From assembly GCA_015665315.1 (NCBI GenBank), contig JADFAK010000116.1, positions 1-56,362 on the forward strand: a DNA stretch of 56,362 nucleotides, in the 5' to 3' direction. The position numbers and the translations under genes are program-made. Shown here one piece after another: positions 1 to 56,362 of the stretch. Positions within the stretch are counted from its first letter, which is position 1, and each line of letters begins with the position of its first letter. Under the pieces are notes generated by a model. It had not been told where the DNA came from and did no database searches. It saw nothing but the letters and a program-made list of their open reading frames with translations. This DNA is from Flavobacteriales bacterium. GTDB lineage: Bacteria > Bacteroidota > Bacteroidia > Flavobacteriales_D > Sanyastnellaceae.

Positions 1-39
1 TGCTGTTACTCGTGCGTTCTTTAATAATTCTTCAACCAT
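1..39 (-). CDS. 5' end of an unidentified protein, cut by the window edge
   Basis: An ATG on the minus strand at 37-39 is preceded by AGGAAACAAA, a plausible ribosome binding site, and opens a frame MVEELLKNARVTA that runs off the left edge. Thirteen codons are too few to name the product. The clean frame, the start site and the orientation, the same as the next gene, suggest a real gene start. It could still be chance. Confidence 0.4.
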   Translation of the reverse strand, partial: MVEELLKNARVTA

Positions 40-173
40 TTTGTTTCCTGTTTTTAGGCTCCAAAACTGGTCCAACTATTTAAGCGGTTAGGAACATTTT
101 CTCTTCCTCTTCCTCTATTTAAAGGAGAGCTTGAAGGCCAGAACGAGTGCGAGTGCGAGAACGAGTATTGAGC

Positions 174-187
174 TATTTGCCTTGTGC
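174..187 (-). repeat. Degenerate copy of the GC-hairpin-AAATG motif
   Basis: On the minus strand this reads GCACAAGGCAAATA: the ACAAG loop is flanked by GC and GC without the third stem pair, and the tail is AAATA instead of AAATG. Both members of the third pair are missing together. It lies downstream of the DUF6090 gene. It may be a decayed family member or chance. Confidence 0.3.
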
Positions 188-245
188 TGAATCCCCCAAA
201 AAAAAACGCCTAAACCCAACTCCAGGAAAAAAAACCACTTATCCC

Positions 246-1040
246 TCACTCTATCTCCTCATCCAGATCCTGATCAATAAACCCAATCAGATGTTTCGTC
301 GCAACAATAAGCGCGTCGTACTGTTTCGATAAATATAGGTTGTTCCCAGCAGCCAATTTAAGGCCGTTGATGAGGATCAAATCATGGAGAAATACATCTG
401 CCTGATTGCAATAAAAAGCCACATCGGCCTCCGTGATGCTCGTGTCCGAAACATATTTCCAATCTTTAAAAGACTCCCGATAATCCTGCATAGGATCTCG
501 TTCCCGAATCATGGCCGCTCGATCGTACAGGTATTCGTGGTATTCGCGTTTCATGTGCTCGCTCATGGTCGATTCGAAACGATTCATGTCCTCCAGTCGG
601 AGTAAATTAGTCTTGATCGAATCATTGCGAAGTATGCTCAATTTTCCCGAACTGGTCAGCTCTTCCAGCGTATTCGTTCGCGCAATATACTCTCTCCAGC
701 CAAAGACCAATGTTATCAAACTATCCAGCCGCCTTATCCCCATGCCATCATTCGGCGTTTCCATTTCCAACAACGTCAAGGCCGCTTCCGACTTAGTTAA
801 TCTATGCTCCTTTATGGCCTCCAAATTCACCACATCCACTTCCAAATCGACTTTGAGCTTGTTCAAGTATTTGATCTCTTCTTGCCGTTCTTGCCGCCTA
901 TTATTCCAGTTATTTATACTCAGCGCGATCAAAATACCAATGACCACCAACACAATCTCCCCGACGGCATACAACAGGTATTTGGAAAACTTATTCTCGC
1001 TTATCATGCGTTGACGTACTTTTCGAAAAAACTTAATCAT
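246..1040 (-). CDS. DUF6090 family single-span membrane protein
   Basis: The 264-residue product opens with a basic stretch (MIKFFRKVRQRM), then a transmembrane helix at about residues 22-42 (AVGEIVLVVIGILIALSINN) followed by a charged juxtamembrane segment (NNRRQERQEE). This arrangement and the near-invariant GEIVLVVIGILIAL core are the hallmark of DUF6090, a Bacteroidota family of unknown function. The remaining 220 residues are a soluble, mostly helical domain. Orientation (positive-inside rule) places the short N-terminus in the cytoplasm and the large domain probably in the periplasm. It stands alone, with about 200 bases to the partial gene on the left. Family assignment is strong; function is unknown. 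Confidence 0.85.
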   Translation of the reverse strand: MIKFFRKVRQRMISENKFSKYLLYAVGEIVLVVIGILIALSINNWNNRRQERQEEIKYLNKLKVDLEVDVVNLEAIKEHRLTKSEAALTLLEMETPNDGMGIRRLDSLITLVFGWREYIARTNTLEELTSSGKLSILRNDSIKTNLLRLEDMNRFESTMSEHMKREYHEYLYDRAAMIRERDPMQDYRESFKDWKYVSDTSITEADVAFYCNQADVFLHDLILINGLKLAAGNNLYLSKQYDALIVATKHLIGFIDQDLDEEIE

Positions 1041-1133
1041 GGACCCGAATCAAGGGCACAATATAACCAAGAATTAGGTGCCATTCAGCAACTCGAATAG
1101 GTATGGCATCTGTCCGTCTATCCTTTTATAAAT

Positions 1134-1151
1134 CAGCGACAAGCGCAAATG
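1134..1151 (+). repeat. GC-hairpin-AAATG motif, GCG/CGC class (loop ACAAG)
   Basis: CAGCGACAAGCGCAAATG: stem GCG/CGC, five-base loop ACAAG, then AAATG. Intergenic. It forms a direct pair with the copy at 1180-1197; the identity extends to 21 bases (1131-1151). Confidence 0.85.
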
Positions 1152-1179
1152 GTTATGGGAGTTCGATCACTATTTTAAT

Positions 1180-1197
1180 CAGCGACAAGCGCAAATG
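1180..1197 (+). repeat. GC-hairpin-AAATG motif, GCG/CGC class (loop ACAAG)
   Basis: Second member of the tandem pair, identical over AATCAGCGACAAGCGCAAATG. The start-to-start spacing is 46 bases. Intergenic. Confidence 0.85.
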
Positions 1198-1318
1198 CGG
1201 CTTCCCGTTCAATCAATTTTCACGCTCATCAACACCACCTTAACCGACTGACAATCAAAGCCAATGACTGCCCACCAACCTACAGTGATTCGAGAACTCT
1301 CAAAGAAAAAGACGTGCA

Positions 1319-1328
1319 TGTGACCAAA
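1319..1328 (+). promoter_or_regulatory. TGTGACCAAA half-site upstream of the CNNM-type gene
   Basis: TGTGACCAAA, preceded by GCA, lies 66 bases before the start at 1395. The same ten bases form each arm of the perfect palindrome at 8672-8693 and the left part of the inverted repeat at 12561-12575. A shared transcription factor is inferred. This copy has no matching second arm, so it is the weakest of the three. Confidence 0.35.
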
Positions 1329-1394
1329 AGCCCTGATCTTCGTTCCTACAAAGACCAAAACTAATAACTAGGTCCTATTCTACTTTTACACTCC

Positions 1395-2402
1395 ATGAAC
1401 GATATTTTTACTTGGGCGGGAATTGTATTCTGCGTCTCGCAATCGGCAATGTTCTCCGGCCTTAACCTTGCCTTTTTTAGTCTTACCCGTCTGCGCCTCG
1501 AAATCGAAGTCGAAGCCTCAGGCAACGAGGCGGCCAATAAAGTTCTTTCCATGCGAAATGACTCCAACTTTCTCCTGGCAACCATCCTTTGGGGAAATGT
1601 AGGGATCAACGTTCTACTCACACTTTTGTCCGACTCAGTTATGATGGGACTTTCGTCCTTTTTATTCTCGACAATCGTCATTACCATTTTTGGCGAGATA
1701 GTCCCACAGGCCTACTTTTCCCGAAATGCGCTCAAAATGGCATCGATATTGGCTCCTGTTTTACGCTTCTACCAATTTGCCCTCTACCCGATTGCCAAGC
1801 CTTGTGGTATTTTATTGGACAAGTGGTTGGGTAAGGAATCTTCGCAATACCTCTCCGAAGACATTATTTCCCTCTTCATCAAGAAACACGTCGAAGACAC
1901 CGAGAGCGAGATTGATCGCATTGAAGGAACGGGTGCCATCAATTTCCTGCACTTGGACGATCTGCCTGTTTCTGGTGAAGGAGAGCCTATCAATCCAAGA
2001 AGTATTATTGAGGTCGAAACCTCAGGAGACCGCATTGTATTCCCAGAGAAGTTGATGAAAATCGAAGATCCTTTCATCCAACAGATTAACGAGTGCGAAG
2101 AAAAGTGGGTGATTTTCGTCAATAAGGAAAACAATCCAGTAGCCGTATTAGATGCCGACGGCTTTATCCGTTCGATTATTTCACCTAAACTCACAAAAGA
2201 TATCCGCGTTTTCTGTCACCGGCCGCTCATGATCAAAGACCCTTCAACCGATTTAGCGACGGTCCTCAACATGCTTAGAGGAAGCCTTGTGCGCTCGGCC
2301 GACACACCAATTCAGCACGACCTAGTGCTTTTGTGGGAACCAGATTCCAAGAAAATTGTTACGGGTGCCGATATCTTTGGCAAACTATTGCAGGGGATTT
2401 AA
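1395..2402 (+). CDS. CNNM/CorC-type (DUF21) membrane protein
   Basis: The 335-residue protein starts with a DUF21/CNNM transmembrane domain (about residues 1-180): small-residue-rich helix 1 (FSGLNLAFFSLTR), a charged linker (RLRLEIEVEASGNEAA) and the family signature GEIVPQAYFSRNAL around residue 100. CNNM/CorC proteins are inner-membrane proteins tied to Mg2+ and Co2+ efflux. The C-terminal 150 residues sit where a CBS pair normally is, but only fragments are recognisable (VIFVNKENNPVAVLDADGFI). It follows a region with two motif copies and a TGTGACCAAA half-site and converges on the MscS-like gene. Membrane family is confident; substrate is inferred from the family. Confidence 0.85.
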   Translation: MNDIFTWAGIVFCVSQSAMFSGLNLAFFSLTRLRLEIEVEASGNEAANKVLSMRNDSNFLLATILWGNVGINVLLTLLSDSVMMGLSSFLFSTIVITIFGEIVPQAYFSRNALKMASILAPVLRFYQFALYPIAKPCGILLDKWLGKESSQYLSEDIISLFIKKHVEDTESEIDRIEGTGAINFLHLDDLPVSGEGEPINPRSIIEVETSGDRIVFPEKLMKIEDPFIQQINECEEKWVIFVNKENNPVAVLDADGFIRSIISPKLTKDIRVFCHRPLMIKDPSTDLATVLNMLRGSLVRSADTPIQHDLVLLWEPDSKKIVTGADIFGKLLQGI

Positions 2403-2455
2403 GATTTACCCACGATGACAATACTAATCGCTATTCCGATAACCTCCAGCATTAC

Positions 2456-3211
2456 TTAGTTATTCGCTGGATTTACTCCATTTCCGTACGCCTGCTTCAA
2501 TGCATTCTCTACCTCAAACATTTGCTCTTGGTCCAGTCCGTGCGCAATGATTTTTAGCGAATAACTCGCATCGTCTTCTCCCAAATGCTCGAATGCAATC
2601 TTTTGATTCGGCAGCACGTAGGGCATTGACAAGAGGATGCTTCTTAGTCGTTTCTTCTCGCGCTCAACGTCGCAGGGTTTGTGCACGGTCAAGCGAAATC
2701 CATGGCTCAACACGCCCGAAGTTGGGCTTGTTCGAATGACCGATTCACCGTTGAAACTGGAATAGGGAATGTCCATGGAGCCACCGCCGTCCAACTCTAT
2801 CTCCAAACCGAGCGGATTAAATGCCTTGATCACGCCCCTCGATTCTTTGAACACTATACGCTGGCCCACTTTATACGTATCTCCCACTCTCAACAAAATG
2901 CCAAAGAAGAAATTCCGCAAGGGATGCCAAAAAATCAAGGTGACAAAAAAGAACAGAACCGCTCCAACAACTGGTCGATCATGCACCAAAATAAACCCCA
3001 GCAACAGCACAAGTCCGGGCCAATAAACACGCTGCAAGAAATCCAATCGCTTGTCCCATTGTTCGCGAGTCGCTCCTGTTCCCAGTGCTGGCATCAGTAA
3101 CTTCCTGAGCACCGAGTATATAAAGGCCAAAACCAGTCCGCCAATAAGTACCCAAAGCAATGTGTTATTGCTCCCCAATTCCGGACTTATTAATTCATTT
3201 ATCTCCTCCAT
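2456..3211 (-). CDS. Small MscS-like mechanosensitive channel protein
   Basis: The 251-residue protein has about three hydrophobic segments (roughly residues 18-40, 65-82 and 85-105), then an MscS beta-type domain (VGQRIVFKESRGVIKAFNPL, then IPYSSF) at about 113-165, and an alpha/beta C-terminal domain. In MscS proteins the last helix lines the pore and the beta domain forms the cytoplasmic cage; opening releases solutes on hypo-osmotic shock. The usual glycine/alanine-rich pore helix is poorly conserved (the segment before the beta domain is HPLRNFFFGILLRVG), so gating may differ. It lies 68 bases downstream of the cotransporter-ATPase fusion gene, same strand, a probable operon linking ion uptake with solute release. 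Confidence 0.8.
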   Translation of the reverse strand: MEEINELISPELGSNNTLLWVLIGGLVLAFIYSVLRKLLMPALGTGATREQWDKRLDFLQRVYWPGLVLLLGFILVHDRPVVGAVLFFFVTLIFWHPLRNFFFGILLRVGDTYKVGQRIVFKESRGVIKAFNPLGLEIELDGGGSMDIPYSSFNGESVIRTSPTSGVLSHGFRLTVHKPCDVEREKKRLRSILLSMPYVLPNQKIAFEHLGEDDASYSLKIIAHGLDQEQMFEVENALKQAYGNGVNPANN

Positions 3212-3279
3212 GTGTGTATTCTTTTAATCGTCAATTGACTTTCTCCTTGCCAACAATCCCAATGAACAATAAAATTGAC

Positions 3280-6200
3280 CTATATCGCCCCACATTGCTC
3301 CGCTCTTCGCGTGATCCAAACTTGAGCAAGTGGATTAATGCCGTAAGTAGTTCCCATGACATCTTCGAGCAATCCGTCGCTCATGAGCTGACGGATAACC
3401 CGTTCGGCTTTGGTGGCGTCGTCGTATTTGAACAAGCGTTGAATGCGATTGGCGTCCAAGTGCTTGTGCAGGATGAACTGAGAAAGTAGGATCAGCCATT
3501 CCTTCTCTTGAAGAACCGGAAAGCTATGATCTGTTGGTATTCGCATCTCCAATACGTCATCGTTCAAATCGTTGATGTGATTGATCCATAAGTGAAATGC
3601 AACACCTATATTTCCTTGCGAATTTTGAGCAAATCGATCCAATAACTTACGCTTCTCCCGAGCCGAAAGGTTCTCTCCATTGCTGTTTGGCAAACTGAGT
3701 TGCAGTCCGCCAGCAACATGCCTTTCCAATACCAAACTCTTCAAAGCACTGGCCTGAAGATTGGGCAAGAACATGGTGGAAGCTACCAAGTTATCGAGCA
3801 GACCTTGTGCCTTCATTATCTTGTAGGCAAAGCTATTGCAGGTCAGGATAATTCGATGACCAATTTGTTTGTCGTTGACCAACTTGACAATGGCTTTGAG
3901 AGCCTTGTTCTGCGCATCGGCTCGATCCCACCACAACTCGAGGTCGTCAAAAAGAAAGACCGTTCCTTCGGGTGCGTCTCGGATGACCGACTTTCTGTAG
4001 GGGCCCAAAGGGTTTTGTTTTTGCAGACTGCGCATCAAGTCGATTTCGGACGTACTGCCATTCACTGGAGCCTGAATCTTCACTACCTGCTTGTGACCTA
4101 TTTCCTTGGCAATCGACTCAGCGAAAAAGGTTTTTCCTGAAAGTGGGGCTCCCACAACGAGCAAACTCCTTTCTTTCTCATTCGGATCCTGCAGAACACT
4201 CATCGCATGGGCAATCTCCTTCTCGCGATGTCGGAGATGGGCAATATTCGGAGCTTGTTTGCCCACAAAAAGTTGCTTGTAGTAAAATGGAATTCTCTCC
4301 TCCACCTCAGATGAGATGCACAGTTCGTTGGCAAATTGCCTCAACTTAAAATGGGAGTCGGAAAGGGACTGGTTCTTCAGTGTAGACGCACTAGTCTTGT
4401 TCATTCCGTTGTTTTCCACCAATTCGCCGTACTTGACAAAGATGGACGCCACTCGTTCCACCCCGTTGTTGATCCAATTCACCAATCCTTTTTTCGACTT
4501 CGCTGCCGATGCAGGAATTACACGCACCGCATGGTCGAGCAAGGCCGAGGTATTCATCGAGCTGTTGGCCGTATGAACGATATCAATGAGTGCTTGACTC
4601 AGTCCTTCCTTATCGGCTTTGAGCTGACCTTGAATCTTCGCAAAGGTGGCCTTCAGGTTCTCCAACAAGCCTTTGAACTCCTCCGCATTTGGTGGGACCT
4701 TGGCGAGGGTGACTTTTTGCACCAGTTGGTTCATGCTGTATTGCAACTTGCTCAGCGCCTCCATATTGCATTGATAGGTCGCCACCAAGTGCTTTTGAAC
4801 AGGTGATTGGAATATTCCTTGTAGCAGGTGAGTATAGCTTGCCAGCGACTGAATATCAATTGATTCGACCGACTCACCTTGGTTATGGGCAAAATCGCTC
4901 AAGCTATCGGGATCCATCAACTGGAGTTGCTCGGGCAAGGCATCTCCGGCGGTGACTGCCCATGACATATAGCTCTGAATCTTGATGTCGTCGTAGCTCA
5001 AACTTTGGTTTACTTCCGGCATATCGTTGGCTGTAGACATACCATTTTTCTCCAAGGCCGCCATCCACTTTTGAGCCTGTTGCATCCTAGCCGCCGCTTC
5101 GTCGAACATCGATTGATTGATTTCTTCGGTCAGCGCCTCCCCTATGCGTTCGAGAACCAGTTGAATCTTGTTCATCTTTATATCGGTCGAAAGCTTGGCT
5201 GCCAGCAGGTTCTCATTTCGGTGCCAAAATTCTGGGTAGGAATCGTTCTCGAGAAGCAATTTCTTCCTTTCCTTGTTGGAATAAGGCTTATGCTTGGCGA
5301 CCACCTCCCCTGGCTTAGGCGCCAAGGCATTTGCCGAATGGCTTATAAATTCCCTGCCTAAATTCCTGACCTTCACCTTGAGCTCGCCACATTGTACTTT
5401 CACCAGTTGCAGCAATTCATCAAAAACGCCCGAAACCAACTGTGCCGGGTCAGAATCCCCTTTGCCGACCTTATCGAGCACCTTTTCAGACTTCGCTAGG
5501 CCATTTTTCAGTAACTCGGAAAGCGACACGCCTGTGCGACCAATTTGATGATCCAATTCAGTGATCGTATCGATAAACTCGTGGTTGAAAGACTCGACAA
5601 CAATTCTTCGAAATGATTTCTTTTTTCCATCAACTCGAATCCTCCTAGGTACCAATCCAGCTATTTCGAGCGGAAGAGGATCCATCTTCTCCTTGGCGTG
5701 CTCTAGTCGCTCTTCCAAGTAAGGCAAGTCCTCGTTTTTGAACAATTCGATGCGGTCCTGATAAGCATCCAACATAGCCACCTGCATGTCTTTTATCGAC
5801 AGCTCATCGCCGCTCGAAATGGCCGCCAATGCCGACTTCTTGCAATCTTGAACAAAACCCTCGTAAATATTCTGGTAAGATGAAAGCTCGTCGTTCACAT
5901 AGGCCAAAAACGCACTATCGATGGCTTCACTGAATAGGGCAAAGTTCGTCTGCGCAGCCTCATCACTAAGCACCGGAACAGGCAACAATTCGACAGGCAC
6001 CTTCTTCTCCGCCAACTCACTTTCATCGAAGATTTCTTCGCGACGATATTGGATATCTTCTCCTAGTGTAGAGCTTGTTTTGACCAACAAAGTCGTGGCA
6101 ATCGACTTGAACATCTCCGTGGTTTTCTCGACAAAATCGCGTTCCTGTCCGTCGGGAATATCCGGAATACCCGCAATAATCAAATCGGCGTCCTTGCTCT

Positions 6201-8199
6201 CATTCTTCATGAGGTCGTAGGAACTTTTTTGAATCAAGTGGTTGTCGATCACCAAGACGCTCGCCTCGATGCGATAGCGGTCCAACATCTTGTGAATTCG
6301 GCGTTCAAACCCTTCCTTGCTCGTTTCGTTGATCAGGATAATGCGAATGGTGGCCTTGCTCCACTGGTTGGATTGCGAAATAAATTTGACGAGGTTGAGG
6401 GTCAGCTCAGCATTGTTATGCAGGTTATGCCACCAGATATCGATGCGCTGGTATTTTCCAAATTGCTTGTTCCAGTCATAATCCAAGTACAGCACATTGT
6501 AATCCAAAGCCATGAGCTTCTGGGTCATTTGTGCAAACCAAATTGGGTCTTTGGTATTCTTGGCCCAGCCTAAGAGAACGGTATTGGGCTCGACACCGGA
6601 AAATCCGTAGGTGCTGGCAATGGTTTCGATGCCTTTGAAAACATTTTGCACCTCCATTTTACGACCAAAGATGCCGTGTTCGATGAGGACAGGATCCTTG
6701 ACCGACTGCTCATGTTTTGGAAAAAGCACCTCTGCATGGGGGTTCTCGATCAGGTCGAAATTCGAGATCATCCCCACTTTTCCCGCGATCGATTTCGACA
6801 TCTCGATCAAGTGTGGTCTGTTTTCAGTGCTTCCACTAAACAGAAGGATATTGGGCTTCCAGTTTCTAGAACTATCGGCCTTTTGGTCCATTTTCTTAAG
6901 CCCCTTCATGACGAGTGAAGACCACACACTTGTCCACACATCACCCGAACTCAGGGCGAGTTGCTTACGCTGCAAGTAGGCATAAATCCCACCTATCACG
7001 AGGAATGCAGCCACCATAGCCCCAGGATTTAGTTGAAACATAACGGCAAAAGTCGCTACGAAACCAAGTAGACCAATCCAGCGCTTTACTTTGAAACTTG
7101 GGGAGAAATCGGCGCTTGCCCAGCTTTCGAGGAAGAATGCCAAGTTGATGAAACCATAAGCCGCCAAGTAGAACATCGAACACACTTCGGCGATCATGTC
7201 AAGTTCACCGATGAGCACTCCACATTCGGCAATTACGAGGGTTATCAAGAGGGCGTTTCTCGGCTCATTGTCCTTCCCCACCCCATTTCCAAACGTCTTG
7301 GGCGTAATCCGATCGATGGACATGGCCTGCAAAATGCGCGGTCCGCCCAAAATTCCTCCCAGTGCCGACGAAAGCGTTGCTCCCCAGATACCAGCCACAA
7401 CGGCCGGAGCGAAGAGGGCGATCTTCATCAAAACATTGTAATCGGTTCTTAGCAGCTCTGGGTTAATGGCATAGGCCATAAAAACTGCCAGGCCGACATA
7501 CACGACAAAGCCAACAGCAATCGCCGCTATCGTCCCTCCTGGGATCGATTTCTTGGGGTCTTGCAGGTCTCCCGACATGGCAATACCAGCCGTAAATCCA
7601 GTCACAGCCGGAAAGAGAATGGCGAAGATCGTCATCATGGACAGTCCGTCGGTCGGACCGAAACTAGGCACTTCTTGCGGGGCATATTCCCAAGTACCGG
7701 CAAAGATCGAGACCAAGGACAGTCCGATAGCCGCCATGATGAAATACTGGGTTTTAATAGCCACAGCCGTGCTGATGATAGCAATGGTGGCAAGAATCCC
7801 CAAGGCGATGCTACCCGTAATTCGAAAACCGTTGATCGTTGTATCGAAGCCCAAGTACGCGTTGAAGCTTTCCGCAAAACCTACGAGGTAGAGGGCGATG
7901 CTCAAAGCAGTAGCGATCCACAAAGTTATCCCAATTGCGCCACCCATGGGCAAGCCTAAGGAACGAGACAATACGTAATAGACTCCTCCTGCGCCCACCT
8001 TCTTATCGGTGGCAATAGAGGAGATACTAAGTCCGGTGGTCACAGAGATCACGTGTGCAACGACGATGAGGATAATTGCACCAATGAGGCCCGCATTTCC
8101 AACCACCCAGCCGAGTCGCATGTACATAATGACACCGAGGATGGTGAGGATCGAGGGCGTGAAGACGCCTCCAAAAGTTCCGAATTTCTTTGCGGCCAT
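3280..8199 (-). CDS. SLC12-type cation-chloride cotransporter fused to an AAA+ ATPase
   Basis: This 1639-residue single frame has three parts. Residues 1 to about 420 are an APC-fold transporter with the SLC12 start (FGGVFTPSILTILGVIMYMR) and the diagnostic FPAVTGFTAGIAMSGDLQDP. About 430-760 resembles the SLC12 cytosolic domain (IDIWWHNLHNNAELTLNLVK). A long charged helical region follows (about 760-1330). The C-terminus is a P-loop ATPase: Walker A GAPLSGKT at 1350-1357, Walker B TVFLFDD near 1413-1419, then a helical lid and a winged-helix-like tail. SLC12 proteins move Cl- with Na+ and/or K+; the ion here is not predictable. The ATPase sits on the membrane protein and could sense state or assemble partners (inference). 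Normal bacterial SLC12 proteins end near 700-1000 residues. There is no internal stop, so it is a true fusion. One motif copy lies in the coding sequence at 5328-5342. Confidence 0.85.
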   Translation of the reverse strand: MAAKKFGTFGGVFTPSILTILGVIMYMRLGWVVGNAGLIGAIILIVVAHVISVTTGLSISSIATDKKVGAGGVYYVLSRSLGLPMGGAIGITLWIATALSIALYLVGFAESFNAYLGFDTTINGFRITGSIALGILATIAIISTAVAIKTQYFIMAAIGLSLVSIFAGTWEYAPQEVPSFGPTDGLSMMTIFAILFPAVTGFTAGIAMSGDLQDPKKSIPGGTIAAIAVGFVVYVGLAVFMAYAINPELLRTDYNVLMKIALFAPAVVAGIWGATLSSALGGILGGPRILQAMSIDRITPKTFGNGVGKDNEPRNALLITLVIAECGVLIGELDMIAEVCSMFYLAAYGFINLAFFLESWASADFSPSFKVKRWIGLLGFVATFAVMFQLNPGAMVAAFLVIGGIYAYLQRKQLALSSGDVWTSVWSSLVMKGLKKMDQKADSSRNWKPNILLFSGSTENRPHLIEMSKSIAGKVGMISNFDLIENPHAEVLFPKHEQSVKDPVLIEHGIFGRKMEVQNVFKGIETIASTYGFSGVEPNTVLLGWAKNTKDPIWFAQMTQKLMALDYNVLYLDYDWNKQFGKYQRIDIWWHNLHNNAELTLNLVKFISQSNQWSKATIRIILINETSKEGFERRIHKMLDRYRIEASVLVIDNHLIQKSSYDLMKNESKDADLIIAGIPDIPDGQERDFVEKTTEMFKSIATTLLVKTSSTLGEDIQYRREEIFDESELAEKKVPVELLPVPVLSDEAAQTNFALFSEAIDSAFLAYVNDELSSYQNIYEGFVQDCKKSALAAISSGDELSIKDMQVAMLDAYQDRIELFKNEDLPYLEERLEHAKEKMDPLPLEIAGLVPRRIRVDGKKKSFRRIVVESFNHEFIDTITELDHQIGRTGVSLSELLKNGLAKSEKVLDKVGKGDSDPAQLVSGVFDELLQLVKVQCGELKVKVRNLGREFISHSANALAPKPGEVVAKHKPYSNKERKKLLLENDSYPEFWHRNENLLAAKLSTDIKMNKIQLVLERIGEALTEEINQSMFDEAAARMQQAQKWMAALEKNGMSTANDMPEVNQSLSYDDIKIQSYMSWAVTAGDALPEQLQLMDPDSLSDFAHNQGESVESIDIQSLASYTHLLQGIFQSPVQKHLVATYQCNMEALSKLQYSMNQLVQKVTLAKVPPNAEEFKGLLENLKATFAKIQGQLKADKEGLSQALIDIVHTANSSMNTSALLDHAVRVIPASAAKSKKGLVNWINNGVERVASIFVKYGELVENNGMNKTSASTLKNQSLSDSHFKLRQFANELCISSEVEERIPFYYKQLFVGKQAPNIAHLRHREKEIAHAMSVLQDPNEKERSLLVVGAPLSGKTFFAESIAKEIGHKQVVKIQAPVNGSTSEIDLMRSLQKQNPLGPYRKSVIRDAPEGTVFLFDDLELWWDRADAQNKALKAIVKLVNDKQIGHRIILTCNSFAYKIMKAQGLLDNLVASTMFLPNLQASALKSLVLERHVAGGLQLSLPNSNGENLSAREKRKLLDRFAQNSQGNIGVAFHLWINHINDLNDDVLEMRIPTDHSFPVLQEKEWLILLSQFILHKHLDANRIQRLFKYDDATKAERVIRQLMSDGLLEDVMGTTYGINPLAQVWITRRAEQCGAI
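5328..5342 (-). repeat. GC-hairpin-AAATG motif, GCC/GGC class (loop ATTC)
   Basis: On the minus strand GCCATTCGGCAAATG, within the helical region of the SLC12-AAA fusion and in sense orientation. It encodes HSAN in the residues SHSANA. The preceding base is A, as in most copies. Confidence 0.75.
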
Positions 8200-8333
8200 G
8201 GGTAATACTAAATTGAATACGGTCCGAATGTAATGATTTCAGTAAGCACTAAGGGCGTGAAAAAGCCGACACTTATTCACGATCTATCCCGCATGCTCGA
8301 AGGTAAAAGTTGCCTACACCGAGGCTTTCAGAT

Positions 8334-8588
8334 TTACTCCCACGAGGTTTTATCCTTGATTTTCTTCTCGTCGGCAATTTTCTTTTCATCGGCTGACTTG
8401 GTCTTCTTTTGAATCGAGAGCAAGAAGCCCACAACCATACCTATAGTAAAGCTTATCAAAATCAACAAGATACGGCTCACAGTAATCGTCCACACAAAGA
8501 ACTTGAGTTCCACCAGAGCTGCATTTTGAATCGATACGACAGCGACAATCAGAGATAGAATGGCGATGACGATGGCTTTTGTTTTCAT
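8334..8588 (-). CDS. LapA-like (DUF1049) small inner-membrane protein
   Basis: The 84-residue protein has two hydrophobic helices: about 5-22 (AIVIAILSLIVAVVSIQN) and 40-62 (RILLILISFTIGMVVGFLLS). Between them is the short QNAALVELKFFVWTITVS segment typical of the LapA/DUF1049 domain. A lysine-rich cytoplasmic tail (KKTKSADEKKIADEKK) follows. LapA in Proteobacteria is linked to lipopolysaccharide assembly, but in Bacteroidota DUF1049 proteins are uncharacterised. The gene diverges from the secreted-protein operon starting at 8732, with a perfect 22-bp palindrome between them. Confidence 0.8.
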   Translation of the reverse strand: MKTKAIVIAILSLIVAVVSIQNAALVELKFFVWTITVSRILLILISFTIGMVVGFLLSIQKKTKSADEKKIADEKKIKDKTSWE

Positions 8589-8671
8589 TGTTTCTGGTTT
8601 AAGGTGTTAACTTCTTTGAGGTTGAATTGGTTCTCCTAATCTCCACATATTCTAAGAACGAGAGAAACTTT

Positions 8672-8693
8672 ATTTGGTCACATGTGACCAAAT
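8672..8693. promoter_or_regulatory. Perfect 22-bp palindrome, candidate operator
   Basis: ATTTGGTCACATGTGACC followed by AAAT reads identically on both strands over 22 bases. It lies in the 143-bp gap between the divergent LapA-like gene and the secreted-protein/ECF-sigma operon, 39 bases before the start at 8732 and 84 before that of LapA. Its arms match the half-sites at 1319 and 12561. The core TCACATGTGA resembles Crp/Fnr-type sites but is more compact, so the regulator is unknown. A dimeric transcription factor site is a firm inference; its identity is not. Confidence 0.65.
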
Positions 8694-8731
8694 GAAACTA
8701 TGTTCGTTCATAGGGTACACATAACTAGAAA

Positions 8732-9913
8732 ATGAAAAAAATACTTATCCTGCTTACACTAGTTTTCTTGGCAGTTTCTCATGTTGAAGCGCAATATAAA
8801 ACTGTTGTATTTGATCTTGAGAAGAACTTCTTCAATGAAGGTCAGCCATTGCCATTTGAAACTCATCTGATGATGAATGGCGAAGTCCCTAAGGACGTAG
8901 ACCTGATCGAACTTCAAATTTACAAAGGTGGGAAAATAGATGGTGATCCATTGTATGGTGGTCACTGGAAACGAACCAAAATCGACCAGTCAAAATTTAG
9001 TCTGCCCTTGAACTACAAGCTGCGTGAAAACAGCGAGTATGGCTTTGAAATCAGCTATTACTTCAGCATCACTTCAGATGAAAAGTCGGCCCTATACCGC
9101 ACGCTAGGAACTTCGGTTATGACCTACATAGACCAGTCTGTGTCCATCAAAGGAAACGACATCAAGCTATCGAAAAATCATTGCAAAGTGCTCAACGATT
9201 TGGATGCCATAGTCATTCAGGGACTGCAGTTCTACCGAAACGATTTGGCCTACGAATTTCCCGGGTTTTCCGATATTATTAAGGACAAGATCAAGCAACT
9301 CGAGCAATTGAATTTGAAAGAAAGTAAATTTTATCAATTCACTTCGAAGGAAGACTCTACTTACAGCAAGCGATCTGAGCACTACATCTACTTCCAAAAC
9401 AATCTCAACCAATTGAAAAAGCTGGTAGATGCTGAGTTAATCGCTTATTTGAATACGATCAGCTACGTGACTGCTGAAGTAAAACGAGTCGAGGATTATT
9501 CGACCGAGCGAGGCCAATTTATTCTACCAGTCAACTTAGGCTATGGAGCAATTTACAATTCAGGTGGGTTCGACAGTTTGTCATACGGCCAAAGCCCCTA
9601 CGTCGGCGTTTCATTTCCTCTTGGACACTCGGCCTTTCGAAGCAAGATTCTTAGCAACAGTTCGGTCTCTTTTGGAGCTTATTTGCAGAACTTCAACGAC
9701 GAAACCGGACAATTAGTGACCGGTCCGTTTATAGGCCGACCGCTCTTTTTGGGTGTAGGAACACGAGCATTTAAACTTCTTCGGATCAATGCGGGCGTCA
9801 CTGCATTGCAAAAAGACAGCGGAAACGGGAACTTTGACGTGAGCAAGGTATATCTTAGACCGAGTATTAATATAAGTTTCGAACTAGGCCTATGGGTAGG
9901 TATGCTCAAATAA
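8732..9913 (+). CDS. Secreted or outer-membrane protein of unknown function, first gene of ECF-sigma operon
   Basis: The 393-residue product has a clear signal peptide (ILILLTLVFLAVSHVEAQ, cleavage after about residue 20). No named domain is recognised. An N-terminal beta-rich segment is followed by a helical middle (residues about 180-260, lysine/glutamate-rich with IKDKIKQLEQLNLK). A C-terminal glycine-rich, alternating hydrophobic segment (about 265-393, ending LELGLWVGMLK-like beta strands, here FELGLWVGML) resembles outer-membrane beta strands. It begins a four-gene run (secreted protein, OmpA-like protein, ECF sigma factor, small protein) and overlaps the next gene by 22 bases. That points to a cell-envelope role under self-control by the sigma factor (inference). 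Confidence 0.75.
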   Translation: MKKILILLTLVFLAVSHVEAQYKTVVFDLEKNFFNEGQPLPFETHLMMNGEVPKDVDLIELQIYKGGKIDGDPLYGGHWKRTKIDQSKFSLPLNYKLRENSEYGFEISYYFSITSDEKSALYRTLGTSVMTYIDQSVSIKGNDIKLSKNHCKVLNDLDAIVIQGLQFYRNDLAYEFPGFSDIIKDKIKQLEQLNLKESKFYQFTSKEDSTYSKRSEHYIYFQNNLNQLKKLVDAELIAYLNTISYVTAEVKRVEDYSTERGQFILPVNLGYGAIYNSGGFDSLSYGQSPYVGVSFPLGHSAFRSKILSNSSVSFGAYLQNFNDETGQLVTGPFIGRPLFLGVGTRAFKLLRINAGVTALQKDSGNGNFDVSKVYLRPSINISFELGLWVGMLK

Positions 9914-11781
9914 TCTTCCTTTTCGCGCTATTTCTGACTAGCACGGCTGCTCTTGCCCAAAACGGCAAGAAACCCAAGGCCAATAGCATACAGGCATATC
10001 CTGTGTACCATTTGCAAGGCTTGGATTTCGAACAAGACAGCAGCGTGATTGGTCTGTACGGCTGGATTAAAACCGAAGATCGAAAGGCTGTATTCCAATT
10101 TGACACAAACATGGTTGCCCTTGTCATGGATACGCTCGTGAGCTTGCCTCAACTTGATTTGATCCCAATTGATGCAGTGGACACGGTTCTTATCGAAACG
10201 AGCAACTTAGCCTCCGACTCGGCACTCATTTACCAAGCCATGGCGCTCGATGGCATCTATTATTGGGACGAGGGCTCTTTCAACGGACCTGAAATGGATT
10301 ATGTCGATAGTCTGCAAGTGGAAAACAATATCCTGGAACAGGATATCTTTGTACACGACCCTGACACACTTCGGACTGAAGCTGTTTTGACCGATTCGTT
10401 GATGGTTCCCGAAATAGAGATGCTGCCGGAATTAACTGATAGTCTCGCGCAAGAATTGACTTTAGTACAGCAGGATTCCACGCTAGTCCTGCCAGTTATG
10501 CAAGATTCTCTGCGCATGGCCAGTGATATTGAAGACCCACTCATTTTTCCGATTGAAAGTGAGGAATCCATATTGATCGAGGATCCGACGGATGAAACGA
10601 ACAAAATAGACGCAAATCAGGGAAATGAGATTCCTCAAGAAACAACTATTCAAGAGGCCGAAGTAAAATCCACAAGCGAAAATAAGCCAGTCGATGGGAT
10701 TGAAAAATCGACTACTGAGTCACAGGAAGAGATTCCTTCAACAATTATCGAAGAGGATCGACCAAAACTGAACACGGAGAAAAGCCGACGAACGATCGGG
10801 GAAAACAGTCTTGATGAAGGAGTTATCTCTGTCCGCACTGAAAATCGTTCTGCTCGAGACACGTTGATAATCGTAGAGCGAGTTGTTGAAACCGCGCCCA
10901 CCTATACTGGAGAATATGCGGGGTTGAGCGAAGCCGAGCGGGAGAAGCAATTGATTTTGGATGCCGAAAGCAGACGAGATATTGAATCCAAGAAACTGGA
11001 ATTAGAGAAAATCAGACTGGAGACCCAACTCTCGACTGAGCGGGGTCAGACCAAATCTGAAGAAGAAACGCAAGAACTTCCTAGAGACACCCTACTCCAT
11101 CTGGAAGATTCGCTTATTGCGTTGAATGACACACTTTTACAAGACAGTTTGAACATCAGTGTACAAGACAGTTTACAAGGATTAATAGCTATTCAGCAAA
11201 TGCATAGCAAGCAGATTCCCGAAGAGCCCGTCCTAGTCATTCAACGAGACACCCTTTCAGAAAAAGCCATGGCCGATTTAGCCAAACGTTTGGACGAAGA
11301 AGCCGTTAAGGATAGCTTGTACCGACAGGAAGAACGGGCTAGGATCGACAATCGATTTGATCGCTTAGAAAGCAAAATGGACACTTTGCTAAATGCATTG
11401 GGCAAACCGGTGGTTCTTGATAAGTCGGTGTATTCCGTTCCATCGAAAGAACTCAACATCTTTTTCGCGGTGAATTCCCACACGATTTCTGGTCAGCAAT
11501 TGCGTGATCTACAAAGCTACCTGGCGCAATTAAGTAATTTCAACGACTACCGCGTGGTATTATCGGGATATGCCGACAATAGCGGCCATGTTGAATACAA
11601 TAAAATGCTGGTTGAAAAAAGGATCAATGCGGTTAAGGATGCCATTCTAAACACAGGCGTCGCACCAGCTGAATTGCTTGTAAATAATTACGGCAAACAG
11701 GAATCAGGAACAAGAAAAGCATACAATCAAAACGATAGAAAAGTGACTATCCAAATATACACGGGGGGCCAAGCCAAGTAG
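9892..11781 (+). CDS. OmpA-family peptidoglycan-binding lipid-free envelope protein with long linker
   Basis: The 629-residue protein begins inside the end of the previous gene (22-base overlap). It has a signal peptide (IIFLFALFLTSTAALAQ). A long acidic, Ser/Thr/Asp-rich linker spans about residues 60-430, with repeated DSL and DTL elements, and is probably disordered. The last 115 residues are an OmpA-like domain (LNIFFAVNSHTISGQQLRDL, then GYADNSG, then a helix ending LVEKRINAVKD). It should tether the outer membrane to the cell wall. Next to an ECF sigma factor it may be a load sensor of the envelope. A motif copy lies at 11188-11202. Confidence 0.85.
   Translation: MGRYAQIIFLFALFLTSTAALAQNGKKPKANSIQAYPVYHLQGLDFEQDSSVIGLYGWIKTEDRKAVFQFDTNMVALVMDTLVSLPQLDLIPIDAVDTVLIETSNLASDSALIYQAMALDGIYYWDEGSFNGPEMDYVDSLQVENNILEQDIFVHDPDTLRTEAVLTDSLMVPEIEMLPELTDSLAQELTLVQQDSTLVLPVMQDSLRMASDIEDPLIFPIESEESILIEDPTDETNKIDANQGNEIPQETTIQEAEVKSTSENKPVDGIEKSTTESQEEIPSTIIEEDRPKLNTEKSRRTIGENSLDEGVISVRTENRSARDTLIIVERVVETAPTYTGEYAGLSEAEREKQLILDAESRRDIESKKLELEKIRLETQLSTERGQTKSEEETQELPRDTLLHLEDSLIALNDTLLQDSLNISVQDSLQGLIAIQQMHSKQIPEEPVLVIQRDTLSEKAMADLAKRLDEEAVKDSLYRQEERARIDNRFDRLESKMDTLLNALGKPVVLDKSVYSVPSKELNIFFAVNSHTISGQQLRDLQSYLAQLSNFNDYRVVLSGYADNSGHVEYNKMLVEKRINAVKDAILNTGVAPAELLVNNYGKQESGTRKAYNQNDRKVTIQIYTGGQAK
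11188..11202 (+). repeat. GC-hairpin-AAATG motif, GCT/AGC class (loop ATTC)
   Basis: GCTATTCAGCAAATG, preceded by TA. The third stem pair is T.A instead of G.C or C.G, and the loop ATTC equals that of the copy at 5328. It lies in the OmpA-like gene in sense orientation and encodes AIQQM. It is important because it shows a compensated third pair. Confidence 0.55.
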
Positions 11782-12351
11782 ATGACATTGGTTCACTATA
11801 AAGAAAACGAAGTAAGCGAGTTGGTCGATCTAGTGCGACAGGGGAATAAAACAGCCTTTGGAGCGCTCTACGATCGCTACGTTAATACTGTATACAACAA
11901 ATGTTTGTCCTTCACCAAAGATCGCGACGAGGCTGAGGACATCACACAAGATATTTTTGTCAAGGTTTTTGAAAAAATCCATGACTTCGACAATCGAAGC
12001 TTTGGCGCTTGGTTGATGCGCATTACTTACAACCAATGTGTCGACTATAGCCGCAAAGCCAGCAAAATGAAGCATGTCCGCGATATGGTCGACAACTTGG
12101 AAATTGAAGATGTCGACGAGAATATTGAGGCCGAATTGATGGAAATCAAGCTAAATGCTCTAGAAGAAATCCTGAAAATCATCGACCCCAACGACAGGGC
12201 AATATTGATTTTAAAATACCAAGAAGATCGAAAAATCAAGGATATCGCTGAGCTATTTAACATAGGAGAAAGTGCCGTCAAAATGAGACTGAGTAGAGCA
12301 CGAATACAAATAATGGAAATCTATAGAACAGATTACAATGGAGGACAATAA
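11782..12351 (+). CDS. ECF-type RNA polymerase sigma factor
   Basis: The 189-residue protein has sigma region 2 at about residues 20-95 (AFGALYDRYVNTVYNKCLS, then the core-binding DEAEDITQDIFVKVF and the promoter-melting WLMRITYNQCVDYSRK). Region 4 at about 135-185 carries the helix-turn-helix (ILILKYQEDRKIKDIAELF, IGESAVKMRLSRAR). This is the ECF sigma-70 layout. Its ATG directly abuts the stop codon of the OmpA-like gene, so the genes are translationally coupled. No anti-sigma factor with a membrane segment follows; only a 63-residue soluble protein overlaps its end. Regulation may come from the palindrome at 8672-8693. Confidence 0.92.
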   Translation: MTLVHYKENEVSELVDLVRQGNKTAFGALYDRYVNTVYNKCLSFTKDRDEAEDITQDIFVKVFEKIHDFDNRSFGAWLMRITYNQCVDYSRKASKMKHVRDMVDNLEIEDVDENIEAELMEIKLNALEEILKIIDPNDRAILILKYQEDRKIKDIAELFNIGESAVKMRLSRARIQIMEIYRTDYNGGQ

Positions 12352-12529
12352 TCCGTTTAAGAAAATTGAGCCCACGGGGGAAGAACCACGGGAAGAGCTC
12401 AGAAATGTGGTGATGAAGCGCATCGCTTTGAAGGAAGTTATGACTGACCTACTTGGCCTATTTTCCGTTAAAATGGGAAAAAGTGCCAAAGACTTGTTGG
12501 ATAGAAAAAATCCTGGTGCGAAGGTGTAG
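12338..12529 (+). CDS. Small soluble protein overlapping the sigma factor gene
   Basis: The 63-residue product overlaps the sigma-factor gene by 14 bases and starts at ATG. It has a proline/glutamate-rich N-terminus and a helical C-terminal half (RNVVMKRIALKEVMTDLLGL then FSVKMGKSAKDLL). It has no membrane segment and no zinc motif of a classical anti-sigma factor. The position where anti-sigma factors normally occur, the overlap and the amphipathic helix make it a candidate soluble regulator of the sigma factor, but this is inference only. Confidence 0.7.
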   Translation: MEDNNPFKKIEPTGEEPREELRNVVMKRIALKEVMTDLLGLFSVKMGKSAKDLLDRKNPGAKV

Positions 12530-12560
12530 CGGTTGTTTCAGACCAAAGACAAAATAAATA

Positions 12561-12575
12561 TGTGACCAAATCACA
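12561..12575. promoter_or_regulatory. TGTGACCAAATCACA inverted repeat, candidate operator
   Basis: TGTGA and TCACA are perfect inverted arms around a five-base centre. The first ten bases TGTGACCAAA equal the arm of the palindrome at 8672-8693. The site lies 40 bases before the MscS-type gene at 12616 and just after the sigma operon. Its arms look like Crp/Fnr half-sites, though with spacing of 5 where Crp has 6. Confidence 0.5.
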
Positions 12576-12615
12576 TCCTCCACGTTCTTTCAACATACCT
12601 TAATAACACCTTATC

Positions 12616-13461
12616 ATGAAAGAACAAATAGCCGATTGGTCAGTAGGAACCGTTAACACACTACAGCATTTTTGGCACACCGTTGCCGCAAACTCGCCAA
12701 AGATCATTGGTGGAATTATTTTACTCATTATCGGATGGCTTCTCGCCAAATTCCTTTCCCGCCTGATCAAGAGGATTTTCTCCTCAAAGAAATTTGAAAA
12801 ACTCACCAAATCATTTGATGAATCCAGCGTAGTGCAGAGTGTCGACTTGGACTTCAGTTTGGCCAACGTCTTGAGCAAGTTTGTCTACTGGGTCGTTCTT
12901 ATTCTCTTCCTTGTCATTGTATCAGACAATATGGGATGGCCTGCAGTTTCTGAAGAAATTGGTTCGCTTTTTAGCTACCTACCCAAGCTGTTTGTGGCGA
13001 CAATCATCTTCGTCATTGGCATGTACATAGCCGATGTCTTGCGCCAGCTCATAAAAGCCTCTCTGAACTCGATTTCATTTGCTGGAAGCTCGCTGGTAAG
13101 CACGATTGTCTATTATATTATTATGATCATCATTTCGGTTACTGCTCTCAATCAAGCTGGAGTCGAAACCACCATGATCAGCTCGAATTTGAGCATCATT
13201 ATCGGCTCGGTGCTACTTGCCTTTGCCATCGGCTTTGGACTTGCCTCGAAGGACGTCATTCGCAAGATGCTGTTCAGCTATTACTCGAACCAAACGTATG
13301 AGGTCGGACAGAAAATAGTCTACAACAATGTTCAAGGAACCATCGTCAAACTGAATAATATGTCGGCCTTCGTGCAAACGGACACAGATCTCGAAATCAT
13401 CCCTATCGACATGCTAATCACTGAGCGAGCCAAGATCGTTTCAAGCCCAGGCGAAGCATGA
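12616..13461 (+). CDS. MscS-superfamily channel with conserved TM-helix repeats
   Basis: The 281-residue protein has at least five hydrophobic helices (about 30-52, 92-115, 122-145, 162-185 and 190-212). The paired segments GGIILLIIGWLLAKFLSRLI and KLFVATIIFVIGMYIADVLR match the repeat of CmpX-like MscS relatives. The last helix (GSVLLAFAIGFGLASKDVIR) is the small-residue-rich pore helix and leads into a beta domain (VGQKIVYNNVQGTIVKLNNM). It is likely an inner-membrane mechanosensitive or osmoadaptive channel. It overlaps the next MscS-type gene by four bases (ATGA), so the two are co-translated. The inverted repeat at 12561-12575 is a probable control site. Confidence 0.85.
   Translation: MKEQIADWSVGTVNTLQHFWHTVAANSPKIIGGIILLIIGWLLAKFLSRLIKRIFSSKKFEKLTKSFDESSVVQSVDLDFSLANVLSKFVYWVVLILFLVIVSDNMGWPAVSEEIGSLFSYLPKLFVATIIFVIGMYIADVLRQLIKASLNSISFAGSSLVSTIVYYIIMIIISVTALNQAGVETTMISSNLSIIIGSVLLAFAIGFGLASKDVIRKMLFSYYSNQTYEVGQKIVYNNVQGTIVKLNNMSAFVQTDTDLEIIPIDMLITERAKIVSSPGEA
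13076..13089 (-). repeat. GC-hairpin-AAATG motif, GCT/AGC class (loop TCC)
   Basis: On the minus strand GCTTCCAGCAAATG, preceded by A. The third pair is T.A. It lies in the MscS-type gene, antisense, at the residues SFAGS. A GCT/AGC stem can occur by chance, so this one is less certain than the G.C and C.G classes. Confidence 0.5.
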
Positions 13462-14294
13462 GAGAATTGTTTGACTATCACCTTATTTCGACAGAGAATT
13501 TCGAACTCACTGTCGGCCAACTTATTGCGGCCATTGCCAGTCTGGCAGTGGCCAAATTGGTGCTTATCATTGTCAAAAAGCTCATCCGTCGAAAGGCTAA
13601 GCAACGCGAACAAGCCAGTGGTCGCTACCATTCCCTGTATCTCATTGTTAGCTATTTCGTTTGGACTTTCGCACTCATAACTGCCATGGAATTGGTCGGC
13701 ATCAAGTTAAATTTCTTGCTGGCCGGAGGAGCGGCGCTTATGGTGGGTGTCGGTCTGGGATTGCAGAATGTTTTTAACGACTTCGTCTCTGGAGTTATCA
13801 TTCTTGTGGAGGGGACGATCGAAGTGCATGATATCATTCAAGTAGACGGACTCATAGGCAAAGTATCCAAGATCTCCTTGCGCTATTCGGAGGTCACCAC
13901 GCTTGATGACTACTCTATCATCGTGCCCAATCACTACTTCATATCCGAAAAAGTGGTTAACTGGACACACAATAAATTGGACGTGCGTTTCAACGTAGAA
14001 GTAGGAGTTGCTTACGGTTCCGACACAGCCAAGGTCGTTGAAATCTTAGAAAATATTCCAAACCAATTTCCAAAAATCTCAAAATCCAAAAAGCCCTTTG
14101 CTCGCTTCCAGGGTTTTGGCGAGTCTAGCCTTGATTTCCAAATATTCTTCTGGTCCTCAGACCCATACAGAATCGAAAATCTAAAGAGTCAAATGCGCTT
14201 GTTGATCGATCAAGAGTTTCGGAAAAACGGTATTACCATTCCATTTCCTCAACGAGATCTACACATTGTTTCGGATAAGACGAAGGGGAAGTAA
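13458..14294 (+). CDS. MscS-family mechanosensitive ion channel
   Basis: The 278-residue protein has three N-terminal helices (about 22-40, 58-78 and 85-115). The last is the classical pore helix (FLLAGGAALMVGVGLGLQNV then FNDFVSGVIILVEG). The MscS beta domain follows (IIQVDGLIGKVSKISLRYSE then TTLDDYSIIVPNHYFISEKV) with the alpha/beta C-terminus. All family features are present, so it is likely a functional small-conductance channel that releases solutes at low external osmolarity. It starts inside the stop of the upstream channel gene (4-base overlap), so two different MscS-type subunits are made together, perhaps as a mixed channel (inference). Confidence 0.93.
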   Translation: MRELFDYHLISTENFELTVGQLIAAIASLAVAKLVLIIVKKLIRRKAKQREQASGRYHSLYLIVSYFVWTFALITAMELVGIKLNFLLAGGAALMVGVGLGLQNVFNDFVSGVIILVEGTIEVHDIIQVDGLIGKVSKISLRYSEVTTLDDYSIIVPNHYFISEKVVNWTHNKLDVRFNVEVGVAYGSDTAKVVEILENIPNQFPKISKSKKPFARFQGFGESSLDFQIFFWSSDPYRIENLKSQMRLLIDQEFRKNGITIPFPQRDLHIVSDKTKGK

Positions 14295-14330
14295 TCAAAG
14301 TAGAATGTATTGATCTACACTCCTTTTTTA

Positions 14331-14344
14331 GCCGCTGGCAAATG
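14331..14344 (+). repeat. GC-hairpin-AAATG motif, GCC/GGC class (loop GCT)
   Basis: TTTTTAGCCGCTGGCAAATG contains GCC-GCT-GGC-AAATG, 37 bases after the MscS stop codon, followed by TCTCTCGCTC. It faces the inverted copy at 14463-14478 across the 183-bp gap between convergent genes. Confidence 0.75.
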
Positions 14345-14462
14345 TCTCTCGCTCTTGAATTGACTAGTTTCAAGTTCAAAGAGATTGCATGAATTATACT
14401 TTATGCATTTTACCCGTCGTGCGTGGGTTCTATGAAAATAGACGTGATTTACGGCAGTCAGA

Positions 14463-14478
14463 CATTTGCGTTTATCGC
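14463..14478 (-). repeat. GC-hairpin-AAATG motif, GCG/CGC class (loop ATAAA), at a stop codon
   Basis: On the minus strand GCGATAAACGCAAATG. The TAG stop of the methyltransferase gene supplies its upstream TA and first G, so the motif begins at the stop codon. The loop ATAAA differs from ACAAG while the stem stays complementary. Confidence 0.75.
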
Positions 14479-15110
14479 TATTTTTTTTTCGCAATAATTA
14501 CAATATGATTTTCTTGACTGTCTTTTCGCGGGTAGACAATTCTTGCCGTGTCGACGATTGAAAATCCATTTGCGCGCAGTCGCTGATTAATATTATTTTC
14601 TTCATAAAAACATACGTAAGATCGGTCTCCTGTGCTGCCCTCTTGGTAACCGGAATCGGCGTAATTTCCTTCTATAAAACTGAGGTAAATGAGACCGCTT
14701 TTGTTTAGGATCGACCGACTATCAAGTAATAATTTCTCGCAATCATCCTTCGATAAATAGGGCAGACAAAAGCCGATTACAATGGCGTCAAAATCCTCAT
14801 TGACCGAATTCAACTCCCTAGCATCCAACAATTTAAACCGAGCTTCAGGAACATTGATTTTTGCCAATTCGATCATGTTTGGAGCCATATCTGTCGCTAG
14901 CACCTTGAAATCAGGGGAATAATTCAACAAGTGCCTCGTCACATTGCCTGGTCCGCAACCGAGTTCGAGAATAGCGGCTGTGGGAGTCAATCGCTTGCAA
15001 AAACTCGTGTAGGTGTCATTGTACAGCTCAAGATCCATGAACTTGTCTTGGTATATCTTGGCTACTTTATTCCATGTGGCAAATGTCTCTTTGTATTTAT
15101 CCATGGCCAT
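14478..15110 (-). CDS. Class I SAM-dependent methyltransferase
   Basis: The 210-residue protein has the SAM-binding motif I ILELGCGPGN at about residues 47-56. Motif II follows (LATDMAPNMIELAK), then an acidic loop before a beta strand (FDAIVIGFCLPYLSKDDCEK) and a post-motif (SGLIYLSFIEGNY). The fold is a seven-strand methyltransferase acting on an unknown small substrate. The ATG at 15108-15110 was used; an alternative ATG lies two codons downstream. It follows the quinone-oxidoreductase-like gene by three bases, a probable operon. Its stop codon TAG forms part of a GC-hairpin-AAATG motif. Enzyme class is confident; substrate is unknown. Confidence 0.85.
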   Translation of the reverse strand: MAMDKYKETFATWNKVAKIYQDKFMDLELYNDTYTSFCKRLTPTAAILELGCGPGNVTRHLLNYSPDFKVLATDMAPNMIELAKINVPEARFKLLDARELNSVNEDFDAIVIGFCLPYLSKDDCEKLLLDSRSILNKSGLIYLSFIEGNYADSGYQEGSTGDRSYVCFYEENNINQRLRANGFSIVDTARIVYPRKDSQENHIVIIAKKK

Positions 15111-15113
15111 GAA

Positions 15114-16082
15114 TCATATCGCAACGACAATTTTCCCTTTTGCCTGATTGCTTTCCATTCGCTCATGAGCTTGGGCCATTTCATCAAGCGAGAAAACCTG
15201 ATCGATATTCAGGGAAATCTTCCCCTGCTCCACCAGTTCTATAAAGGCCTGCAGCGATTGTTTGTCCAGGTTCTCGACATCGCCCATATACACGGTGAGT
15301 CGGCCCATAGACGGGATATCTCCCATAGGCGTGAATTCCTTCATGGTCCACTCGTTACCCAAAATTCCGGTCATGCATACCATCCCTTTGGGCGCGATGC
15401 ATTTTAGCGAATCTTTGAGAGAACGCGTGCCAATCAACTCCAGCACTTTGTCGACGCCATTTGGATATATCTGACGTACTTGTTTGCAAATGCTTCCTTC
15501 GTCGACCACCACGTAATCCGATCCATTGTCTTTGAGGAATTGTGTTTTGGCCTCATTGCGAGAGGTTGAAATGACTGTGGCGCCGAGGTGTTTAGCGAGC
15601 TGACAAGCCAGCATGCCGATGGACGAAGTGCCCCCGCGAATGAGCAAGGTTTCGCCAGACTTGAGCTCTAGGGCGTCGTTGAGCGAACCGCTAACCGTTT
15701 GAAACATTTCGGGAATGGCACCTAAAGTGGACCACGGGAGATTGCTGGTAAAAGGAAAAATATTGGCCAGTGGAACGACTGTGTACTCGGCATAGCCCCC
15801 GTCGAAATCACGTCCCATTCCGCCCATGATGGCCGCGACTTGTTGGCCCACCCCATAGGTCCCCGAAGGATCATTTTCAATAGTCCCCACGCATTCGATC
15901 CCTTGAATTCGGGGAAAAACGACGTTCGGCGAATGGCCTTGTCTGGTAAACATTTCCGACCGATTCAAGCCACAGGCTTTGACCGCAATGAGTACCCAGC
16001 CTGCTTTCGCCTGAGGCTTGGGAACATCTTGAGTTTGAATGGTATGGGGAGGCCCTGCTTGGGTGGTGACTGCTGCTTTCAT
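15114..16082 (-). CDS. Quinone-oxidoreductase-like alcohol dehydrogenase (MDR superfamily)
   Basis: The 322-residue product fits medium-chain dehydrogenase/reductases: an N-terminal GroES-like domain (CGLNRSEMFTRQG, then QGIECVGTI), then an NADPH-binding Rossmann domain with GGTSSIGMLACQLAKHLGA at about 150-168. The structural zinc cysteine cluster and the catalytic zinc residues are absent, so it is a zinc-independent quinone oxidoreductase type. It should reduce quinones or enals with NADPH in the cytoplasm. It is first in a two-gene operon with the methyltransferase. It diverges from the transglutaminase-like gene with a 235-bp AT-rich intergenic region. Confidence 0.88.
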   Translation of the reverse strand: MKAAVTTQAGPPHTIQTQDVPKPQAKAGWVLIAVKACGLNRSEMFTRQGHSPNVVFPRIQGIECVGTIENDPSGTYGVGQQVAAIMGGMGRDFDGGYAEYTVVPLANIFPFTSNLPWSTLGAIPEMFQTVSGSLNDALELKSGETLLIRGGTSSIGMLACQLAKHLGATVISTSRNEAKTQFLKDNGSDYVVVDEGSICKQVRQIYPNGVDKVLELIGTRSLKDSLKCIAPKGMVCMTGILGNEWTMKEFTPMGDIPSMGRLTVYMGDVENLDKQSLQAFIELVEQGKISLNIDQVFSLDEMAQAHERMESNQAKGKIVVAI

Positions 16083-16317
16083 GTGGTGTATTTGGTGGGC
16101 AAGGTAGTTAATGAAGGCAAGATTTTATCAGATTTTAGTCCGACCCTTCTGCCTTTGACCTACTATTCCCACTTCACAATTCTCTTTGATTGTCTTATAT
16201 AGATAGTCGTACTACATTGAAACTCAAGCTTCTTGATCAGAGTAGAGTTGTAAAGCCAATTCGGCAATTGTTTAACTATAGTATTTAATTAAATTAGCTA
16301 TTCCTTAACTAACTGAA

Positions 16318-18300
16318 ATGAAGCGATTGATTATTGCCTTGTTTTTGGCGATATCCTGCCTTGTGCAATCCCAAGACACCCCTGTTCCCGGTAAATATTT
16401 AAAAGATCCTGGGACATTGGCCAATTATTTGGTAACAGACATAGACTCGCAAGAAGAACAAGTTCGGGCCATTCACAAATGGATCACCGAAAACATCGAG
16501 TATGATTATGCCAAGCTCAAAAGCGACAAGTGCTTTCGCTATCAGTCGGCCGACAAAATTCTGTCCAGTAAAAAGGCGATTTGCACTGGCTACTCCGAAT
16601 TGATGTATGAAATGTGTCGAGAAGTGGGCATTGAATCAGAGCGGATTTCGGGATACGTTCGGAGTCAGCTTGTGAACGACAGTACTATCTTACTTTCCGA
16701 TACACATATGTGGGTGGCCGTTAAAATCGACAACCAATGGCGTTTGGCCGATCCTACGTGGGACGCGGGATACATAGGCCGAATTCCGATTGTGCGACCA
16801 CCGTATAAGATTCCGGAATTCAAGGAACGCGAGTACAAGACGCCAGAAATTGAGCAGCGAGCAAGAGAAAAGCATGAAACAATGGTAAAGCGCGTCGAAG
16901 AGCGTGAGGCCAATCGGAAAAAATTCAAAAACAAGGTAGGATTTGTCTCGGCTCCGAGCGAAAACTGGTTCCTCGTCCCTGCCGATACGTTCCTCACTGT
17001 TCATCTGCCCAACTTACCATTTTGGCAACTTCGTGACGAACCCATTTCGCCCGATGATTTCAAATTGCCCGAAAAAAAACTAGTCGAACTCCTCCCTCTG
17101 CGCAAGGAAAAGACGATCAACTTCGATCGAGAATTGGATCAATATGGCAACTACAACATCCTCGACAAAATGCTCATTGAAGGGGATTTGGGATATCTCT
17201 ACAATACAAACAATGCACGACTGAAAGCACTCAACTACTACAATTTTCTTTCGATCATCAACGATCGGGAGGTGCGCAAACTCTACAAGAACATTCCAGA
17301 AGACGAATTGATTCGTATGAATAACGAATTGCTCGCCGTGACCGACACAATGCTCGTATATAACAAAGTGTTTAACAGTCGGCACAAAGAAGCCTACATC
17401 GCTGAAAAGGGCTTTTACAATGTCTTGAATAAGGAGTTTAAATCGGCCACAAAACTAAAGCTCAAGCTGAGCGAAAAAGGCATTAAGATGAGCGACAAAT
17501 CGGCTGCAGCTATTGAAAAGCACATGACCCGTCAGGAAGCCGAAATGGTCAAACTAGCGACTATCCATACCAAATTGGAAGACCGATACAAACACTTTGA
17601 CGAATATGTACCGGATGAAGATTTGGACTTAAAGGTAATACAACACTGGTTGGACTCTTTGCAACAGGAAAAGAACATATTGACCACCGTTTTGGGGGAA
17701 TGGAATCTTAAAACGAAGCAGCCAACATTGCAAAGCATCTCCTATGCTCTTGGCATGACGGATCATCTGGTAGACGTCAATAATAGTTACTTCCAACAGA
17801 AGACTGTAGCCAATATTGAATACGTACGAGAGGTAGATAGTTTGAGCGTTCGTGAGCTCACCCGACTGGAAACTCTCTATTCAGATTCATTGCCTGTTGA
17901 CATGCTCTCGAAAGAGGCTTTTGCTTGTGTCAAGCGTATGCAATTGCACATTCGCAACGCCGAAGCCGAAATGGTCGTCCGCGTAGAAAACCACGAGCTA
18001 CATGATGGCCGACCCTACATCAAATACATGAATAAGATGTTGTTCGACGATGTGGCGAACATGTATTGGGTCAATGACAACGCGATCGGATTCAATGAGT
18101 GGATGCTAGGCTATGTAAAATCCTTTAAAAGAGACTGGGAAGAGATAAATCTAGCACTCCTTGAGCAGCAAAAGCTGAACGAAGAACGTCATCTTGAAAT
18201 GCTGGATGATTTAGAAGCAGACAGATTGCGAAATGTAGATCTATACGAGAACATTCGCACCGACGGCAAACGGTGGAAAGCTGACTACAAGGCGAAGTAA
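16318..18300 (+). CDS. Secreted transglutaminase-like domain protein with long helical tail
   Basis: The 660-residue protein has a signal peptide (LIIALFLAISCLVQSQ). A transglutaminase-like core spans about residues 40-150, with Cys89 in KKAICTGYSELM, His130 in SDTHMWVAVK and Asp145 in RLADPTWDAG, so the catalytic triad is complete. It may act as a cysteine protease or a protein cross-linking enzyme outside the inner membrane. The rest (about 190-660) is rich in Glu, Lys and Arg with long helices (for example KLKLSEKGIKMSDKSAAAIE), a probable scaffold. There is no type IX sorting domain, so it is probably periplasmic. The protein family is known in Bacteroidota but uncharacterised. Confidence 0.85.
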   Translation: MKRLIIALFLAISCLVQSQDTPVPGKYLKDPGTLANYLVTDIDSQEEQVRAIHKWITENIEYDYAKLKSDKCFRYQSADKILSSKKAICTGYSELMYEMCREVGIESERISGYVRSQLVNDSTILLSDTHMWVAVKIDNQWRLADPTWDAGYIGRIPIVRPPYKIPEFKEREYKTPEIEQRAREKHETMVKRVEEREANRKKFKNKVGFVSAPSENWFLVPADTFLTVHLPNLPFWQLRDEPISPDDFKLPEKKLVELLPLRKEKTINFDRELDQYGNYNILDKMLIEGDLGYLYNTNNARLKALNYYNFLSIINDREVRKLYKNIPEDELIRMNNELLAVTDTMLVYNKVFNSRHKEAYIAEKGFYNVLNKEFKSATKLKLKLSEKGIKMSDKSAAAIEKHMTRQEAEMVKLATIHTKLEDRYKHFDEYVPDEDLDLKVIQHWLDSLQQEKNILTTVLGEWNLKTKQPTLQSISYALGMTDHLVDVNNSYFQQKTVANIEYVREVDSLSVRELTRLETLYSDSLPVDMLSKEAFACVKRMQLHIRNAEAEMVVRVENHELHDGRPYIKYMNKMLFDDVANMYWVNDNAIGFNEWMLGYVKSFKRDWEEINLALLEQQKLNEERHLEMLDDLEADRLRNVDLYENIRTDGKRWKADYKAK

Positions 18301-18327
18301 AAGGACTATGCTCAAAGAACTCAATGC

Positions 18328-18741
18328 TTATTCCTCCTCCGGCTCCTCCTCATCATCACTTTGAGAAGTTCCAGAAGGAACGAATAATAGATCAATATGC
18401 GTATCGACATCATACAACCACTGATGTGCGCTGCTCTCCTTCTTGCAAAACGGCTCGATCAGCTTGACCATTTTACGATAAGCATCTAAGGTGAGATCAC
18501 AGTAAAAAGTAGCCTTTTCCAGTTCCTCGATTCCGATATCCTCATCGGCAATACGCAGCACCAGGTTGCACATGACCACCTCGACAAAAGGCAGGGTGTT
18601 CAAGTCGAGCGGCTCGTTTTCGGTGAGAATAGTCTGCTCAATCGCCAATTTGAACTCATTCGATTGAAAACGATCGAAATTGTACAAGCGCACTACGCTC
18701 TCGTCGAAATTATTGATGTTGTGAATGAAGTCTATTTGCAT
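18328..18741 (-). CDS. Uncharacterised small soluble protein with acidic tail
   Basis: The 137-residue protein has no signal peptide or membrane segment. It is mixed alpha/beta, with leucine- and aspartate-rich helices (for example EDIGIEELEKATFYCDLTLD) and ends in a strongly acidic tail (SDDEEEPEEE). No family is recognised. It follows an ABC transporter ATPase and permease in the same direction with a 21-base gap, so it is probably the third gene of that operon. It may be a regulator or accessory subunit (inference). Confidence 0.7.
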   Translation of the reverse strand: MQIDFIHNINNFDESVVRLYNFDRFQSNEFKLAIEQTILTENEPLDLNTLPFVEVVMCNLVLRIADEDIGIEELEKATFYCDLTLDAYRKMVKLIEPFCKKESSAHQWLYDVDTHIDLLFVPSGTSQSDDEEEPEEE

Positions 18742-18762
18742 GGCGAGTTATCGGCTGCGAAA

Positions 18763-19440
18763 TTACAGCTTCATATTGTCAATCTTGGCAGATGTTCCAA
18801 CCAATTTCATTTCATCCTCAATGGGTTTGAAATTCCCTTTATCGGCACTCTTGACAATACGTCCCTCCTTCAGGTAATGCAGGTGATCGCAGGATTCTTC
18901 CAAAGTGGCAAATATATGTGACGACAGCATTACGGTCTTTCCCAATTCGCGCAATTTCAAAAGCACTTCCTGAATGACAATATTGCTATGAATATCCACC
19001 CCGTTAAATGGTTCGTCTAAGATAAACACCTCGTTCTTTTGCATGAGCGTGGCGGTGAGGGCCAACTTCTTCTTCATGCCCGTGGAGTACGTATCGGCGT
19101 ACTGCTTCAGAGGAAGGTCGAAGATATTCTGTGCAGCTAGGTCTTCAATCTCAATATTCCGCGCGTTGCACATGAGCTGAATGTACTCCTTTCCAGTAAT
19201 CTTACTGAGGAAATAGGGATTCGTAGGCAAGAATCCCGTGACATTACGCAAGGTGCCAAAGTTATGATCGATGGTCCCCTCAAAGGTCTCCAGCCCTGCA
19301 ATACATTTAAAAAGTGTGGTCTTACCGGCTCCGTTTTCGCCGACAATTCCGTTGATGACTCCCGGTTTCAGCTGGAGATCGATGCCATGAAGGACTTTAT
19401 TCGATCCGTAGGATTTTTGAAGAGCTTGGATTGAAATCAT
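18763..19440 (-). CDS. ABC transporter ATP-binding protein
   Basis: The 225-residue protein is a complete nucleotide-binding domain: Walker A GENGAGKT at residues 34-41, the signature YSTGMKKKLA at about 118-127, Walker B VFILDEPFNGVD at about 138-149, and an H-loop (MLSSHIFATLEE). It resembles ATPases of ABC-2 exporters. The gene overlaps the permease gene by four bases, so the permease and ATPase form one inner-membrane transporter. The substrate cannot be predicted. Confidence 0.92.
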   Translation of the reverse strand: MISIQALQKSYGSNKVLHGIDLQLKPGVINGIVGENGAGKTTLFKCIAGLETFEGTIDHNFGTLRNVTGFLPTNPYFLSKITGKEYIQLMCNARNIEIEDLAAQNIFDLPLKQYADTYSTGMKKKLALTATLMQKNEVFILDEPFNGVDIHSNIVIQEVLLKLRELGKTVMLSSHIFATLEESCDHLHYLKEGRIVKSADKGNFKPIEDEMKLVGTSAKIDNMKL

Positions 19441-20354
19441 GTGAGGACAGACTGTAGGTTAGATTTGGCCTTGGTGTAAAAGTAAGGGATCACAACGACG
19501 AGCAATGGCGGAAACCAAATGCTGAGGCCAAGAATTATTCCCTGCATCAAGTTGATCTCAGCGGGAAAGAAGGCGTATTTTCCGAGTAAACTAGCAACTA
19601 CATAGGCCATGCCGACGAGTTCAAAGGCGAGAACTAAATAGAATTTTGACGGTTCGAATGCGATGAGTGCGATCATCAATGGAGCGCTTATGAGCAGACT
19701 GTATCCGAGAGCGATTTTGACTTTCGACCACAAGAATTGCGCGGGGGTGGCGGCATACACCCACACGAAGAAAGTTGGCTCAGGTTTGGAATAATAATTT
19801 ATACAAGGTAGGAAGCTAGCGACAAGCGCAAATATGGCAAGATTCAGGTTGTCGGCACGCAACGCGAAATAGGCCAAGACATAGGCTATCGGAAACACCC
19901 ACCACGTTCGTCGGAATCCAGCGGCAAACTCAAATGGCCAGCGGCCAAAAGGTGTAGGAAAAGCCATTCCCCTATTGCTGTTTTGATTGAGGAAAGCCAT
20001 GGCCAGTGCTCCGGCATACAGTCCGAGGGATTGCATCCAATATCCTTGAAGCAATAAGAACAGCGCGAAAGGAGTAACAAACAGGCTATTTTCAATGATT
20101 CGAAGGCGTTTGTACCCATTTACCGTAAACGTGTTTTTCAGGAATTCGTTGCGGTCTCTTCGGCCGAGGACCGACAATAAAGCGAGTGCTACCAGTGGGT
20201 AGATATATTCGGCATATCCCACCCGTTGAAAAAGCATAAATGAGGAAAACACAAACACCCCAGCAAACAAGCACAAGCCCAGCGCTGGATTGAAGCCAGC
20301 TGCTTCTATGAGTCGGCGGATGCGTTTACTTTGAAGGGAAAAGTAGAATTTCAT
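19437..20354 (-). CDS. Integral membrane permease of the ABC transporter
   Basis: The 305-residue product has about eight hydrophobic helices between residues 25 and 300 (for example GLCLFAGVFVFSSFMLF and FFAGFRRTWWVFPIAYVLA-like segments). There is no recognisable domain name, but it overlaps the ATPase gene by four bases. It is therefore the transmembrane partner, probably an ABC-2 style half-transporter. The hairpin-motif variant at 19819-19833 lies in the coding sequence. Function is known only from this context. Confidence 0.78.
   Translation of the reverse strand: MKFYFSLQSKRIRRLIEAAGFNPALGLCLFAGVFVFSSFMLFQRVGYAEYIYPLVALALLSVLGRRDRNEFLKNTFTVNGYKRLRIIENSLFVTPFALFLLLQGYWMQSLGLYAGALAMAFLNQNSNRGMAFPTPFGRWPFEFAAGFRRTWWVFPIAYVLAYFALRADNLNLAIFALVASFLPCINYYSKPEPTFFVWVYAATPAQFLWSKVKIALGYSLLISAPLMIALIAFEPSKFYLVLAFELVGMAYVVASLLGKYAFFPAEINLMQGIILGLSIWFPPLLVVVIPYFYTKAKSNLQSVLT
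19819..19833 (+). repeat. GC-hairpin-AAATG motif variant (GCG/CGC, tail AAATAT)
   Basis: GCGACAAGCGCAAAT, preceded by CTA, then AT instead of G. It lies antisense in the permease gene, at the residues IFALVAS. Stem and loop are identical to the intergenic 1134 copy; only the last tail base differs. Confidence 0.6.
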
Positions 20355-20505
20355 CAGGTATGCATACCAAAGCTTAGAATTTGGCTGCTTTGTTGAACGG
20401 TAAAATTAGGAATCGCGTTGATTTGGCGCGTTAAATAATTAAAAAACCGCAAGCAGACCTCAGAGTGCTTCGATAAAAGGGATGAGCATCAGGACTTCTA
20501 TTCCA

Positions 20506-23127
20506 CTACTCCACAATCACCTTCGTCCAAAGAACCTTTCCATTTCGGTCGGTGAGTTTCACGGCGTACACCGATGCGGCTAAGCCTTTGAGGTCAATGT
20601 CAATCGTACGACCGCTGAATAATTTGCGCTTTATGCGCTCTCCATTCATATTAAATACCTCAACCCTGCCTGAATTTACTTCGTCCAAGGTAATGGTAAA
20701 CGCGCCGTTGCTCGGATTCGGGTAGATGGACAATTGCTCTTCTTCAGCTTCTTCTACACCTATGAAAAGGGTTCCTTCGCACACATCGCAGGCAATCCAA
20801 ATATCTTCAAAAGTATCGTCATCCATGTCATCGCATGGTGCACCTAATAAGGTGTTGTCAAACTCCGGGCAATCATCGTACTCGTCACAAATACCATCGT
20901 TGTCTATGTCGCCAATCCCATCTTCGCACACGCCTATCGTCACCGGCGCCTGCAACACGCCACGGCCATGCGTTCCTACGCGAATTATGCCACCTGAATA
21001 TTGAATCTCTATATCTGAAACACGTGTATTTGGCAAGTCGCCATAAGGCTCCCAATCGGTCATGGTATCGTCGCGGTAGAAAACCCCTGCATCGGTTCCG
21101 GCGAACAGTCCGCCAGGGACAACAGTATAGGTCTCAACAGCTCCAGTCGAAACATTCGGCAAAGACCCCGAGAAATTTTCCCATGTCTCACCGCCGTCCA
21201 ATGAGCGGAATATTTTCTCGCCATCGGTGTAACCGCCAACTGAAATATACACCTTGTTAAAATCCAATGGATCGACATCGATATCGGTGGCCGCTCCGGG
21301 CAAACTCAACTGTGTCCAATCATTTGAAAATACATCTTGCGCCCACATAAAGGCATTACGCGTCACATAAATCCGATTCAAATTCGAAGGAGCGATGGCC
21401 ACTTGCTGGAGATTTGACCCCCCCGCAAGATTGCCGCTAATATCATCCCAAGAATCTCCTTGATCCCAGCTTTCGTATACATTTCCGTAGGCACATATCA
21501 TGCGCTCAGGATAATTCTGATCTACCTTGAAAGGAGTCTCCCAGTCTCCTTGTCCGTCCTCGCCATTGGGAGCAATATTCTGATTCACTCCTCCTTGAAA
21601 GCGGTGCATACTTCCATATTGATAGGACCAATACCTAATGCCCGCATTGGTCGGATCGATCTCCTGGTTCATGCCATCTCCGGTGGTCGCATAATCATTC
21701 CATACGCCAACAGCATTTCGATAGACATTGCCGTTGTCTTGCGAACCAGCACCTACAATTTCCTCATCGGTTTGTGCCACAGCAATATCATAGAACTGAG
21801 TGATCATGAGTCCGTTACACAAGTTATTAAACGTATCATCTGTCAAGTCGAGCGAATAAACTCCGCCGTCGTTGCAGATATAGATCAAGTTGTCGTCGAG
21901 TGGGTTGATGAATGCGTTTCGGTGGTCGACATGGATAAGTTGCAAACCATTCTGTCCCAGCCAATGGGTGAGTTGGGTGAAGTTTTGTCCGCCGTCGGTA
22001 CTTTTCCACACTTCAAAATTCCCCTGTATAAGTGATGTTCCATCAAGCGGTGAAACCATAAAGATCCCTCCATTTTCTGGCACGGAAGAAGGCGAAGAGA
22101 AGGTTTCACCTTGGTTCGATGAAGTGCGCATAAAACTTCCCGACTGCGCATAAATCAATTGATCGTCAACTGGCGACAAGGCAATACGAACGCTTTCTGA
22201 TCCCAGGTCAGACGCCAAGGTGAACGTGGCACCTCCATCAATACTCTTGTAAAAATTACCGTTCGAAGCTCCTTGAAACACGATCATGGGATCCGAAGGC
22301 AAGAACTTGACATCTGTCGTGTTAAACGCATTGATCGTTTCTACCGTTTCAAAGCCGTCGTTGGTGCTGTACAGACCGTTCTCTGCGCCGACGAGGATGT
22401 GATTGGGATCACTAGGATCTGCTTCCATCCAGTAAATTCTTTTGTTTTGAGAAAACTCAAAGGTCAAGGCCGTTGGGTCCCAGGTGAGTCCGCCATCGAC
22501 CGACTTATATACACCAATCGCCGGCGGCCCGTACCAAACATGGTCGCTACTAGCAATGTAAATAATGTCGGGATTGGACTGATCTACAACGATTTGACTC
22601 ACGGCTAGGAAAGGCAAGTCATCACCTATAGGCGTGTATGTTTGTCCGCCATCCGTCGTCTTCCAGATTCCACCAATCGCAGCGCCTACATAAAAGGTAT
22701 TGGCATCCGTCGGGTGAAATCCCATCGAGGTCGTTCGCCCCAAACCGATCTGCACAGTCATGTACTCCTCGTAGCTAATGTTGGTCCATTCGATGTCATC
22801 AAATGTTCCCTCTCCTCCGCGGTTGTTTCCCGGATTCTCCCGGTAATATTTGGTGATATCCCCTAAGGTCCCGTCTGGATTTAATCGGTCAGACCAAAAC
22901 GCTTGCCACCTCATGTATTTCACAAATTCACCGTCACGATGCTCACCTGTACAAAGTTCGTTTGGCTGAAAATCGCCATGCTTCTCATAGAAATAGGCAT
23001 CTGCTTGTTCGACTGCTTCGTCAAAATTACGGGCCGTAGACAAGATCGATTTAATATCGGCTTGCGCATTGGAATGACCAACGAACAAAAGAGCCAAAAG
23101 TGTAAAGATTCCAGAGAGTTGTTTCAT
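20506..23127 (-). CDS. Type IX secreted sortilin-like (BNR propeller) protein
   Basis: The 873-residue protein has a signal peptide (IFTLLALLFVGHSNAQ) and a beta-propeller of BNR/Asp-box repeats through about residue 720. Clear Asp-box motifs occur (SVDGGLTWD, KTTDGGQTY, SLDGGETW, STDGGQNF). Next is a thrombospondin-3 calcium-binding segment (DIDNDGICDEYDDCPEFDN). The C-terminus is a type IX sorting domain (LSIYPNPSNGAFTITL and ending KVIVE). It is likely exported and attached to the outer surface. Propellers of this type bind or degrade glycans or peptides, but the substrate is unknown. It is followed downstream on the same strand by the ABC cluster, upstream by two further cargo genes. Confidence 0.9.
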   Translation of the reverse strand: MKQLSGIFTLLALLFVGHSNAQADIKSILSTARNFDEAVEQADAYFYEKHGDFQPNELCTGEHRDGEFVKYMRWQAFWSDRLNPDGTLGDITKYYRENPGNNRGGEGTFDDIEWTNISYEEYMTVQIGLGRTTSMGFHPTDANTFYVGAAIGGIWKTTDGGQTYTPIGDDLPFLAVSQIVVDQSNPDIIYIASSDHVWYGPPAIGVYKSVDGGLTWDPTALTFEFSQNKRIYWMEADPSDPNHILVGAENGLYSTNDGFETVETINAFNTTDVKFLPSDPMIVFQGASNGNFYKSIDGGATFTLASDLGSESVRIALSPVDDQLIYAQSGSFMRTSSNQGETFSSPSSVPENGGIFMVSPLDGTSLIQGNFEVWKSTDGGQNFTQLTHWLGQNGLQLIHVDHRNAFINPLDDNLIYICNDGGVYSLDLTDDTFNNLCNGLMITQFYDIAVAQTDEEIVGAGSQDNGNVYRNAVGVWNDYATTGDGMNQEIDPTNAGIRYWSYQYGSMHRFQGGVNQNIAPNGEDGQGDWETPFKVDQNYPERMICAYGNVYESWDQGDSWDDISGNLAGGSNLQQVAIAPSNLNRIYVTRNAFMWAQDVFSNDWTQLSLPGAATDIDVDPLDFNKVYISVGGYTDGEKIFRSLDGGETWENFSGSLPNVSTGAVETYTVVPGGLFAGTDAGVFYRDDTMTDWEPYGDLPNTRVSDIEIQYSGGIIRVGTHGRGVLQAPVTIGVCEDGIGDIDNDGICDEYDDCPEFDNTLLGAPCDDMDDDTFEDIWIACDVCEGTLFIGVEEAEEEQLSIYPNPSNGAFTITLDEVNSGRVEVFNMNGERIKRKLFSGRTIDIDLKGLAASVYAVKLTDRNGKVLWTKVIVE

Positions 23128-23157
23128 GCTTGTGGTTTGGATCTGCTTGAGGCTTTA

Positions 23158-23171
23158 GCCTTCGGCAAATG
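23158..23171 (+). repeat. GC-hairpin-AAATG motif, GCC/GGC class (loop TTC)
   Basis: GCCTTCGGCAAATG, preceded by TTTA. It is in the 163-bp gap between two type IX cargo genes, 31 bases upstream of the sortilin-like start and antisense to it. Confidence 0.8.
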
Positions 23172-23290
23172 AATAGGTGTTTTAAAATCAGGGGCGAAGG
23201 TAATACCCCGACGTGAAGTGCCGACGTATAAACAGGTCAAATTCTTATAAAAATTGGATTCATTGTGAAGGAAAGGAAGTGACTTCCCTC

Positions 23291-24094
23291 CTATTCTTTT
23301 ACAATCTTGTAGGTCTGATCCCCTACGCGAACCAAATACAATCCCTCGCTCCATTGCGAACAATCGATATTAACCTGAGCATCGGAAACAAGCTGCGAAT
23401 GCACGCGATTCCCTAGTAAGTCAACGATTTGAAGTTCGTACTGTCCAGCCAATTGATCTGTGCGAACGATAAGTTCATCATGGATCGGGTTCGGGTAGAA
23501 AGAGACATCGAATTGATTCTTTTCGGTAAGATCCAGAGGAATACTGGCGTCCGTGATGTACACCCCAGCTAGGTCGGCATCGACATCCGGCAATAGAAAA
23601 GTAATCTCGATACCCTTGACAAGATCGGTGTTTTCAAGACCAAAATCGGCCTCGAAGTCGAAGGTTTGGATGTAGTGGCTGGACAAACCGGTACCTTCCG
23701 TGCAAAATTCTCCCGCAAAGATGAAATGCCAATTGACTTGTTCGATATCTATCCAGTCGGCCATACTAGCTGTGTGTGGATCGGACAGGCTGTTGTCGGC
23801 CAAAATCAGTCGAATTGAAATCTCCTCGTGATTAAAACCAGTCTCGATCAGCAACTCATCGCCTGCGCCGTTGGACCACATTGAACCAAACATCCCTTGC
23901 ATTACTTGTCCCGTGCCAATATTGACCCAAATGGAGTCATTGGGCATGCCTATTACATAATCGTCGTCGGCCATATCGCAATCGGGGTGATCGGCCGAAA
24001 CTAGGTTGTCCAATAAGTTATATCCGCCAAGGACTTGAGCTTCTCCCATATTGAAGAGGGACATAGCACAAATAATGAGTAGCAGTTTTTTCAT
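23291..24094 (-). CDS. Small type IX secreted protein
   Basis: The 267-residue protein has a signal peptide (LLLIICAMSLFNMGEAQ) and a beta-sandwich-like body (residues about 20-180) rich in Asp, Gly and aromatic residues. It ends in a sorting domain (FYPNPIHDELIVRT then LVRVGDQTYKIVKE). No specific domain was recognised in the body. A single pair of cysteines occurs near residue 39 (HPDCDMADD) and near 132 (GEFCTEG). It lies between two other cargo genes on the same strand. Secreted adhesin or enzyme-like role is unknown. Confidence 0.85.
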   Translation of the reverse strand: MKKLLLIICAMSLFNMGEAQVLGGYNLLDNLVSADHPDCDMADDDYVIGMPNDSIWVNIGTGQVMQGMFGSMWSNGAGDELLIETGFNHEEISIRLILADNSLSDPHTASMADWIDIEQVNWHFIFAGEFCTEGTGLSSHYIQTFDFEADFGLENTDLVKGIEITFLLPDVDADLAGVYITDASIPLDLTEKNQFDVSFYPNPIHDELIVRTDQLAGQYELQIVDLLGNRVHSQLVSDAQVNIDCSQWSEGLYLVRVGDQTYKIVKE

Positions 24095-24159
24095 ATCATA
24101 TAGCTTTGATATCTAAATGTAGGAATAATTACCAGCCAGTTCTGCGCTATCCAATCCAA

Positions 24160-27132
24160 TTATCTGATAATAAGTCTAGTTCTAAATTGTCCGGATTTTG
24201 ATTGAACCTGCACTAGATATACTCCACTTTCAAGATGTAAGCCTTCGGCCAAATGTGAGGGTCCCGAAAAAGTCTCCTTCGCTACGACAGATCCAAGCGC
24301 GTCGAAGACCACCAATTGATTCAATTCTTTCTCGCTCGCTGGCAACTGGATCGTGAAGTTGTCCTGCGCCGGATTCGGGAAAATCAAAAGGGCCTGTTCT
24401 TGGTCGAATTCACTCACAGAAGTGCAGTCAAATACCGAAATCGTAGTTTCGTCTTCATTGGAACATCCAATAGCATCTGTGTATGCATACACAATCGTAT
24501 GATTACCAACACCAGCCTCGCTTGGATCAAATCCATTTCCCACCACTCCAGGTCCAGCATAGCTTCCTCCAGCAGGAAATCCAGTAGGAAGAGGAATAGC
24601 GGCATCGTTGAGACAAAGCGTATCCACGTTGAACGGCTCAATGGTCACGGAAATCGCTTCGAGCACGACTATTTGCTGAATATCCCAAGAATAACAATTG
24701 AACTCGTCGGTATAGATATAGGAAATATCGTGCGTTCCTATACCAGCGGCATTCGGGTCAAAAGTTGTTCCCGTTACACCTAATCCGTTGTAATTTCCTC
24801 CCACGGGCGACCCAGCCGGAACGGAAAAGGGCTCCTCGTTGAGGCAAACAGTTGCGGGATCGAAAGGGTCCAGCACTACGGCTGGCAAGTCATGAACTTC
24901 GATTTGCGTCGTGGCCGTTCCGTTGCATCCTGAGCCGTCGTTGTATACGTATTCAATGAAGTGAACGCCGATACCAGCTAATTCTGGATCAAAAAAATCG
25001 CCCTCGATTCCTGGTCCAGAAACGACTCCTCCCGAAGGCGTAGTCGTTGGAATGGCCACTGGCACGGCATCGATGCACACTGCGCTTGGATCAAAGTCAG
25101 CGATCGTCACATCGGGAGATTCGTTCACGGTAACTGTCACTTCGTCTTGGGCCTCACATCCAGCGAAGTTGTATCCCGTGACGATATAATTTGTCGTAAC
25201 TTCAGGTGATACTTCAACCGTCCATCCGCCACCAAGATCATTGCTCCATTCGTAAGCCTCTCCTCCGCTGGCCCAAATTTCTACTGTATCCCCAAGGCAA
25301 ATTTCGACATCATTCGAAGCGTATATCTCAGGAATTTCAGGTGAATTCAAGGTTATCATTTGCGTAGCTAAACAACCATTCGAATCCATGATGGAAACCG
25401 TGTATTCCACGCCTCCTTCAAGACCTGTAGCGGTGGCTTCATCTCCACCTTCCGGTGACCATGCGTAAGTGAAATCCATCGTTCCACCATTTCCCAAAGC
25501 CGTGATTTGGCCGTTGCTTCCTGTAGGGCAAGTTGGATCAATCTCCTCAAGAATAATGGCATTGACAGGCTGAGGAGCAGGCACATAAATAGTTACTTCA
25601 ACAGTACAATTATCGTCGGAAACGGTGCAGGTATGTTCGCCCTCCCCCAAGTAAATGCCCTCGGCAAGATTGCCGCTATTACTCCATAGATAACTTACTT
25701 CTCCTACAGCTCCGCTTACCTCGCAAATGGCTGACCCATCCTGTTGACCGTAGCATGAGAGTGCCTGTCCGTTGTAATTCGAAGTAATTGATGCAGTAGC
25801 ACTTAAAGTGCAGCCGCACGTTTCTGGATCAAATTCATCGGCACCCATATCCGGATTGAGAAGATCGCGAGTTTGTCCATCAATATCAGTTGGCAATCCT
25901 TCCACTGGAACGGCTAATCCATCCAATGCGGCATTGCATATGTGCAAGTCAGTACCTGAGAAGAACAGAGGTTCAATATTGACCGAATTATCTCCGTACG
26001 TCGTATTGGCCTGCCATTCGGCAATACTGGTGTACGTGACCCCGTTCCACTCGATTAGATCATTGGATTCAGAGAAGAGGTTATTATTGTGACAATTGCC
26101 AAAGTCTGCATTATTAAAACCATTCAAGACAACTCCACCGGTAGCGTAAAATATATTGTTGACGACGTTCATATTTCCACCATACTGGGTATATATACAA
26201 CTGCCTGTAGCGTAAAATGAATTATTAACTATATCAAGAAACTCGGCATAGATCAGTTCGAGGGCCAACGAACCGTAGAAGAAGTTATTGGCAATGATCG
26301 TGTGGTCCTCATTGGTCCCTGAGGGGCCATCAAATGTCAATCGACCCTTCCAATCATTGTTGATAACCACAAGGCCATATTGTTGTGTAAAATACATGCC
26401 CGTGTAAATATTGCTCCGGTTACCGTTGATGACCATGCCTTCACCACCTCCGGCAAACAAACCGTATGTGAGCGCATCGTTAAAGTCATTGTCTTCAATT
26501 AGCCAGTTGTCGCCTTCAAAAACAATCAAGTGAGTACAAGCATCGTTGAACACATTGCTTCTTATTATCCAATTGTCAGAACCACCGCCAAAGTTGGTGT
26601 GAATCAAGACCGAAACATCTATATCGGCACAAGCTTGCGTGCTACCATTGAATATGCAATGCTCTATTAATATATTGGAGGCCCCACTCGTGACCAGGAC
26701 CCTAGCAAAAAGAGGATCCAATGCTGCAAATGACAAATGGCTAAAATTCACATGGCTACAACCACTTAGAAAAAGTGTAAAAAACTGTTCTTGAGTAGCC
26801 TGAAAAGCTAACTCAACTTCCTCCGCATTTGAATTTTCACTTTGAAAAGTGATCGTATTCACGTCTGACGTGTTTGCAATTGCTGGAATAGTAACCTGTT
26901 CATTGTAATATCCATCACGAACATTGAAAACGACTGGACCAGCAACCCCTTCAATAGTCAACGCGTCAACCGCTTCATTGAAGGTAGCATAGTCGGGCAT
27001 ATTTCCACCAATGGTGTAGGTTCCAGATAACTGAGAAAAAGCATTTGCGCTCGTCGCTAACAAAGCTAAAAACAGCAAAAAGAAAGGGTAATACCCACGC
27101 GAAAAGGGTGCATTTGATGGAAATGGTTTCAT
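24160..27132 (-). CDS. Type IX secreted beta-helix adhesin with SprB and Ig-like repeats
   Basis: The 990-residue protein begins with a signal region (LFLALLATSANAFSQ). Residues about 40-440 form a right-handed parallel beta-helix (WIIRSNVFNDACTHLIVF, LFAGGGEGMVINGN). A SprB-type repeat follows (ISSNYNGQALSCYGQQDG-like, residues about 440-525). After it come three tandem Ig-like repeats of about 75 residues (each with FDP...VCLNE or VCIDA, GPG or GLG, and FDP..AGIGTH motifs). The C-terminal sorting domain is LLIFPNPAQDNFTIQLP to the end. SprB repeats are linked to gliding adhesins. A motif copy lies in the signal-peptide codons at 27042-27057 and a variant at 24241-24255. Confidence 0.9.
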   Translation of the reverse strand: MKPFPSNAPFSRGYYPFFLLFLALLATSANAFSQLSGTYTIGGNMPDYATFNEAVDALTIEGVAGPVVFNVRDGYYNEQVTIPAIANTSDVNTITFQSENSNAEEVELAFQATQEQFFTLFLSGCSHVNFSHLSFAALDPLFARVLVTSGASNILIEHCIFNGSTQACADIDVSVLIHTNFGGGSDNWIIRSNVFNDACTHLIVFEGDNWLIEDNDFNDALTYGLFAGGGEGMVINGNRSNIYTGMYFTQQYGLVVINNDWKGRLTFDGPSGTNEDHTIIANNFFYGSLALELIYAEFLDIVNNSFYATGSCIYTQYGGNMNVVNNIFYATGGVVLNGFNNADFGNCHNNNLFSESNDLIEWNGVTYTSIAEWQANTTYGDNSVNIEPLFFSGTDLHICNAALDGLAVPVEGLPTDIDGQTRDLLNPDMGADEFDPETCGCTLSATASITSNYNGQALSCYGQQDGSAICEVSGAVGEVSYLWSNSGNLAEGIYLGEGEHTCTVSDDNCTVEVTIYVPAPQPVNAIILEEIDPTCPTGSNGQITALGNGGTMDFTYAWSPEGGDEATATGLEGGVEYTVSIMDSNGCLATQMITLNSPEIPEIYASNDVEICLGDTVEIWASGGEAYEWSNDLGGGWTVEVSPEVTTNYIVTGYNFAGCEAQDEVTVTVNESPDVTIADFDPSAVCIDAVPVAIPTTTPSGGVVSGPGIEGDFFDPELAGIGVHFIEYVYNDGSGCNGTATTQIEVHDLPAVVLDPFDPATVCLNEEPFSVPAGSPVGGNYNGLGVTGTTFDPNAAGIGTHDISYIYTDEFNCYSWDIQQIVVLEAISVTIEPFNVDTLCLNDAAIPLPTGFPAGGSYAGPGVVGNGFDPSEAGVGNHTIVYAYTDAIGCSNEDETTISVFDCTSVSEFDQEQALLIFPNPAQDNFTIQLPASEKELNQLVVFDALGSVVAKETFSGPSHLAEGLHLESGVYLVQVQSKSGQFRTRLIIR
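24241..24255 (+). repeat. GC-hairpin-AAATG motif variant with one extra C
   Basis: GCCTTCGGCCAAATG: the stem GCC/GGC and loop TTC are intact but one C precedes AAATG. It lies antisense in the sorting-domain part of the beta-helix adhesin, at the residues HLAEGL. Confidence 0.5.
27042..27057 (-). repeat. GC-hairpin-AAATG motif, GCG/CGC class (loop ACGAG)
   Basis: On the minus strand GCGACGAGCGCAAATG, preceded by TTA. It encodes ATSANA at the signal-peptide end of the adhesin, in sense orientation. The loop ACGAG differs from ACAAG by one base and the stem is unchanged. Confidence 0.75.
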
Positions 27133-27193
27133 AGTGTAATGGTTTTCAGCTCACAATATCGGGAGAAATTGCTTGCATTCGAAAAAGGTGATG

Positions 27194-27208
27194 CATTTGC
27201 CTTTAGGC
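27194..27208 (-). repeat. GC-hairpin-AAATG motif, GCC/GGC class (loop TAAA)
   Basis: On the minus strand GCCTAAAGGCAAATG, preceded by CTA. It lies in the 99-bp gap between the Dus gene and the adhesin gene, 24 bases after the Dus stop, reading the same direction as both. Confidence 0.75.
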
Positions 27209-27231
27209 TAGAAATTACGAGACATATAGGA

Positions 27232-28176
27232 CTATCCCTTCTTCAAAATCTCGCGAACGGCAGCTTCGTAGGCATCGACGGACTTGGCCTTTTTAATGAG
27301 CTTCATCGTTTTTTTTGGATTTTCGAAAGTCTGACTAAAATACTCCCAATAGCTGCTCATTTTCAGGAGGATGTGGCTTGCTCCGGAGAGTGCCTGCTCA
27401 AATTCATGGAAAAGCGTGTCGTGAAATTTGGCAAAGACCTGCATGCGATTTTCGGGGTAATCGAGCGTATCGGCCTTGATCATGCTGGGTAAAAACGGAT
27501 CGGCAATGAGTCCGCGGCCAATCATCCAGTGGTCAATGGTGGGAAACTTCTCGCGCATTTCACGGTAGCCTTGTACCGTCGTGATATCGCCGTTGTAGTA
27601 GAACTTGTGCTTGGTATTTTGCAGACACGTAGAAAAGGACGGGAGATCGACGCCTCCTTTGTACAACTGCTTGCCAATACGTGCATGGATGGCGATGTTC
27701 TTTAGGGGATATTTGTCGAGAATTGGCAGTACATCGAGGATTTCACCGGCATGTTGGTAGCCCATGCGCATCTTCATGGAAACGGTGATATCCGACTCCT
27801 CGTGCACGCGTTTTAAGATATGGTCAATGCGTTTAGGATCGCTAATCAAACCAGAGCCCATACAGCGATTGACGACCATGGGATACGGACAACCCAGATT
27901 CCAGTTGAGCTCTTTGTAGCCCAAACTTTGGACGTACTCCACGACGAACAGAAATTCATCGGCGTCGTTGGTCATGATTTGGGGAATGACCGTGAGGGTA
28001 TTGTTGTTTTTGAGCTGCAGGTCGCGTTGGTAGGCCGGTTTAATGACGAGCTTGCCATTGAGTCGGATATAAGGCGCATAAAAGGTATCGACCCCACCGA
28101 AATATTTGTGAAAAGCATTGCGAAACCGGAAGTCGGTAAAGCCTTGCAAAGGAGATGAAAGAATGGTGTGGGCCAT
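27232..28176 (-). CDS. dus: tRNA-dihydrouridine synthase (DusC-like)
   Basis: A 314-residue protein from the start at 28176 (MAHTILSSPLQGFTDFRFRN, which fits the family N-terminus; the frame runs 40 codons further upstream without family similarity). Conserved elements include the FMN/substrate segment NWNLGCPYPMVVNRCMGSGL with the catalytic cysteine, and KMRMGYQHAGEIL and HARIGKQLYKGGVD. The enzyme reduces uridines in the tRNA D loop using FMN and NADPH. An AT-rich gap separates it from the SulP remnant, which lies on the other strand. Family is confident; the Dus subtype (A, B or C) was judged from memory. Confidence 0.9.
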   Translation of the reverse strand: MAHTILSSPLQGFTDFRFRNAFHKYFGGVDTFYAPYIRLNGKLVIKPAYQRDLQLKNNNTLTVIPQIMTNDADEFLFVVEYVQSLGYKELNWNLGCPYPMVVNRCMGSGLISDPKRIDHILKRVHEESDITVSMKMRMGYQHAGEILDVLPILDKYPLKNIAIHARIGKQLYKGGVDLPSFSTCLQNTKHKFYYNGDITTVQGYREMREKFPTIDHWMIGRGLIADPFLPSMIKADTLDYPENRMQVFAKFHDTLFHEFEQALSGASHILLKMSSYWEYFSQTFENPKKTMKLIKKAKSVDAYEAAVREILKKG

Positions 28177-28239
28177 GCGGAATAATTGGTGCAAATATAG
28201 CTTATTGAAAGCGATGGAATTGCCTGACATGGTGAGTCG

Positions 28240-28566
28240 TTGAACCTGTTGATTATGACATGTGTCAACTATGTTAATTCGCCGCACATCGATCAATCTG
28301 GCGTGTATGCTATCGAAGAAGCCATTCTAAAGCTTCACAATGATGGTGTTGTGGTGGTGCTTACATCTATTCAACCTCAACCTTTGGACATGTTGAAGAA
28401 GATCGACGTGATTCCCGATTTGCTTCCAGAAATGCATGTCTTCCCCTCGTTTGGTGATTGTGAGGTGTGGCTCAAGCACAATTTGAAGAACAAAGAGGGC
28501 GGAATTGAGCAAATTGTGCAGGAGCTAAAAGCAGTGAAGAAAGCGAAGGTGGCTTATAGGATGTAG
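28240..28566 (+). pseudogene. Truncated STAS-domain remnant of a SulP-type anion transporter
   Basis: The 108-residue frame matches the C-terminal half of the STAS domain that ends SulP transporters: PHIDQSGVYAIEEAILKLHN, then VLTSIQPQPLDMLKKIDVIP and the tail CEVWLKHNLKN. The transmembrane domain and the N-terminal STAS strands are missing, and no good start or ribosome binding site precedes it. It lies against the divergent Dus gene start. Most likely it is what is left of a sulfate/bicarbonate-type transporter after deletion. An alternative is a small independent STAS protein, but it lacks the start of the fold. Confidence 0.6.
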
Positions 28567-28575
28567 GAGGAAAGC

Positions 28576-28875
28576 TTATTGAGAAGTGCCGGATTGTGAA
28601 TTCTCCACATACCTCACATAAAGCGCCTCAACTTTTTCCCTAGCCCAAGGCGTAGTCCGCAAGAATTTCAAACTAGATTTCTTCGTGGGATTTTCTTGGA
28701 AGCAGCGGATATTGATCTTGCGCCCCATCTCTTCCCAGCCATACGTTTCAACGAGGATATCCAGAAGATCGGCCAACTTCACACCGTGCAGTGGATTGTT
28801 GACTTGTGTAATTTGAGGCTTGTTTGCAGGCGCTGACCCGCCCTCCTTCCGTGTGATTCTTTTACTCAAACTCAT
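28576..28875 (-). CDS. VF530 (DUF2132) family DNA-binding protein
   Basis: A 99-residue protein from the start at 28875 (MSLSKRITRKEGG), chosen because it lies 4 bases after the stop codon of the upstream gene, whereas the longer frame would overlap that gene. The C-terminal two thirds match VF530 (NNPLHGVKLADLLDILVETY, INIRCFQENPTKKSSLKFLR, TTPWAREKVEALY). VF530 proteins are small and thought to bind DNA, function unknown. It is second gene after the TfoX-like gene in a tight operon. Confidence 0.85.
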   Translation of the reverse strand: MSLSKRITRKEGGSAPANKPQITQVNNPLHGVKLADLLDILVETYGWEEMGRKINIRCFQENPTKKSSLKFLRTTPWAREKVEALYVRYVENSQSGTSQ

Positions 28876-28879
28876 AGAA

Positions 28880-29221
28880 TCACTTTTTACCTGGTTTTGG
28901 AGGCAAGGACATGGCAAAGTCAAAGCTCTCGTTCAAAAGGGACCGCATGAGATCTACATTGTCCATCAGTTCGTCCGGAACATGCACATAATCGCGCATC
29001 GTTGCCCCATGCGATAAAAATGGTCCGCTTCCATGCATGTCGTTGAATTTCTTTTGAGAATCTTTCGAAAGTCGGATACCAAACTGCCCTTCTTTGTTGA
29101 GCAATGAGAACATATAGCCGTTGGCCGATGTATAAGGTACGGTCTTCCCTTTTCGATCGAATCGATCGCAGCCTTCTACAAGCTTATCGTATTTCTCTAA
29201 TTGCTTATCCCACATAGCCAT
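28880..29221 (-). CDS. Small uncharacterised protein, possibly TfoX/YjbR-like
   Basis: The 113-residue soluble protein contains a central beta-strand and loop (YTSANGYMFSLLNKEGQFGI) and the C-terminal segment DYVHVPDELMDNVDLMRSLL. The short strands around NGYMFSLLNKEGQFGIRLS recall the TfoX N-terminal fold, but the similarity is loose. It is directly upstream of the VF530 gene, four bases apart. An operon of two small possible DNA-associated proteins is inferred. Confidence 0.6.
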   Translation of the reverse strand: MAMWDKQLEKYDKLVEGCDRFDRKGKTVPYTSANGYMFSLLNKEGQFGIRLSKDSQKKFNDMHGSGPFLSHGATMRDYVHVPDELMDNVDLMRSLLNESFDFAMSLPPKPGKK

Positions 29222-29294
29222 GGCTTGGTTTGAAATCTCAATGTATCAATTCACACGCATAAAATCAACTTGAATCCGCCTGAACTCCATTCTA

Positions 29295-30158
29295 CTAGTT
29301 GGCGTGCACGGCTTCAACCTGAAGGCCTTTTGCGCGTAATCCTTCAAGCAGACCAGTCTCTCCAGGCAAATGCAAAGCTCCAACCCCACAAAATACCGTA
29401 TGGGTTTTCATGTAGTCAAAGATGCGATCGGTGAAGTAGATATTTCTTCTAACCAGGAATTCAGCGTCAAACTCACCTGGGATTTCTTCGTTTTGGTAGT
29501 AGACGTACATACTATCAATCTCCTGATTCACATACCATCGATTCAAGTCTTCAAAAGCCTCCAATTGCTCATCCCCACCGTCTACGAATTCGAGCAACCA
29601 CTGCGCTTGATCGGCAACTGCAACGCTATCTACACCCGCCAATGCTTCTTGAATGCTCTCGAGCCCTACAACCTGCTTCTTCGCTTTCTTTGCTTGTTTC
29701 TGAATCCATTCATCCAAAAGGTGTTTCTCATCGCCTTCCACCATCTTTTCGGTGAGCATGCCCAACACAAAAAATGGCTTCAATCTGTTGCACAGCATAG
29801 ACTGCATGCCCAACTTGTCTTTCAGAAAAGCACTCACTCGTTCATAGTCTTCGGCTGAGTACAAGTCGGCCAACTCCCCTTCCGAAAGCATCATTATAGG
29901 CGCAATCTCCGAAGCCTTGTCCTTGGCCTCTTCAATATTGACCTCGCCTGCCACGATCTCGCATTCGTTGATGAGCTGCTTGAGCTTGTCTTTCATGAAA
30001 TAGGCCTTGCTGTCCTTGGTGTGGTAGGTTCCGTAGACATACGACGTGTCTTTGATTCCGTCGCCGTATACTTTGTAGAGCAGACCTTGGGCCGACAATT
30101 GTGCCGATAGTCCAAGAATGAGGGCGGAAAGGAGTGTTTTGATTTGGATCGAAGTCAT
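29295..30158 (-). CDS. TraB/GumN family protein
   Basis: The 287-residue protein has a signal peptide (LLSALILGLSAQLSAQ). The TraB/GumN hallmarks are present: YVYGTYHTKDSKAYF near the start, an EVNIEEA acidic motif, and the C-terminal FCGVGALHLPGETGLLEGLR. The fold is related to EreA/ChaN-like and Tiki-type proteases with histidine- and glutamate-based metal sites. It may be a secreted or periplasmic metalloprotease; the biological substrate is not known. It stands alone, between two small genes on the same strand. Confidence 0.9.
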   Translation of the reverse strand: MTSIQIKTLLSALILGLSAQLSAQGLLYKVYGDGIKDTSYVYGTYHTKDSKAYFMKDKLKQLINECEIVAGEVNIEEAKDKASEIAPIMMLSEGELADLYSAEDYERVSAFLKDKLGMQSMLCNRLKPFFVLGMLTEKMVEGDEKHLLDEWIQKQAKKAKKQVVGLESIQEALAGVDSVAVADQAQWLLEFVDGGDEQLEAFEDLNRWYVNQEIDSMYVYYQNEEIPGEFDAEFLVRRNIYFTDRIFDYMKTHTVFCGVGALHLPGETGLLEGLRAKGLQVEAVHAN

Positions 30159-30258
30159 GCTGCGAAATTAGGGATTTTGTATCGCTTAGGATGTTTGGCA
30201 ACCGAGGTCGACATTCCAACTCATCAAATCAATCGCTTTATTCTAGTTAGCCTATCTA

Positions 30259-30666
30259 TCACACACTATATACCCACCAGAGGAGTCCGCCGATACCCCC
30301 TAGCACCAAAAGCGGCAACCACGGAGAACGCGATTTAGATTCCTTAACATCCGCAAAATGAAAATTCCACATCGGACCCACAAGCATGATGGCCGCAATA
30401 ATATTGATCGGAAGAAACTGGTAAAACCGATCGAAAGTGAGTCCATACCCGATTCGAGCGAGCAGCATCAAGTAAGCAATAGCCCCGCCCACAGTAATCC
30501 ACGCGTGCTTGGTCTGCCCAATTTCTTTCAGATTACGCGCATAGAGCAAAGCGCCCATAACGACCGATCCGAACATCGAAAAGAACAAAATGACCCATTT
30601 GGAATAAAGTCGCGGTACGGCTTGATCCTTCTGAGGGGTCGAGTCCAAATGATCTTGATTGCTCAC
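30259..30666 (-). CDS. Small multi-spanning membrane protein of unknown function
   Basis: The 135-residue product has four hydrophobic helices (about 24-43, 53-72, 80-97 and 113-133). It begins with a hydrophilic stretch (MSNQDHLDSTPQKDQAVPRL). No family was recognised. It lies just downstream of the cold-shock protein gene on the same strand with a 57-base gap. The frame is well conserved in hydrophobic pattern, so it is probably real. Confidence 0.7.
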   Translation of the reverse strand: MSNQDHLDSTPQKDQAVPRLYSKWVILFFSMFGSVVMGALLYARNLKEIGQTKHAWITVGGAIAYLMLLARIGYGLTFDRFYQFLPINIIAAIMLVGPMWNFHFADVKESKSRSPWLPLLVLGGIGGLLWWVYSV

Positions 30667-30723
30667 TGTGATTTGTAAAAGGCCACCAAAAGATCCTGAT
30701 GGCCTGTCTGTTCAAGCAAAAGG

Positions 30724-31296
30724 CTATTCAGCGTCCTTAGGCGCGTCGGTTGAAGTAGCATCAGCTGCCGGAGCATCAGTTGCAGGTGCATCCGCATCAG
30801 CTGCTGGAGCTTCCTCTTTTGGCGTTTCCTTTGCACCACCCTCACGTATGATTTTCACGCGAACGGCACTAGGTCCCTTCATGCCCATTTCTACTTCATA
30901 GCTCACCATGTTGTTCTCTTTGATGTCTTCGAGAACGTTGTTGATGTGCACAAAAACACTGTCTTGCGTAACAGAGTCCTTGATAAAACCATATCCTTTT
31001 GAATCGTTGAAGAAGGTAACAACACCCTTGCGAATTGGATCTTCGGCAGGCATATCTTCTTGACGAGGAGTACTTATAGCAATATCTTCAATGTCGATTT
31101 CAACTTTCTTTTTCGTGGGATCTGGAGGCGTCGTAGTAATACGTCCAAATTCATCCACATAAGCCATCATGTCGTCCGAATCCCCTTCTCGTTTGGTCTC
31201 TTTACGTGCCAAACGCTTGGCTTCTTTCTCCTTGCGCTTTTTATCCTTTTTATTCTTTACTTCCTTTTTGTTGAATGACTCTTGCGATCTGCCCAT
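30724..31296 (-). CDS. Cold-shock domain protein with charged N-terminus and Ala/Asp-rich tail
   Basis: A 190-residue protein from the ATG at 31294-31296 (MGRSQESFNKKEV), chosen over an upstream ATG because it starts the lysine-rich N-terminal segment. It has a basic N-terminal region (KKDKKRKEKEAKRLARKE), then a cold-shock domain at about 90-155 with RNP1 KGYGFIKD and RNP2-like VFVHINNV, and a low-complexity tail rich in Ala, Asp, Pro and Thr. It should bind single-stranded RNA or DNA and act as an RNA chaperone. This extended type is common in Flavobacteriia. Confidence 0.88.
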   Translation of the reverse strand: MGRSQESFNKKEVKNKKDKKRKEKEAKRLARKETKREGDSDDMMAYVDEFGRITTTPPDPTKKKVEIDIEDIAISTPRQEDMPAEDPIRKGVVTFFNDSKGYGFIKDSVTQDSVFVHINNVLEDIKENNMVSYEVEMGMKGPSAVRVKIIREGGAKETPKEEAPAADADAPATDAPAADATSTDAPKDAE

Positions 31297-31606
31297 AAAT
31301 ATTTTTCGATTATTTTCCCTTCTTACTGCCAAGCTATTATAGCGTTGACTCCTAAGGAAGTGCAAAGTTAAGATTATATCTTCTTCGCTCCTTCATTCCA
31401 GCTCACTATTTCACTATCGCCTTGTTGATTTCACGCATTTTATCGCCCACAGATCAATTTTTTCCCGAATTCAGGTCAATTTCAACTCATATTTGTACCC
31501 TTCCCCGCGTCATTCTCCAATTTTACTTGCAAGGACAGCACTATTCTATTCACGAAATTGAAGTAAGCAATAACCAGTGTGGCGTCTAGTATTCATTCGT
31601 CGGTGC

Positions 31607-31683
31607 TCAGCGACAAGCGCAAATGTGTATTCCTGACACAAGAACCTACCTCCTTGGTGGAAACGCTCAATTTGATATCCCTC
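31607..31683 (+). repeat. 77-bp direct repeat, copy A
   Basis: Begins with TCAGCGACAAGCGCAAATG and ends GATATCCCTC. Copy B lies 165 bases downstream with two substitutions over 77 bases. The 88 bases between copies are unique. Confidence 0.9.
31608..31625 (+). repeat. GC-hairpin-AAATG motif, GCG/CGC class (loop ACAAG)
   Basis: CAGCGACAAGCGCAAATG, identical to the copies at 1134 and 1180, at the left end of direct repeat copy A. Confidence 0.85.
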
Positions 31684-31771
31684 GAATGGTACCAGCTGGA
31701 GAAGCGCCATACTATTCACTATTTAAAGCCGAAAATTGCGAGAAGCACGTCCAGTTCTATTGCGTTGAGGA

Positions 31772-31848
31772 TCAGCGACAAGCGCAAATGTGTATTCCCG
31801 ACACAAGAACCTACCTCCTTGGTGGAAACGCTCAATCTGATATCCCTC
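31772..31848 (+). repeat. 77-bp direct repeat, copy B
   Basis: Second copy of the 77-bp unit (two mismatches: CCC for CCT and TCT for TTT). The 165-base spacing keeps the phase of both frames. Confidence 0.9.
31773..31790 (+). repeat. GC-hairpin-AAATG motif, GCG/CGC class (loop ACAAG)
   Basis: CAGCGACAAGCGCAAATG at the left end of direct repeat copy B. Confidence 0.85.
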
Positions 31849-31938
31849 AGTTAGTTTGCCCGACCACCGCAGTCTGAATAGATCATTCTCAGAAGATCAT
31901 GAACCATCTAGTTCGACCTTTCTTCAAGCCTTGCCAAA

Positions 31939-34900
31939 TTGAGAGTGGCTTTGTACTTTGTACATACCAAATCACCTACTAATCCAAGCCGCTTGTTCTC
32001 AAGAAACATACTCCCCTTTTTTATTATTCTTTTGGCATTGAGCTCCGGGATCTTTTCCATTGCTCAAGGGCTTCCGCTTCCCTTTCAGAACATATCTGTT
32101 GATGACGGACTGCCACAAAACTCAATCACAGCGATTATTCAGGATAATCAAGGATTCATTTGGATAGGAACACAAGATGGCCTAGCAAAGTACGACGGAT
32201 ATAAGTTTGACGTCTTTCGACACGATAAGAATAATCCAAACTCTTTGAGCCACAATTTCATTTGGAATATCACCAAAGATCATGAGGGTATTCTGTGGAT
32301 TACAACGCTTGGGAATGGGCTTACCAGATTGGATCCAGTAACAGGTGAATTCAGCCAATTCCTGTACAATGAGCAAGACGGGATTGGCCTGTCACATTGG
32401 AATACATTTTCCACATTGCGCCAAGACTCGATTCTGTATGTTGGGACAAACGAGTCATTGGACAGAATCAACCTACATTCCAATTCGACCTCAACGTATT
32501 ACCCTGGCCTGGAACTAGGAAAGGATTCTATCACCTCGTTGATTCGGGCAATTGCTCCGGATGCCGACAGCAGGAAAATATGGATGAGTACCAAACTCGG
32601 ACTTACTCAGTTCGACGTTAAGCTCAATACTTTCGAATACTTCCCAAAAAGTCCTTTTGGCAATGAAATTTCCTTGAGAAACATCTATACAATTACACCT
32701 CAAGGCGATAGTCTGATCATTTGCACGTCTACCCATGTGCTAAGCCTCAACTTTAAAGAAACTAGAGAACAAGTTCTTTACGATGGCACTTCTCAAGCCC
32801 CTGGAACAGTCTCTGGCTTGCATGGATTTATGCTAGGTAAAAAGGAAAGTGACTTCATCTTTTCCAGAAATGGAGTATTGGAAAGGAATCGGGAAACGGG
32901 GGCAATCATTCATCATGCCTACGATACCCAAAACCAACTAAGTATTGTACATGACTATGTAATATCCATGCTCCAGACTAGCGATTGTGCGCTTTGGGTG
33001 GGAACCAGGAACGGATTGAGCACAGTTCGCGTGAAAGATGCGGGCTTTTTACGCTTCGGCAAATCGAAAAACCCCAAAAAATCGCTCGAAGGCAAAGGTG
33101 CCAAATGTTTTGTGCAGCACGACGATTCCTTGCTATTGACAGGGACTTCAGAAGGCATCGAAATCATCAATATTAGATCGGGTGATATCAAACATATCGA
33201 TCAATTGGCCAAGGAAGGCTTGCGGGCCGATAGTCGCTATACGCTATCACTTATTAAAGACAATCAAGGAATTTTGTGGGCCGGATCTCGCGGCGGAGGT
33301 TTGACCCGAATTGACAAAGATGACGAAGGAAAATTTGAGTTTGACTACAGTCCTTTAGACGGAGCAAGCATTCAATACATCTTAGACGATGACAGTTTAC
33401 TATGGCTCGGTTCTAGTGGCCGCGGTTTAATCAAATATTCTAAGGACAAAGGTCTGCTTCGCAGCTACCCCAGCGTTGGTGACTCATTGGGACCTTCTCA
33501 TCCCTATGTCTATTGCGTAATGCGAGACAGCAAGAAGAATTTCTGGATCGGCACACCTACAGGTGGGATAAATCTCTTTGACAGCAAGAAAGAGCGATTC
33601 GTTCACCTCAACGAAAAGTCCGAATCTGGTTTAAGTGGCTATACCATTCTTTGCTTTTTCCAGGACAGCCAGGACCAAGTATGGGTTGGCACCAGCTCGG
33701 GGTTGTCAAAGTTGATAGATCCGTTGCCGACAAATTTATTTGACAAGCTAGAAAACCGCGAAATGCACCTAAATTTTCGGCATTTCGGTCGTGAAGCGGG
33801 ATTCCCAAATGAGGTTATTTATGGAATTATAGAAGACCATAACGGCTTTCTCTGGATAAGCACCAATGATGGTTTGGTCAAGTTTGATCCGACGACTGAA
33901 ACGGTTTCGAACGTTTTCAATCGAGCCGATGGTTGCCAAAACAGTGAGTACAATCAAAATGCATACATAACCCTTTCCGACCGACGACTTGTATTTGGAG
34001 GTGTCAACGGCATTCAAGTCTTTCATCCCGAAAATTTAGACATGTTGGCTGCGACACCCAAAGTGGTGCTCACCAAAATTGAAGTAAACAAGCAGCCTTT
34101 TATTCCCCGTAATGAAAAATCGGAGTTTATATATGAACAGAATGACATTTCGTTTGAGTTTGCCGCCCTCAGTTTTATCAACACCCAAGAGAACAAGTAC
34201 AAGTACCGCTTGAAAGGATTTGATGACACTTGGTATTCACGAAAATCAAACAGATTGGTGACTTTTACCAACCTTGATCCCGGTCAGTATGAATTTGAGG
34301 TAATGGCAGCCAATTGCGACGGCGTGTGGAATCCTGTACCAAATACTTTTTCATTTTCAATTGGCCTTCCCCCCTGGCTCAGATGGTATGCCTATCTTCT
34401 TTACGCCTTGTTGTTCGTTTCGCTGGTGTATCTAATATTGAAATGGCGAACCATGCAAGTCCGAAAAGAAGAGCGCCGAAAAACGGATATTCAAAAAGCC
34501 AGATCTGAGGAACGTGAGCTTTTCAGAAAGAGAAGTGCACGCGACTTTCACGATGAAGCGGGTAACAAAATCACGCGTATAAATTTGCTCGTAGAGCTGG
34601 CCAAAACAGATCCAGATGCGAATCCCAAGCTCAAAGATTATCTCAATAAAATAGCTCAAAACACAAGCGAACTCTCTCTTGGGATGCGCGACTTTAATTG
34701 GGCTTTAGATGCTGAAAAGGACTCGCTTTTTGACCTTTTGGAAAGAATTAAAATTTTCGGAGAGTCGATGTATGAGGGGGATCAGGCACATTTCGAATTG
34801 CGCGGGTTGAAAGAGGAATTCAACGCGTACAAACTACCCATGACCCTCCGTAGAGACCTGTTAATGATCTTCAAAGAGGCCATCAACAACGCCGTGAAAC

Positions 34901-35139
34901 ATTCAGAATCCAACCGAAGTTTATTATCGGCAACGAGCAATCAAAACGGAATTGAAATTCGATTCTGCGATTTTGGCAAAGGAATTTCGAAGCAGGACAA
35001 CGTTCAGGGATACGGATTGAAAAACATGGAAGAAAGGGCCAAAAAGAATAAAATCAATTTTAAACACTTTTCGCATGAAACAGACGGAACATGCATTTCA
35101 ATAAATCTACCTCATATGAGGGGGGCTGATACTGAATAG
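31939..35139 (+). CDS. Propeller/Y_Y_Y sensor histidine kinase
   Basis: This 1066-residue sensor begins at a TTG (no ATG is available; nearby in-frame GTG and TTG codons at 31945 and 31951 are alternatives). A hydrophobic segment (NILPFFIILLALSSGIFSIA) is a signal or anchor. Next is a two-bladed seven-fold two-component propeller (about 55-690, repeats of the type GFIWIGTQDGLAKYD, GLWWIST-like) and a Y_Y_Y domain (about 695-790). A transmembrane helix follows (WYAYLLYALLFVSLVYLILK), then a HisKA_3-type DHp with the phosphoacceptor His871 in RDFHDEAGNK, and a HATPase_c (FKEAINNAVKHSES, DFGKGI, GYGLKNMEERAKK). It phosphorylates the response regulator that starts 19 bases downstream. Confidence 0.92.
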   Translation: MRVALYFVHTKSPTNPSRLFSRNILPFFIILLALSSGIFSIAQGLPLPFQNISVDDGLPQNSITAIIQDNQGFIWIGTQDGLAKYDGYKFDVFRHDKNNPNSLSHNFIWNITKDHEGILWITTLGNGLTRLDPVTGEFSQFLYNEQDGIGLSHWNTFSTLRQDSILYVGTNESLDRINLHSNSTSTYYPGLELGKDSITSLIRAIAPDADSRKIWMSTKLGLTQFDVKLNTFEYFPKSPFGNEISLRNIYTITPQGDSLIICTSTHVLSLNFKETREQVLYDGTSQAPGTVSGLHGFMLGKKESDFIFSRNGVLERNRETGAIIHHAYDTQNQLSIVHDYVISMLQTSDCALWVGTRNGLSTVRVKDAGFLRFGKSKNPKKSLEGKGAKCFVQHDDSLLLTGTSEGIEIINIRSGDIKHIDQLAKEGLRADSRYTLSLIKDNQGILWAGSRGGGLTRIDKDDEGKFEFDYSPLDGASIQYILDDDSLLWLGSSGRGLIKYSKDKGLLRSYPSVGDSLGPSHPYVYCVMRDSKKNFWIGTPTGGINLFDSKKERFVHLNEKSESGLSGYTILCFFQDSQDQVWVGTSSGLSKLIDPLPTNLFDKLENREMHLNFRHFGREAGFPNEVIYGIIEDHNGFLWISTNDGLVKFDPTTETVSNVFNRADGCQNSEYNQNAYITLSDRRLVFGGVNGIQVFHPENLDMLAATPKVVLTKIEVNKQPFIPRNEKSEFIYEQNDISFEFAALSFINTQENKYKYRLKGFDDTWYSRKSNRLVTFTNLDPGQYEFEVMAANCDGVWNPVPNTFSFSIGLPPWLRWYAYLLYALLFVSLVYLILKWRTMQVRKEERRKTDIQKARSEERELFRKRSARDFHDEAGNKITRINLLVELAKTDPDANPKLKDYLNKIAQNTSELSLGMRDFNWALDAEKDSLFDLLERIKIFGESMYEGDQAHFELRGLKEEFNAYKLPMTLRRDLLMIFKEAINNAVKHSESNRSLLSATSNQNGIEIRFCDFGKGISKQDNVQGYGLKNMEERAKKNKINFKHFSHETDGTCISINLPHMRGADTE
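33091..33107 (+). other. GGCA/TGCC stem followed by AAATG, possible chance look-alike of the motif
   Basis: GGCAAAGGTGCCAAATG in the sensor kinase has a four-pair stem before AAATG but in the wrong orientation (GGC first). It lacks the GC...GC frame of the family. It is kept only as a flag, not counted. Confidence 0.15.
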
Positions 35140-35158
35140 AACTATTTATATTGTAAAG

Positions 35159-35794
35159 GTGAATACACAAGTAAATACAGTAAGCGTTGCCATCGTTGAA
35201 GACGACGATGATATTAGAAATCTGCTTCAGATTTTAGTCAACAACACCCCAGGTTTTTCCTGCACCCTCACCTTCCCAAATGCCGAGGAGGCTATGGATC
35301 TACTACCCCAAAAAAATCCACAGGTTGTTCTCATGGATATTGATTTGCCAGGCATCTCAGGCATCATTTGTGTGTCGAGGCTGAAGATGAAAATGGAGAC
35401 AACCGACTTTGTCATGCTCACCAATCAATTTGATGAAGACTCTATCTTTGAGTCCCTGCGGGCTGGGGCTTCCGGATACCTATTAAAAGATACTCCTCCC
35501 GCAAAACTGCTCGAATCGATCACCATGGCAGCACAGGGTGGCGCGCCTATATCGCCCACGATAGCAAGAAAGGTCACTTCCTATTTTAGGCCCACTCGTT
35601 CGTATAACCTAACTGAGAGAGAAGCTGAAATCCTCCAGCTTCTATGCTCAGGCATGAACTATTCGACGATAGCTGATAAACTCTTCATTAGCGGACATAC
35701 GGTGAGAGCACATATTAAAAACACCTATGCAAAACTCCATGTCAATTCCAGGGGAGAAGCCGTTAGCAAGGCAATAAATGACAGAATCGTCTGA
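35159..35794 (+). CDS. NarL/FixJ-family response regulator
   Basis: The 211-residue protein begins at a GTG 19 bases after the kinase gene. The receiver domain has the acidic cluster EDDDD (residues 14-18), phosphoacceptor Asp60 in VLMDIDLPG and Lys110 in YLLKD. The LuxR-type helix-turn-helix at about 146-205 is complete (LTEREAEILQLLCSGMNYST, then LFISGHTVRAHIKNTYAKL). It should control transcription when phosphorylated by the upstream kinase. The target genes are probably not all adjacent. Confidence 0.92.
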   Translation: MNTQVNTVSVAIVEDDDDIRNLLQILVNNTPGFSCTLTFPNAEEAMDLLPQKNPQVVLMDIDLPGISGIICVSRLKMKMETTDFVMLTNQFDEDSIFESLRAGASGYLLKDTPPAKLLESITMAAQGGAPISPTIARKVTSYFRPTRSYNLTEREAEILQLLCSGMNYSTIADKLFISGHTVRAHIKNTYAKLHVNSRGEAVSKAINDRIV

Positions 35795-35875
35795 TCCAAT
35801 TTAGCCCATATGGGGCATTGCCCTAGGACCAACGTGTAAGTAATTTTGGCCTCAAACCAATTAGCACTTGCACTC

Positions 35876-36427
35876 ATGAAAAAATCTTTACTTCTCTCCT
35901 TTATTGTCATGTTTTCTTTGCTGGCGGTAGCTTGTAAGAAAGACAATGATGACACTGATTCATCTGACCTGAGCCAAAAGTATGGAGACCCTACGGTTTC
36001 GATAATTATTTCTGGCGAAATCACGGATACCGTTTCCTTCACGCTTCCGGGTGGTGTTATGACCGACCATAGCATTAGTGCGAGTTATGTGGGTGTAGCC
36101 GACCTACTTTCCCTCCATATTGTGGAACTGCCTACTGGTTTCCAATTTAGTTTTTTCGGCAATAGGGACTACTTCGCTACTGGAGATTATGAAGCTTCAG
36201 GAGTTTCGGGATATGGGGCCTATAACGACCCGAATGCCGACCGAACTTTTATAGCTACTTCAACAACGATCACAATATCATCAATGGATTTGATACAGAA
36301 TATCGTTCAAGCCTCGTACAATGCAAATGGCAGTTTCTCCTCGACTTTGGAAGATCCTGATGATGCAACAAAGGTGATCCAAATCGAAGGCAAATTTGAA
36401 AATATTACACTAAGCGTAAACGAATAA
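35876..36427 (+). CDS. Predicted lipoprotein of unknown function
   Basis: A 183-residue product from the ATG at 35876 (MKKSLLLSFIVMFS), 10 codons inside a longer frame. A lipobox LLAVACKKD gives the lipid-anchored cysteine near residue 20. After a Asp-rich linker (NDDTDSSDLS) the body is beta-rich (strands with TVSIIISGEITDTVSFTLPG). No named domain was recognised. It is four bases upstream of a type IX cargo gene, so the two probably form an operon, possibly under the two-component system. Confidence 0.78.
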   Translation: MKKSLLLSFIVMFSLLAVACKKDNDDTDSSDLSQKYGDPTVSIIISGEITDTVSFTLPGGVMTDHSISASYVGVADLLSLHIVELPTGFQFSFFGNRDYFATGDYEASGVSGYGAYNDPNADRTFIATSTTITISSMDLIQNIVQASYNANGSFSSTLEDPDDATKVIQIEGKFENITLSVNE

Positions 36428-36431
36428 GAAG

Positions 36432-37436
36432 ATGAAAAATCTATTTCTAACATCAATAGGAAGCCTACTCATAGGTGCGCTTGCCGCTCAATCACCAGTG
36501 ATAACCGCTTCAAATGTCCATTTAATTGGCGATCAAACTCCAATCGCCTGGTGTTCAAATTCGGTTGAACCCGGAGATGCTGGGGTCGACGTAACGTGGG
36601 ATTTTTCCAACTTGGTAGAATCTGAGGAGCAAATCTTTGACTACGTTGAGCCTAGCACATCCGTATTCGGCTACCAGTTTCCCAATGCTACCCTTTGTGC
36701 CATCGGCGACAACAATTACCAAAGTTTCTACCGTCTCACCGACGATTTTCTAACTATAGAAGGTTATGCTGGCATACAAGAAGGGACAAGCGACACTTTA
36801 AAGATTCTTTATTCCGATGTGGAAGAATTGCTTCCGATTCCATTTGAATATGGCGACACGCATTTGGATACTTTTGAAGGAGTGAGTCAAGCTATGGGCT
36901 TTGACGTTAATTTCACCGGAGAAATTGATTTAGAGGTCGATGGATACGGTACCCTAATTTTGCCAAATGGCACATACGATGACGCTATTCGCTACCATTT
37001 TACAAGAAGCCAAGACAATACTATTTTTGGTCAAACAACCACCACTACGAAGGAACAATGGGGCTGGATGTCGGCAAATCATCGATTTTGGCTTTGTCTG
37101 ATGGAAACCAACAACGACGGTTTTGGAACGGAGGATATTGTTTGGTACTCGAAGAATCCACTGGTTCTCAACGTTTCTCAAATGGAAGTTGAGCACATCG
37201 CTCTTTACCCGAATCCACTTCAAAGCAATCGGACGGTCCATTTCCAGTCAGACTGCAACTCTGAAGCTTCGATTCAACTACGTACCATCGACGGAAAGCT
37301 TATCATATCATCGGCTGAACTTCTCACAATTGGAGAAAATGAGTTGAAACTGAACGACGACATTCCTGCTGGAATTTATACTTTGTCCATCGTAATGAAC
37401 AAGAAGAGGCTGATTTCAAGACTCGTTGTTCAGTAG
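36432..37436 (+). CDS. Type IX secreted protein
   Basis: The 334-residue protein has a signal peptide (FLTSIGSLLIGALAAQS) and a beta-sandwich-like body with no named domain. The C-terminal sorting domain is clear (IALYPNPLQSNRTVHF, then GIYTLSIVMNKKRLISRLVVQ). It is adjacent to the lipoprotein gene with a 4-base gap and to a small membrane protein 16 bases downstream. Location is the outer surface or medium. Confidence 0.88.
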   Translation: MKNLFLTSIGSLLIGALAAQSPVITASNVHLIGDQTPIAWCSNSVEPGDAGVDVTWDFSNLVESEEQIFDYVEPSTSVFGYQFPNATLCAIGDNNYQSFYRLTDDFLTIEGYAGIQEGTSDTLKILYSDVEELLPIPFEYGDTHLDTFEGVSQAMGFDVNFTGEIDLEVDGYGTLILPNGTYDDAIRYHFTRSQDNTIFGQTTTTTKEQWGWMSANHRFWLCLMETNNDGFGTEDIVWYSKNPLVLNVSQMEVEHIALYPNPLQSNRTVHFQSDCNSEASIQLRTIDGKLIISSAELLTIGENELKLNDDIPAGIYTLSIVMNKKRLISRLVVQ

Positions 37437-37452
37437 ATTCTAGTCAGAACCG

Positions 37453-37812
37453 ATGCGATTTCTACGGGGATTCATATTTTGTTTGATGTGCTTTTGCGCC
37501 GCGACTATTTGCGGCGCTATTGCTTCAAGTCTATTAGGTGCAGCCGATGGCCAAGGGCTTGCTGCAGGCGCTATCATCGTTGGATATGGTTTGATGACGG
37601 GGATGGTTGGCATACTTATAGCTCTATTTGCGCTGAAACATCTCTCTGTTCCAGCAGTCAAGAAACTCAACATTTTACTCGCCATCGTTTTATTGATCCT
37701 GGCTGCCTTCATAGCCTATCGAGTCAATGAAAAGAGTAAGGAAAAACAACTTCAAGCGTCCAACAACATGGGCGCATCTAAGCTAGGTTGCCATACTCGG
37801 CCTTGGACCTAA
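37453..37812 (+). CDS. Small three-helix membrane protein
   Basis: The 119-residue product has three hydrophobic helices (about 5-28, 35-62 and 72-93) with small-residue packing (GAIASSLLGAADGQGLAAGA). It ends in a charged hydrophilic tail. No family was recognised. It follows the type IX gene in the same direction. An antisense frame overlaps it almost entirely but is less plausible, being basic and proline-rich. Confidence 0.65.
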   Translation: MRFLRGFIFCLMCFCAATICGAIASSLLGAADGQGLAAGAIIVGYGLMTGMVGILIALFALKHLSVPAVKKLNILLAIVLLILAAFIAYRVNEKSKEKQLQASNNMGASKLGCHTRPWT

Positions 37813-37925
37813 CAAAACCCCGTTGGGGCCGCTTGAGAATAATGGAACTATTTAAAATCTAAAAAGCGGTGTAAAAGATCACATGCGCTCCTCCATGATG
37901 TGAAATTTAGAGCTACTTTTAGCAC

Positions 37926-38705
37926 ATGAGATTCCTTATTGCTATTTTTCTCTTTCTAATCGCAACCACATCGTCAATGAGCCAAACCACAACTATTGAA
38001 GTTTCCTGTGATCCCAAAACCGGACTTTGTTCCATCCCTGAGGTCGCAAATAGTTCACCGGTCGAAGTGGAATGGAAAACAGATGAAGAAATTATCTACG
38101 TCGGTGATCCAATGTGCAGCTGGTGTTGGGGGATTTCCCCTCAGTTGAACGCCTTGCAACGTTATGGCGTGCAAGAAGGAATTCCCTTTACACTCGTTAT
38201 GGGTGGTCTACGACCGGGAGGTGGTGAAGAATGGAACGCCGAATTCAAAAGCTTCCTCAAGCATCACTGGGAAGAAGTCAATAAGCGAAGCGGTCAGCCC
38301 TTTGGTTATGACTTATTCGAACAAGAATACTTCCAATACGACACCGAACCCGCCTGCCGCGCCACAGTCACGGTGAGAACCATGGCACCCGAAAAGACTT
38401 TGAGTTTTTATGAATTGGTCCAGAGTTCGTTTTACGTCGACTCAAATGACCCGAAGCTGGTTGAGTTTTACGAACCTATTTGCAAGAAACTGGATCTCGA
38501 TTATACGGAGTTCGCAGAAAAATTTGCCTCACAAGAAATGAAAGATGCTACAACTCAGGATTTTGGTCAAAGCAGGCAATGGGGAGTTACGGGCTTCCCT
38601 TCGGTGATTTATCGCAAGAAGGACAAGCTTTATATCATCGCTCAGGGGTTTTCCAGTTATGAGATTATGAAGGAGGCTATAGAGGAGATTAATGAGGAGG
38701 ATTGA
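37926..38705 (+). CDS. DsbA/FrnE-like thioredoxin-fold protein
   Basis: The 259-residue protein has a signal peptide (FLIAIFLFLIATTSSMSQ). The thioredoxin-fold active site is CSWC at residues 64-67 (VGDPMCSWCWG), and the cis-proline loop is GVTGFPSVIY. A helical insertion lies between. It is probably a periplasmic disulfide oxidoreductase or isomerase of the DsbA/FrnE group. It could be exported to help fold the many cysteine-containing secreted proteins here, but this is inference. Neighbouring genes are unrelated. Confidence 0.85.
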   Translation: MRFLIAIFLFLIATTSSMSQTTTIEVSCDPKTGLCSIPEVANSSPVEVEWKTDEEIIYVGDPMCSWCWGISPQLNALQRYGVQEGIPFTLVMGGLRPGGGEEWNAEFKSFLKHHWEEVNKRSGQPFGYDLFEQEYFQYDTEPACRATVTVRTMAPEKTLSFYELVQSSFYVDSNDPKLVEFYEPICKKLDLDYTEFAEKFASQEMKDATTQDFGQSRQWGVTGFPSVIYRKKDKLYIIAQGFSSYEIMKEAIEEINEED

Positions 38706-38774
38706 GGAAAATAATACACTTTACAAACGTACAACGTTGTGCGGAAGTGTTTTTGACAGAAAAATAAAGCCACA

Positions 38775-39158
38775 TTGGAATTACTCCATGAAATATGGCC
38801 ATTTGTAGAAAGATTTGGAGTGCCGATCTCAATGACTGCCGCAATGCTCACTATTATCAGCACGGGATTCTACATACGCGATTGCCAAAACTTGTATTTA
38901 ATGGATGTATACATTAGAGATAGTAAGTCATTAAGTGGGTTCGAGTTTGACAGCTTCCCGTTTGTGGGCCTAAATGCATTTTGGTACGCTTTTAAGTCGA
39001 TGCCAAAACGAGGAGATAGTTCTTTGAGTATTCCCATGTACAAAGAACAGGTTGATACTATTCATTTCTACCGAAAATTCTATTTGATCACCTGGCCCAT
39101 CCTAATTGCAATTATCGCCATTGGGATCACGATAGATTGGATACTAGTTAACAAATAG
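38775..39158 (+). CDS. Small membrane protein of unknown function
   Basis: The 127-residue product begins at TTG (MELLHEIWPFVERFG) because no ATG is available before residue 20. Two hydrophobic helices span about 16-34 and 104-123. The middle is hydrophilic with aromatic residues (FWYAFKSMPKRGDSS). No family was recognised. The gene stands alone between the DsbA-like gene and the beta-lactamase. Conservation would be needed to be certain it is translated. Confidence 0.55.
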   Translation: MELLHEIWPFVERFGVPISMTAAMLTIISTGFYIRDCQNLYLMDVYIRDSKSLSGFEFDSFPFVGLNAFWYAFKSMPKRGDSSLSIPMYKEQVDTIHFYRKFYLITWPILIAIIAIGITIDWILVNK

Positions 39159-39320
39159 ATTTGCTTCCGTCCTATCGTACTTTGGAGCATATTTAGATCT
39201 TCAATAAAACCGGATATCCCAATCAAAGAGTTAAATTTCGGGGGATGATAGTGTCTTGGTATTGACCCAGGCAAGCATAAAAACTTGTTGGTCAGCTTAC
39301 GTATACACAACGAAAACCAG

Positions 39321-40160
39321 ATGAGAACAACACTCTTTATTTCTATTCTAATTATCTGTATTTCCTGTTCAGACAGAGAGCAAATTCCGGATCTAACGGA
39401 AGTAAAACAATTGAGCCAACAGATTGTCGTTCCCGAATTTCAATCGATAATCGACAGTGTAAGGGTCGATGGTGCTGTGTTGATTTATGACATGGAGAGC
39501 GATGTTTTCTACTCAAATGACTTTGAATGGGCCAAGAGAGGAAAATTACCTGCATCGACATTTAAGATACCGAACTCAATCATTGCATTGGAAACAGGAG
39601 TAGCACATAGCGATACCACACTTTTCAAATGGGACGGCGAAAAAAGAAGATTGAAGATTTGGGAACAAGACTTAACACTGCAACAGGCGTTTCATTTTTC
39701 TTGTGTCCCCTGTTATCAGGATGTTGCCAGAAATATTGGTGTGAAAAACATGAATGCCTACTTGAACAGTCTGGGTTATGGAAATATGCAGGTTGACTCG
39801 AGTAATATCGACATGTTTTGGCTCGAGGGAGAATCTCGAATTAATCAATTTGAACAGATCGATTTTTTAAAGCGATTCTATCAATCGGCTCTTCCCATCA
39901 CCGAACGCACGGAGGAGATCATGAAAAGATTGATGATCATTGACGAGACTGATCAGTTTAAGCTCAGTGGAAAAACAGGTTGGTCTATAAGAAATGGAAA
40001 TAACAACGGTTGGTTTGTCGGATATCTTGAAGCCTCAAATAATACCTACATTTTCGCCACAAACGTGGAACCAAAACAGCAGTTTGATATGAATATGTTT
40101 CAAATGATTCGAAAAGAAGTGACTTTCGAGGCGTTTAGGAAGTTAGACATCATAAACTAG
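39321..40160 (+). CDS. Class D (OXA-type) beta-lactamase lipoprotein
   Basis: A 279-residue protein from the ATG at 39321 (a longer frame from a TTG at 39285 is less likely). A lipobox ends at Cys16 (LIICISCSD), so it is membrane-anchored, probably in the periplasm. All class D motifs are present: nucleophile Ser79 and Lys82 in STFK, SCV at 127-129, YGN at 153-155, KTG at 218-220, and Trp167 in MFWLEG. Enzymes of this class hydrolyse penicillins and some carbapenems. The middle residue of the SxV motif is Cys. It is chromosomal-looking, with no integron or transposon near it. A penicillin-binding or sensor role is a less likely alternative. Confidence 0.92.
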   Translation: MRTTLFISILIICISCSDREQIPDLTEVKQLSQQIVVPEFQSIIDSVRVDGAVLIYDMESDVFYSNDFEWAKRGKLPASTFKIPNSIIALETGVAHSDTTLFKWDGEKRRLKIWEQDLTLQQAFHFSCVPCYQDVARNIGVKNMNAYLNSLGYGNMQVDSSNIDMFWLEGESRINQFEQIDFLKRFYQSALPITERTEEIMKRLMIIDETDQFKLSGKTGWSIRNGNNNGWFVGYLEASNNTYIFATNVEPKQQFDMNMFQMIRKEVTFEAFRKLDIIN

Positions 40161-40351
40161 ATAAGGTGGTTTTGGGGGGAATTGGTGCTGGAAGTAAATG
40201 ACTGAAGCCCAAAGAGGGGCTCTAATAGTCTTCAAAAAATTACCATAACCTTGTTCAACATAAAGGAATTTCACATTATGGTTGACGGCTCGTCCAAAGC
40301 TTGCTTGTCGAACTGGCTGCCGTTAATCATTAAACACATCATGAATAGCAT

Positions 40352-40747
40352 ATGCTAGCCTACTGCACATATTGCTCCGCTGAAAAAAACCACTCGGACA
40401 GATCTTTGCCCGCTATTGACCTGTACAAAAGCGAACGAATCACTCGGGTTTATCGCATGGCGGAAAAGGAAGGCGTTAAATATGTAATCCTCTCAGGTAA
40501 ATTCGGACTTATCGAACCCCATCAAAAAATTGAATATTACGATCACTTGCTCAAAGCATCAGAAATTGAAGAACATGCGATACCTGTTTCGTCTCAATTG
40601 CAAGCTATGAAGATCAGCAGGCTTGTGTTCTTTACACGCACCATCGAAGAGGATGAAAACATTAGGCCTTATGTGGATTGTGTAAGGATGGCTTCTGAGC
40701 AAATCGGAATATCGCTCAAAATTAGCAAGTATCTTTTTATGGAATAA
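40352..40747 (+). CDS. DUF6884-like protein
   Basis: The 131-residue product has an N-terminal cysteine pair (AYCTYCSAEK), the LPAIDLYKSERI segment and YVILSGKFGLIEPHQKIEYY, which closely fit DUF6884 (a tRNA-guanine transglycosylase-related or nucleotide-type fold of unknown function). It ends in an alpha/beta half with DENIRPYVDCV. The start ATG is at 40352 after a 190-base gap. It stands alone. Family assignment is reasonable but not verified. Confidence 0.65.
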   Translation: MLAYCTYCSAEKNHSDRSLPAIDLYKSERITRVYRMAEKEGVKYVILSGKFGLIEPHQKIEYYDHLLKASEIEEHAIPVSSQLQAMKISRLVFFTRTIEEDENIRPYVDCVRMASEQIGISLKISKYLFME

Positions 40748-40817
40748 GGCATTATGTAACATCTTAAGTCCGTTATATAATTGGTTCACTAGCCTATCCA
40801 ACAAAAAATCAACGTTT

Positions 40818-41615
40818 ATGCAAACGAACGCAAACATTGTCAAGGGGATTCTCTTCCTTTCAATTATGGGTTTGACATCGCTCATGATGCTGCTTCTTCC
40901 TAGTTTTCAATCTGCCCACAACGATCCCGAGCAATTCAACATTCCCAAAATTGTAGGCATCGAGGACATTACTACGTTGTGCCTCTCACCAGCATACATG
41001 CTTAACGCATGGTATGACATCGAAAGGATAGACACCATAACTGATGTGCTAGACCTTACCAGTCCATCCAAAGATCAAAACACTTACTTCTACCAGTTTC
41101 ATATGCCAGAATCTTTAAAGGAAATAGCTACTTCAAATCTCGGTCTTCAGGTTGTCGCAGATACTGTCAATGAGCTGTCAATGACCAAAAAGCCAATATG
41201 GGCCAGCTATCTTTTTCACCACAAACTCTCAGGTGAAAACGGGGTCCTACAAGATGATACACTCATCCAACAGGTGAAGAGCTTTCCTATATATGTGGCA
41301 AATATGTCAAATAATCAATATGCTTCGCTGGAAACCCAAGACGGCAGTATCGTGGTGATCGTCGAGGCAGTGGACAGAGATGGTCGATGGAAGCCAATCG
41401 AATATTGGTCTCACAGCTGGTGCGGCAACAGTTATTACACTATGTTGATCCCACCCAGACATATGTTGATGACCAGAGGAATAAAATGCAGTGGTGATTT
41501 TTACACTACTTGCAGATTAAAGCTCTCTAACAATCAAGATTCGATATTCTCAAACGAATTCCAAATGAGTATCAATGAAACGCAATTTAGCATGCCTCTG
41601 GAAAAGGATCGCTAA
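40818..41615 (+). CDS. Uncharacterised secreted or membrane-anchored protein
   Basis: The 265-residue protein has a hydrophobic segment near the N-terminus (GILFLSIMGLTSLMMLLLP), either an uncleaved signal or an anchor. The rest is a beta-rich domain with Trp and Cys (WSHSWCGNSYYTMLIPPRH, MTRGIKCSGDFYTTCRLKL). No family was recognised. It is followed by 124 bases that have a second open frame in another phase. Possible frameshift was considered and not supported. Confidence 0.6.
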   Translation: MQTNANIVKGILFLSIMGLTSLMMLLLPSFQSAHNDPEQFNIPKIVGIEDITTLCLSPAYMLNAWYDIERIDTITDVLDLTSPSKDQNTYFYQFHMPESLKEIATSNLGLQVVADTVNELSMTKKPIWASYLFHHKLSGENGVLQDDTLIQQVKSFPIYVANMSNNQYASLETQDGSIVVIVEAVDRDGRWKPIEYWSHSWCGNSYYTMLIPPRHMLMTRGIKCSGDFYTTCRLKLSNNQDSIFSNEFQMSINETQFSMPLEKDR

Positions 41616-41739
41616 ATGAGCCCATTCGCATCGAAGAAAGTATCGGGGACTCGCAAGTCAGAACATTTATTGGAGAGGCAAGCGCAACTACGTATATTGA
41701 CTTTGAGTTTATTATCGGAAATTGCGCAAAAAGAATCGA

Positions 41740-42603
41740 ATGGATCAAGAACACATCCAAAAGCATATTGACCAATTCATGCATGATCAAAACAATCGGT
41801 TAATTCCCGAATTCGAAGGGTATTCACCGCTAGAAATGCATAAGATCCTGTTTTTCACTTTTGAATCCGACAGTCCTGTTGTTCTCAAAAAACTAACGCC
41901 CATGGATTGCGTTGAATGCCCCATGTATTTGTCGGTCAAATATTTCTTGGACTTGATTCAAAAGGAAGGAGAAATTAAGCTGACAGCCAAGGGATATTTG
42001 CCCACGAAAATTGTGCTCGATATCTATAATCAAAAGTTCTTGGAGGAACGGGAGTTTTCCTCTGGGATCTCAAAGCTATCCAAGGAAGCAGACTCTTTAA
42101 CCGTAAATTTAACTCGACTTTTATCCGAATTAGCTGGCTTGATAAAAAAGAGAAATGGTAAAATAAGTCTGACCAAATTTGGTGAAAAACATGCTTCAAA
42201 CGCACCAAAACTGCTCGAATTGTTATTCAAAACAATGACCCAAAAATTCAGCTGGGCATTTTATGATGGCTACGAAGACCAACAAATCGGACAATTCGGT
42301 TTTGGCTTTTCATTGATCCTTATGTCTAAATATGGAACCGAAATTCGGCAAAACCGGTTCTATAGTGATAGATATATCAAGGCATTCCCTCAATTCTTGG
42401 ACGCTGTCACACCAAAATACACAACTCCTCAAGAGTATATAGGTAATTGCTATTCAGTTCGGACTTTCGAACGATTTATGGATTATTTCGGACTGGTTAG
42501 AATTGAAATGCAAGGAAATAGAATGGATCGGAAAGTACTGGTAGTCAAAACGAAATTGTTTGATAAATTGATCGATGTTCGCCCCCATAAATCTTCCGAA
42601 TAA
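41740..42603 (+). CDS. Uncharacterised protein, possible helix-rich regulatory protein
   Basis: A 287-residue protein from the ATG at 41740 (MDQEHIQKHIDQF). The motif EFEGYSPLEMHKILFFTFES near residue 25 and the downstream segment KEGEIKLTAKGYLPTKIVLD recur in Bacteroidota proteins of unknown function. A second winged-helix-like element (LIKKRNGKISLTKFGEKHA) repeats the pattern at about 125-145. The C-terminal part is mixed. A SEC-C-linked family is possible. No membrane segment is present. Confidence 0.65.
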   Translation: MDQEHIQKHIDQFMHDQNNRLIPEFEGYSPLEMHKILFFTFESDSPVVLKKLTPMDCVECPMYLSVKYFLDLIQKEGEIKLTAKGYLPTKIVLDIYNQKFLEEREFSSGISKLSKEADSLTVNLTRLLSELAGLIKKRNGKISLTKFGEKHASNAPKLLELLFKTMTQKFSWAFYDGYEDQQIGQFGFGFSLILMSKYGTEIRQNRFYSDRYIKAFPQFLDAVTPKYTTPQEYIGNCYSVRTFERFMDYFGLVRIEMQGNRMDRKVLVVKTKLFDKLIDVRPHKSSE

Positions 42604-42686
42604 AATTTCTCCCCGATTTATTGACTCGGACGTACAGACGTGTACAAAAGCCGAAAAACAAAGATTCCTCCCCAAAAACCAACTGC

Positions 42687-43013
42687 TTGAACTGGATCCT
42701 ATTAATCATAGCCGGACTCTTCGAGGTCGCCTTCGCGGCTTGCCTGGGGAAAGCCAAAGAAGCTTCTGGAATCGAAGTAACCTATTGGTACATCGGATTT
42801 TTAATCTGCCTCGCGATAAGCATGTTCCTTCTCGTCAAAGTAACTCAAGAACTGCCAATTGGTACAGCTTACGCCGTGTGGACAGGAATTGGCGCCGTGG
42901 GCACTGTATTGATAGGGATCCTAGTGTTCAAAGAACCGGCTACATTTTGGCGGCTGTTCTTCATTACGACTTTGATCGCCTCAATAGTCGGACTCAAAGT
43001 GGTGTCGCATTGA
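42687..43013 (+). CDS. Small multidrug resistance (SMR) family exporter
   Basis: From a TTG start at 42687 the product is 108 residues, the usual SMR length; the open frame extends 22 codons further upstream to another TTG at 42621 without family similarity, and no ATG is available. Four helices are seen. Conserved features include Glu13 (AGLFEVAFA; equivalent to Glu14 of EmrE), the LPIGTAYAVWTGIGAVGTVL segment, and FKEP. It is likely a proton-coupled exporter of quaternary ammonium or guanidinium compounds, working as an antiparallel dimer. The Gdx/SugE or EmrE branch cannot be separated with confidence. Confidence 0.85.
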   Translation: MNWILLIIAGLFEVAFAACLGKAKEASGIEVTYWYIGFLICLAISMFLLVKVTQELPIGTAYAVWTGIGAVGTVLIGILVFKEPATFWRLFFITTLIASIVGLKVVSH

Positions 43014-43026
43014 TCCCTGCCCTACC

Positions 43027-43983
43027 TTACCTCCCATGAGGAACCATATTAGGCAATGACTCCCCATCACGCACGTAGCGATCGAAGTGCGTTTTCATAG
43101 CCGCAAACATCTCCTCCCGAAACTCACGGATGCCGTGATCGGCTCCTTCGAATAGGATGAAACGGACGGGGTGCTGGTGCTCGTATAGACGTTGGACGAC
43201 TTCCATGGACTCGCTTGGGAGAACACGCCAGTCGGCACTGCCGTGCATGATGAGTAAGGGCGTTGTTTCGCACATTTCTTCGGCCCAAAATACGGCCGAG
43301 CGCGCTTCAAGTTCGGCCTGCTTGTTGGCGTAGTAGTCGGGGACCAACTCGGCGTAGACGCCTGTTTCCATAGTCGGACGCGCTTCAATATTGGCAAATG
43401 CATTGGCTGCTCCTGCTACGACGGCTGCGGCTTTGAACTCGCAACTTTGACGCAAGGCGATATAGGTCATCATGCCCCCTCTGCTTCCGCCTTCGATGGC
43501 AATCCGACTGGTATCTGCTCTAGACATTTGCGCTAGCGCGGGAACCAAATTAAGTACATCATTCACATCCTTGCCTCCAAATTCTTCGATGCCCTCTCCC
43601 CCATCATTTCCGCGGTATTGAGAGGCCACAACCACGTATCCCCACTCGGCCATGGTTCCTAAGAAATAAGCTATTCCCATTTCGCTCCACATCCCAAAAT
43701 CGCGATTGCCACCACGATTGGAGACGATACACGGAAATGGACCATTTGCCGAAGGCTGAGCAGAATAAGCCGTGACCTTGAGCCCATCCGACATGTAGGT
43801 GAACTTGGTGAACTCAATGCTATCCAGTCGCTGCCTCAATTCTGGGTCAAACGATGCAATTTTCTCCAAGGTCTCCTCAGAAATATCGTAGGGTTCGGAA
43901 TGAACGATTTTTCCGTCTTGGGAATGAGAAAACAGTGGTAGGAAAAGGATTAGGAGCAGACTGATACAAGCTGATATACGCAT
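43027..43983 (-). CDS. Secreted alpha/beta hydrolase of the prolyl oligopeptidase (S9) type
   Basis: A 318-residue protein from the ATG at 43981-43983 (MRISACISLLLILF), 23 codons inside a longer frame, because it begins the signal peptide. The catalytic triad is visible: Ser167 in EGGSRGGMM, Asp251 in HGSADWRVLP and His283 in EGADHGIREF. The body is an S9-type alpha/beta hydrolase without the propeller, consistent with a peptidase or esterase. It lies convergent to the SMR exporter and upstream of the B12 locus, whose operon is on the same strand. Two copies of the hairpin motif lie in the coding sequence. Confidence 0.88.
   Translation of the reverse strand: MRISACISLLLILFLPLFSHSQDGKIVHSEPYDISEETLEKIASFDPELRQRLDSIEFTKFTYMSDGLKVTAYSAQPSANGPFPCIVSNRGGNRDFGMWSEMGIAYFLGTMAEWGYVVVASQYRGNDGGEGIEEFGGKDVNDVLNLVPALAQMSRADTSRIAIEGGSRGGMMTYIALRQSCEFKAAAVVAGAANAFANIEARPTMETGVYAELVPDYYANKQAELEARSAVFWAEEMCETTPLLIMHGSADWRVLPSESMEVVQRLYEHQHPVRFILFEGADHGIREFREEMFAAMKTHFDRYVRDGESLPNMVPHGR
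43535..43549 (-). repeat. GC-hairpin-AAATG motif, GCG/CGC class (loop CTAG)
   Basis: On the minus strand GCGCTAGCGCAAATG: stem GCG/CGC with loop CTAG, or a GCGC palindrome with two-base loop. It encodes ALAQM in the hydrolase, in sense orientation. The base before the stem is C, unlike the A in most copies. Confidence 0.6.
43743..43756 (-). repeat. GC-hairpin-AAATG motif, GCC/GGC class (loop TTC)
   Basis: On the minus strand GCCTTCGGCAAATG, sense to the hydrolase and encoding PSAN. It is identical to the 23158, 46401, 47408 and 48832 copies. Confidence 0.75.
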
Positions 43984-44088
43984 GCTTCGAAAGTAAATAT
44001 TCCGATCTACAATCGAGCAATGGCACCTGTTAAAAAGCAAAAGCCCCCACAACTTTCGTCATGAGGGCCCGCACATTAATCGGTCAAT

Positions 44089-45159
44089 CTAATCTCTAAA
44101 AACTACTTGGCGTGGTGCAATTCCCGCCTGAAAAGTCGAAACTACCGTGCCGTTTCCATCCAGGATACTTACTGAATTGGCAGACGTGAAATCGGGGACT
44201 TCAGTTGCCCACATATCCCCCGTGCCGGAGTTGTAATCAATTGAATTATAAGTCGTTGTGCTTATTTCCGTCCAGCCAGCATTTGGGTCGTTGGTGTCGA
44301 GCGTGTGCAGACCGCCATTTACAACCCAAATCAACTCGGTTACCTCGTCAAATGCGATCGATGAAGGATGATCTCCCTCTACTCCGATGTCGACCGTGTG
44401 AATTACGTTTCCCGAAGCAACATCTACTTCGTGAATTTGCGCCATCGAGTTTCCAATCACGTTCCAATCGGCGTCAAACAAGGTCGCACCGCTGCATAGA
44501 ACCCAAAGACGATTGTCGTTGTCTAGCTCCATGTCAATCGGACGGTGACTAAGTTCGATGGTATTTGTTACCGTTTCCGAAGCCACATCAATGACTGATA
44601 TAGTACTGTCCAAGCCCCAGCCGCCGCTATTGGCAACCACAACCTGATCGCCAACTTTAACCAGTTTCTCCGGTCCGCCACCTACTGGAATCGAACCTGA
44701 AATGCTATGATCGTCCTTATCAATAATAATCACTGAACCTGCGAAAGAGCCATTGCTCAAATACATGCTGTTGTCATCGGCTTCAACCATGAATCGTGGA
44801 TAGTCTATTGTGGGATCGACAATCGTCGCCACACGCTCAAAAGTCGCCAAATTGACCACCTCCACTTTGAACGAATTGTTCACCACGATATAGCCTTGGT
44901 CGGCACCGATAGCCATCGACTGAGCAACATCGCCTAGGTCGGTTCCATTGACGGTTGAGAAGACCGACTCGTATGCCGAGGCCGATTTGTCGTAAAATGT
45001 GATCGATGCGTTGTTGCCTTGGAAGGCTCCTTCGTTAACGACGTAAGCTCCTTTGCTGTAATCGGTTGACGAGGTGTCGCAGATGACAGGATCCTCGTCC
45101 TTATCGCATGAGCACAAACAAAGAACTGCGGCCAAAGCCAAAAATGAAATTTTCTTCAT
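44089..45159 (-). CDS. btuG: BtuG-like surface lipoprotein, YVTN-type beta-propeller
   Basis: The 356-residue protein is a lipoprotein (LAAVLCLCSCDKDED, lipobox cysteine near residue 18). The rest is a seven-bladed propeller with DUF5074/YVTN-type strands (ITFYDKSASAYESVF, GYIVVNNSFKVEVVNLA, PRFMVEADDNSMYLSNGS, KLVKVGDQVVVANSGGWG). BtuG proteins of Bacteroides are surface lipoproteins of this propeller type that capture cobalamin and pass it to BtuB. It lies 38 bases downstream of the TonB-dependent receptor, in the operon led by a cobalamin riboswitch, which supports the call. The gene symbol is inferred from context and fold. Confidence 0.75.
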   Translation of the reverse strand: MKKISFLALAAVLCLCSCDKDEDPVICDTSSTDYSKGAYVVNEGAFQGNNASITFYDKSASAYESVFSTVNGTDLGDVAQSMAIGADQGYIVVNNSFKVEVVNLATFERVATIVDPTIDYPRFMVEADDNSMYLSNGSFAGSVIIIDKDDHSISGSIPVGGGPEKLVKVGDQVVVANSGGWGLDSTISVIDVASETVTNTIELSHRPIDMELDNDNRLWVLCSGATLFDADWNVIGNSMAQIHEVDVASGNVIHTVDIGVEGDHPSSIAFDEVTELIWVVNGGLHTLDTNDPNAGWTEISTTTYNSIDYNSGTGDMWATEVPDFTSANSVSILDGNGTVVSTFQAGIAPRQVVFRD

Positions 45160-45197
45160 GGGGTGAGTGAGTTAAAATGATTAAGTATCGTTGAGTA

Positions 45198-47117
45198 TTA
45201 TTTTTTGCGCTTTTTGAAATCTATATTCCAACCCAACTTCCCCCCAAAATAGCGGCCGGGAGAGGCGTATGTCCTGACAAACTCAGGTTGGGCATCCAAA
45301 ATATTATCGGCCTGAAACATCAAGGTAAATTGCTGTCCAAATAGATTTTGCAAGCGTCCGACTGAAACCGAAAACAAGTGAATTTCATCCAAAGTGCGTT
45401 CTGGATGGTTGTCCTGATCGCTAAACCTCTCTCCTGTGTATTTCCAGCTCACATTGGCCACCCATCCGCTCACAAACACATCTAGATTGGAACTTATCGT
45501 CAGTCGGGGGGAATAGGGTAACTCACCTTCCGCTTTAAATTGCTTGAACCTCGTGGAAACGAACTTCACACGGTTTTCCCAACTAATCCGAGACCGACGG
45601 AAACTCTGCGAGATATTCATAGATGGAGTGATAGACAGTACTTCCACGTGCTGGTAGTTTTCAGGAGCAAAGACACCCTCGCCATTTGGCACCCACTGAA
45701 TCCAATTGTCGATCGATGAATACGAGCCCAAAGCGGCTACCGACATGTCGAATTGGCGAATCTTTCCTTCCAGCGAAAGCAATGCATCACCTTGCCACCC
45801 TCGCTCTGACAGCAAATCGGCATTTCCCCCTGGAATCCAGTACTTCTCATTGAAATCCGGCAGTCGGTTCTTGTGCGAACCTTGAACCATGATACGTACC
45901 TTGAGGAACTCGTGCAGAGGTTGAAGACGAACTACCTGCAAACTCGCGGCTCCTGGCTCAAAGCGACCATTGGCAAGTGGTTGTCGGTAGGTAGCTGTGA
46001 TCTTGTTCTTCCACACATCAACACCCACTCCCACAGTGGCAAAATGTCGGTCTTCATCGGCCCTTCCTTGGAGGTAGTTGGTGTTGAAAGCGGTGTTCAG
46101 ACTGCTCTGCCAACCCAAGTCGATGACCAATTTCTCTACGACGAATAGCTTGGATGTAAGATCAATATAGCTTCGGCGCACGTGAATGTGGGAATCGATA
46201 CCGTACTCACCACTCGGTTGTAAATTGGAGCGAAACAGTTGTTTTTCATCGACATGTCCAATGCGCATCACCACTCGATGACGATTTCCAATATGCTCGG
46301 CCCCAGCCACTACGCGAATCGTCGAGTCATTCTGCAATGCGTCGGACCGACCATAACTCCCCATGATACGAGGCAATTCAGTAGCTTTTCCTTGGTACCA
46401 GCCTTCGGCAAATGCCCTTAGTCGTTTATTGAACTGAAAGCTAACACTTTGCAAAAAGGCCAATTGCTCGGTATTGTTGTGAATTTGGGTTTCAATTGGC
46501 TCTTGAAATTTATAAGAATCGATGTAGTTAAATTCATTGTTGAGTTGGCGCCAAATCACCCTTGTAGAAAGTGACAGTCGGTCTATCAAATAATCCCCTC
46601 CTACTCCAACGCTCCTGTTGTTCATTGAATTCAGCGAGGTGAACCCATGAAATCGATTTTTGTTTGTCTTCGAGGTTTTTAAAAGCAAGCCTCCGGCAAA
46701 TGTACTTCCTGGGAAATTGGCGGCATTGGTCGTTTGGTAGAGCGCCGAGCCGTCGAATAAAAACAAGGGAAAAAGCGAGAGATCGGCCTGACCGAGTGTC
46801 ATGGAGTTCAGACTGAGGCCATGCCAAGCCACCGAAAAGTGATCGGCTGCGAGTCCGCCCTGGCGAATAGACACTGTAGACCCGGGCGCCCCGTACTGCA
46901 GGACATTGCTGGTTGTGCGTTTGCTGATATAGTCACCCAAATCGGCATCCAAAAACTGCAAAACATGCATGGAGTCGATCTTCATGTGCAATTGGTCGTG
47001 GTCATCGGCCCGTTCGAAAACAGAGATGGCTGGAGCCAAGACAAGCGTATCCTGTTGGCCTAGGAAGGTCAAGGGAACAGTCAGACAGACGAAAAATATG
47101 AGCAGCTTCTTTTGCAT
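45198..47117 (-). CDS. btuB: TonB-dependent receptor, BtuB-like cobalamin transporter
   Basis: The 639-residue protein has a signal peptide (LLIFFVCLTVPLTFLGQ). A plug domain follows (LGDYISKRTTSNVLQYGAPG, STVSIRQGGLAADHFSVAWH, GLSLNSMTLGQADLSLFPLF). The rest is a 22-stranded barrel ending DFKKRKK after FGGKLGWNI. The usual carboxypeptidase-like beta-sandwich N-terminal domain of SusC types is absent, as in BtuB-type receptors. A cobalamin riboswitch sits immediately upstream. It should import cobalamin or another corrinoid across the outer membrane using TonB energy. Two motif copies lie antisense in its coding sequence. The substrate is supported by the riboswitch. Confidence 0.88.
   Translation of the reverse strand: MQKKLLIFFVCLTVPLTFLGQQDTLVLAPAISVFERADDHDQLHMKIDSMHVLQFLDADLGDYISKRTTSNVLQYGAPGSTVSIRQGGLAADHFSVAWHGLSLNSMTLGQADLSLFPLFLFDGSALYQTTNAANFPGSTFAGGLLLKTSKTNKNRFHGFTSLNSMNNRSVGVGGDYLIDRLSLSTRVIWRQLNNEFNYIDSYKFQEPIETQIHNNTEQLAFLQSVSFQFNKRLRAFAEGWYQGKATELPRIMGSYGRSDALQNDSTIRVVAGAEHIGNRHRVVMRIGHVDEKQLFRSNLQPSGEYGIDSHIHVRRSYIDLTSKLFVVEKLVIDLGWQSSLNTAFNTNYLQGRADEDRHFATVGVGVDVWKNKITATYRQPLANGRFEPGAASLQVVRLQPLHEFLKVRIMVQGSHKNRLPDFNEKYWIPGGNADLLSERGWQGDALLSLEGKIRQFDMSVAALGSYSSIDNWIQWVPNGEGVFAPENYQHVEVLSITPSMNISQSFRRSRISWENRVKFVSTRFKQFKAEGELPYSPRLTISSNLDVFVSGWVANVSWKYTGERFSDQDNHPERTLDEIHLFSVSVGRLQNLFGQQFTLMFQADNILDAQPEFVRTYASPGRYFGGKLGWNIDFKKRKK
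46401..46414 (+). repeat. GC-hairpin-AAATG motif, GCC/GGC class (loop TTC)
   Basis: GCCTTCGGCAAATG, antisense in the btuB-like gene at the residues AFAEG. Preceded by CA. Confidence 0.75.
46689..46702 (+). repeat. GC-hairpin-AAATG motif, GCC/GGC class (loop TCC)
   Basis: GCCTCCGGCAAATG, antisense in the btuB-like gene at the residues TFAGG. The loop TCC differs from TTC and the stem is unchanged. Confidence 0.7.
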
Positions 47118-47164
47118 AATTCATGCTCGCCTGACACCGGGCAAGGAGTTTGAATTTTACAATC

Positions 47165-47330
47165 GGCAGGTCTTCTGACTTGTTCAGCTGTTCGGCCTTC
47201 CCGTCGGTATGACAGTGGCTAAGATTCGAACAGCAAAAAATGAACTTCACAGCTGCGGGCACAGTTGCGGATTCTAACCGCATTCCCTTTTACACCAAAA
47301 AACAACTTGGTGTACCGTTGCGCTGCAAAG
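47165..47330 (-). ncRNA. Cobalamin riboswitch upstream of the BtuB/BtuG operon
   Basis: On the minus strand the order is right for a cobalamin riboswitch: GGTGTAAAAGGGAAT, then GGTTAGAATCCGCAACTGTG, CCCGCAGCTGTGA, AGCCACTG, CGGGAAGGC, and the B12 box AGTCAGAAGACCTGCC at 47165-47180. The downstream start codon of the receptor gene is 48 bases away. Adenosylcobalamin or methylcobalamin binding is expected to switch off the operon. Right boundary is approximate. Confidence 0.93.
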
Positions 47331-47407
47331 TAAATGAAAATAGAAACGTGAAAACCAAGGTGTTCAGAAATAAAATTCGGAAGCGGTTAAAACCTAAGGC
47401 GAATAGA

Positions 47408-47421
47408 CATTTGCCGAAGGC
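47408..47421 (-). repeat. GC-hairpin-AAATG motif, GCC/GGC class (loop TTC), at a stop codon
   Basis: On the minus strand TTAGCCTTCGGCAAATG: the TAG stop of the STAS-like gene supplies the A and G before CC. It lies in the gap between this gene and the riboswitch. Confidence 0.8.
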
Positions 47422-47825
47422 TAATAAATCTCTTCCTTATCGAGCATGTAGTTAAAAAGCCATAAACGGGCCTCTCCTCGAGACTTAAAAATACGCAAAG
47501 GAACCTTGGAGCGGACAAGCAGCGAACTCACATTGATCAGCAGGGCGCGAAGCGAAGACTCCAATACAACGGCAATGGCACATGTCCCTTGGCATCCATT
47601 TTCTGAAGCGAGGAATCGAAAAGCCTCCAATTCCAAGAGCAGTCTGTTTTCAGGAATCACGAGTAAAAGTGGGGCCAACTCCTCCAATTCAAGCTCTTCA
47701 ATCTCGGCGACTAATCGAATGGCCAAGCGCTCATCAATAATCAAATCATTGACCAATCGGCACACAAGAATGCCGTCCATCAACTGATAGTTAGCAATAG
47801 TAGTATTTCGATTCAATTCGACCAT
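47421..47825 (-). CDS. STAS-like (DUF7793-type) protein
   Basis: The 134-residue soluble protein has the pattern of a STAS/SpoIIAA-like fold: MDGILVCRLVNDLIIDERLA, then LAPLLLVIPENRLLLELEAF, then CAIAVVLESSLRALLINVSS and a last part that ends EARLWLFNYML. It resembles DUF7793 proteins common in Bacteroidota. It would be an anti-anti-sigma-like or lipid-binding protein. The stop codon TAG overlaps a GC-hairpin-AAATG motif. It lies between the riboswitch and the leucine-rich protein; no operon partner is close. Confidence 0.7.
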   Translation of the reverse strand: MVELNRNTTIANYQLMDGILVCRLVNDLIIDERLAIRLVAEIEELELEELAPLLLVIPENRLLLELEAFRFLASENGCQGTCAIAVVLESSLRALLINVSSLLVRSKVPLRIFKSRGEARLWLFNYMLDKEEIY

Positions 47826-47929
47826 AGGAGTGGTTGTACGAAATTAGAGGAAAAAAGCGAGTAGAATGTGCGCTGGATAAGAGATAGTTAACTTCTCACA
47901 GTTGAAAGCTTACAGACTGCGGCGACCTC

Positions 47930-50497
47930 TTAATTCCTGGCCGAAGTCAGCACCAATCGCTCCTGAACAACACCTGTCTCAGTAGACATAGTCACGATAT
48001 AAACCCCAGCTTTTGCATCCATCAATTGCACACCAAGCAAGCTTTCTTCATGGCTTTCCGTGAAATCAACTGTCCGACCCACTTGATCGACGATGGAGAT
48101 ATCAAGGATTTTCATGCCTTTGGCCGTTCTAATATAAAATTGATCGACCGCAGGGTTCGGAAAAAGCGAGATGTCAGAGTCCAATGTCACATCGTTCACA
48201 CCTATGATTATATCCTCGAAAATCGTAACAGCTGTATTGGTGATAATAGCTTCGTTGAAGTCGAAGAAAATGTGGGCGGTGTTTTCGATTTCTGTTCCGG
48301 CTGGTAGGTCAGATAAGGGCTTGATACGGTATTGGAAGTATCCGTGGGAGGCTGCTTCATCCGTAGTACTGTCAGGTAACATGATGTTTGGGAAGTAGAT
48401 CTTGAGATCGTTTTCTACTAAGACAAAGTTCATGTCATGGCTATGACCAATCGGCTCGAAGGTGGTTAGATCTACCAAGTCGCTCAACTCATCTTCCAGT
48501 CGGATATTGAATGCTGGGGCGCTTCCCGTATTCTGGAAGTTAATAGTGTATGTCAAAAAGTCGTCGTAGCCCGCGGTGACCGTTCCTGGGTATACCAATT
48601 TGTCATTCGGGTCATACGAGTTCACAACCTGGTAACAGAAGTCATGCTCGTTGTTCGATGCTACGTTGTCCCCTTCTATGGGTGTAACCAAAACGCTTAC
48701 ACAGATTAGATCTTCACTCTGCGCTGTAGTATCCGTAGCCAGAATCAAACCAAAATCGGTAGACATATTCACTTCGCCAAAATCGGCTATATCATAAGTG
48801 AAGGTCATTCCGTTAATTGTCGGCGCCATCGCATTTGCCGAAGGCTCAACATAAGAAACTGGCCCATCAATCGTAATCATTACTTGACCAGAGACACCTT
48901 CGGCACATTGTAAATTGTAGTACTCACTCATATCACCAGCACCTACATGTAGGTCGTGAAGTTGTCCTGGGAAAATCCAATCGTCAGTATGGACATTTAA
49001 AGTTCCAACATCAAATCCAGGTTTACAGATTAATCCGAAATCAATGTTTTGAACCAATGTATCTGGTTCCTCAATTGTTACGTCGGTCTCAATTCCTGGA
49101 ACTTCACAGCTATAAGTAAATGGCTTGTTCAATGTGTCTACGCGAACAATATAATCACCGTCATCGGCCAATATTGAATATCTCCCATTGTTGCCCGTTC
49201 CCGTCATTTGAAGTTGGTTCTCATTGCTGTCCAAAAGCCTTATTGAAACATTTGACACACCTGTTTCAATCCCCCCGTAACTGCAATCTTCGTCAAAATC
49301 ATTGAAGATATGCCCTTCTACACCGCGCGCTCCCACGCAACCAAATGGATTGTTCTCTGGGTCAGTGTAATCACAAATAGGGAGATTACTCAATTCAGGC
49401 CAGTCACTCATTGCGGTTACATAATTGGGCAAGCAGGTAAACGGATTGCCTTGCAGAACGATCGTCGACAAATCAGCTGGAAAAATTGGCCAACAACTAA
49501 CATTGTTGTTCAACATCTTAAAAATGCTCACCGACGAGGGTAAGACAGGAACTTCAAAAATATTGTTATTATCCAATTGAATTATCTGCATATTACTAGG
49601 CCAATCTGGAATCCAAGTCAAATAATTGTTGTCTGCAGCAAGCCAAATCATATTCGGAGGTAATGTTTCAATCACTTCTATAGAGCAATCGCGAACAATT
49701 AAGACGGAAAGACTATTTGGTAAATTTTCAATCAAGGTAATTGCCGGATTATTATCTGCAAATACCGCCTCAATTCCCTCTGGTAGATTCTCAAGAGAGG
49801 TAAGATTATTATTCCATATCGTAAGTTGGTTCAGACTAGAAGGCAACAGTGGTAATTCTTCTAACTCGCAATCTTGCATATTTAACACTTCAATGCTGTT
49901 CGGCAGACTACCGTCTGGAATCCCAATCATTGGATTATTGCCAATAAGCAAATTCAAAAGTCCGTCAGGTAAATCAGGCAGTGTCTGGATCCCGCAATTC
50001 TCCAAAGAGATATTCTCCATCCCCATATGAAAATAAGGAAGTTCAAGTAGTGAGCAGTTGTTACAAGCAAAAATTTCCACTGACAACGGAAGAACAGGAA
50101 GAGAAGTAAGTCCAAGGTTATCACTTACATTCAAAGTCCACAAATTCACTGGCAATTGATCTATCTCAGCCAGATTATTTCCATTCAATTGTAAGTTAAT
50201 AGCCCACGGCTGAGGAAATTCTGGTAAAATTTCAATCTCATTATCGGATGCATTAACCAATAGGACATTATCGAAATACTGAATTCCAGTAAAATCTACT
50301 ATACCTTTATTACTACAGTTAACGCCGTTCTCGTTGACAATGGCAGCACACGTCGTATCCATCAAATTCCCATCCATACAATCGGGATAATTGTCCTGAA
50401 GAAACAACACAAAATTATCGTCTGGTATGGTAACATATTGTCCATTTGCCAATGACAAGATGAAACAACAGATCAAACTGGTCAGTAAATTTTTCAT
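47930..50497 (-). CDS. Type IX secreted leucine-rich repeat protein
   Basis: The 855-residue protein has a signal peptide (LLTSLICCFILSLANGQ). Residues about 60-380 are about 15 leucine-rich repeats of roughly 20-22 residues (for example LPSSLNQLTIWNNNLTSL, LPEGIEAVFADNNPAITL). A SdrD-like B-repeat/CNA-type segment follows near 400-470. Next is a DUF7619 domain (NSYDPNDKLVYPGTVTAGYD to HIFFDFNEAIITNTAV). The C-terminal sorting domain is ISLFPNPAVDQFYIRT to the end. It is a probable cell-surface binding protein. A detached copy of its sorting domain lies directly upstream (50605-50805). A motif copy is at 48832. Confidence 0.92.
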   Translation of the reverse strand: MKNLLTSLICCFILSLANGQYVTIPDDNFVLFLQDNYPDCMDGNLMDTTCAAIVNENGVNCSNKGIVDFTGIQYFDNVLLVNASDNEIEILPEFPQPWAINLQLNGNNLAEIDQLPVNLWTLNVSDNLGLTSLPVLPLSVEIFACNNCSLLELPYFHMGMENISLENCGIQTLPDLPDGLLNLLIGNNPMIGIPDGSLPNSIEVLNMQDCELEELPLLPSSLNQLTIWNNNLTSLENLPEGIEAVFADNNPAITLIENLPNSLSVLIVRDCSIEVIETLPPNMIWLAADNNYLTWIPDWPSNMQIIQLDNNNIFEVPVLPSSVSIFKMLNNNVSCWPIFPADLSTIVLQGNPFTCLPNYVTAMSDWPELSNLPICDYTDPENNPFGCVGARGVEGHIFNDFDEDCSYGGIETGVSNVSIRLLDSNENQLQMTGTGNNGRYSILADDGDYIVRVDTLNKPFTYSCEVPGIETDVTIEEPDTLVQNIDFGLICKPGFDVGTLNVHTDDWIFPGQLHDLHVGAGDMSEYYNLQCAEGVSGQVMITIDGPVSYVEPSANAMAPTINGMTFTYDIADFGEVNMSTDFGLILATDTTAQSEDLICVSVLVTPIEGDNVASNNEHDFCYQVVNSYDPNDKLVYPGTVTAGYDDFLTYTINFQNTGSAPAFNIRLEDELSDLVDLTTFEPIGHSHDMNFVLVENDLKIYFPNIMLPDSTTDEAASHGYFQYRIKPLSDLPAGTEIENTAHIFFDFNEAIITNTAVTIFEDIIIGVNDVTLDSDISLFPNPAVDQFYIRTAKGMKILDISIVDQVGRTVDFTESHEESLLGVQLMDAKAGVYIVTMSTETGVVQERLVLTSARN
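48832..48845 (-). repeat. GC-hairpin-AAATG motif, GCC/GGC class (loop TTC)
   Basis: On the minus strand GCCTTCGGCAAATG, sense, encoding PSAN in the leucine-rich protein. Identical to the 43743 copy. Confidence 0.75.
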
Positions 50498-50594
50498 AGA
50501 TAGCTAGTTACACAGGTACAATATAGAACTAGAAATCCACATAATAGCTTCATCTATAAAACTGTTGGAAATATTATTCGGAGTGCAACTTCGC

Positions 50595-50805
50595 TCATTC
50601 GACTGCCGAAGTCAGCACCAATCGCTCCTGAACAACACCTGTCTCAGTAGACATAGTCACTATATAAACCCCGGCTTTTGCATCGGTCAATTGCACACCC
50701 AGCAAGCTTCCTTCATGGCTTTCCGTGAAATCAACTGTCCGTCCCACTTGATCGACGATGGAGATATCAAGGATGTTCATACCTTTGGAAGTTTTGATAT
50801 AGAAT
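50595..50805 (-). pseudogene. Detached type IX sorting-domain fragment, near-identical to that of the leucine-rich protein
   Basis: The minus-strand frame NILDISIVDQVGRTVDFTES, continuing through GVYIVTMSTETGVVQERLVL and a stop, matches the last about 65 residues of the leucine-rich protein (about 200 bases, around nine mismatches in the first 190). A TAG at 50818-50820 closes the frame upstream, so the passenger is absent. It lies between that gene and the PaiB-like gene. It is either the relic of a deleted paralogue or a donor cassette for recombination. It may still be translated from the internal ATG, but without a signal peptide. Confidence 0.85.
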
Positions 50806-50822
50806 CGACCAAATATCTAGAG

Positions 50823-51437
50823 TTAATCAGTCGTTTTCTTTGCCATGTAGTCGGCCACAATATTTTTATTGGGATCAGCGCTACGCGCAAATGATTGAAT
50901 GATTCTGTTTCGTTCAACTTCGGTCTTATTCTGACTCAATTTCTCTTTGAATTGCAAATCATCCACGACAATTTCAAAAGCAACGATACTCTGAGCCATT
51001 TTCGTTCGATACTCCAACGGAAGACCTTCCCATTGATGCATGTACTTGGCCTCGAACGAACGGATCATCTGTTCTAAAACATGAAAAACGGCTTCTTCCT
51101 CGTCGATGATCGTGGCTTTTCCGTAGGCGTGGACAGACAAATAATTCCACGTAGGTACGTTTAATTCTTTCTCGTAAAAAGCAGGGGAAATATAAGCGTG
51201 TGGCTCTGAGAATATGGCGAGGGACTGTTTTGAAGCCAAGTCTACCGCTTGCTCATTCCCCTTAGAAAAATGCGAGGTGATGACAATCTTATCCTCCCGC
51301 TGTGATATGACAAAAGGCAAATGCGTAGCTACCGGCTTGTCGGCCACACTGGTAACCAAGATCCCAAAACTGTAGCAATTCATAAATTCAATCGCCTCTT
51401 CGATACTTTCGTTTTTGTAATGTTTTGGGATGTACAT
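50823..51437 (-). CDS. PaiB-like FMN-binding regulator family protein
   Basis: The 204-residue protein starts with MYIPKHYKNE and has PVATHLPFVISQRE, SEPHAYISPAFYEK and VPTWNYLSVHAYGKA, all diagnostic for PaiB, a split-barrel flavin-binding family once described as a transcriptional regulator of protease and sporulation genes. It is probably FMN-binding; its real activity (regulator or oxidoreductase) is unsettled in the family. A motif copy lies antisense near the 3' end at the residues SFARSADP. The gene stands alone. Confidence 0.88.
   Translation of the reverse strand: MYIPKHYKNESIEEAIEFMNCYSFGILVTSVADKPVATHLPFVISQREDKIVITSHFSKGNEQAVDLASKQSLAIFSEPHAYISPAFYEKELNVPTWNYLSVHAYGKATIIDEEEAVFHVLEQMIRSFEAKYMHQWEGLPLEYRTKMAQSIVAFEIVVDDLQFKEKLSQNKTEVERNRIIQSFARSADPNKNIVADYMAKKTTD
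50878..50893 (+). repeat. GC-hairpin-AAATG motif, GCG/CGC class (loop CTACG)
   Basis: GCGCTACGCGCAAATG, preceded by CA, antisense in the PaiB-like gene at SFARS. The stem GCG/CGC encloses the loop CTACG. It differs in all loop bases from ACAAG except for the last G. Confidence 0.65.
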
Positions 51438-51470
51438 GGTTCAATGATTTTAGACAGACCACTAATTTAA

Positions 51471-51971
51471 CTATTCGCACGACTTTTTCGATCTTACGGC
51501 ATCGACGAAATCGTCGTAATCGGAGGTTAAGGCCCTCTTACCCTTGAAAGACATGGTTAAAACATACCTAATGTCAAACATTCCTTTTTCCAGTCGGGCC
51601 GTGCGACTATTCATTTTGAACGACTCACTGCACTCGAGGCCTTCAACACTTTTGTACTTCACACTGCAAATTGTATTATTCAATGTGATTTCTAAGACAT
51701 GACCTAGTGGGACGAATGCTATCAACTTCTCTTCTAGTGGTTTCAAAATCAGAATCATATCCTGATCAAAAAACACTGTTCTCAAGGAATACAAATAAAG
51801 TGTTGAAAAGGTCAAATAAAGACCAACAGCAAGGATCAAGGGCCAGATTGAAATTATTGCATATCCTAAAAAGCAGGACGCAAGCAGAATTAACATGCTA
51901 ATTAACCCAAACGTTACCCTACTTCTGAAAAGTGCTCGATAATCGGCCGATAGAAGTCGCATTCCCTTCAC
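51471..51971 (-). CDS. Small two-helix membrane protein of unknown function
   Basis: The 166-residue product has two hydrophobic helices (about 18-36 and 38-60, LISMLILLASCFLGYAII and LILAVGLYLTFSTLYLYSL). The rest is a cytoplasmic or periplasmic beta-rich domain resembling PH-like modules (VLEITLNNTICSVKYKS, TLTMSFKGKRALTSDYDDFV-like). It begins two bases after the stop of the next gene on the same strand, so an operon is likely. An alternative start three codons in exists. Confidence 0.7.
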   Translation of the reverse strand: MKGMRLLSADYRALFRSRVTFGLISMLILLASCFLGYAIISIWPLILAVGLYLTFSTLYLYSLRTVFFDQDMILILKPLEEKLIAFVPLGHVLEITLNNTICSVKYKSVEGLECSESFKMNSRTARLEKGMFDIRYVLTMSFKGKRALTSDYDDFVDAVRSKKSCE

Positions 51972-51973
51972 AA

Positions 51974-52942
51974 TTATTCAGCGTAATATTTTTCAGCCCT
52001 ATTCTTTTCTACCCGCAATATATTATCCTGAATGTCCTCCATAATCATCTTACCCCACCAGCCAGCATAAAAATTGAACGTTGTGTTCATTTCGAACCTG
52101 CTAGTAAGATGCAACCTATAAATCCCCGCATCTAACTCTTCCAATTCGTACGTTCCATTTAGCACATCGAAGTACTTCCCTCCGATAACAACATGTTCGT
52201 CCATTGTCGCAGCCGGAATTTCATGCGGATAAGCTTTAATGTCAAATACCATTTTAACGTTGTCTTCATACTCGGTTACCGACTCATGAAACACCAATCC
52301 ACCCGTAAAAATGGCCTCTCGGTATGCGCCTACCCCCTCGAAATCTAATTCAGCTCGCACCGGTCGTGGAAACCCCAAGAAATTGGTTAACCATCCCGTG
52401 TCTTGATCTTCAGGTATCGTCTGAACGCGTGTCACATGACCCCAAATGACGTCAGCGGGGGCCTCAATATCGATATATGTATACGCCTCATACTCTGCCG
52501 GAATTGAGCCAATATAGCTCTCGATGGGGCCAAGTAATAGAGGCAACAACACCACAAGTGAAATCTTCATTTTGTCACTAGGCTTTCTTAAAATCCAATG
52601 GCCACCAATAAGTCCACCCAATGTAGCTGCAAAAAGAAACACGGGTAGTATCATTATCCAACAAGCCCAACCCTCAATGTTAGTCAGAATGGTCAAAATG
52701 AAAAACAGGAAAACGGGAATCCAGGGAGTGAAAATGCGGTATGCAAGCGACCGAACTCTATCCTTTGGCGACAAATACATTGTAAGAATACCCACGATTG
52801 TCGGTACAAAAAACAGAAAAGAATAAGACATGACTTCATACAATTCCGACCAAGACTCAACCCCGAAGCAAAGTCGCAATAGTATGGCGTAAACCACTGG
52901 TATTATCAGAATTAACATGATTCTTTTAACTCGCGCACTCAT
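51974..52942 (-). CDS. Membrane protein with C-terminal SRPBCC (START-like) domain
   Basis: A 322-residue protein from the ATG at 52940-52942 (MSARVKRIMLILIIP); an upstream ATG at the end of a longer frame was rejected because its extra residues are hydrophobic without family support. About four to five helices span residues 5-150. The last 170 residues look like an SRPBCC domain (YTYIDIEAPADVIWGHVTRV, then YELEELDAGIYRLHLTSRFE, WWGKMIMEDIQDNILR), a hydrophobic ligand-binding fold. It forms a two-gene operon with the preceding small membrane protein. Confidence 0.75.
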   Translation of the reverse strand: MSARVKRIMLILIIPVVYAILLRLCFGVESWSELYEVMSYSFLFFVPTIVGILTMYLSPKDRVRSLAYRIFTPWIPVFLFFILTILTNIEGWACWIMILPVFLFAATLGGLIGGHWILRKPSDKMKISLVVLLPLLLGPIESYIGSIPAEYEAYTYIDIEAPADVIWGHVTRVQTIPEDQDTGWLTNFLGFPRPVRAELDFEGVGAYREAIFTGGLVFHESVTEYEDNVKMVFDIKAYPHEIPAATMDEHVVIGGKYFDVLNGTYELEELDAGIYRLHLTSRFEMNTTFNFYAGWWGKMIMEDIQDNILRVEKNRAEKYYAE

Positions 52943-53123
52943 ATTTTTAATTATGATTATCCTGACACATATTAACCTAAGTCCGCAAAGTATGAAAGTC
53001 TGCACTCGAATTAATAATAAGTGATTATATTTCGCAATCTAGATAGGCCTATTTGATTCTATTTAAACGCTTGGGCTTCACTTTTAGTTGGCCAGCTCAT
53101 ACATTCAACATAAACTAACTTTC

Positions 53124-54692
53124 ATGAAAAACAGCCTCCTACTCTCTTTTGCTCTCCTCGTATGCGCCTCTGCAATTGCCCAAACGCAACTGGTCGACAA
53201 CGAGATACTTTCAGTTACCAAACACGCCTTTCAAGAAGATTCTGACGACGAGTTTTTGTTTTTTGCGAAGTCTGACTTAATAGCATTTCGCCAAGCGGGC
53301 AAGAAAGACACCTTTACGTATCGATTCTACGACAATGAATTAGATGAAATCAAATCCATCACTTGTCCAGAAAGCGACCTTCTTCCCGATGAAATGACAC
53401 TCATGTCTGCCTTCAATATAAAGGATCGCATAGTGGGTTTTGCTTATCACACAGACACCAAGATGAAGAAGAGTACGGTCTACATGCTCACGTGGGATGA
53501 AAAGTCTTTCCGCTTCAGCGATGATATGATTATTGTCTACGAATTCACTGGTGATCAATATTCTAAGGAGATCGGTCAGTCCTATATCGGCATGATGGTT
53601 TCTGATAATGCCAGCAAAATACTAATCTGTGCAAAAGATCTAACGAGCAAATTGCCGCTCAGATTCATGATGAAAATCTACTCTGATGATTTACAGGAAT
53701 TAGAAGACTACACCTTGGAATTCGACAACAATGGACCCTTTCTTCCCTATTCATCAAAGTGGAATGACGTGACCAACTTGAATTATTCATTTAACAAGAC
53801 AATGAATACACCGTTTCATATCGATGACAACGGATTGGTTGTGGCCAGAGGAACGAACCTAGAAGATGCGTATTTCTCCTGTGCAATTCAAAATGGCAGG
53901 GCCTCATACGCGCCTGCGCCAGATGATAAAGAATACCTTCAAAACACTATAAAATACTTCCAACCCAACGGTTCAAATGCGTTTTGGGTAGGTTATCACC
54001 GTGTCAACGAAGCCAACAACAAATGCGAGTTCGTTTTTGGAAAATTTGGCCCCCAAGGAATGGAAAAACCTACAATCATCGATTGGGACAATGAAGTGCT
54101 ACGAGAATTCAAAAATCATGGCGACTACGAATACAAAAAAGACATCGGCGACAAAGAGTTTTTGAGAATTTATGGACCAGATCTCATTTATAGTTCGCTC
54201 AATGACAACCAAGAATTAACACTTGGCTTTGAATACCACCAGGTCAACTATGGTGATCAAACTACCTACCATACTTTGGGAGTGCTGCTCACTAAAACTG
54301 ACCTAAAAACGAATCGCTACCAATCGTGCGCGGTCAAAAAAGAAGCCCGTTCTCTCATCTCCAACTATCATCGATCTTACCTCTTTGAAAAGAATGGCCT
54401 TTTGCATGTTGTCTTCAATGATCACCCGCGAGATTTTGAAGACGAATGGGACGGTAAAGTAGCTGGTAAATTTGGTAGCCCTAAGGGCAATTGTCCAGTC
54501 GCCTTGGTCTCTGTCGACCTTGATGCAATGAAAGTCGGACCTCGTGTTCTACTTTGGTATACTGAAGCCAACGATGAAGTCGGATTGGGGCCGAAGTACA
54601 ACCCTCTGATGTTGTTGAATGATGGCTCGTTTGCTGCTTATACGGATAGCTCTAAGCACGGACGAAACATTCTTAAATTTGCGCTCAAATAG
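53124..54692 (+). CDS. Secreted protein of unknown function, paralogue A
   Basis: A 522-residue protein from the ATG at 53124 (MKNSLLLSFALLVC). It has a signal peptide (SFALLVCASAIAQTQ). The body is beta-rich with about 40-50 residue repeats and no named domain. It shares with the next gene the C-terminal pattern YHTLGVLL, NGLLHVVFNDHPRDF and the gene length, so they are paralogues. It may be a beta-propeller. It lacks a type IX sorting domain. 53 bases separate the two genes. Confidence 0.75.
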   Translation: MKNSLLLSFALLVCASAIAQTQLVDNEILSVTKHAFQEDSDDEFLFFAKSDLIAFRQAGKKDTFTYRFYDNELDEIKSITCPESDLLPDEMTLMSAFNIKDRIVGFAYHTDTKMKKSTVYMLTWDEKSFRFSDDMIIVYEFTGDQYSKEIGQSYIGMMVSDNASKILICAKDLTSKLPLRFMMKIYSDDLQELEDYTLEFDNNGPFLPYSSKWNDVTNLNYSFNKTMNTPFHIDDNGLVVARGTNLEDAYFSCAIQNGRASYAPAPDDKEYLQNTIKYFQPNGSNAFWVGYHRVNEANNKCEFVFGKFGPQGMEKPTIIDWDNEVLREFKNHGDYEYKKDIGDKEFLRIYGPDLIYSSLNDNQELTLGFEYHQVNYGDQTTYHTLGVLLTKTDLKTNRYQSCAVKKEARSLISNYHRSYLFEKNGLLHVVFNDHPRDFEDEWDGKVAGKFGSPKGNCPVALVSVDLDAMKVGPRVLLWYTEANDEVGLGPKYNPLMLLNDGSFAAYTDSSKHGRNILKFALK

Positions 54693-54745
54693 ACATTTCG
54701 TAAATTCACATTTCTACTATTTTAGCGACTCTAATTGACTTTTTC

Positions 54746-56302
54746 ATGAAAAACATATTTCTCCTTGTAGCCATTTGGTCTGTTCTCGGAACGTCAACTT
54801 TGATTGCCCAAGACGTTCTATTCCAAGACGATGACCTCACCATCACACAGTTCAACTACACCAATAAAAAAGCCTACTCCGAAGAATATCTCGAGTACAC
54901 GACGGAGGATGGTTACGTTACAACAGATTATTACAATTCCAAGGAAACACGTGTCTACACCTACGATCGCGATATGCAACGCATCGAAAGTGAGGTGACT
55001 GAACAGGAAGGATTTATCCCTGCAGGCTACATTCCTCGCGATTATTTTACGGTCAATGATCGAAAATATGTTCTAGCGACAAGCGCAAATAAAGACACTA
55101 AAAGAAGCGAGTACCATATCTTGAAAAAGGACGTTGCCACGCAGAAATATATGCACTTTATCGATCCAGTTTCAGTTCTTGAAGGGGAGGACGAGTATTT
55201 CTCCCAGATTCTGCAAACCGTTCCCCGCGTGACTGTATCAGCCGACGAAAAGAAAATCCTCGTCGCCCACATGATGAAACACCAAGGAAGTGCAGCCGTC
55301 TTTCGCCTGGTTACTTTGGATGCCAATTTCCAAGTAGAAGAATCACATGATGTCGTATTCAATAAGACGGGCGTTTTTTATGTGCTCGGACTGGATTGGA
55401 AAAGTGCAAATACAAGAGCTCGACACGTAGATATATTTCACATCACCAATACAGGAGTGATCTATACTGTTGGTAAATTAGGCGGAACTTCCTTCTTCGA
55501 GCAACACCATCTCTGCGAGATTCGCGGAGCGGACTACAAGATCGTTTCGCCTCAAGTGAATGGAGCATCGAAATCTATTGTCCACGGACTAGCCGAAGCA
55601 CAGGGAAGTAAAAACACCTACTTGACAGGAATAGCCGATATGGGCGGACGAAAATGGAGTCCGTTTATAATCAAGTTGGATGGAACCGACGACCTGCAAA
55701 CAATTCCGATCCACTTCACCAACCAAATTATGGGTGAAGCCATGAACTTCCCGCAAGCAAAAATCGATAAAATCGAAGCAGCCGGAAAAAACGTTTCGAT
55801 GTTCCCTCCGCACGTTAAGTTTCTTTCAGAAGAGGAAAATGGAGACATCTTTATTATTCATGAAATAGACTACTTCGCTGCAGATAAATACCACACACTC
55901 GGAGCCTTTTGCGCTCGAGTTTCGGCCGATGGTCAAGTTTTAGACGCTAGTACAATACGAAAATCGCAAGTCGGCACAAAATACTGGCAAGGAATGTGGT
56001 TCTTTCAAAAAGGAGACAAAGTCATAGGCTTCTACAACGATCACATTGCCAATGCCGAAGCTAATTTCGATTTACCGGTCATGAAAACCCTTGAACGTGG
56101 GGACCCTGTCGTCGTTAAGGTTGAGCTCAATAAAAGAGATGCTACTTTGCTCAGTCAAGAAATGATCTGGAATACCAAAGATGACGAGCGTATCTTATTG
56201 CCAATTGACAACGGAATTCCCGAACAATGGTACGACAACAAATTCATCGACATCATCCACAACGGTAGCGAGGCAGCAACATTAGTATTCGATTTTCACT
56301 GA
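54746..56302 (+). CDS. Secreted protein of unknown function, paralogue B
   Basis: A 518-residue protein with a signal peptide (IFLLVAIWSVLGTSTLIAQ). It has a beta-rich body of the same length as the upstream paralogue and shares YHTLGAFC and GDKVIGFYNDH near the C-terminus. No named domain, no type IX sorting domain. A motif variant lies in sense orientation at 55076-55090 (residues ATSAN). Both copies are transcribed in the same direction. Confidence 0.75.
   Translation: MKNIFLLVAIWSVLGTSTLIAQDVLFQDDDLTITQFNYTNKKAYSEEYLEYTTEDGYVTTDYYNSKETRVYTYDRDMQRIESEVTEQEGFIPAGYIPRDYFTVNDRKYVLATSANKDTKRSEYHILKKDVATQKYMHFIDPVSVLEGEDEYFSQILQTVPRVTVSADEKKILVAHMMKHQGSAAVFRLVTLDANFQVEESHDVVFNKTGVFYVLGLDWKSANTRARHVDIFHITNTGVIYTVGKLGGTSFFEQHHLCEIRGADYKIVSPQVNGASKSIVHGLAEAQGSKNTYLTGIADMGGRKWSPFIIKLDGTDDLQTIPIHFTNQIMGEAMNFPQAKIDKIEAAGKNVSMFPPHVKFLSEEENGDIFIIHEIDYFAADKYHTLGAFCARVSADGQVLDASTIRKSQVGTKYWQGMWFFQKGDKVIGFYNDHIANAEANFDLPVMKTLERGDPVVVKVELNKRDATLLSQEMIWNTKDDERILLPIDNGIPEQWYDNKFIDIIHNGSEAATLVFDFH
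55076..55090 (+). repeat. GC-hairpin-AAATG motif variant (GCG/CGC, tail AAATAA)
   Basis: GCGACAAGCGCAAAT, preceded by CTA, followed by AA instead of G. Sense in paralogue B, encoding ATSAN, the same peptide as the adhesin copy at 27042. Confidence 0.6.
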
Positions 56303-56312
56303 TCTCCTAAAT

Positions 56313-56362
56313 CTACTCCTCGCACATACACCTCACCGAAAACTTGTGGATCTCAGGAAACA
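56313..56362 (-). CDS. Possible 3' end of a gene, cut by the right window edge
   Basis: On the minus strand the frame FPEIHKFSVRCMCEE ends in TAG at 56313-56315, ten bases after the paralogue B stop. Fifteen codons are too few to identify the product. It would converge with paralogue B. The frame could be chance. Confidence 0.25.
   Translation of the reverse strand, partial: FPEIHKFSVRCMCEE

Follow-up and report, generated by a model that had tools for sequence, protein, structure and literature searches.

A gene of a Flavobacteriales bacterium joins, in one reading frame, a cation-chloride cotransporter of the SLC12 family to a long helical region and an AAA+ domain, and it is followed on the same strand by a gene for an MscS-family protein. 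We propose, at a probability of about 0.45, that the two genes form an osmotic or cell-volume controller in which the MscS-derived protein would be the sensor, the AAA+ part a nucleotide switch and the SLC12 transporter the output. In animals, SLC12 transporters determine cell volume and chloride levels, and they serve as drug targets. The window, by which we mean the whole stretch of DNA that was analyzed, is contig JADFAK010000116.1, positions 1 to 56,362 (assembly GCA_015665315.1), and carries the following features.

3280..8199, minus strand: SLC12-AAA+ fusion gene, 1639 aa (open frame; full-length homologues elsewhere)
6940..8199, minus strand: SLC12 transmembrane domain, aa 1-420 (Pfam, TIGR00930 and PDB matches, ion-site motifs)
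6130..6939, minus strand: SLC12 cytosolic alpha/beta domain, aa 421-690 (Pfam, TIGR00930 and PDB matches)
6004..6090, minus strand: low-confidence linker between transporter and helical region, aa 704-732 (pLDDT below 50, model residues 16-44)
4300..5979, minus strand: long helical region, aa 741-1300, including a 78-residue helix (AlphaFold model)
3535..4299, minus strand: AAA+ core, aa 1301-1555, of ORC/Cdc6/RuvB/RFC/NSF-like fold (AlphaFold model, fold searches)
4129..4152, minus strand: Walker A, GAPLSGKT, aa 1350-1357 (sequence motif)
3928..3960, minus strand: Walker B region, VFLFDDLELWW, aa 1414-1424 (sequence motif)
3295..3504, minus strand: winged-helix-like C-terminal tail, aa 1566-1635 (secondary structure order H-H-H-E-E in the model)
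2456..3211, minus strand: MscS-family partner gene, 251 aa, 68 bp downstream of the fusion (fold, profile, conserved adjacency)
2882..3169, minus strand: three-helix membrane part of the MscS-like protein, aa 15-110 (model, hydrophobicity)
2483..2710, minus strand: MscS-type cytosolic alpha/beta domain, aa 168-243 (sole part kept in three relatives)

An earlier note on this DNA had described a single 1639-codon frame at 3280 to 8199 without giving its strand; the frame is present and lies on the minus strand. Every segment of it shows an excess at the third codon position (ratio 1.42 to 6.76), indicating that the frame is coding and translated over its whole length. Homologues align from end to end, with best-segment identities of 51% over residues 2-1639 (locus L026) and 60% over residues 1-1639 (L034), and these alignments, together with the coding signal across the joint, indicate that the SLC12-AAA+ fusion is no assembly accident. 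Identity to L034 falls from 89% (membrane domain) and 79% (transporter cytosolic domain) to 50% (AAA+ part) and 36% (helical region, the fastest-evolving part of the fusion). A strongly constrained membrane domain joined to fast-changing helical and AAA+ parts fits a regulator, and regulators often evolve fast.

The first part of the protein had been called an SLC12-type transporter with its cytosolic domain, and the matches bear this out. Residues 3-667 match the K-Cl cotransporter model TIGR00930 with a score of 368 bits (E 1.3e-109), where the curated cut-off is 953; residues 12-410 match AA_permease (E 2.1e-49) and residues 583-658 the SLC12 family, both in Pfam; and the top PDB matches of the transporter are SLC12 members, with SLC12A2 at E 1.1e-75. 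Judged from these matches, homology of the NKCC/KCC type covers both the membrane and the cytosolic domains.

The window protein carries the motifs ALYLVGF, with the TM3 Tyr, and FPAVTG, with the TM6 Pro and Thr; these three residues, which we take to be K+-site residues, are kept in the fused rows covering the sites. The Na+-site motif of TM8 is ATLSS at residues 274-278, and across the 43 fused frames covering it the site reads ATLSS in 36 and ATISS in 7, hence AT[LI]SS in all. TM1 of the window protein and of the fused family reads LTIL, as against LNIL in bacterial cotransporters and LNIW in NKCC according to a 2024 paper (PMC11641049), which gives the Na+ site as ATLSS with LNIW and the bacterial combination as LNIL with ATLSS. 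Because ATLSS or ATISS is kept but TM1 is LTIL, Na+-coupled K+/Cl- symport by the fused family is likely, although not certain. Apart from TM1, the fusion resembles the SLC12 cation-chloride cotransporters (NKCC, NCC, KCC and bacterial or archaeal members such as the M. acetivorans CCC) in its membrane and cytosolic alpha/beta domains, its K+-site Tyr, Pro and Thr and its Na+-site motif, but adds 950 residues that make up the helical arm and the AAA+ part.

TrkH was present in all 10 fused genomes tested, which rules out SLC12-AAA+ as the sole K+ importer of its hosts and means that other routes for K+ exist beside it. Kup was found in 1 of the 10, a figure with no wider-relative comparison behind it. 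KdpA was found in none of the 10; since hardly any relative has it (a match in 2 of 60, one of them over the cut-off), its absence from the fused genomes is uninformative.

The C-terminal part was modeled with AlphaFold (residues 689-1639) from a 55-sequence alignment with the window sequence first, giving a mean pLDDT of 82.7 and a pTM of 0.55. The model runs from a low-confidence linker (704-732) through stacked, very long helices (the long helical region of the earlier note) up to about residue 1300, to an AAA+ domain and a winged-helix-like tail. In a fold search with this model, AAA+ structures match over residues 1301-1635, NSF-D2 first (Z 14.9, rmsd 3.8, 219 residues), followed closely by RFC, ORC/Cdc6 and the clamp loader of E. 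coli; Foldseek finds RuvB (E 4.4e-6) and Cdc6 on the same region, each with probability 1.00. With the motifs GAPLSGKT and FLFDD, these matches agree with the P-loop domain and winged-helix-like tail that had been claimed. For the helical region, no known fold appeared among the matches listed by the fold searches, which were filled by AAA+ structures. Pfam AAA models stay under their cut-offs on the window protein (PF00004, 20.9 against 21.2 bits), and a profile of the C-terminal part gives only weak AAA and coiled-coil matches to PDB sequences, its apolipoprotein matches being taken as helix composition. Pfam and NCBIfam alone leave the AAA+ part of the fusion below threshold.

The nucleotide site was compared across the 43 fused members. 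The Walker A Lys is kept in 41 and the second Walker B acid in 42, with His or Asn at the first Walker B position in 28; an Arg follows the sensor strand in 42, each residue of a near-invariant Arg-His pair is present in 42, and a candidate sensor-1 Asn in 34. We take the Arg-His pair to mark a possible Box VII arginine position, and the conserved Arg and Asn to be a possible arginine finger and sensor-1. Of the 68 stand-alone AAA+ relatives, 42 carry the P-loop Lys and 15 have Arg there; at the likely catalytic position, Asn occurs in 28 and Gly in 15. A degenerate P-loop would have spoken against the earlier note; in the window protein the predicted AAA+ fold and the Walker residues are intact, and in stand-alone relatives the Walker residues are often degenerate. 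From these residues, the fused group looks able to bind nucleotide, ATP hydrolysis by it is uncertain, and a nucleotide-binding switch is at least as likely as an active motor, since the degenerate Walker residues of many relatives favor a switch. Compared with the AAA+ parts of ORC/Cdc6, RuvB, RFC and NSF-D2, that of the fusion has the same core fold and winged-helix-like tail, but is tethered to the membrane through the transporter and often has [HN]D-x-E as its Walker B.

The MscS-like gene said to follow the fusion is there, on the same strand at 3211 to 2456, and its protein is predicted to have the complete MscS fold (pLDDT 88.4, pTM 0.60). The model matches MscS 7onl with Z 12.3 over 235 residues at an rmsd of 13.1, which we put down to domain shifts between the two. 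A profile of 49 partners finds MscM (E 1.5e-22), and Pfam scores the window's copy just below its cut-off (19.1 against 20.2 bits). Counting genes on the same strand and within 400 bp in the 40 fused loci with at least 800 bases downstream, an MscS-type gene lies beside 39, namely 38 at the first threshold and L041 at a relaxed one (E 1.9e-6); the remaining locus, L063, has none at either threshold. The partner frame overlaps the end of the fusion in 27 of the 38. As the window genome has just 11 MscS beta-domain hits, random adjacency would be rare, and we estimate it at less than 1%, assuming roughly 4000 genes.

In three isolates the partner is reduced, to 111 codons in Fulvivirga sp. M361, 116 in F. 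marina and 123 in Imperialibacter (loci L035, L037 and L041). These reduced partners align to profile positions 160-244 of 246, that is, to the cytosolic alpha/beta domain, and contain no hydrophobic segment (highest 19-residue mean 0.84). On the AAA+ tree the three loci group together with support 99, so the reduction was probably a single event. In the partners of the other SLC12 systems the TM3 pore helix is poor in Gly and Ala: Gly or Ala occupies 2 of its 28 residues in the window protein, and mean G+A is 0.15 in SLC12-group partners (n=39) against 0.23 in partners of stand-alone AAA+ genes (n=67), a difference for which the Mann-Whitney p of 1e-9 overstates independence because the rows are related. 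TM3 of the SLC12-group partners is aromatic-rich as well; that of antiporter-fusion partners is equally G/A-poor (0.15, n=6) without the aromatic enrichment, and G/A poverty is therefore not special to SLC12. Because of its G/A-poor TM3, we call the second gene of the window an MscS-related protein, not a mechanosensitive channel. We read these sequence features as signs that the pore may be losing importance in the SLC12 systems while the cytosolic domain is kept. Set against the MscS family (MscS, MscM, MscK, YnaI), the window partner has the same fold and length, but SLC12-group partners differ in their G/A-poor TM3, in the cytosolic domain standing alone in three isolates and in being near-constant neighbors of an AAA+ gene. 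In Koprowski et al. (PMC4440785), the alpha/beta domain of E. coli MscS is reported to bind FtsZ and to have non-channel interactions, and that article cites Rowe et al. 2014, whose title names the cage as a crowding sensor.

We counted fused frames in 54 loci of named genome records and in further searches, with re-fetched copies removed. Forty-three frames encode an SLC12 membrane domain together with the AAA+ domain, and 41 of them are complete. Of the other two, L055 runs into a contig end and L062 is missing its first part because the frame is broken; L029, which is cut within the AAA+ domain, is uncounted. Other broken or short frames are L045 (836 + 843 aa) and L052, which stops at 548 aa, 49 bases before a contig end. 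The hosts belong to Bacteroidota, Ignavibacteriota, Fidelibacterota, Latescibacterota, Acidobacteriota and Myxococcota and include MAGs labeled Pseudomonadota, the single-record phyla among them resting on metagenome bins and to be read with care. Six are named isolates: Lewinella cohaerens DSM 23179, Flexithrix dorotheae DSM 6795, Thermonema rossianum DSM 10300, Fulvivirga marina 29W222, Fulvivirga sp. M361 and Imperialibacter sp. EC-SDR9. The distribution is patchy, with 7 of 60 relatives carrying the fusion and a genome of the same genus (G001) having a distant unfused SLC12 only.

In a tree of the SLC12 membrane domain, the fused proteins form one clade (support 100), and 24 of 25 unfused rows fall outside it; eight incomplete rows, six of them within the fused clade, were left unscored. 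Both this tree and the AAA+ tree are quick trees with SH-aLRT support only, and the tree program warns that some long branches meet, including those of the fused SLC12 clade and two cyanobacterial rows. The exception, an unfused transporter of Lutimonas (L068), is nested in the fused clade beside the window's branch, and its 12-kb locus contains no AAA+ or MscS match. Judged from this placement, L068 is a loss of the AAA+ part, and the fusion traces to one event with at least one later loss. The Lutimonas case also indicates that this transporter can work without the control.

The AAA+ part reaches well beyond the SLC12 fusions. A profile search of 395 genomes of the phylum gave 119 with a match at E 1e-6 or better, many of them partial, and the full-length set (E 5.3e-46 or better) comprises 77 loci in 76 genomes, the window included, some with flanks cut by contig ends. 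Rows below about E 1e-20 were partial matches and were dropped, as were two partial extra matches of G276; many of the dropped matches lie in frames of 800-900 residues and are presumably Clp-type ATPases. In 73 of the 77 loci the AAA+ gene is accompanied by an MscS-family ORF of the same orientation that overlaps it or lies no more than 400 bp away. Two of the four misses are on short contigs (L211, 3783 bases; L212, 3569 bases), and the other two, L137 and L174, have an ORF of 187 or 185 aa in that place with an antiporter gene next. ORF starts were called too far upstream at high-GC loci (L158 and L159, for example), and the lengths there are unreliable. None of the AAA+ ORFs of the 77 loci forms a single chain with MscS, and in L166 and L167 the AAA+ protein has about 430 aa and is without most of the helical arm. 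At least two of four marker genes are neighbors of the stand-alone pair in 37 of the 41 loci examined, which were drawn mainly from one family.

By architecture, the 77 loci divide into 4 SLC12 fusions, 6 antiporter fusions and 67 without a recognized fused transporter. The antiporter fusions (L118-L121, L173 and L214, with Pfam names taken from L118, where Na_H_Exchanger scores E 7.2e-19) each have genes for TrkH, TrkA and a second membrane protein beside them. Among the 67, an unfused antiporter gene follows the AAA+ gene in L127, L128, L137 and L174; L160, counted as stand-alone, lies in a cluster with TrkH and TrkA and has an N-terminus that looks like membrane helices and in which Pfam finds no antiporter. 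Taken together with the SLC12 fusions, these antiporter fusions and linkages make ion transport the shared theme. On the AAA+ tree, built from 101 of 120 rows after a contig-end row and alternate rows of one stand-alone block were left out, the antiporter fusions cluster together with support 98, in a half of the tree that has no SLC12 fusion; all 43 SLC12 fusions are in the other half, along with six stand-alone rows (L080, L081, L127, L128, L137 and L174) at unresolved forks. Since the two kinds lie in separate halves, the tree indicates that fusion of this AAA+ to an ion transporter happened at least twice. The AAA+ part, joined to SLC12 in 43 frames, thus also occurs alone or fused to an antiporter. 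Trk genes share the cluster of the antiporter variant, and Trk/Ktr K+ uptake likewise pairs ion transport with a cytosolic nucleotide-binding regulator, TrkA or KtrA; these regulators are of the RCK/Rossmann type, whereas that of the module is AAA+.

The proposed controller starts from the observed anatomy of the two genes, the fusion, the pairing, the retained nucleotide and ion sites and the cytosolic-only partner of three isolates. In the chain encoded by gene 1, a long helical arm would connect a Na+/K+/Cl- SLC12 symporter to an AAA+ nucleotide switch in the cytosol, and in the MscS-family protein of gene 2 the cytosolic alpha/beta domain would be the conserved input. This domain may sense the state of the cytosol, either the tension of the membrane or crowding, which the MscS cage is reported to sense, and would dock on the AAA+ part to change its nucleotide state or assembly; the change, relayed by the helical arm, would set transporter activity. 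The physical contact of the parts, the direction of control, the ion stoichiometry and the stimulus are as we infer them. In animals, according to PMC11472293, WNK kinases are crowding sensors that act on SLC12 and control volume, and by analogy the controller would do in bacteria, with unrelated parts, what the WNK-SPAK-SLC12 volume circuit does in animals. Like WNK-SPAK/OSR1, it would be an ATP-using SLC12 regulator tied, by inference, to volume and crowding (PMC11472293), but WNK-SPAK/OSR1 is a kinase cascade on separate chains, has no MscS component and shares no homology with the fusion. Several observations count against a controller of this kind: the SLC12 fusion is uncommon (4 of 77 loci; 7 of 60 relatives), L166 and L167 have short AAA+ forms, L063 is without MscS, Lutimonas L068 stands alone, TrkH gives the fused genomes another K+ route, the G/A-poor TM3 recurs in antiporter-fusion partners, and no chain joins AAA+ to MscS in the 77 loci.

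Most pairs (67 of 77) are without a recognized fused transporter, so the module must have some function without one, which likewise counts against the controller. It is possible, though less likely than not, that the AAA+/MscS pair is a general module that would sense the osmotic or crowding state by a channel-derived domain and drive whichever transporter is wired to it, with the pore discarded in some lineages. Its outputs would be SLC12, by fusion, in one lineage and a Na+/H+-type antiporter with Trk in another.

The same components could also work as a pump and a leak, with the AAA+ part gating the MscS-like protein as a working channel, the transporter merely loading ions and the ATP state timing the leak. 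We consider this unlikely: the window's MscS fold is complete in the model, the partners of stand-alone AAA+ genes have a G/A-rich, channel-like TM3 (mean 0.23, n=67) and the pair also exists without a fused transporter, but TM3 of the SLC12 group is G/A-poor and aromatic-rich (0.15, n=39; 2 of 28 in the window), and three isolates have lost the pore and kept the cytosolic domain. The earlier note had also raised remodeling, for which we found no direct support. That the AAA+ part is an assembly or quality-control remodeler of the adjoining membrane proteins seems improbable to us, as a permanent covalent 1:1 link to a single transporter would be odd for a chaperone and the Walker residues of stand-alone relatives are often degenerate (42 of 68 have the P-loop Lys, 15 have Arg instead); in its favor are the AAA+ fold itself and the pull-down of the AAA+ unfoldase ClpX with the MscS alpha/beta domain, which its authors regard as possibly indirect (PMC4440785).

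A role in defense, with a STAND-like AAA+ sensor and an MscS-type pore as killer effector in an anti-phage or conflict system, might be suspected from weak, sub-cut-off Pfam nSTAND scores (nSTAND3, E 0.0096 on the window protein; nSTAND1, E 6.3e-5 on L160), from the fast-changing helical part and from a single weak PADLOC match of the antiporter fusion L118 to mad8 (E 1.9e-4). PADLOC gave nothing on the two window proteins or on two proteins of L122, the pore is lost in three isolates, and the stand-alone pairs sit in a fixed neighborhood (37 of 41 loci, mainly of one family); these PADLOC results and that context of the stand-alone pairs speak against defense, which we regard as very improbable. 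To a chance fusion or an assembly error we attach next to no weight: the broken or short frames of L045, L062 and L052 are outweighed by 43 fused frames, six of them in named isolates, a single clade with support 100 and a coding signal that runs over the joint, which together rule it out.

In agreement with the earlier note, we found no description of an SLC12-AAA+ fusion or of an AAA+/MscS module in the top-ranked listings of the open-access literature, preprints lying outside this scope, and no regulator of bacterial SLC12 relatives in the literature searched. The constituent domains belong to known families; within that scope, it is the proposed AAA+/MscS control module, with its fusions to transporters, that would be new. 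The pair is widespread: 76 of the 395 genomes sampled in the phylum carry a full-length AAA+ member. With three pore-less MscS relatives at hand, a sensor role of MscS separate from the channel becomes directly testable, and with a covalently attached regulator an SLC12 transporter could be purified as a single chain and studied together with its partner. If the general-module reading is true, the fusion would be the first SLC12 transporter governed by an ATPase and a prokaryotic counterpart of WNK volume control.

Around the SLC12-AAA+ fusion in the window, we noted further membrane genes:

1395-2402, forward strand, CNNM-type membrane gene (PF01595, E 7.7e-35)
12616-14294, forward strand, two tandem MscS-family genes, the first encoding a PF05552 protein and the second a canonical MscS

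The CNNM-type gene is convergent with the window's MscS-like gene, and phmmer found no relative in the other comparison loci searched. The tandem pair is encoded on the opposite strand, ∼4.4 kb upstream of the fusion; its second gene has a Gly/Ala-rich TM3 (pore-lining helix) and served as a control for the TM3 Gly/Ala comparison.

In six comparison loci (L118, L119, L120, L121, L173, and L214), an antiporter-AAA+ fusion of ∼1500 residues lies within a K+ gene cluster (second membrane gene, fusion, MscS-like gene, TrkH, TrkA). The second membrane gene encodes 414–422 residues, and Pfam gave no convincing match for that of L118. These clusters constitute a separate finding of their own. Another locus carries an AAA+ protein with Trk genes:

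L160 5062-13499, reverse strand, cluster of a 407-aa gene, TrkA, TrkH, and the AAA+ protein

This TrkA has two RCK units. The N terminus of the AAA+ protein is hydrophobic-looking and matched no Pfam transporter family.

Incomplete and short frames were also found:

L208 6257-6553, forward strand, second MscS-type fragment, 98 aa long, on the downstream side of a stand-alone AAA+/MscS pair
L176 3345-5093, contig-end frame with an adapter-like N-terminal peptide
L166 4930-6216 and L167 5585-6886, short AAA+ members (∼430 aa)

The L176 contig end is probably contaminated, because this peptide resembles a translated sequencing adapter. The short proteins of L166 and L167 lack most of the helical arm, and an MscS-family gene still adjoins each of their genes; they represent a minimal form for biochemistry.
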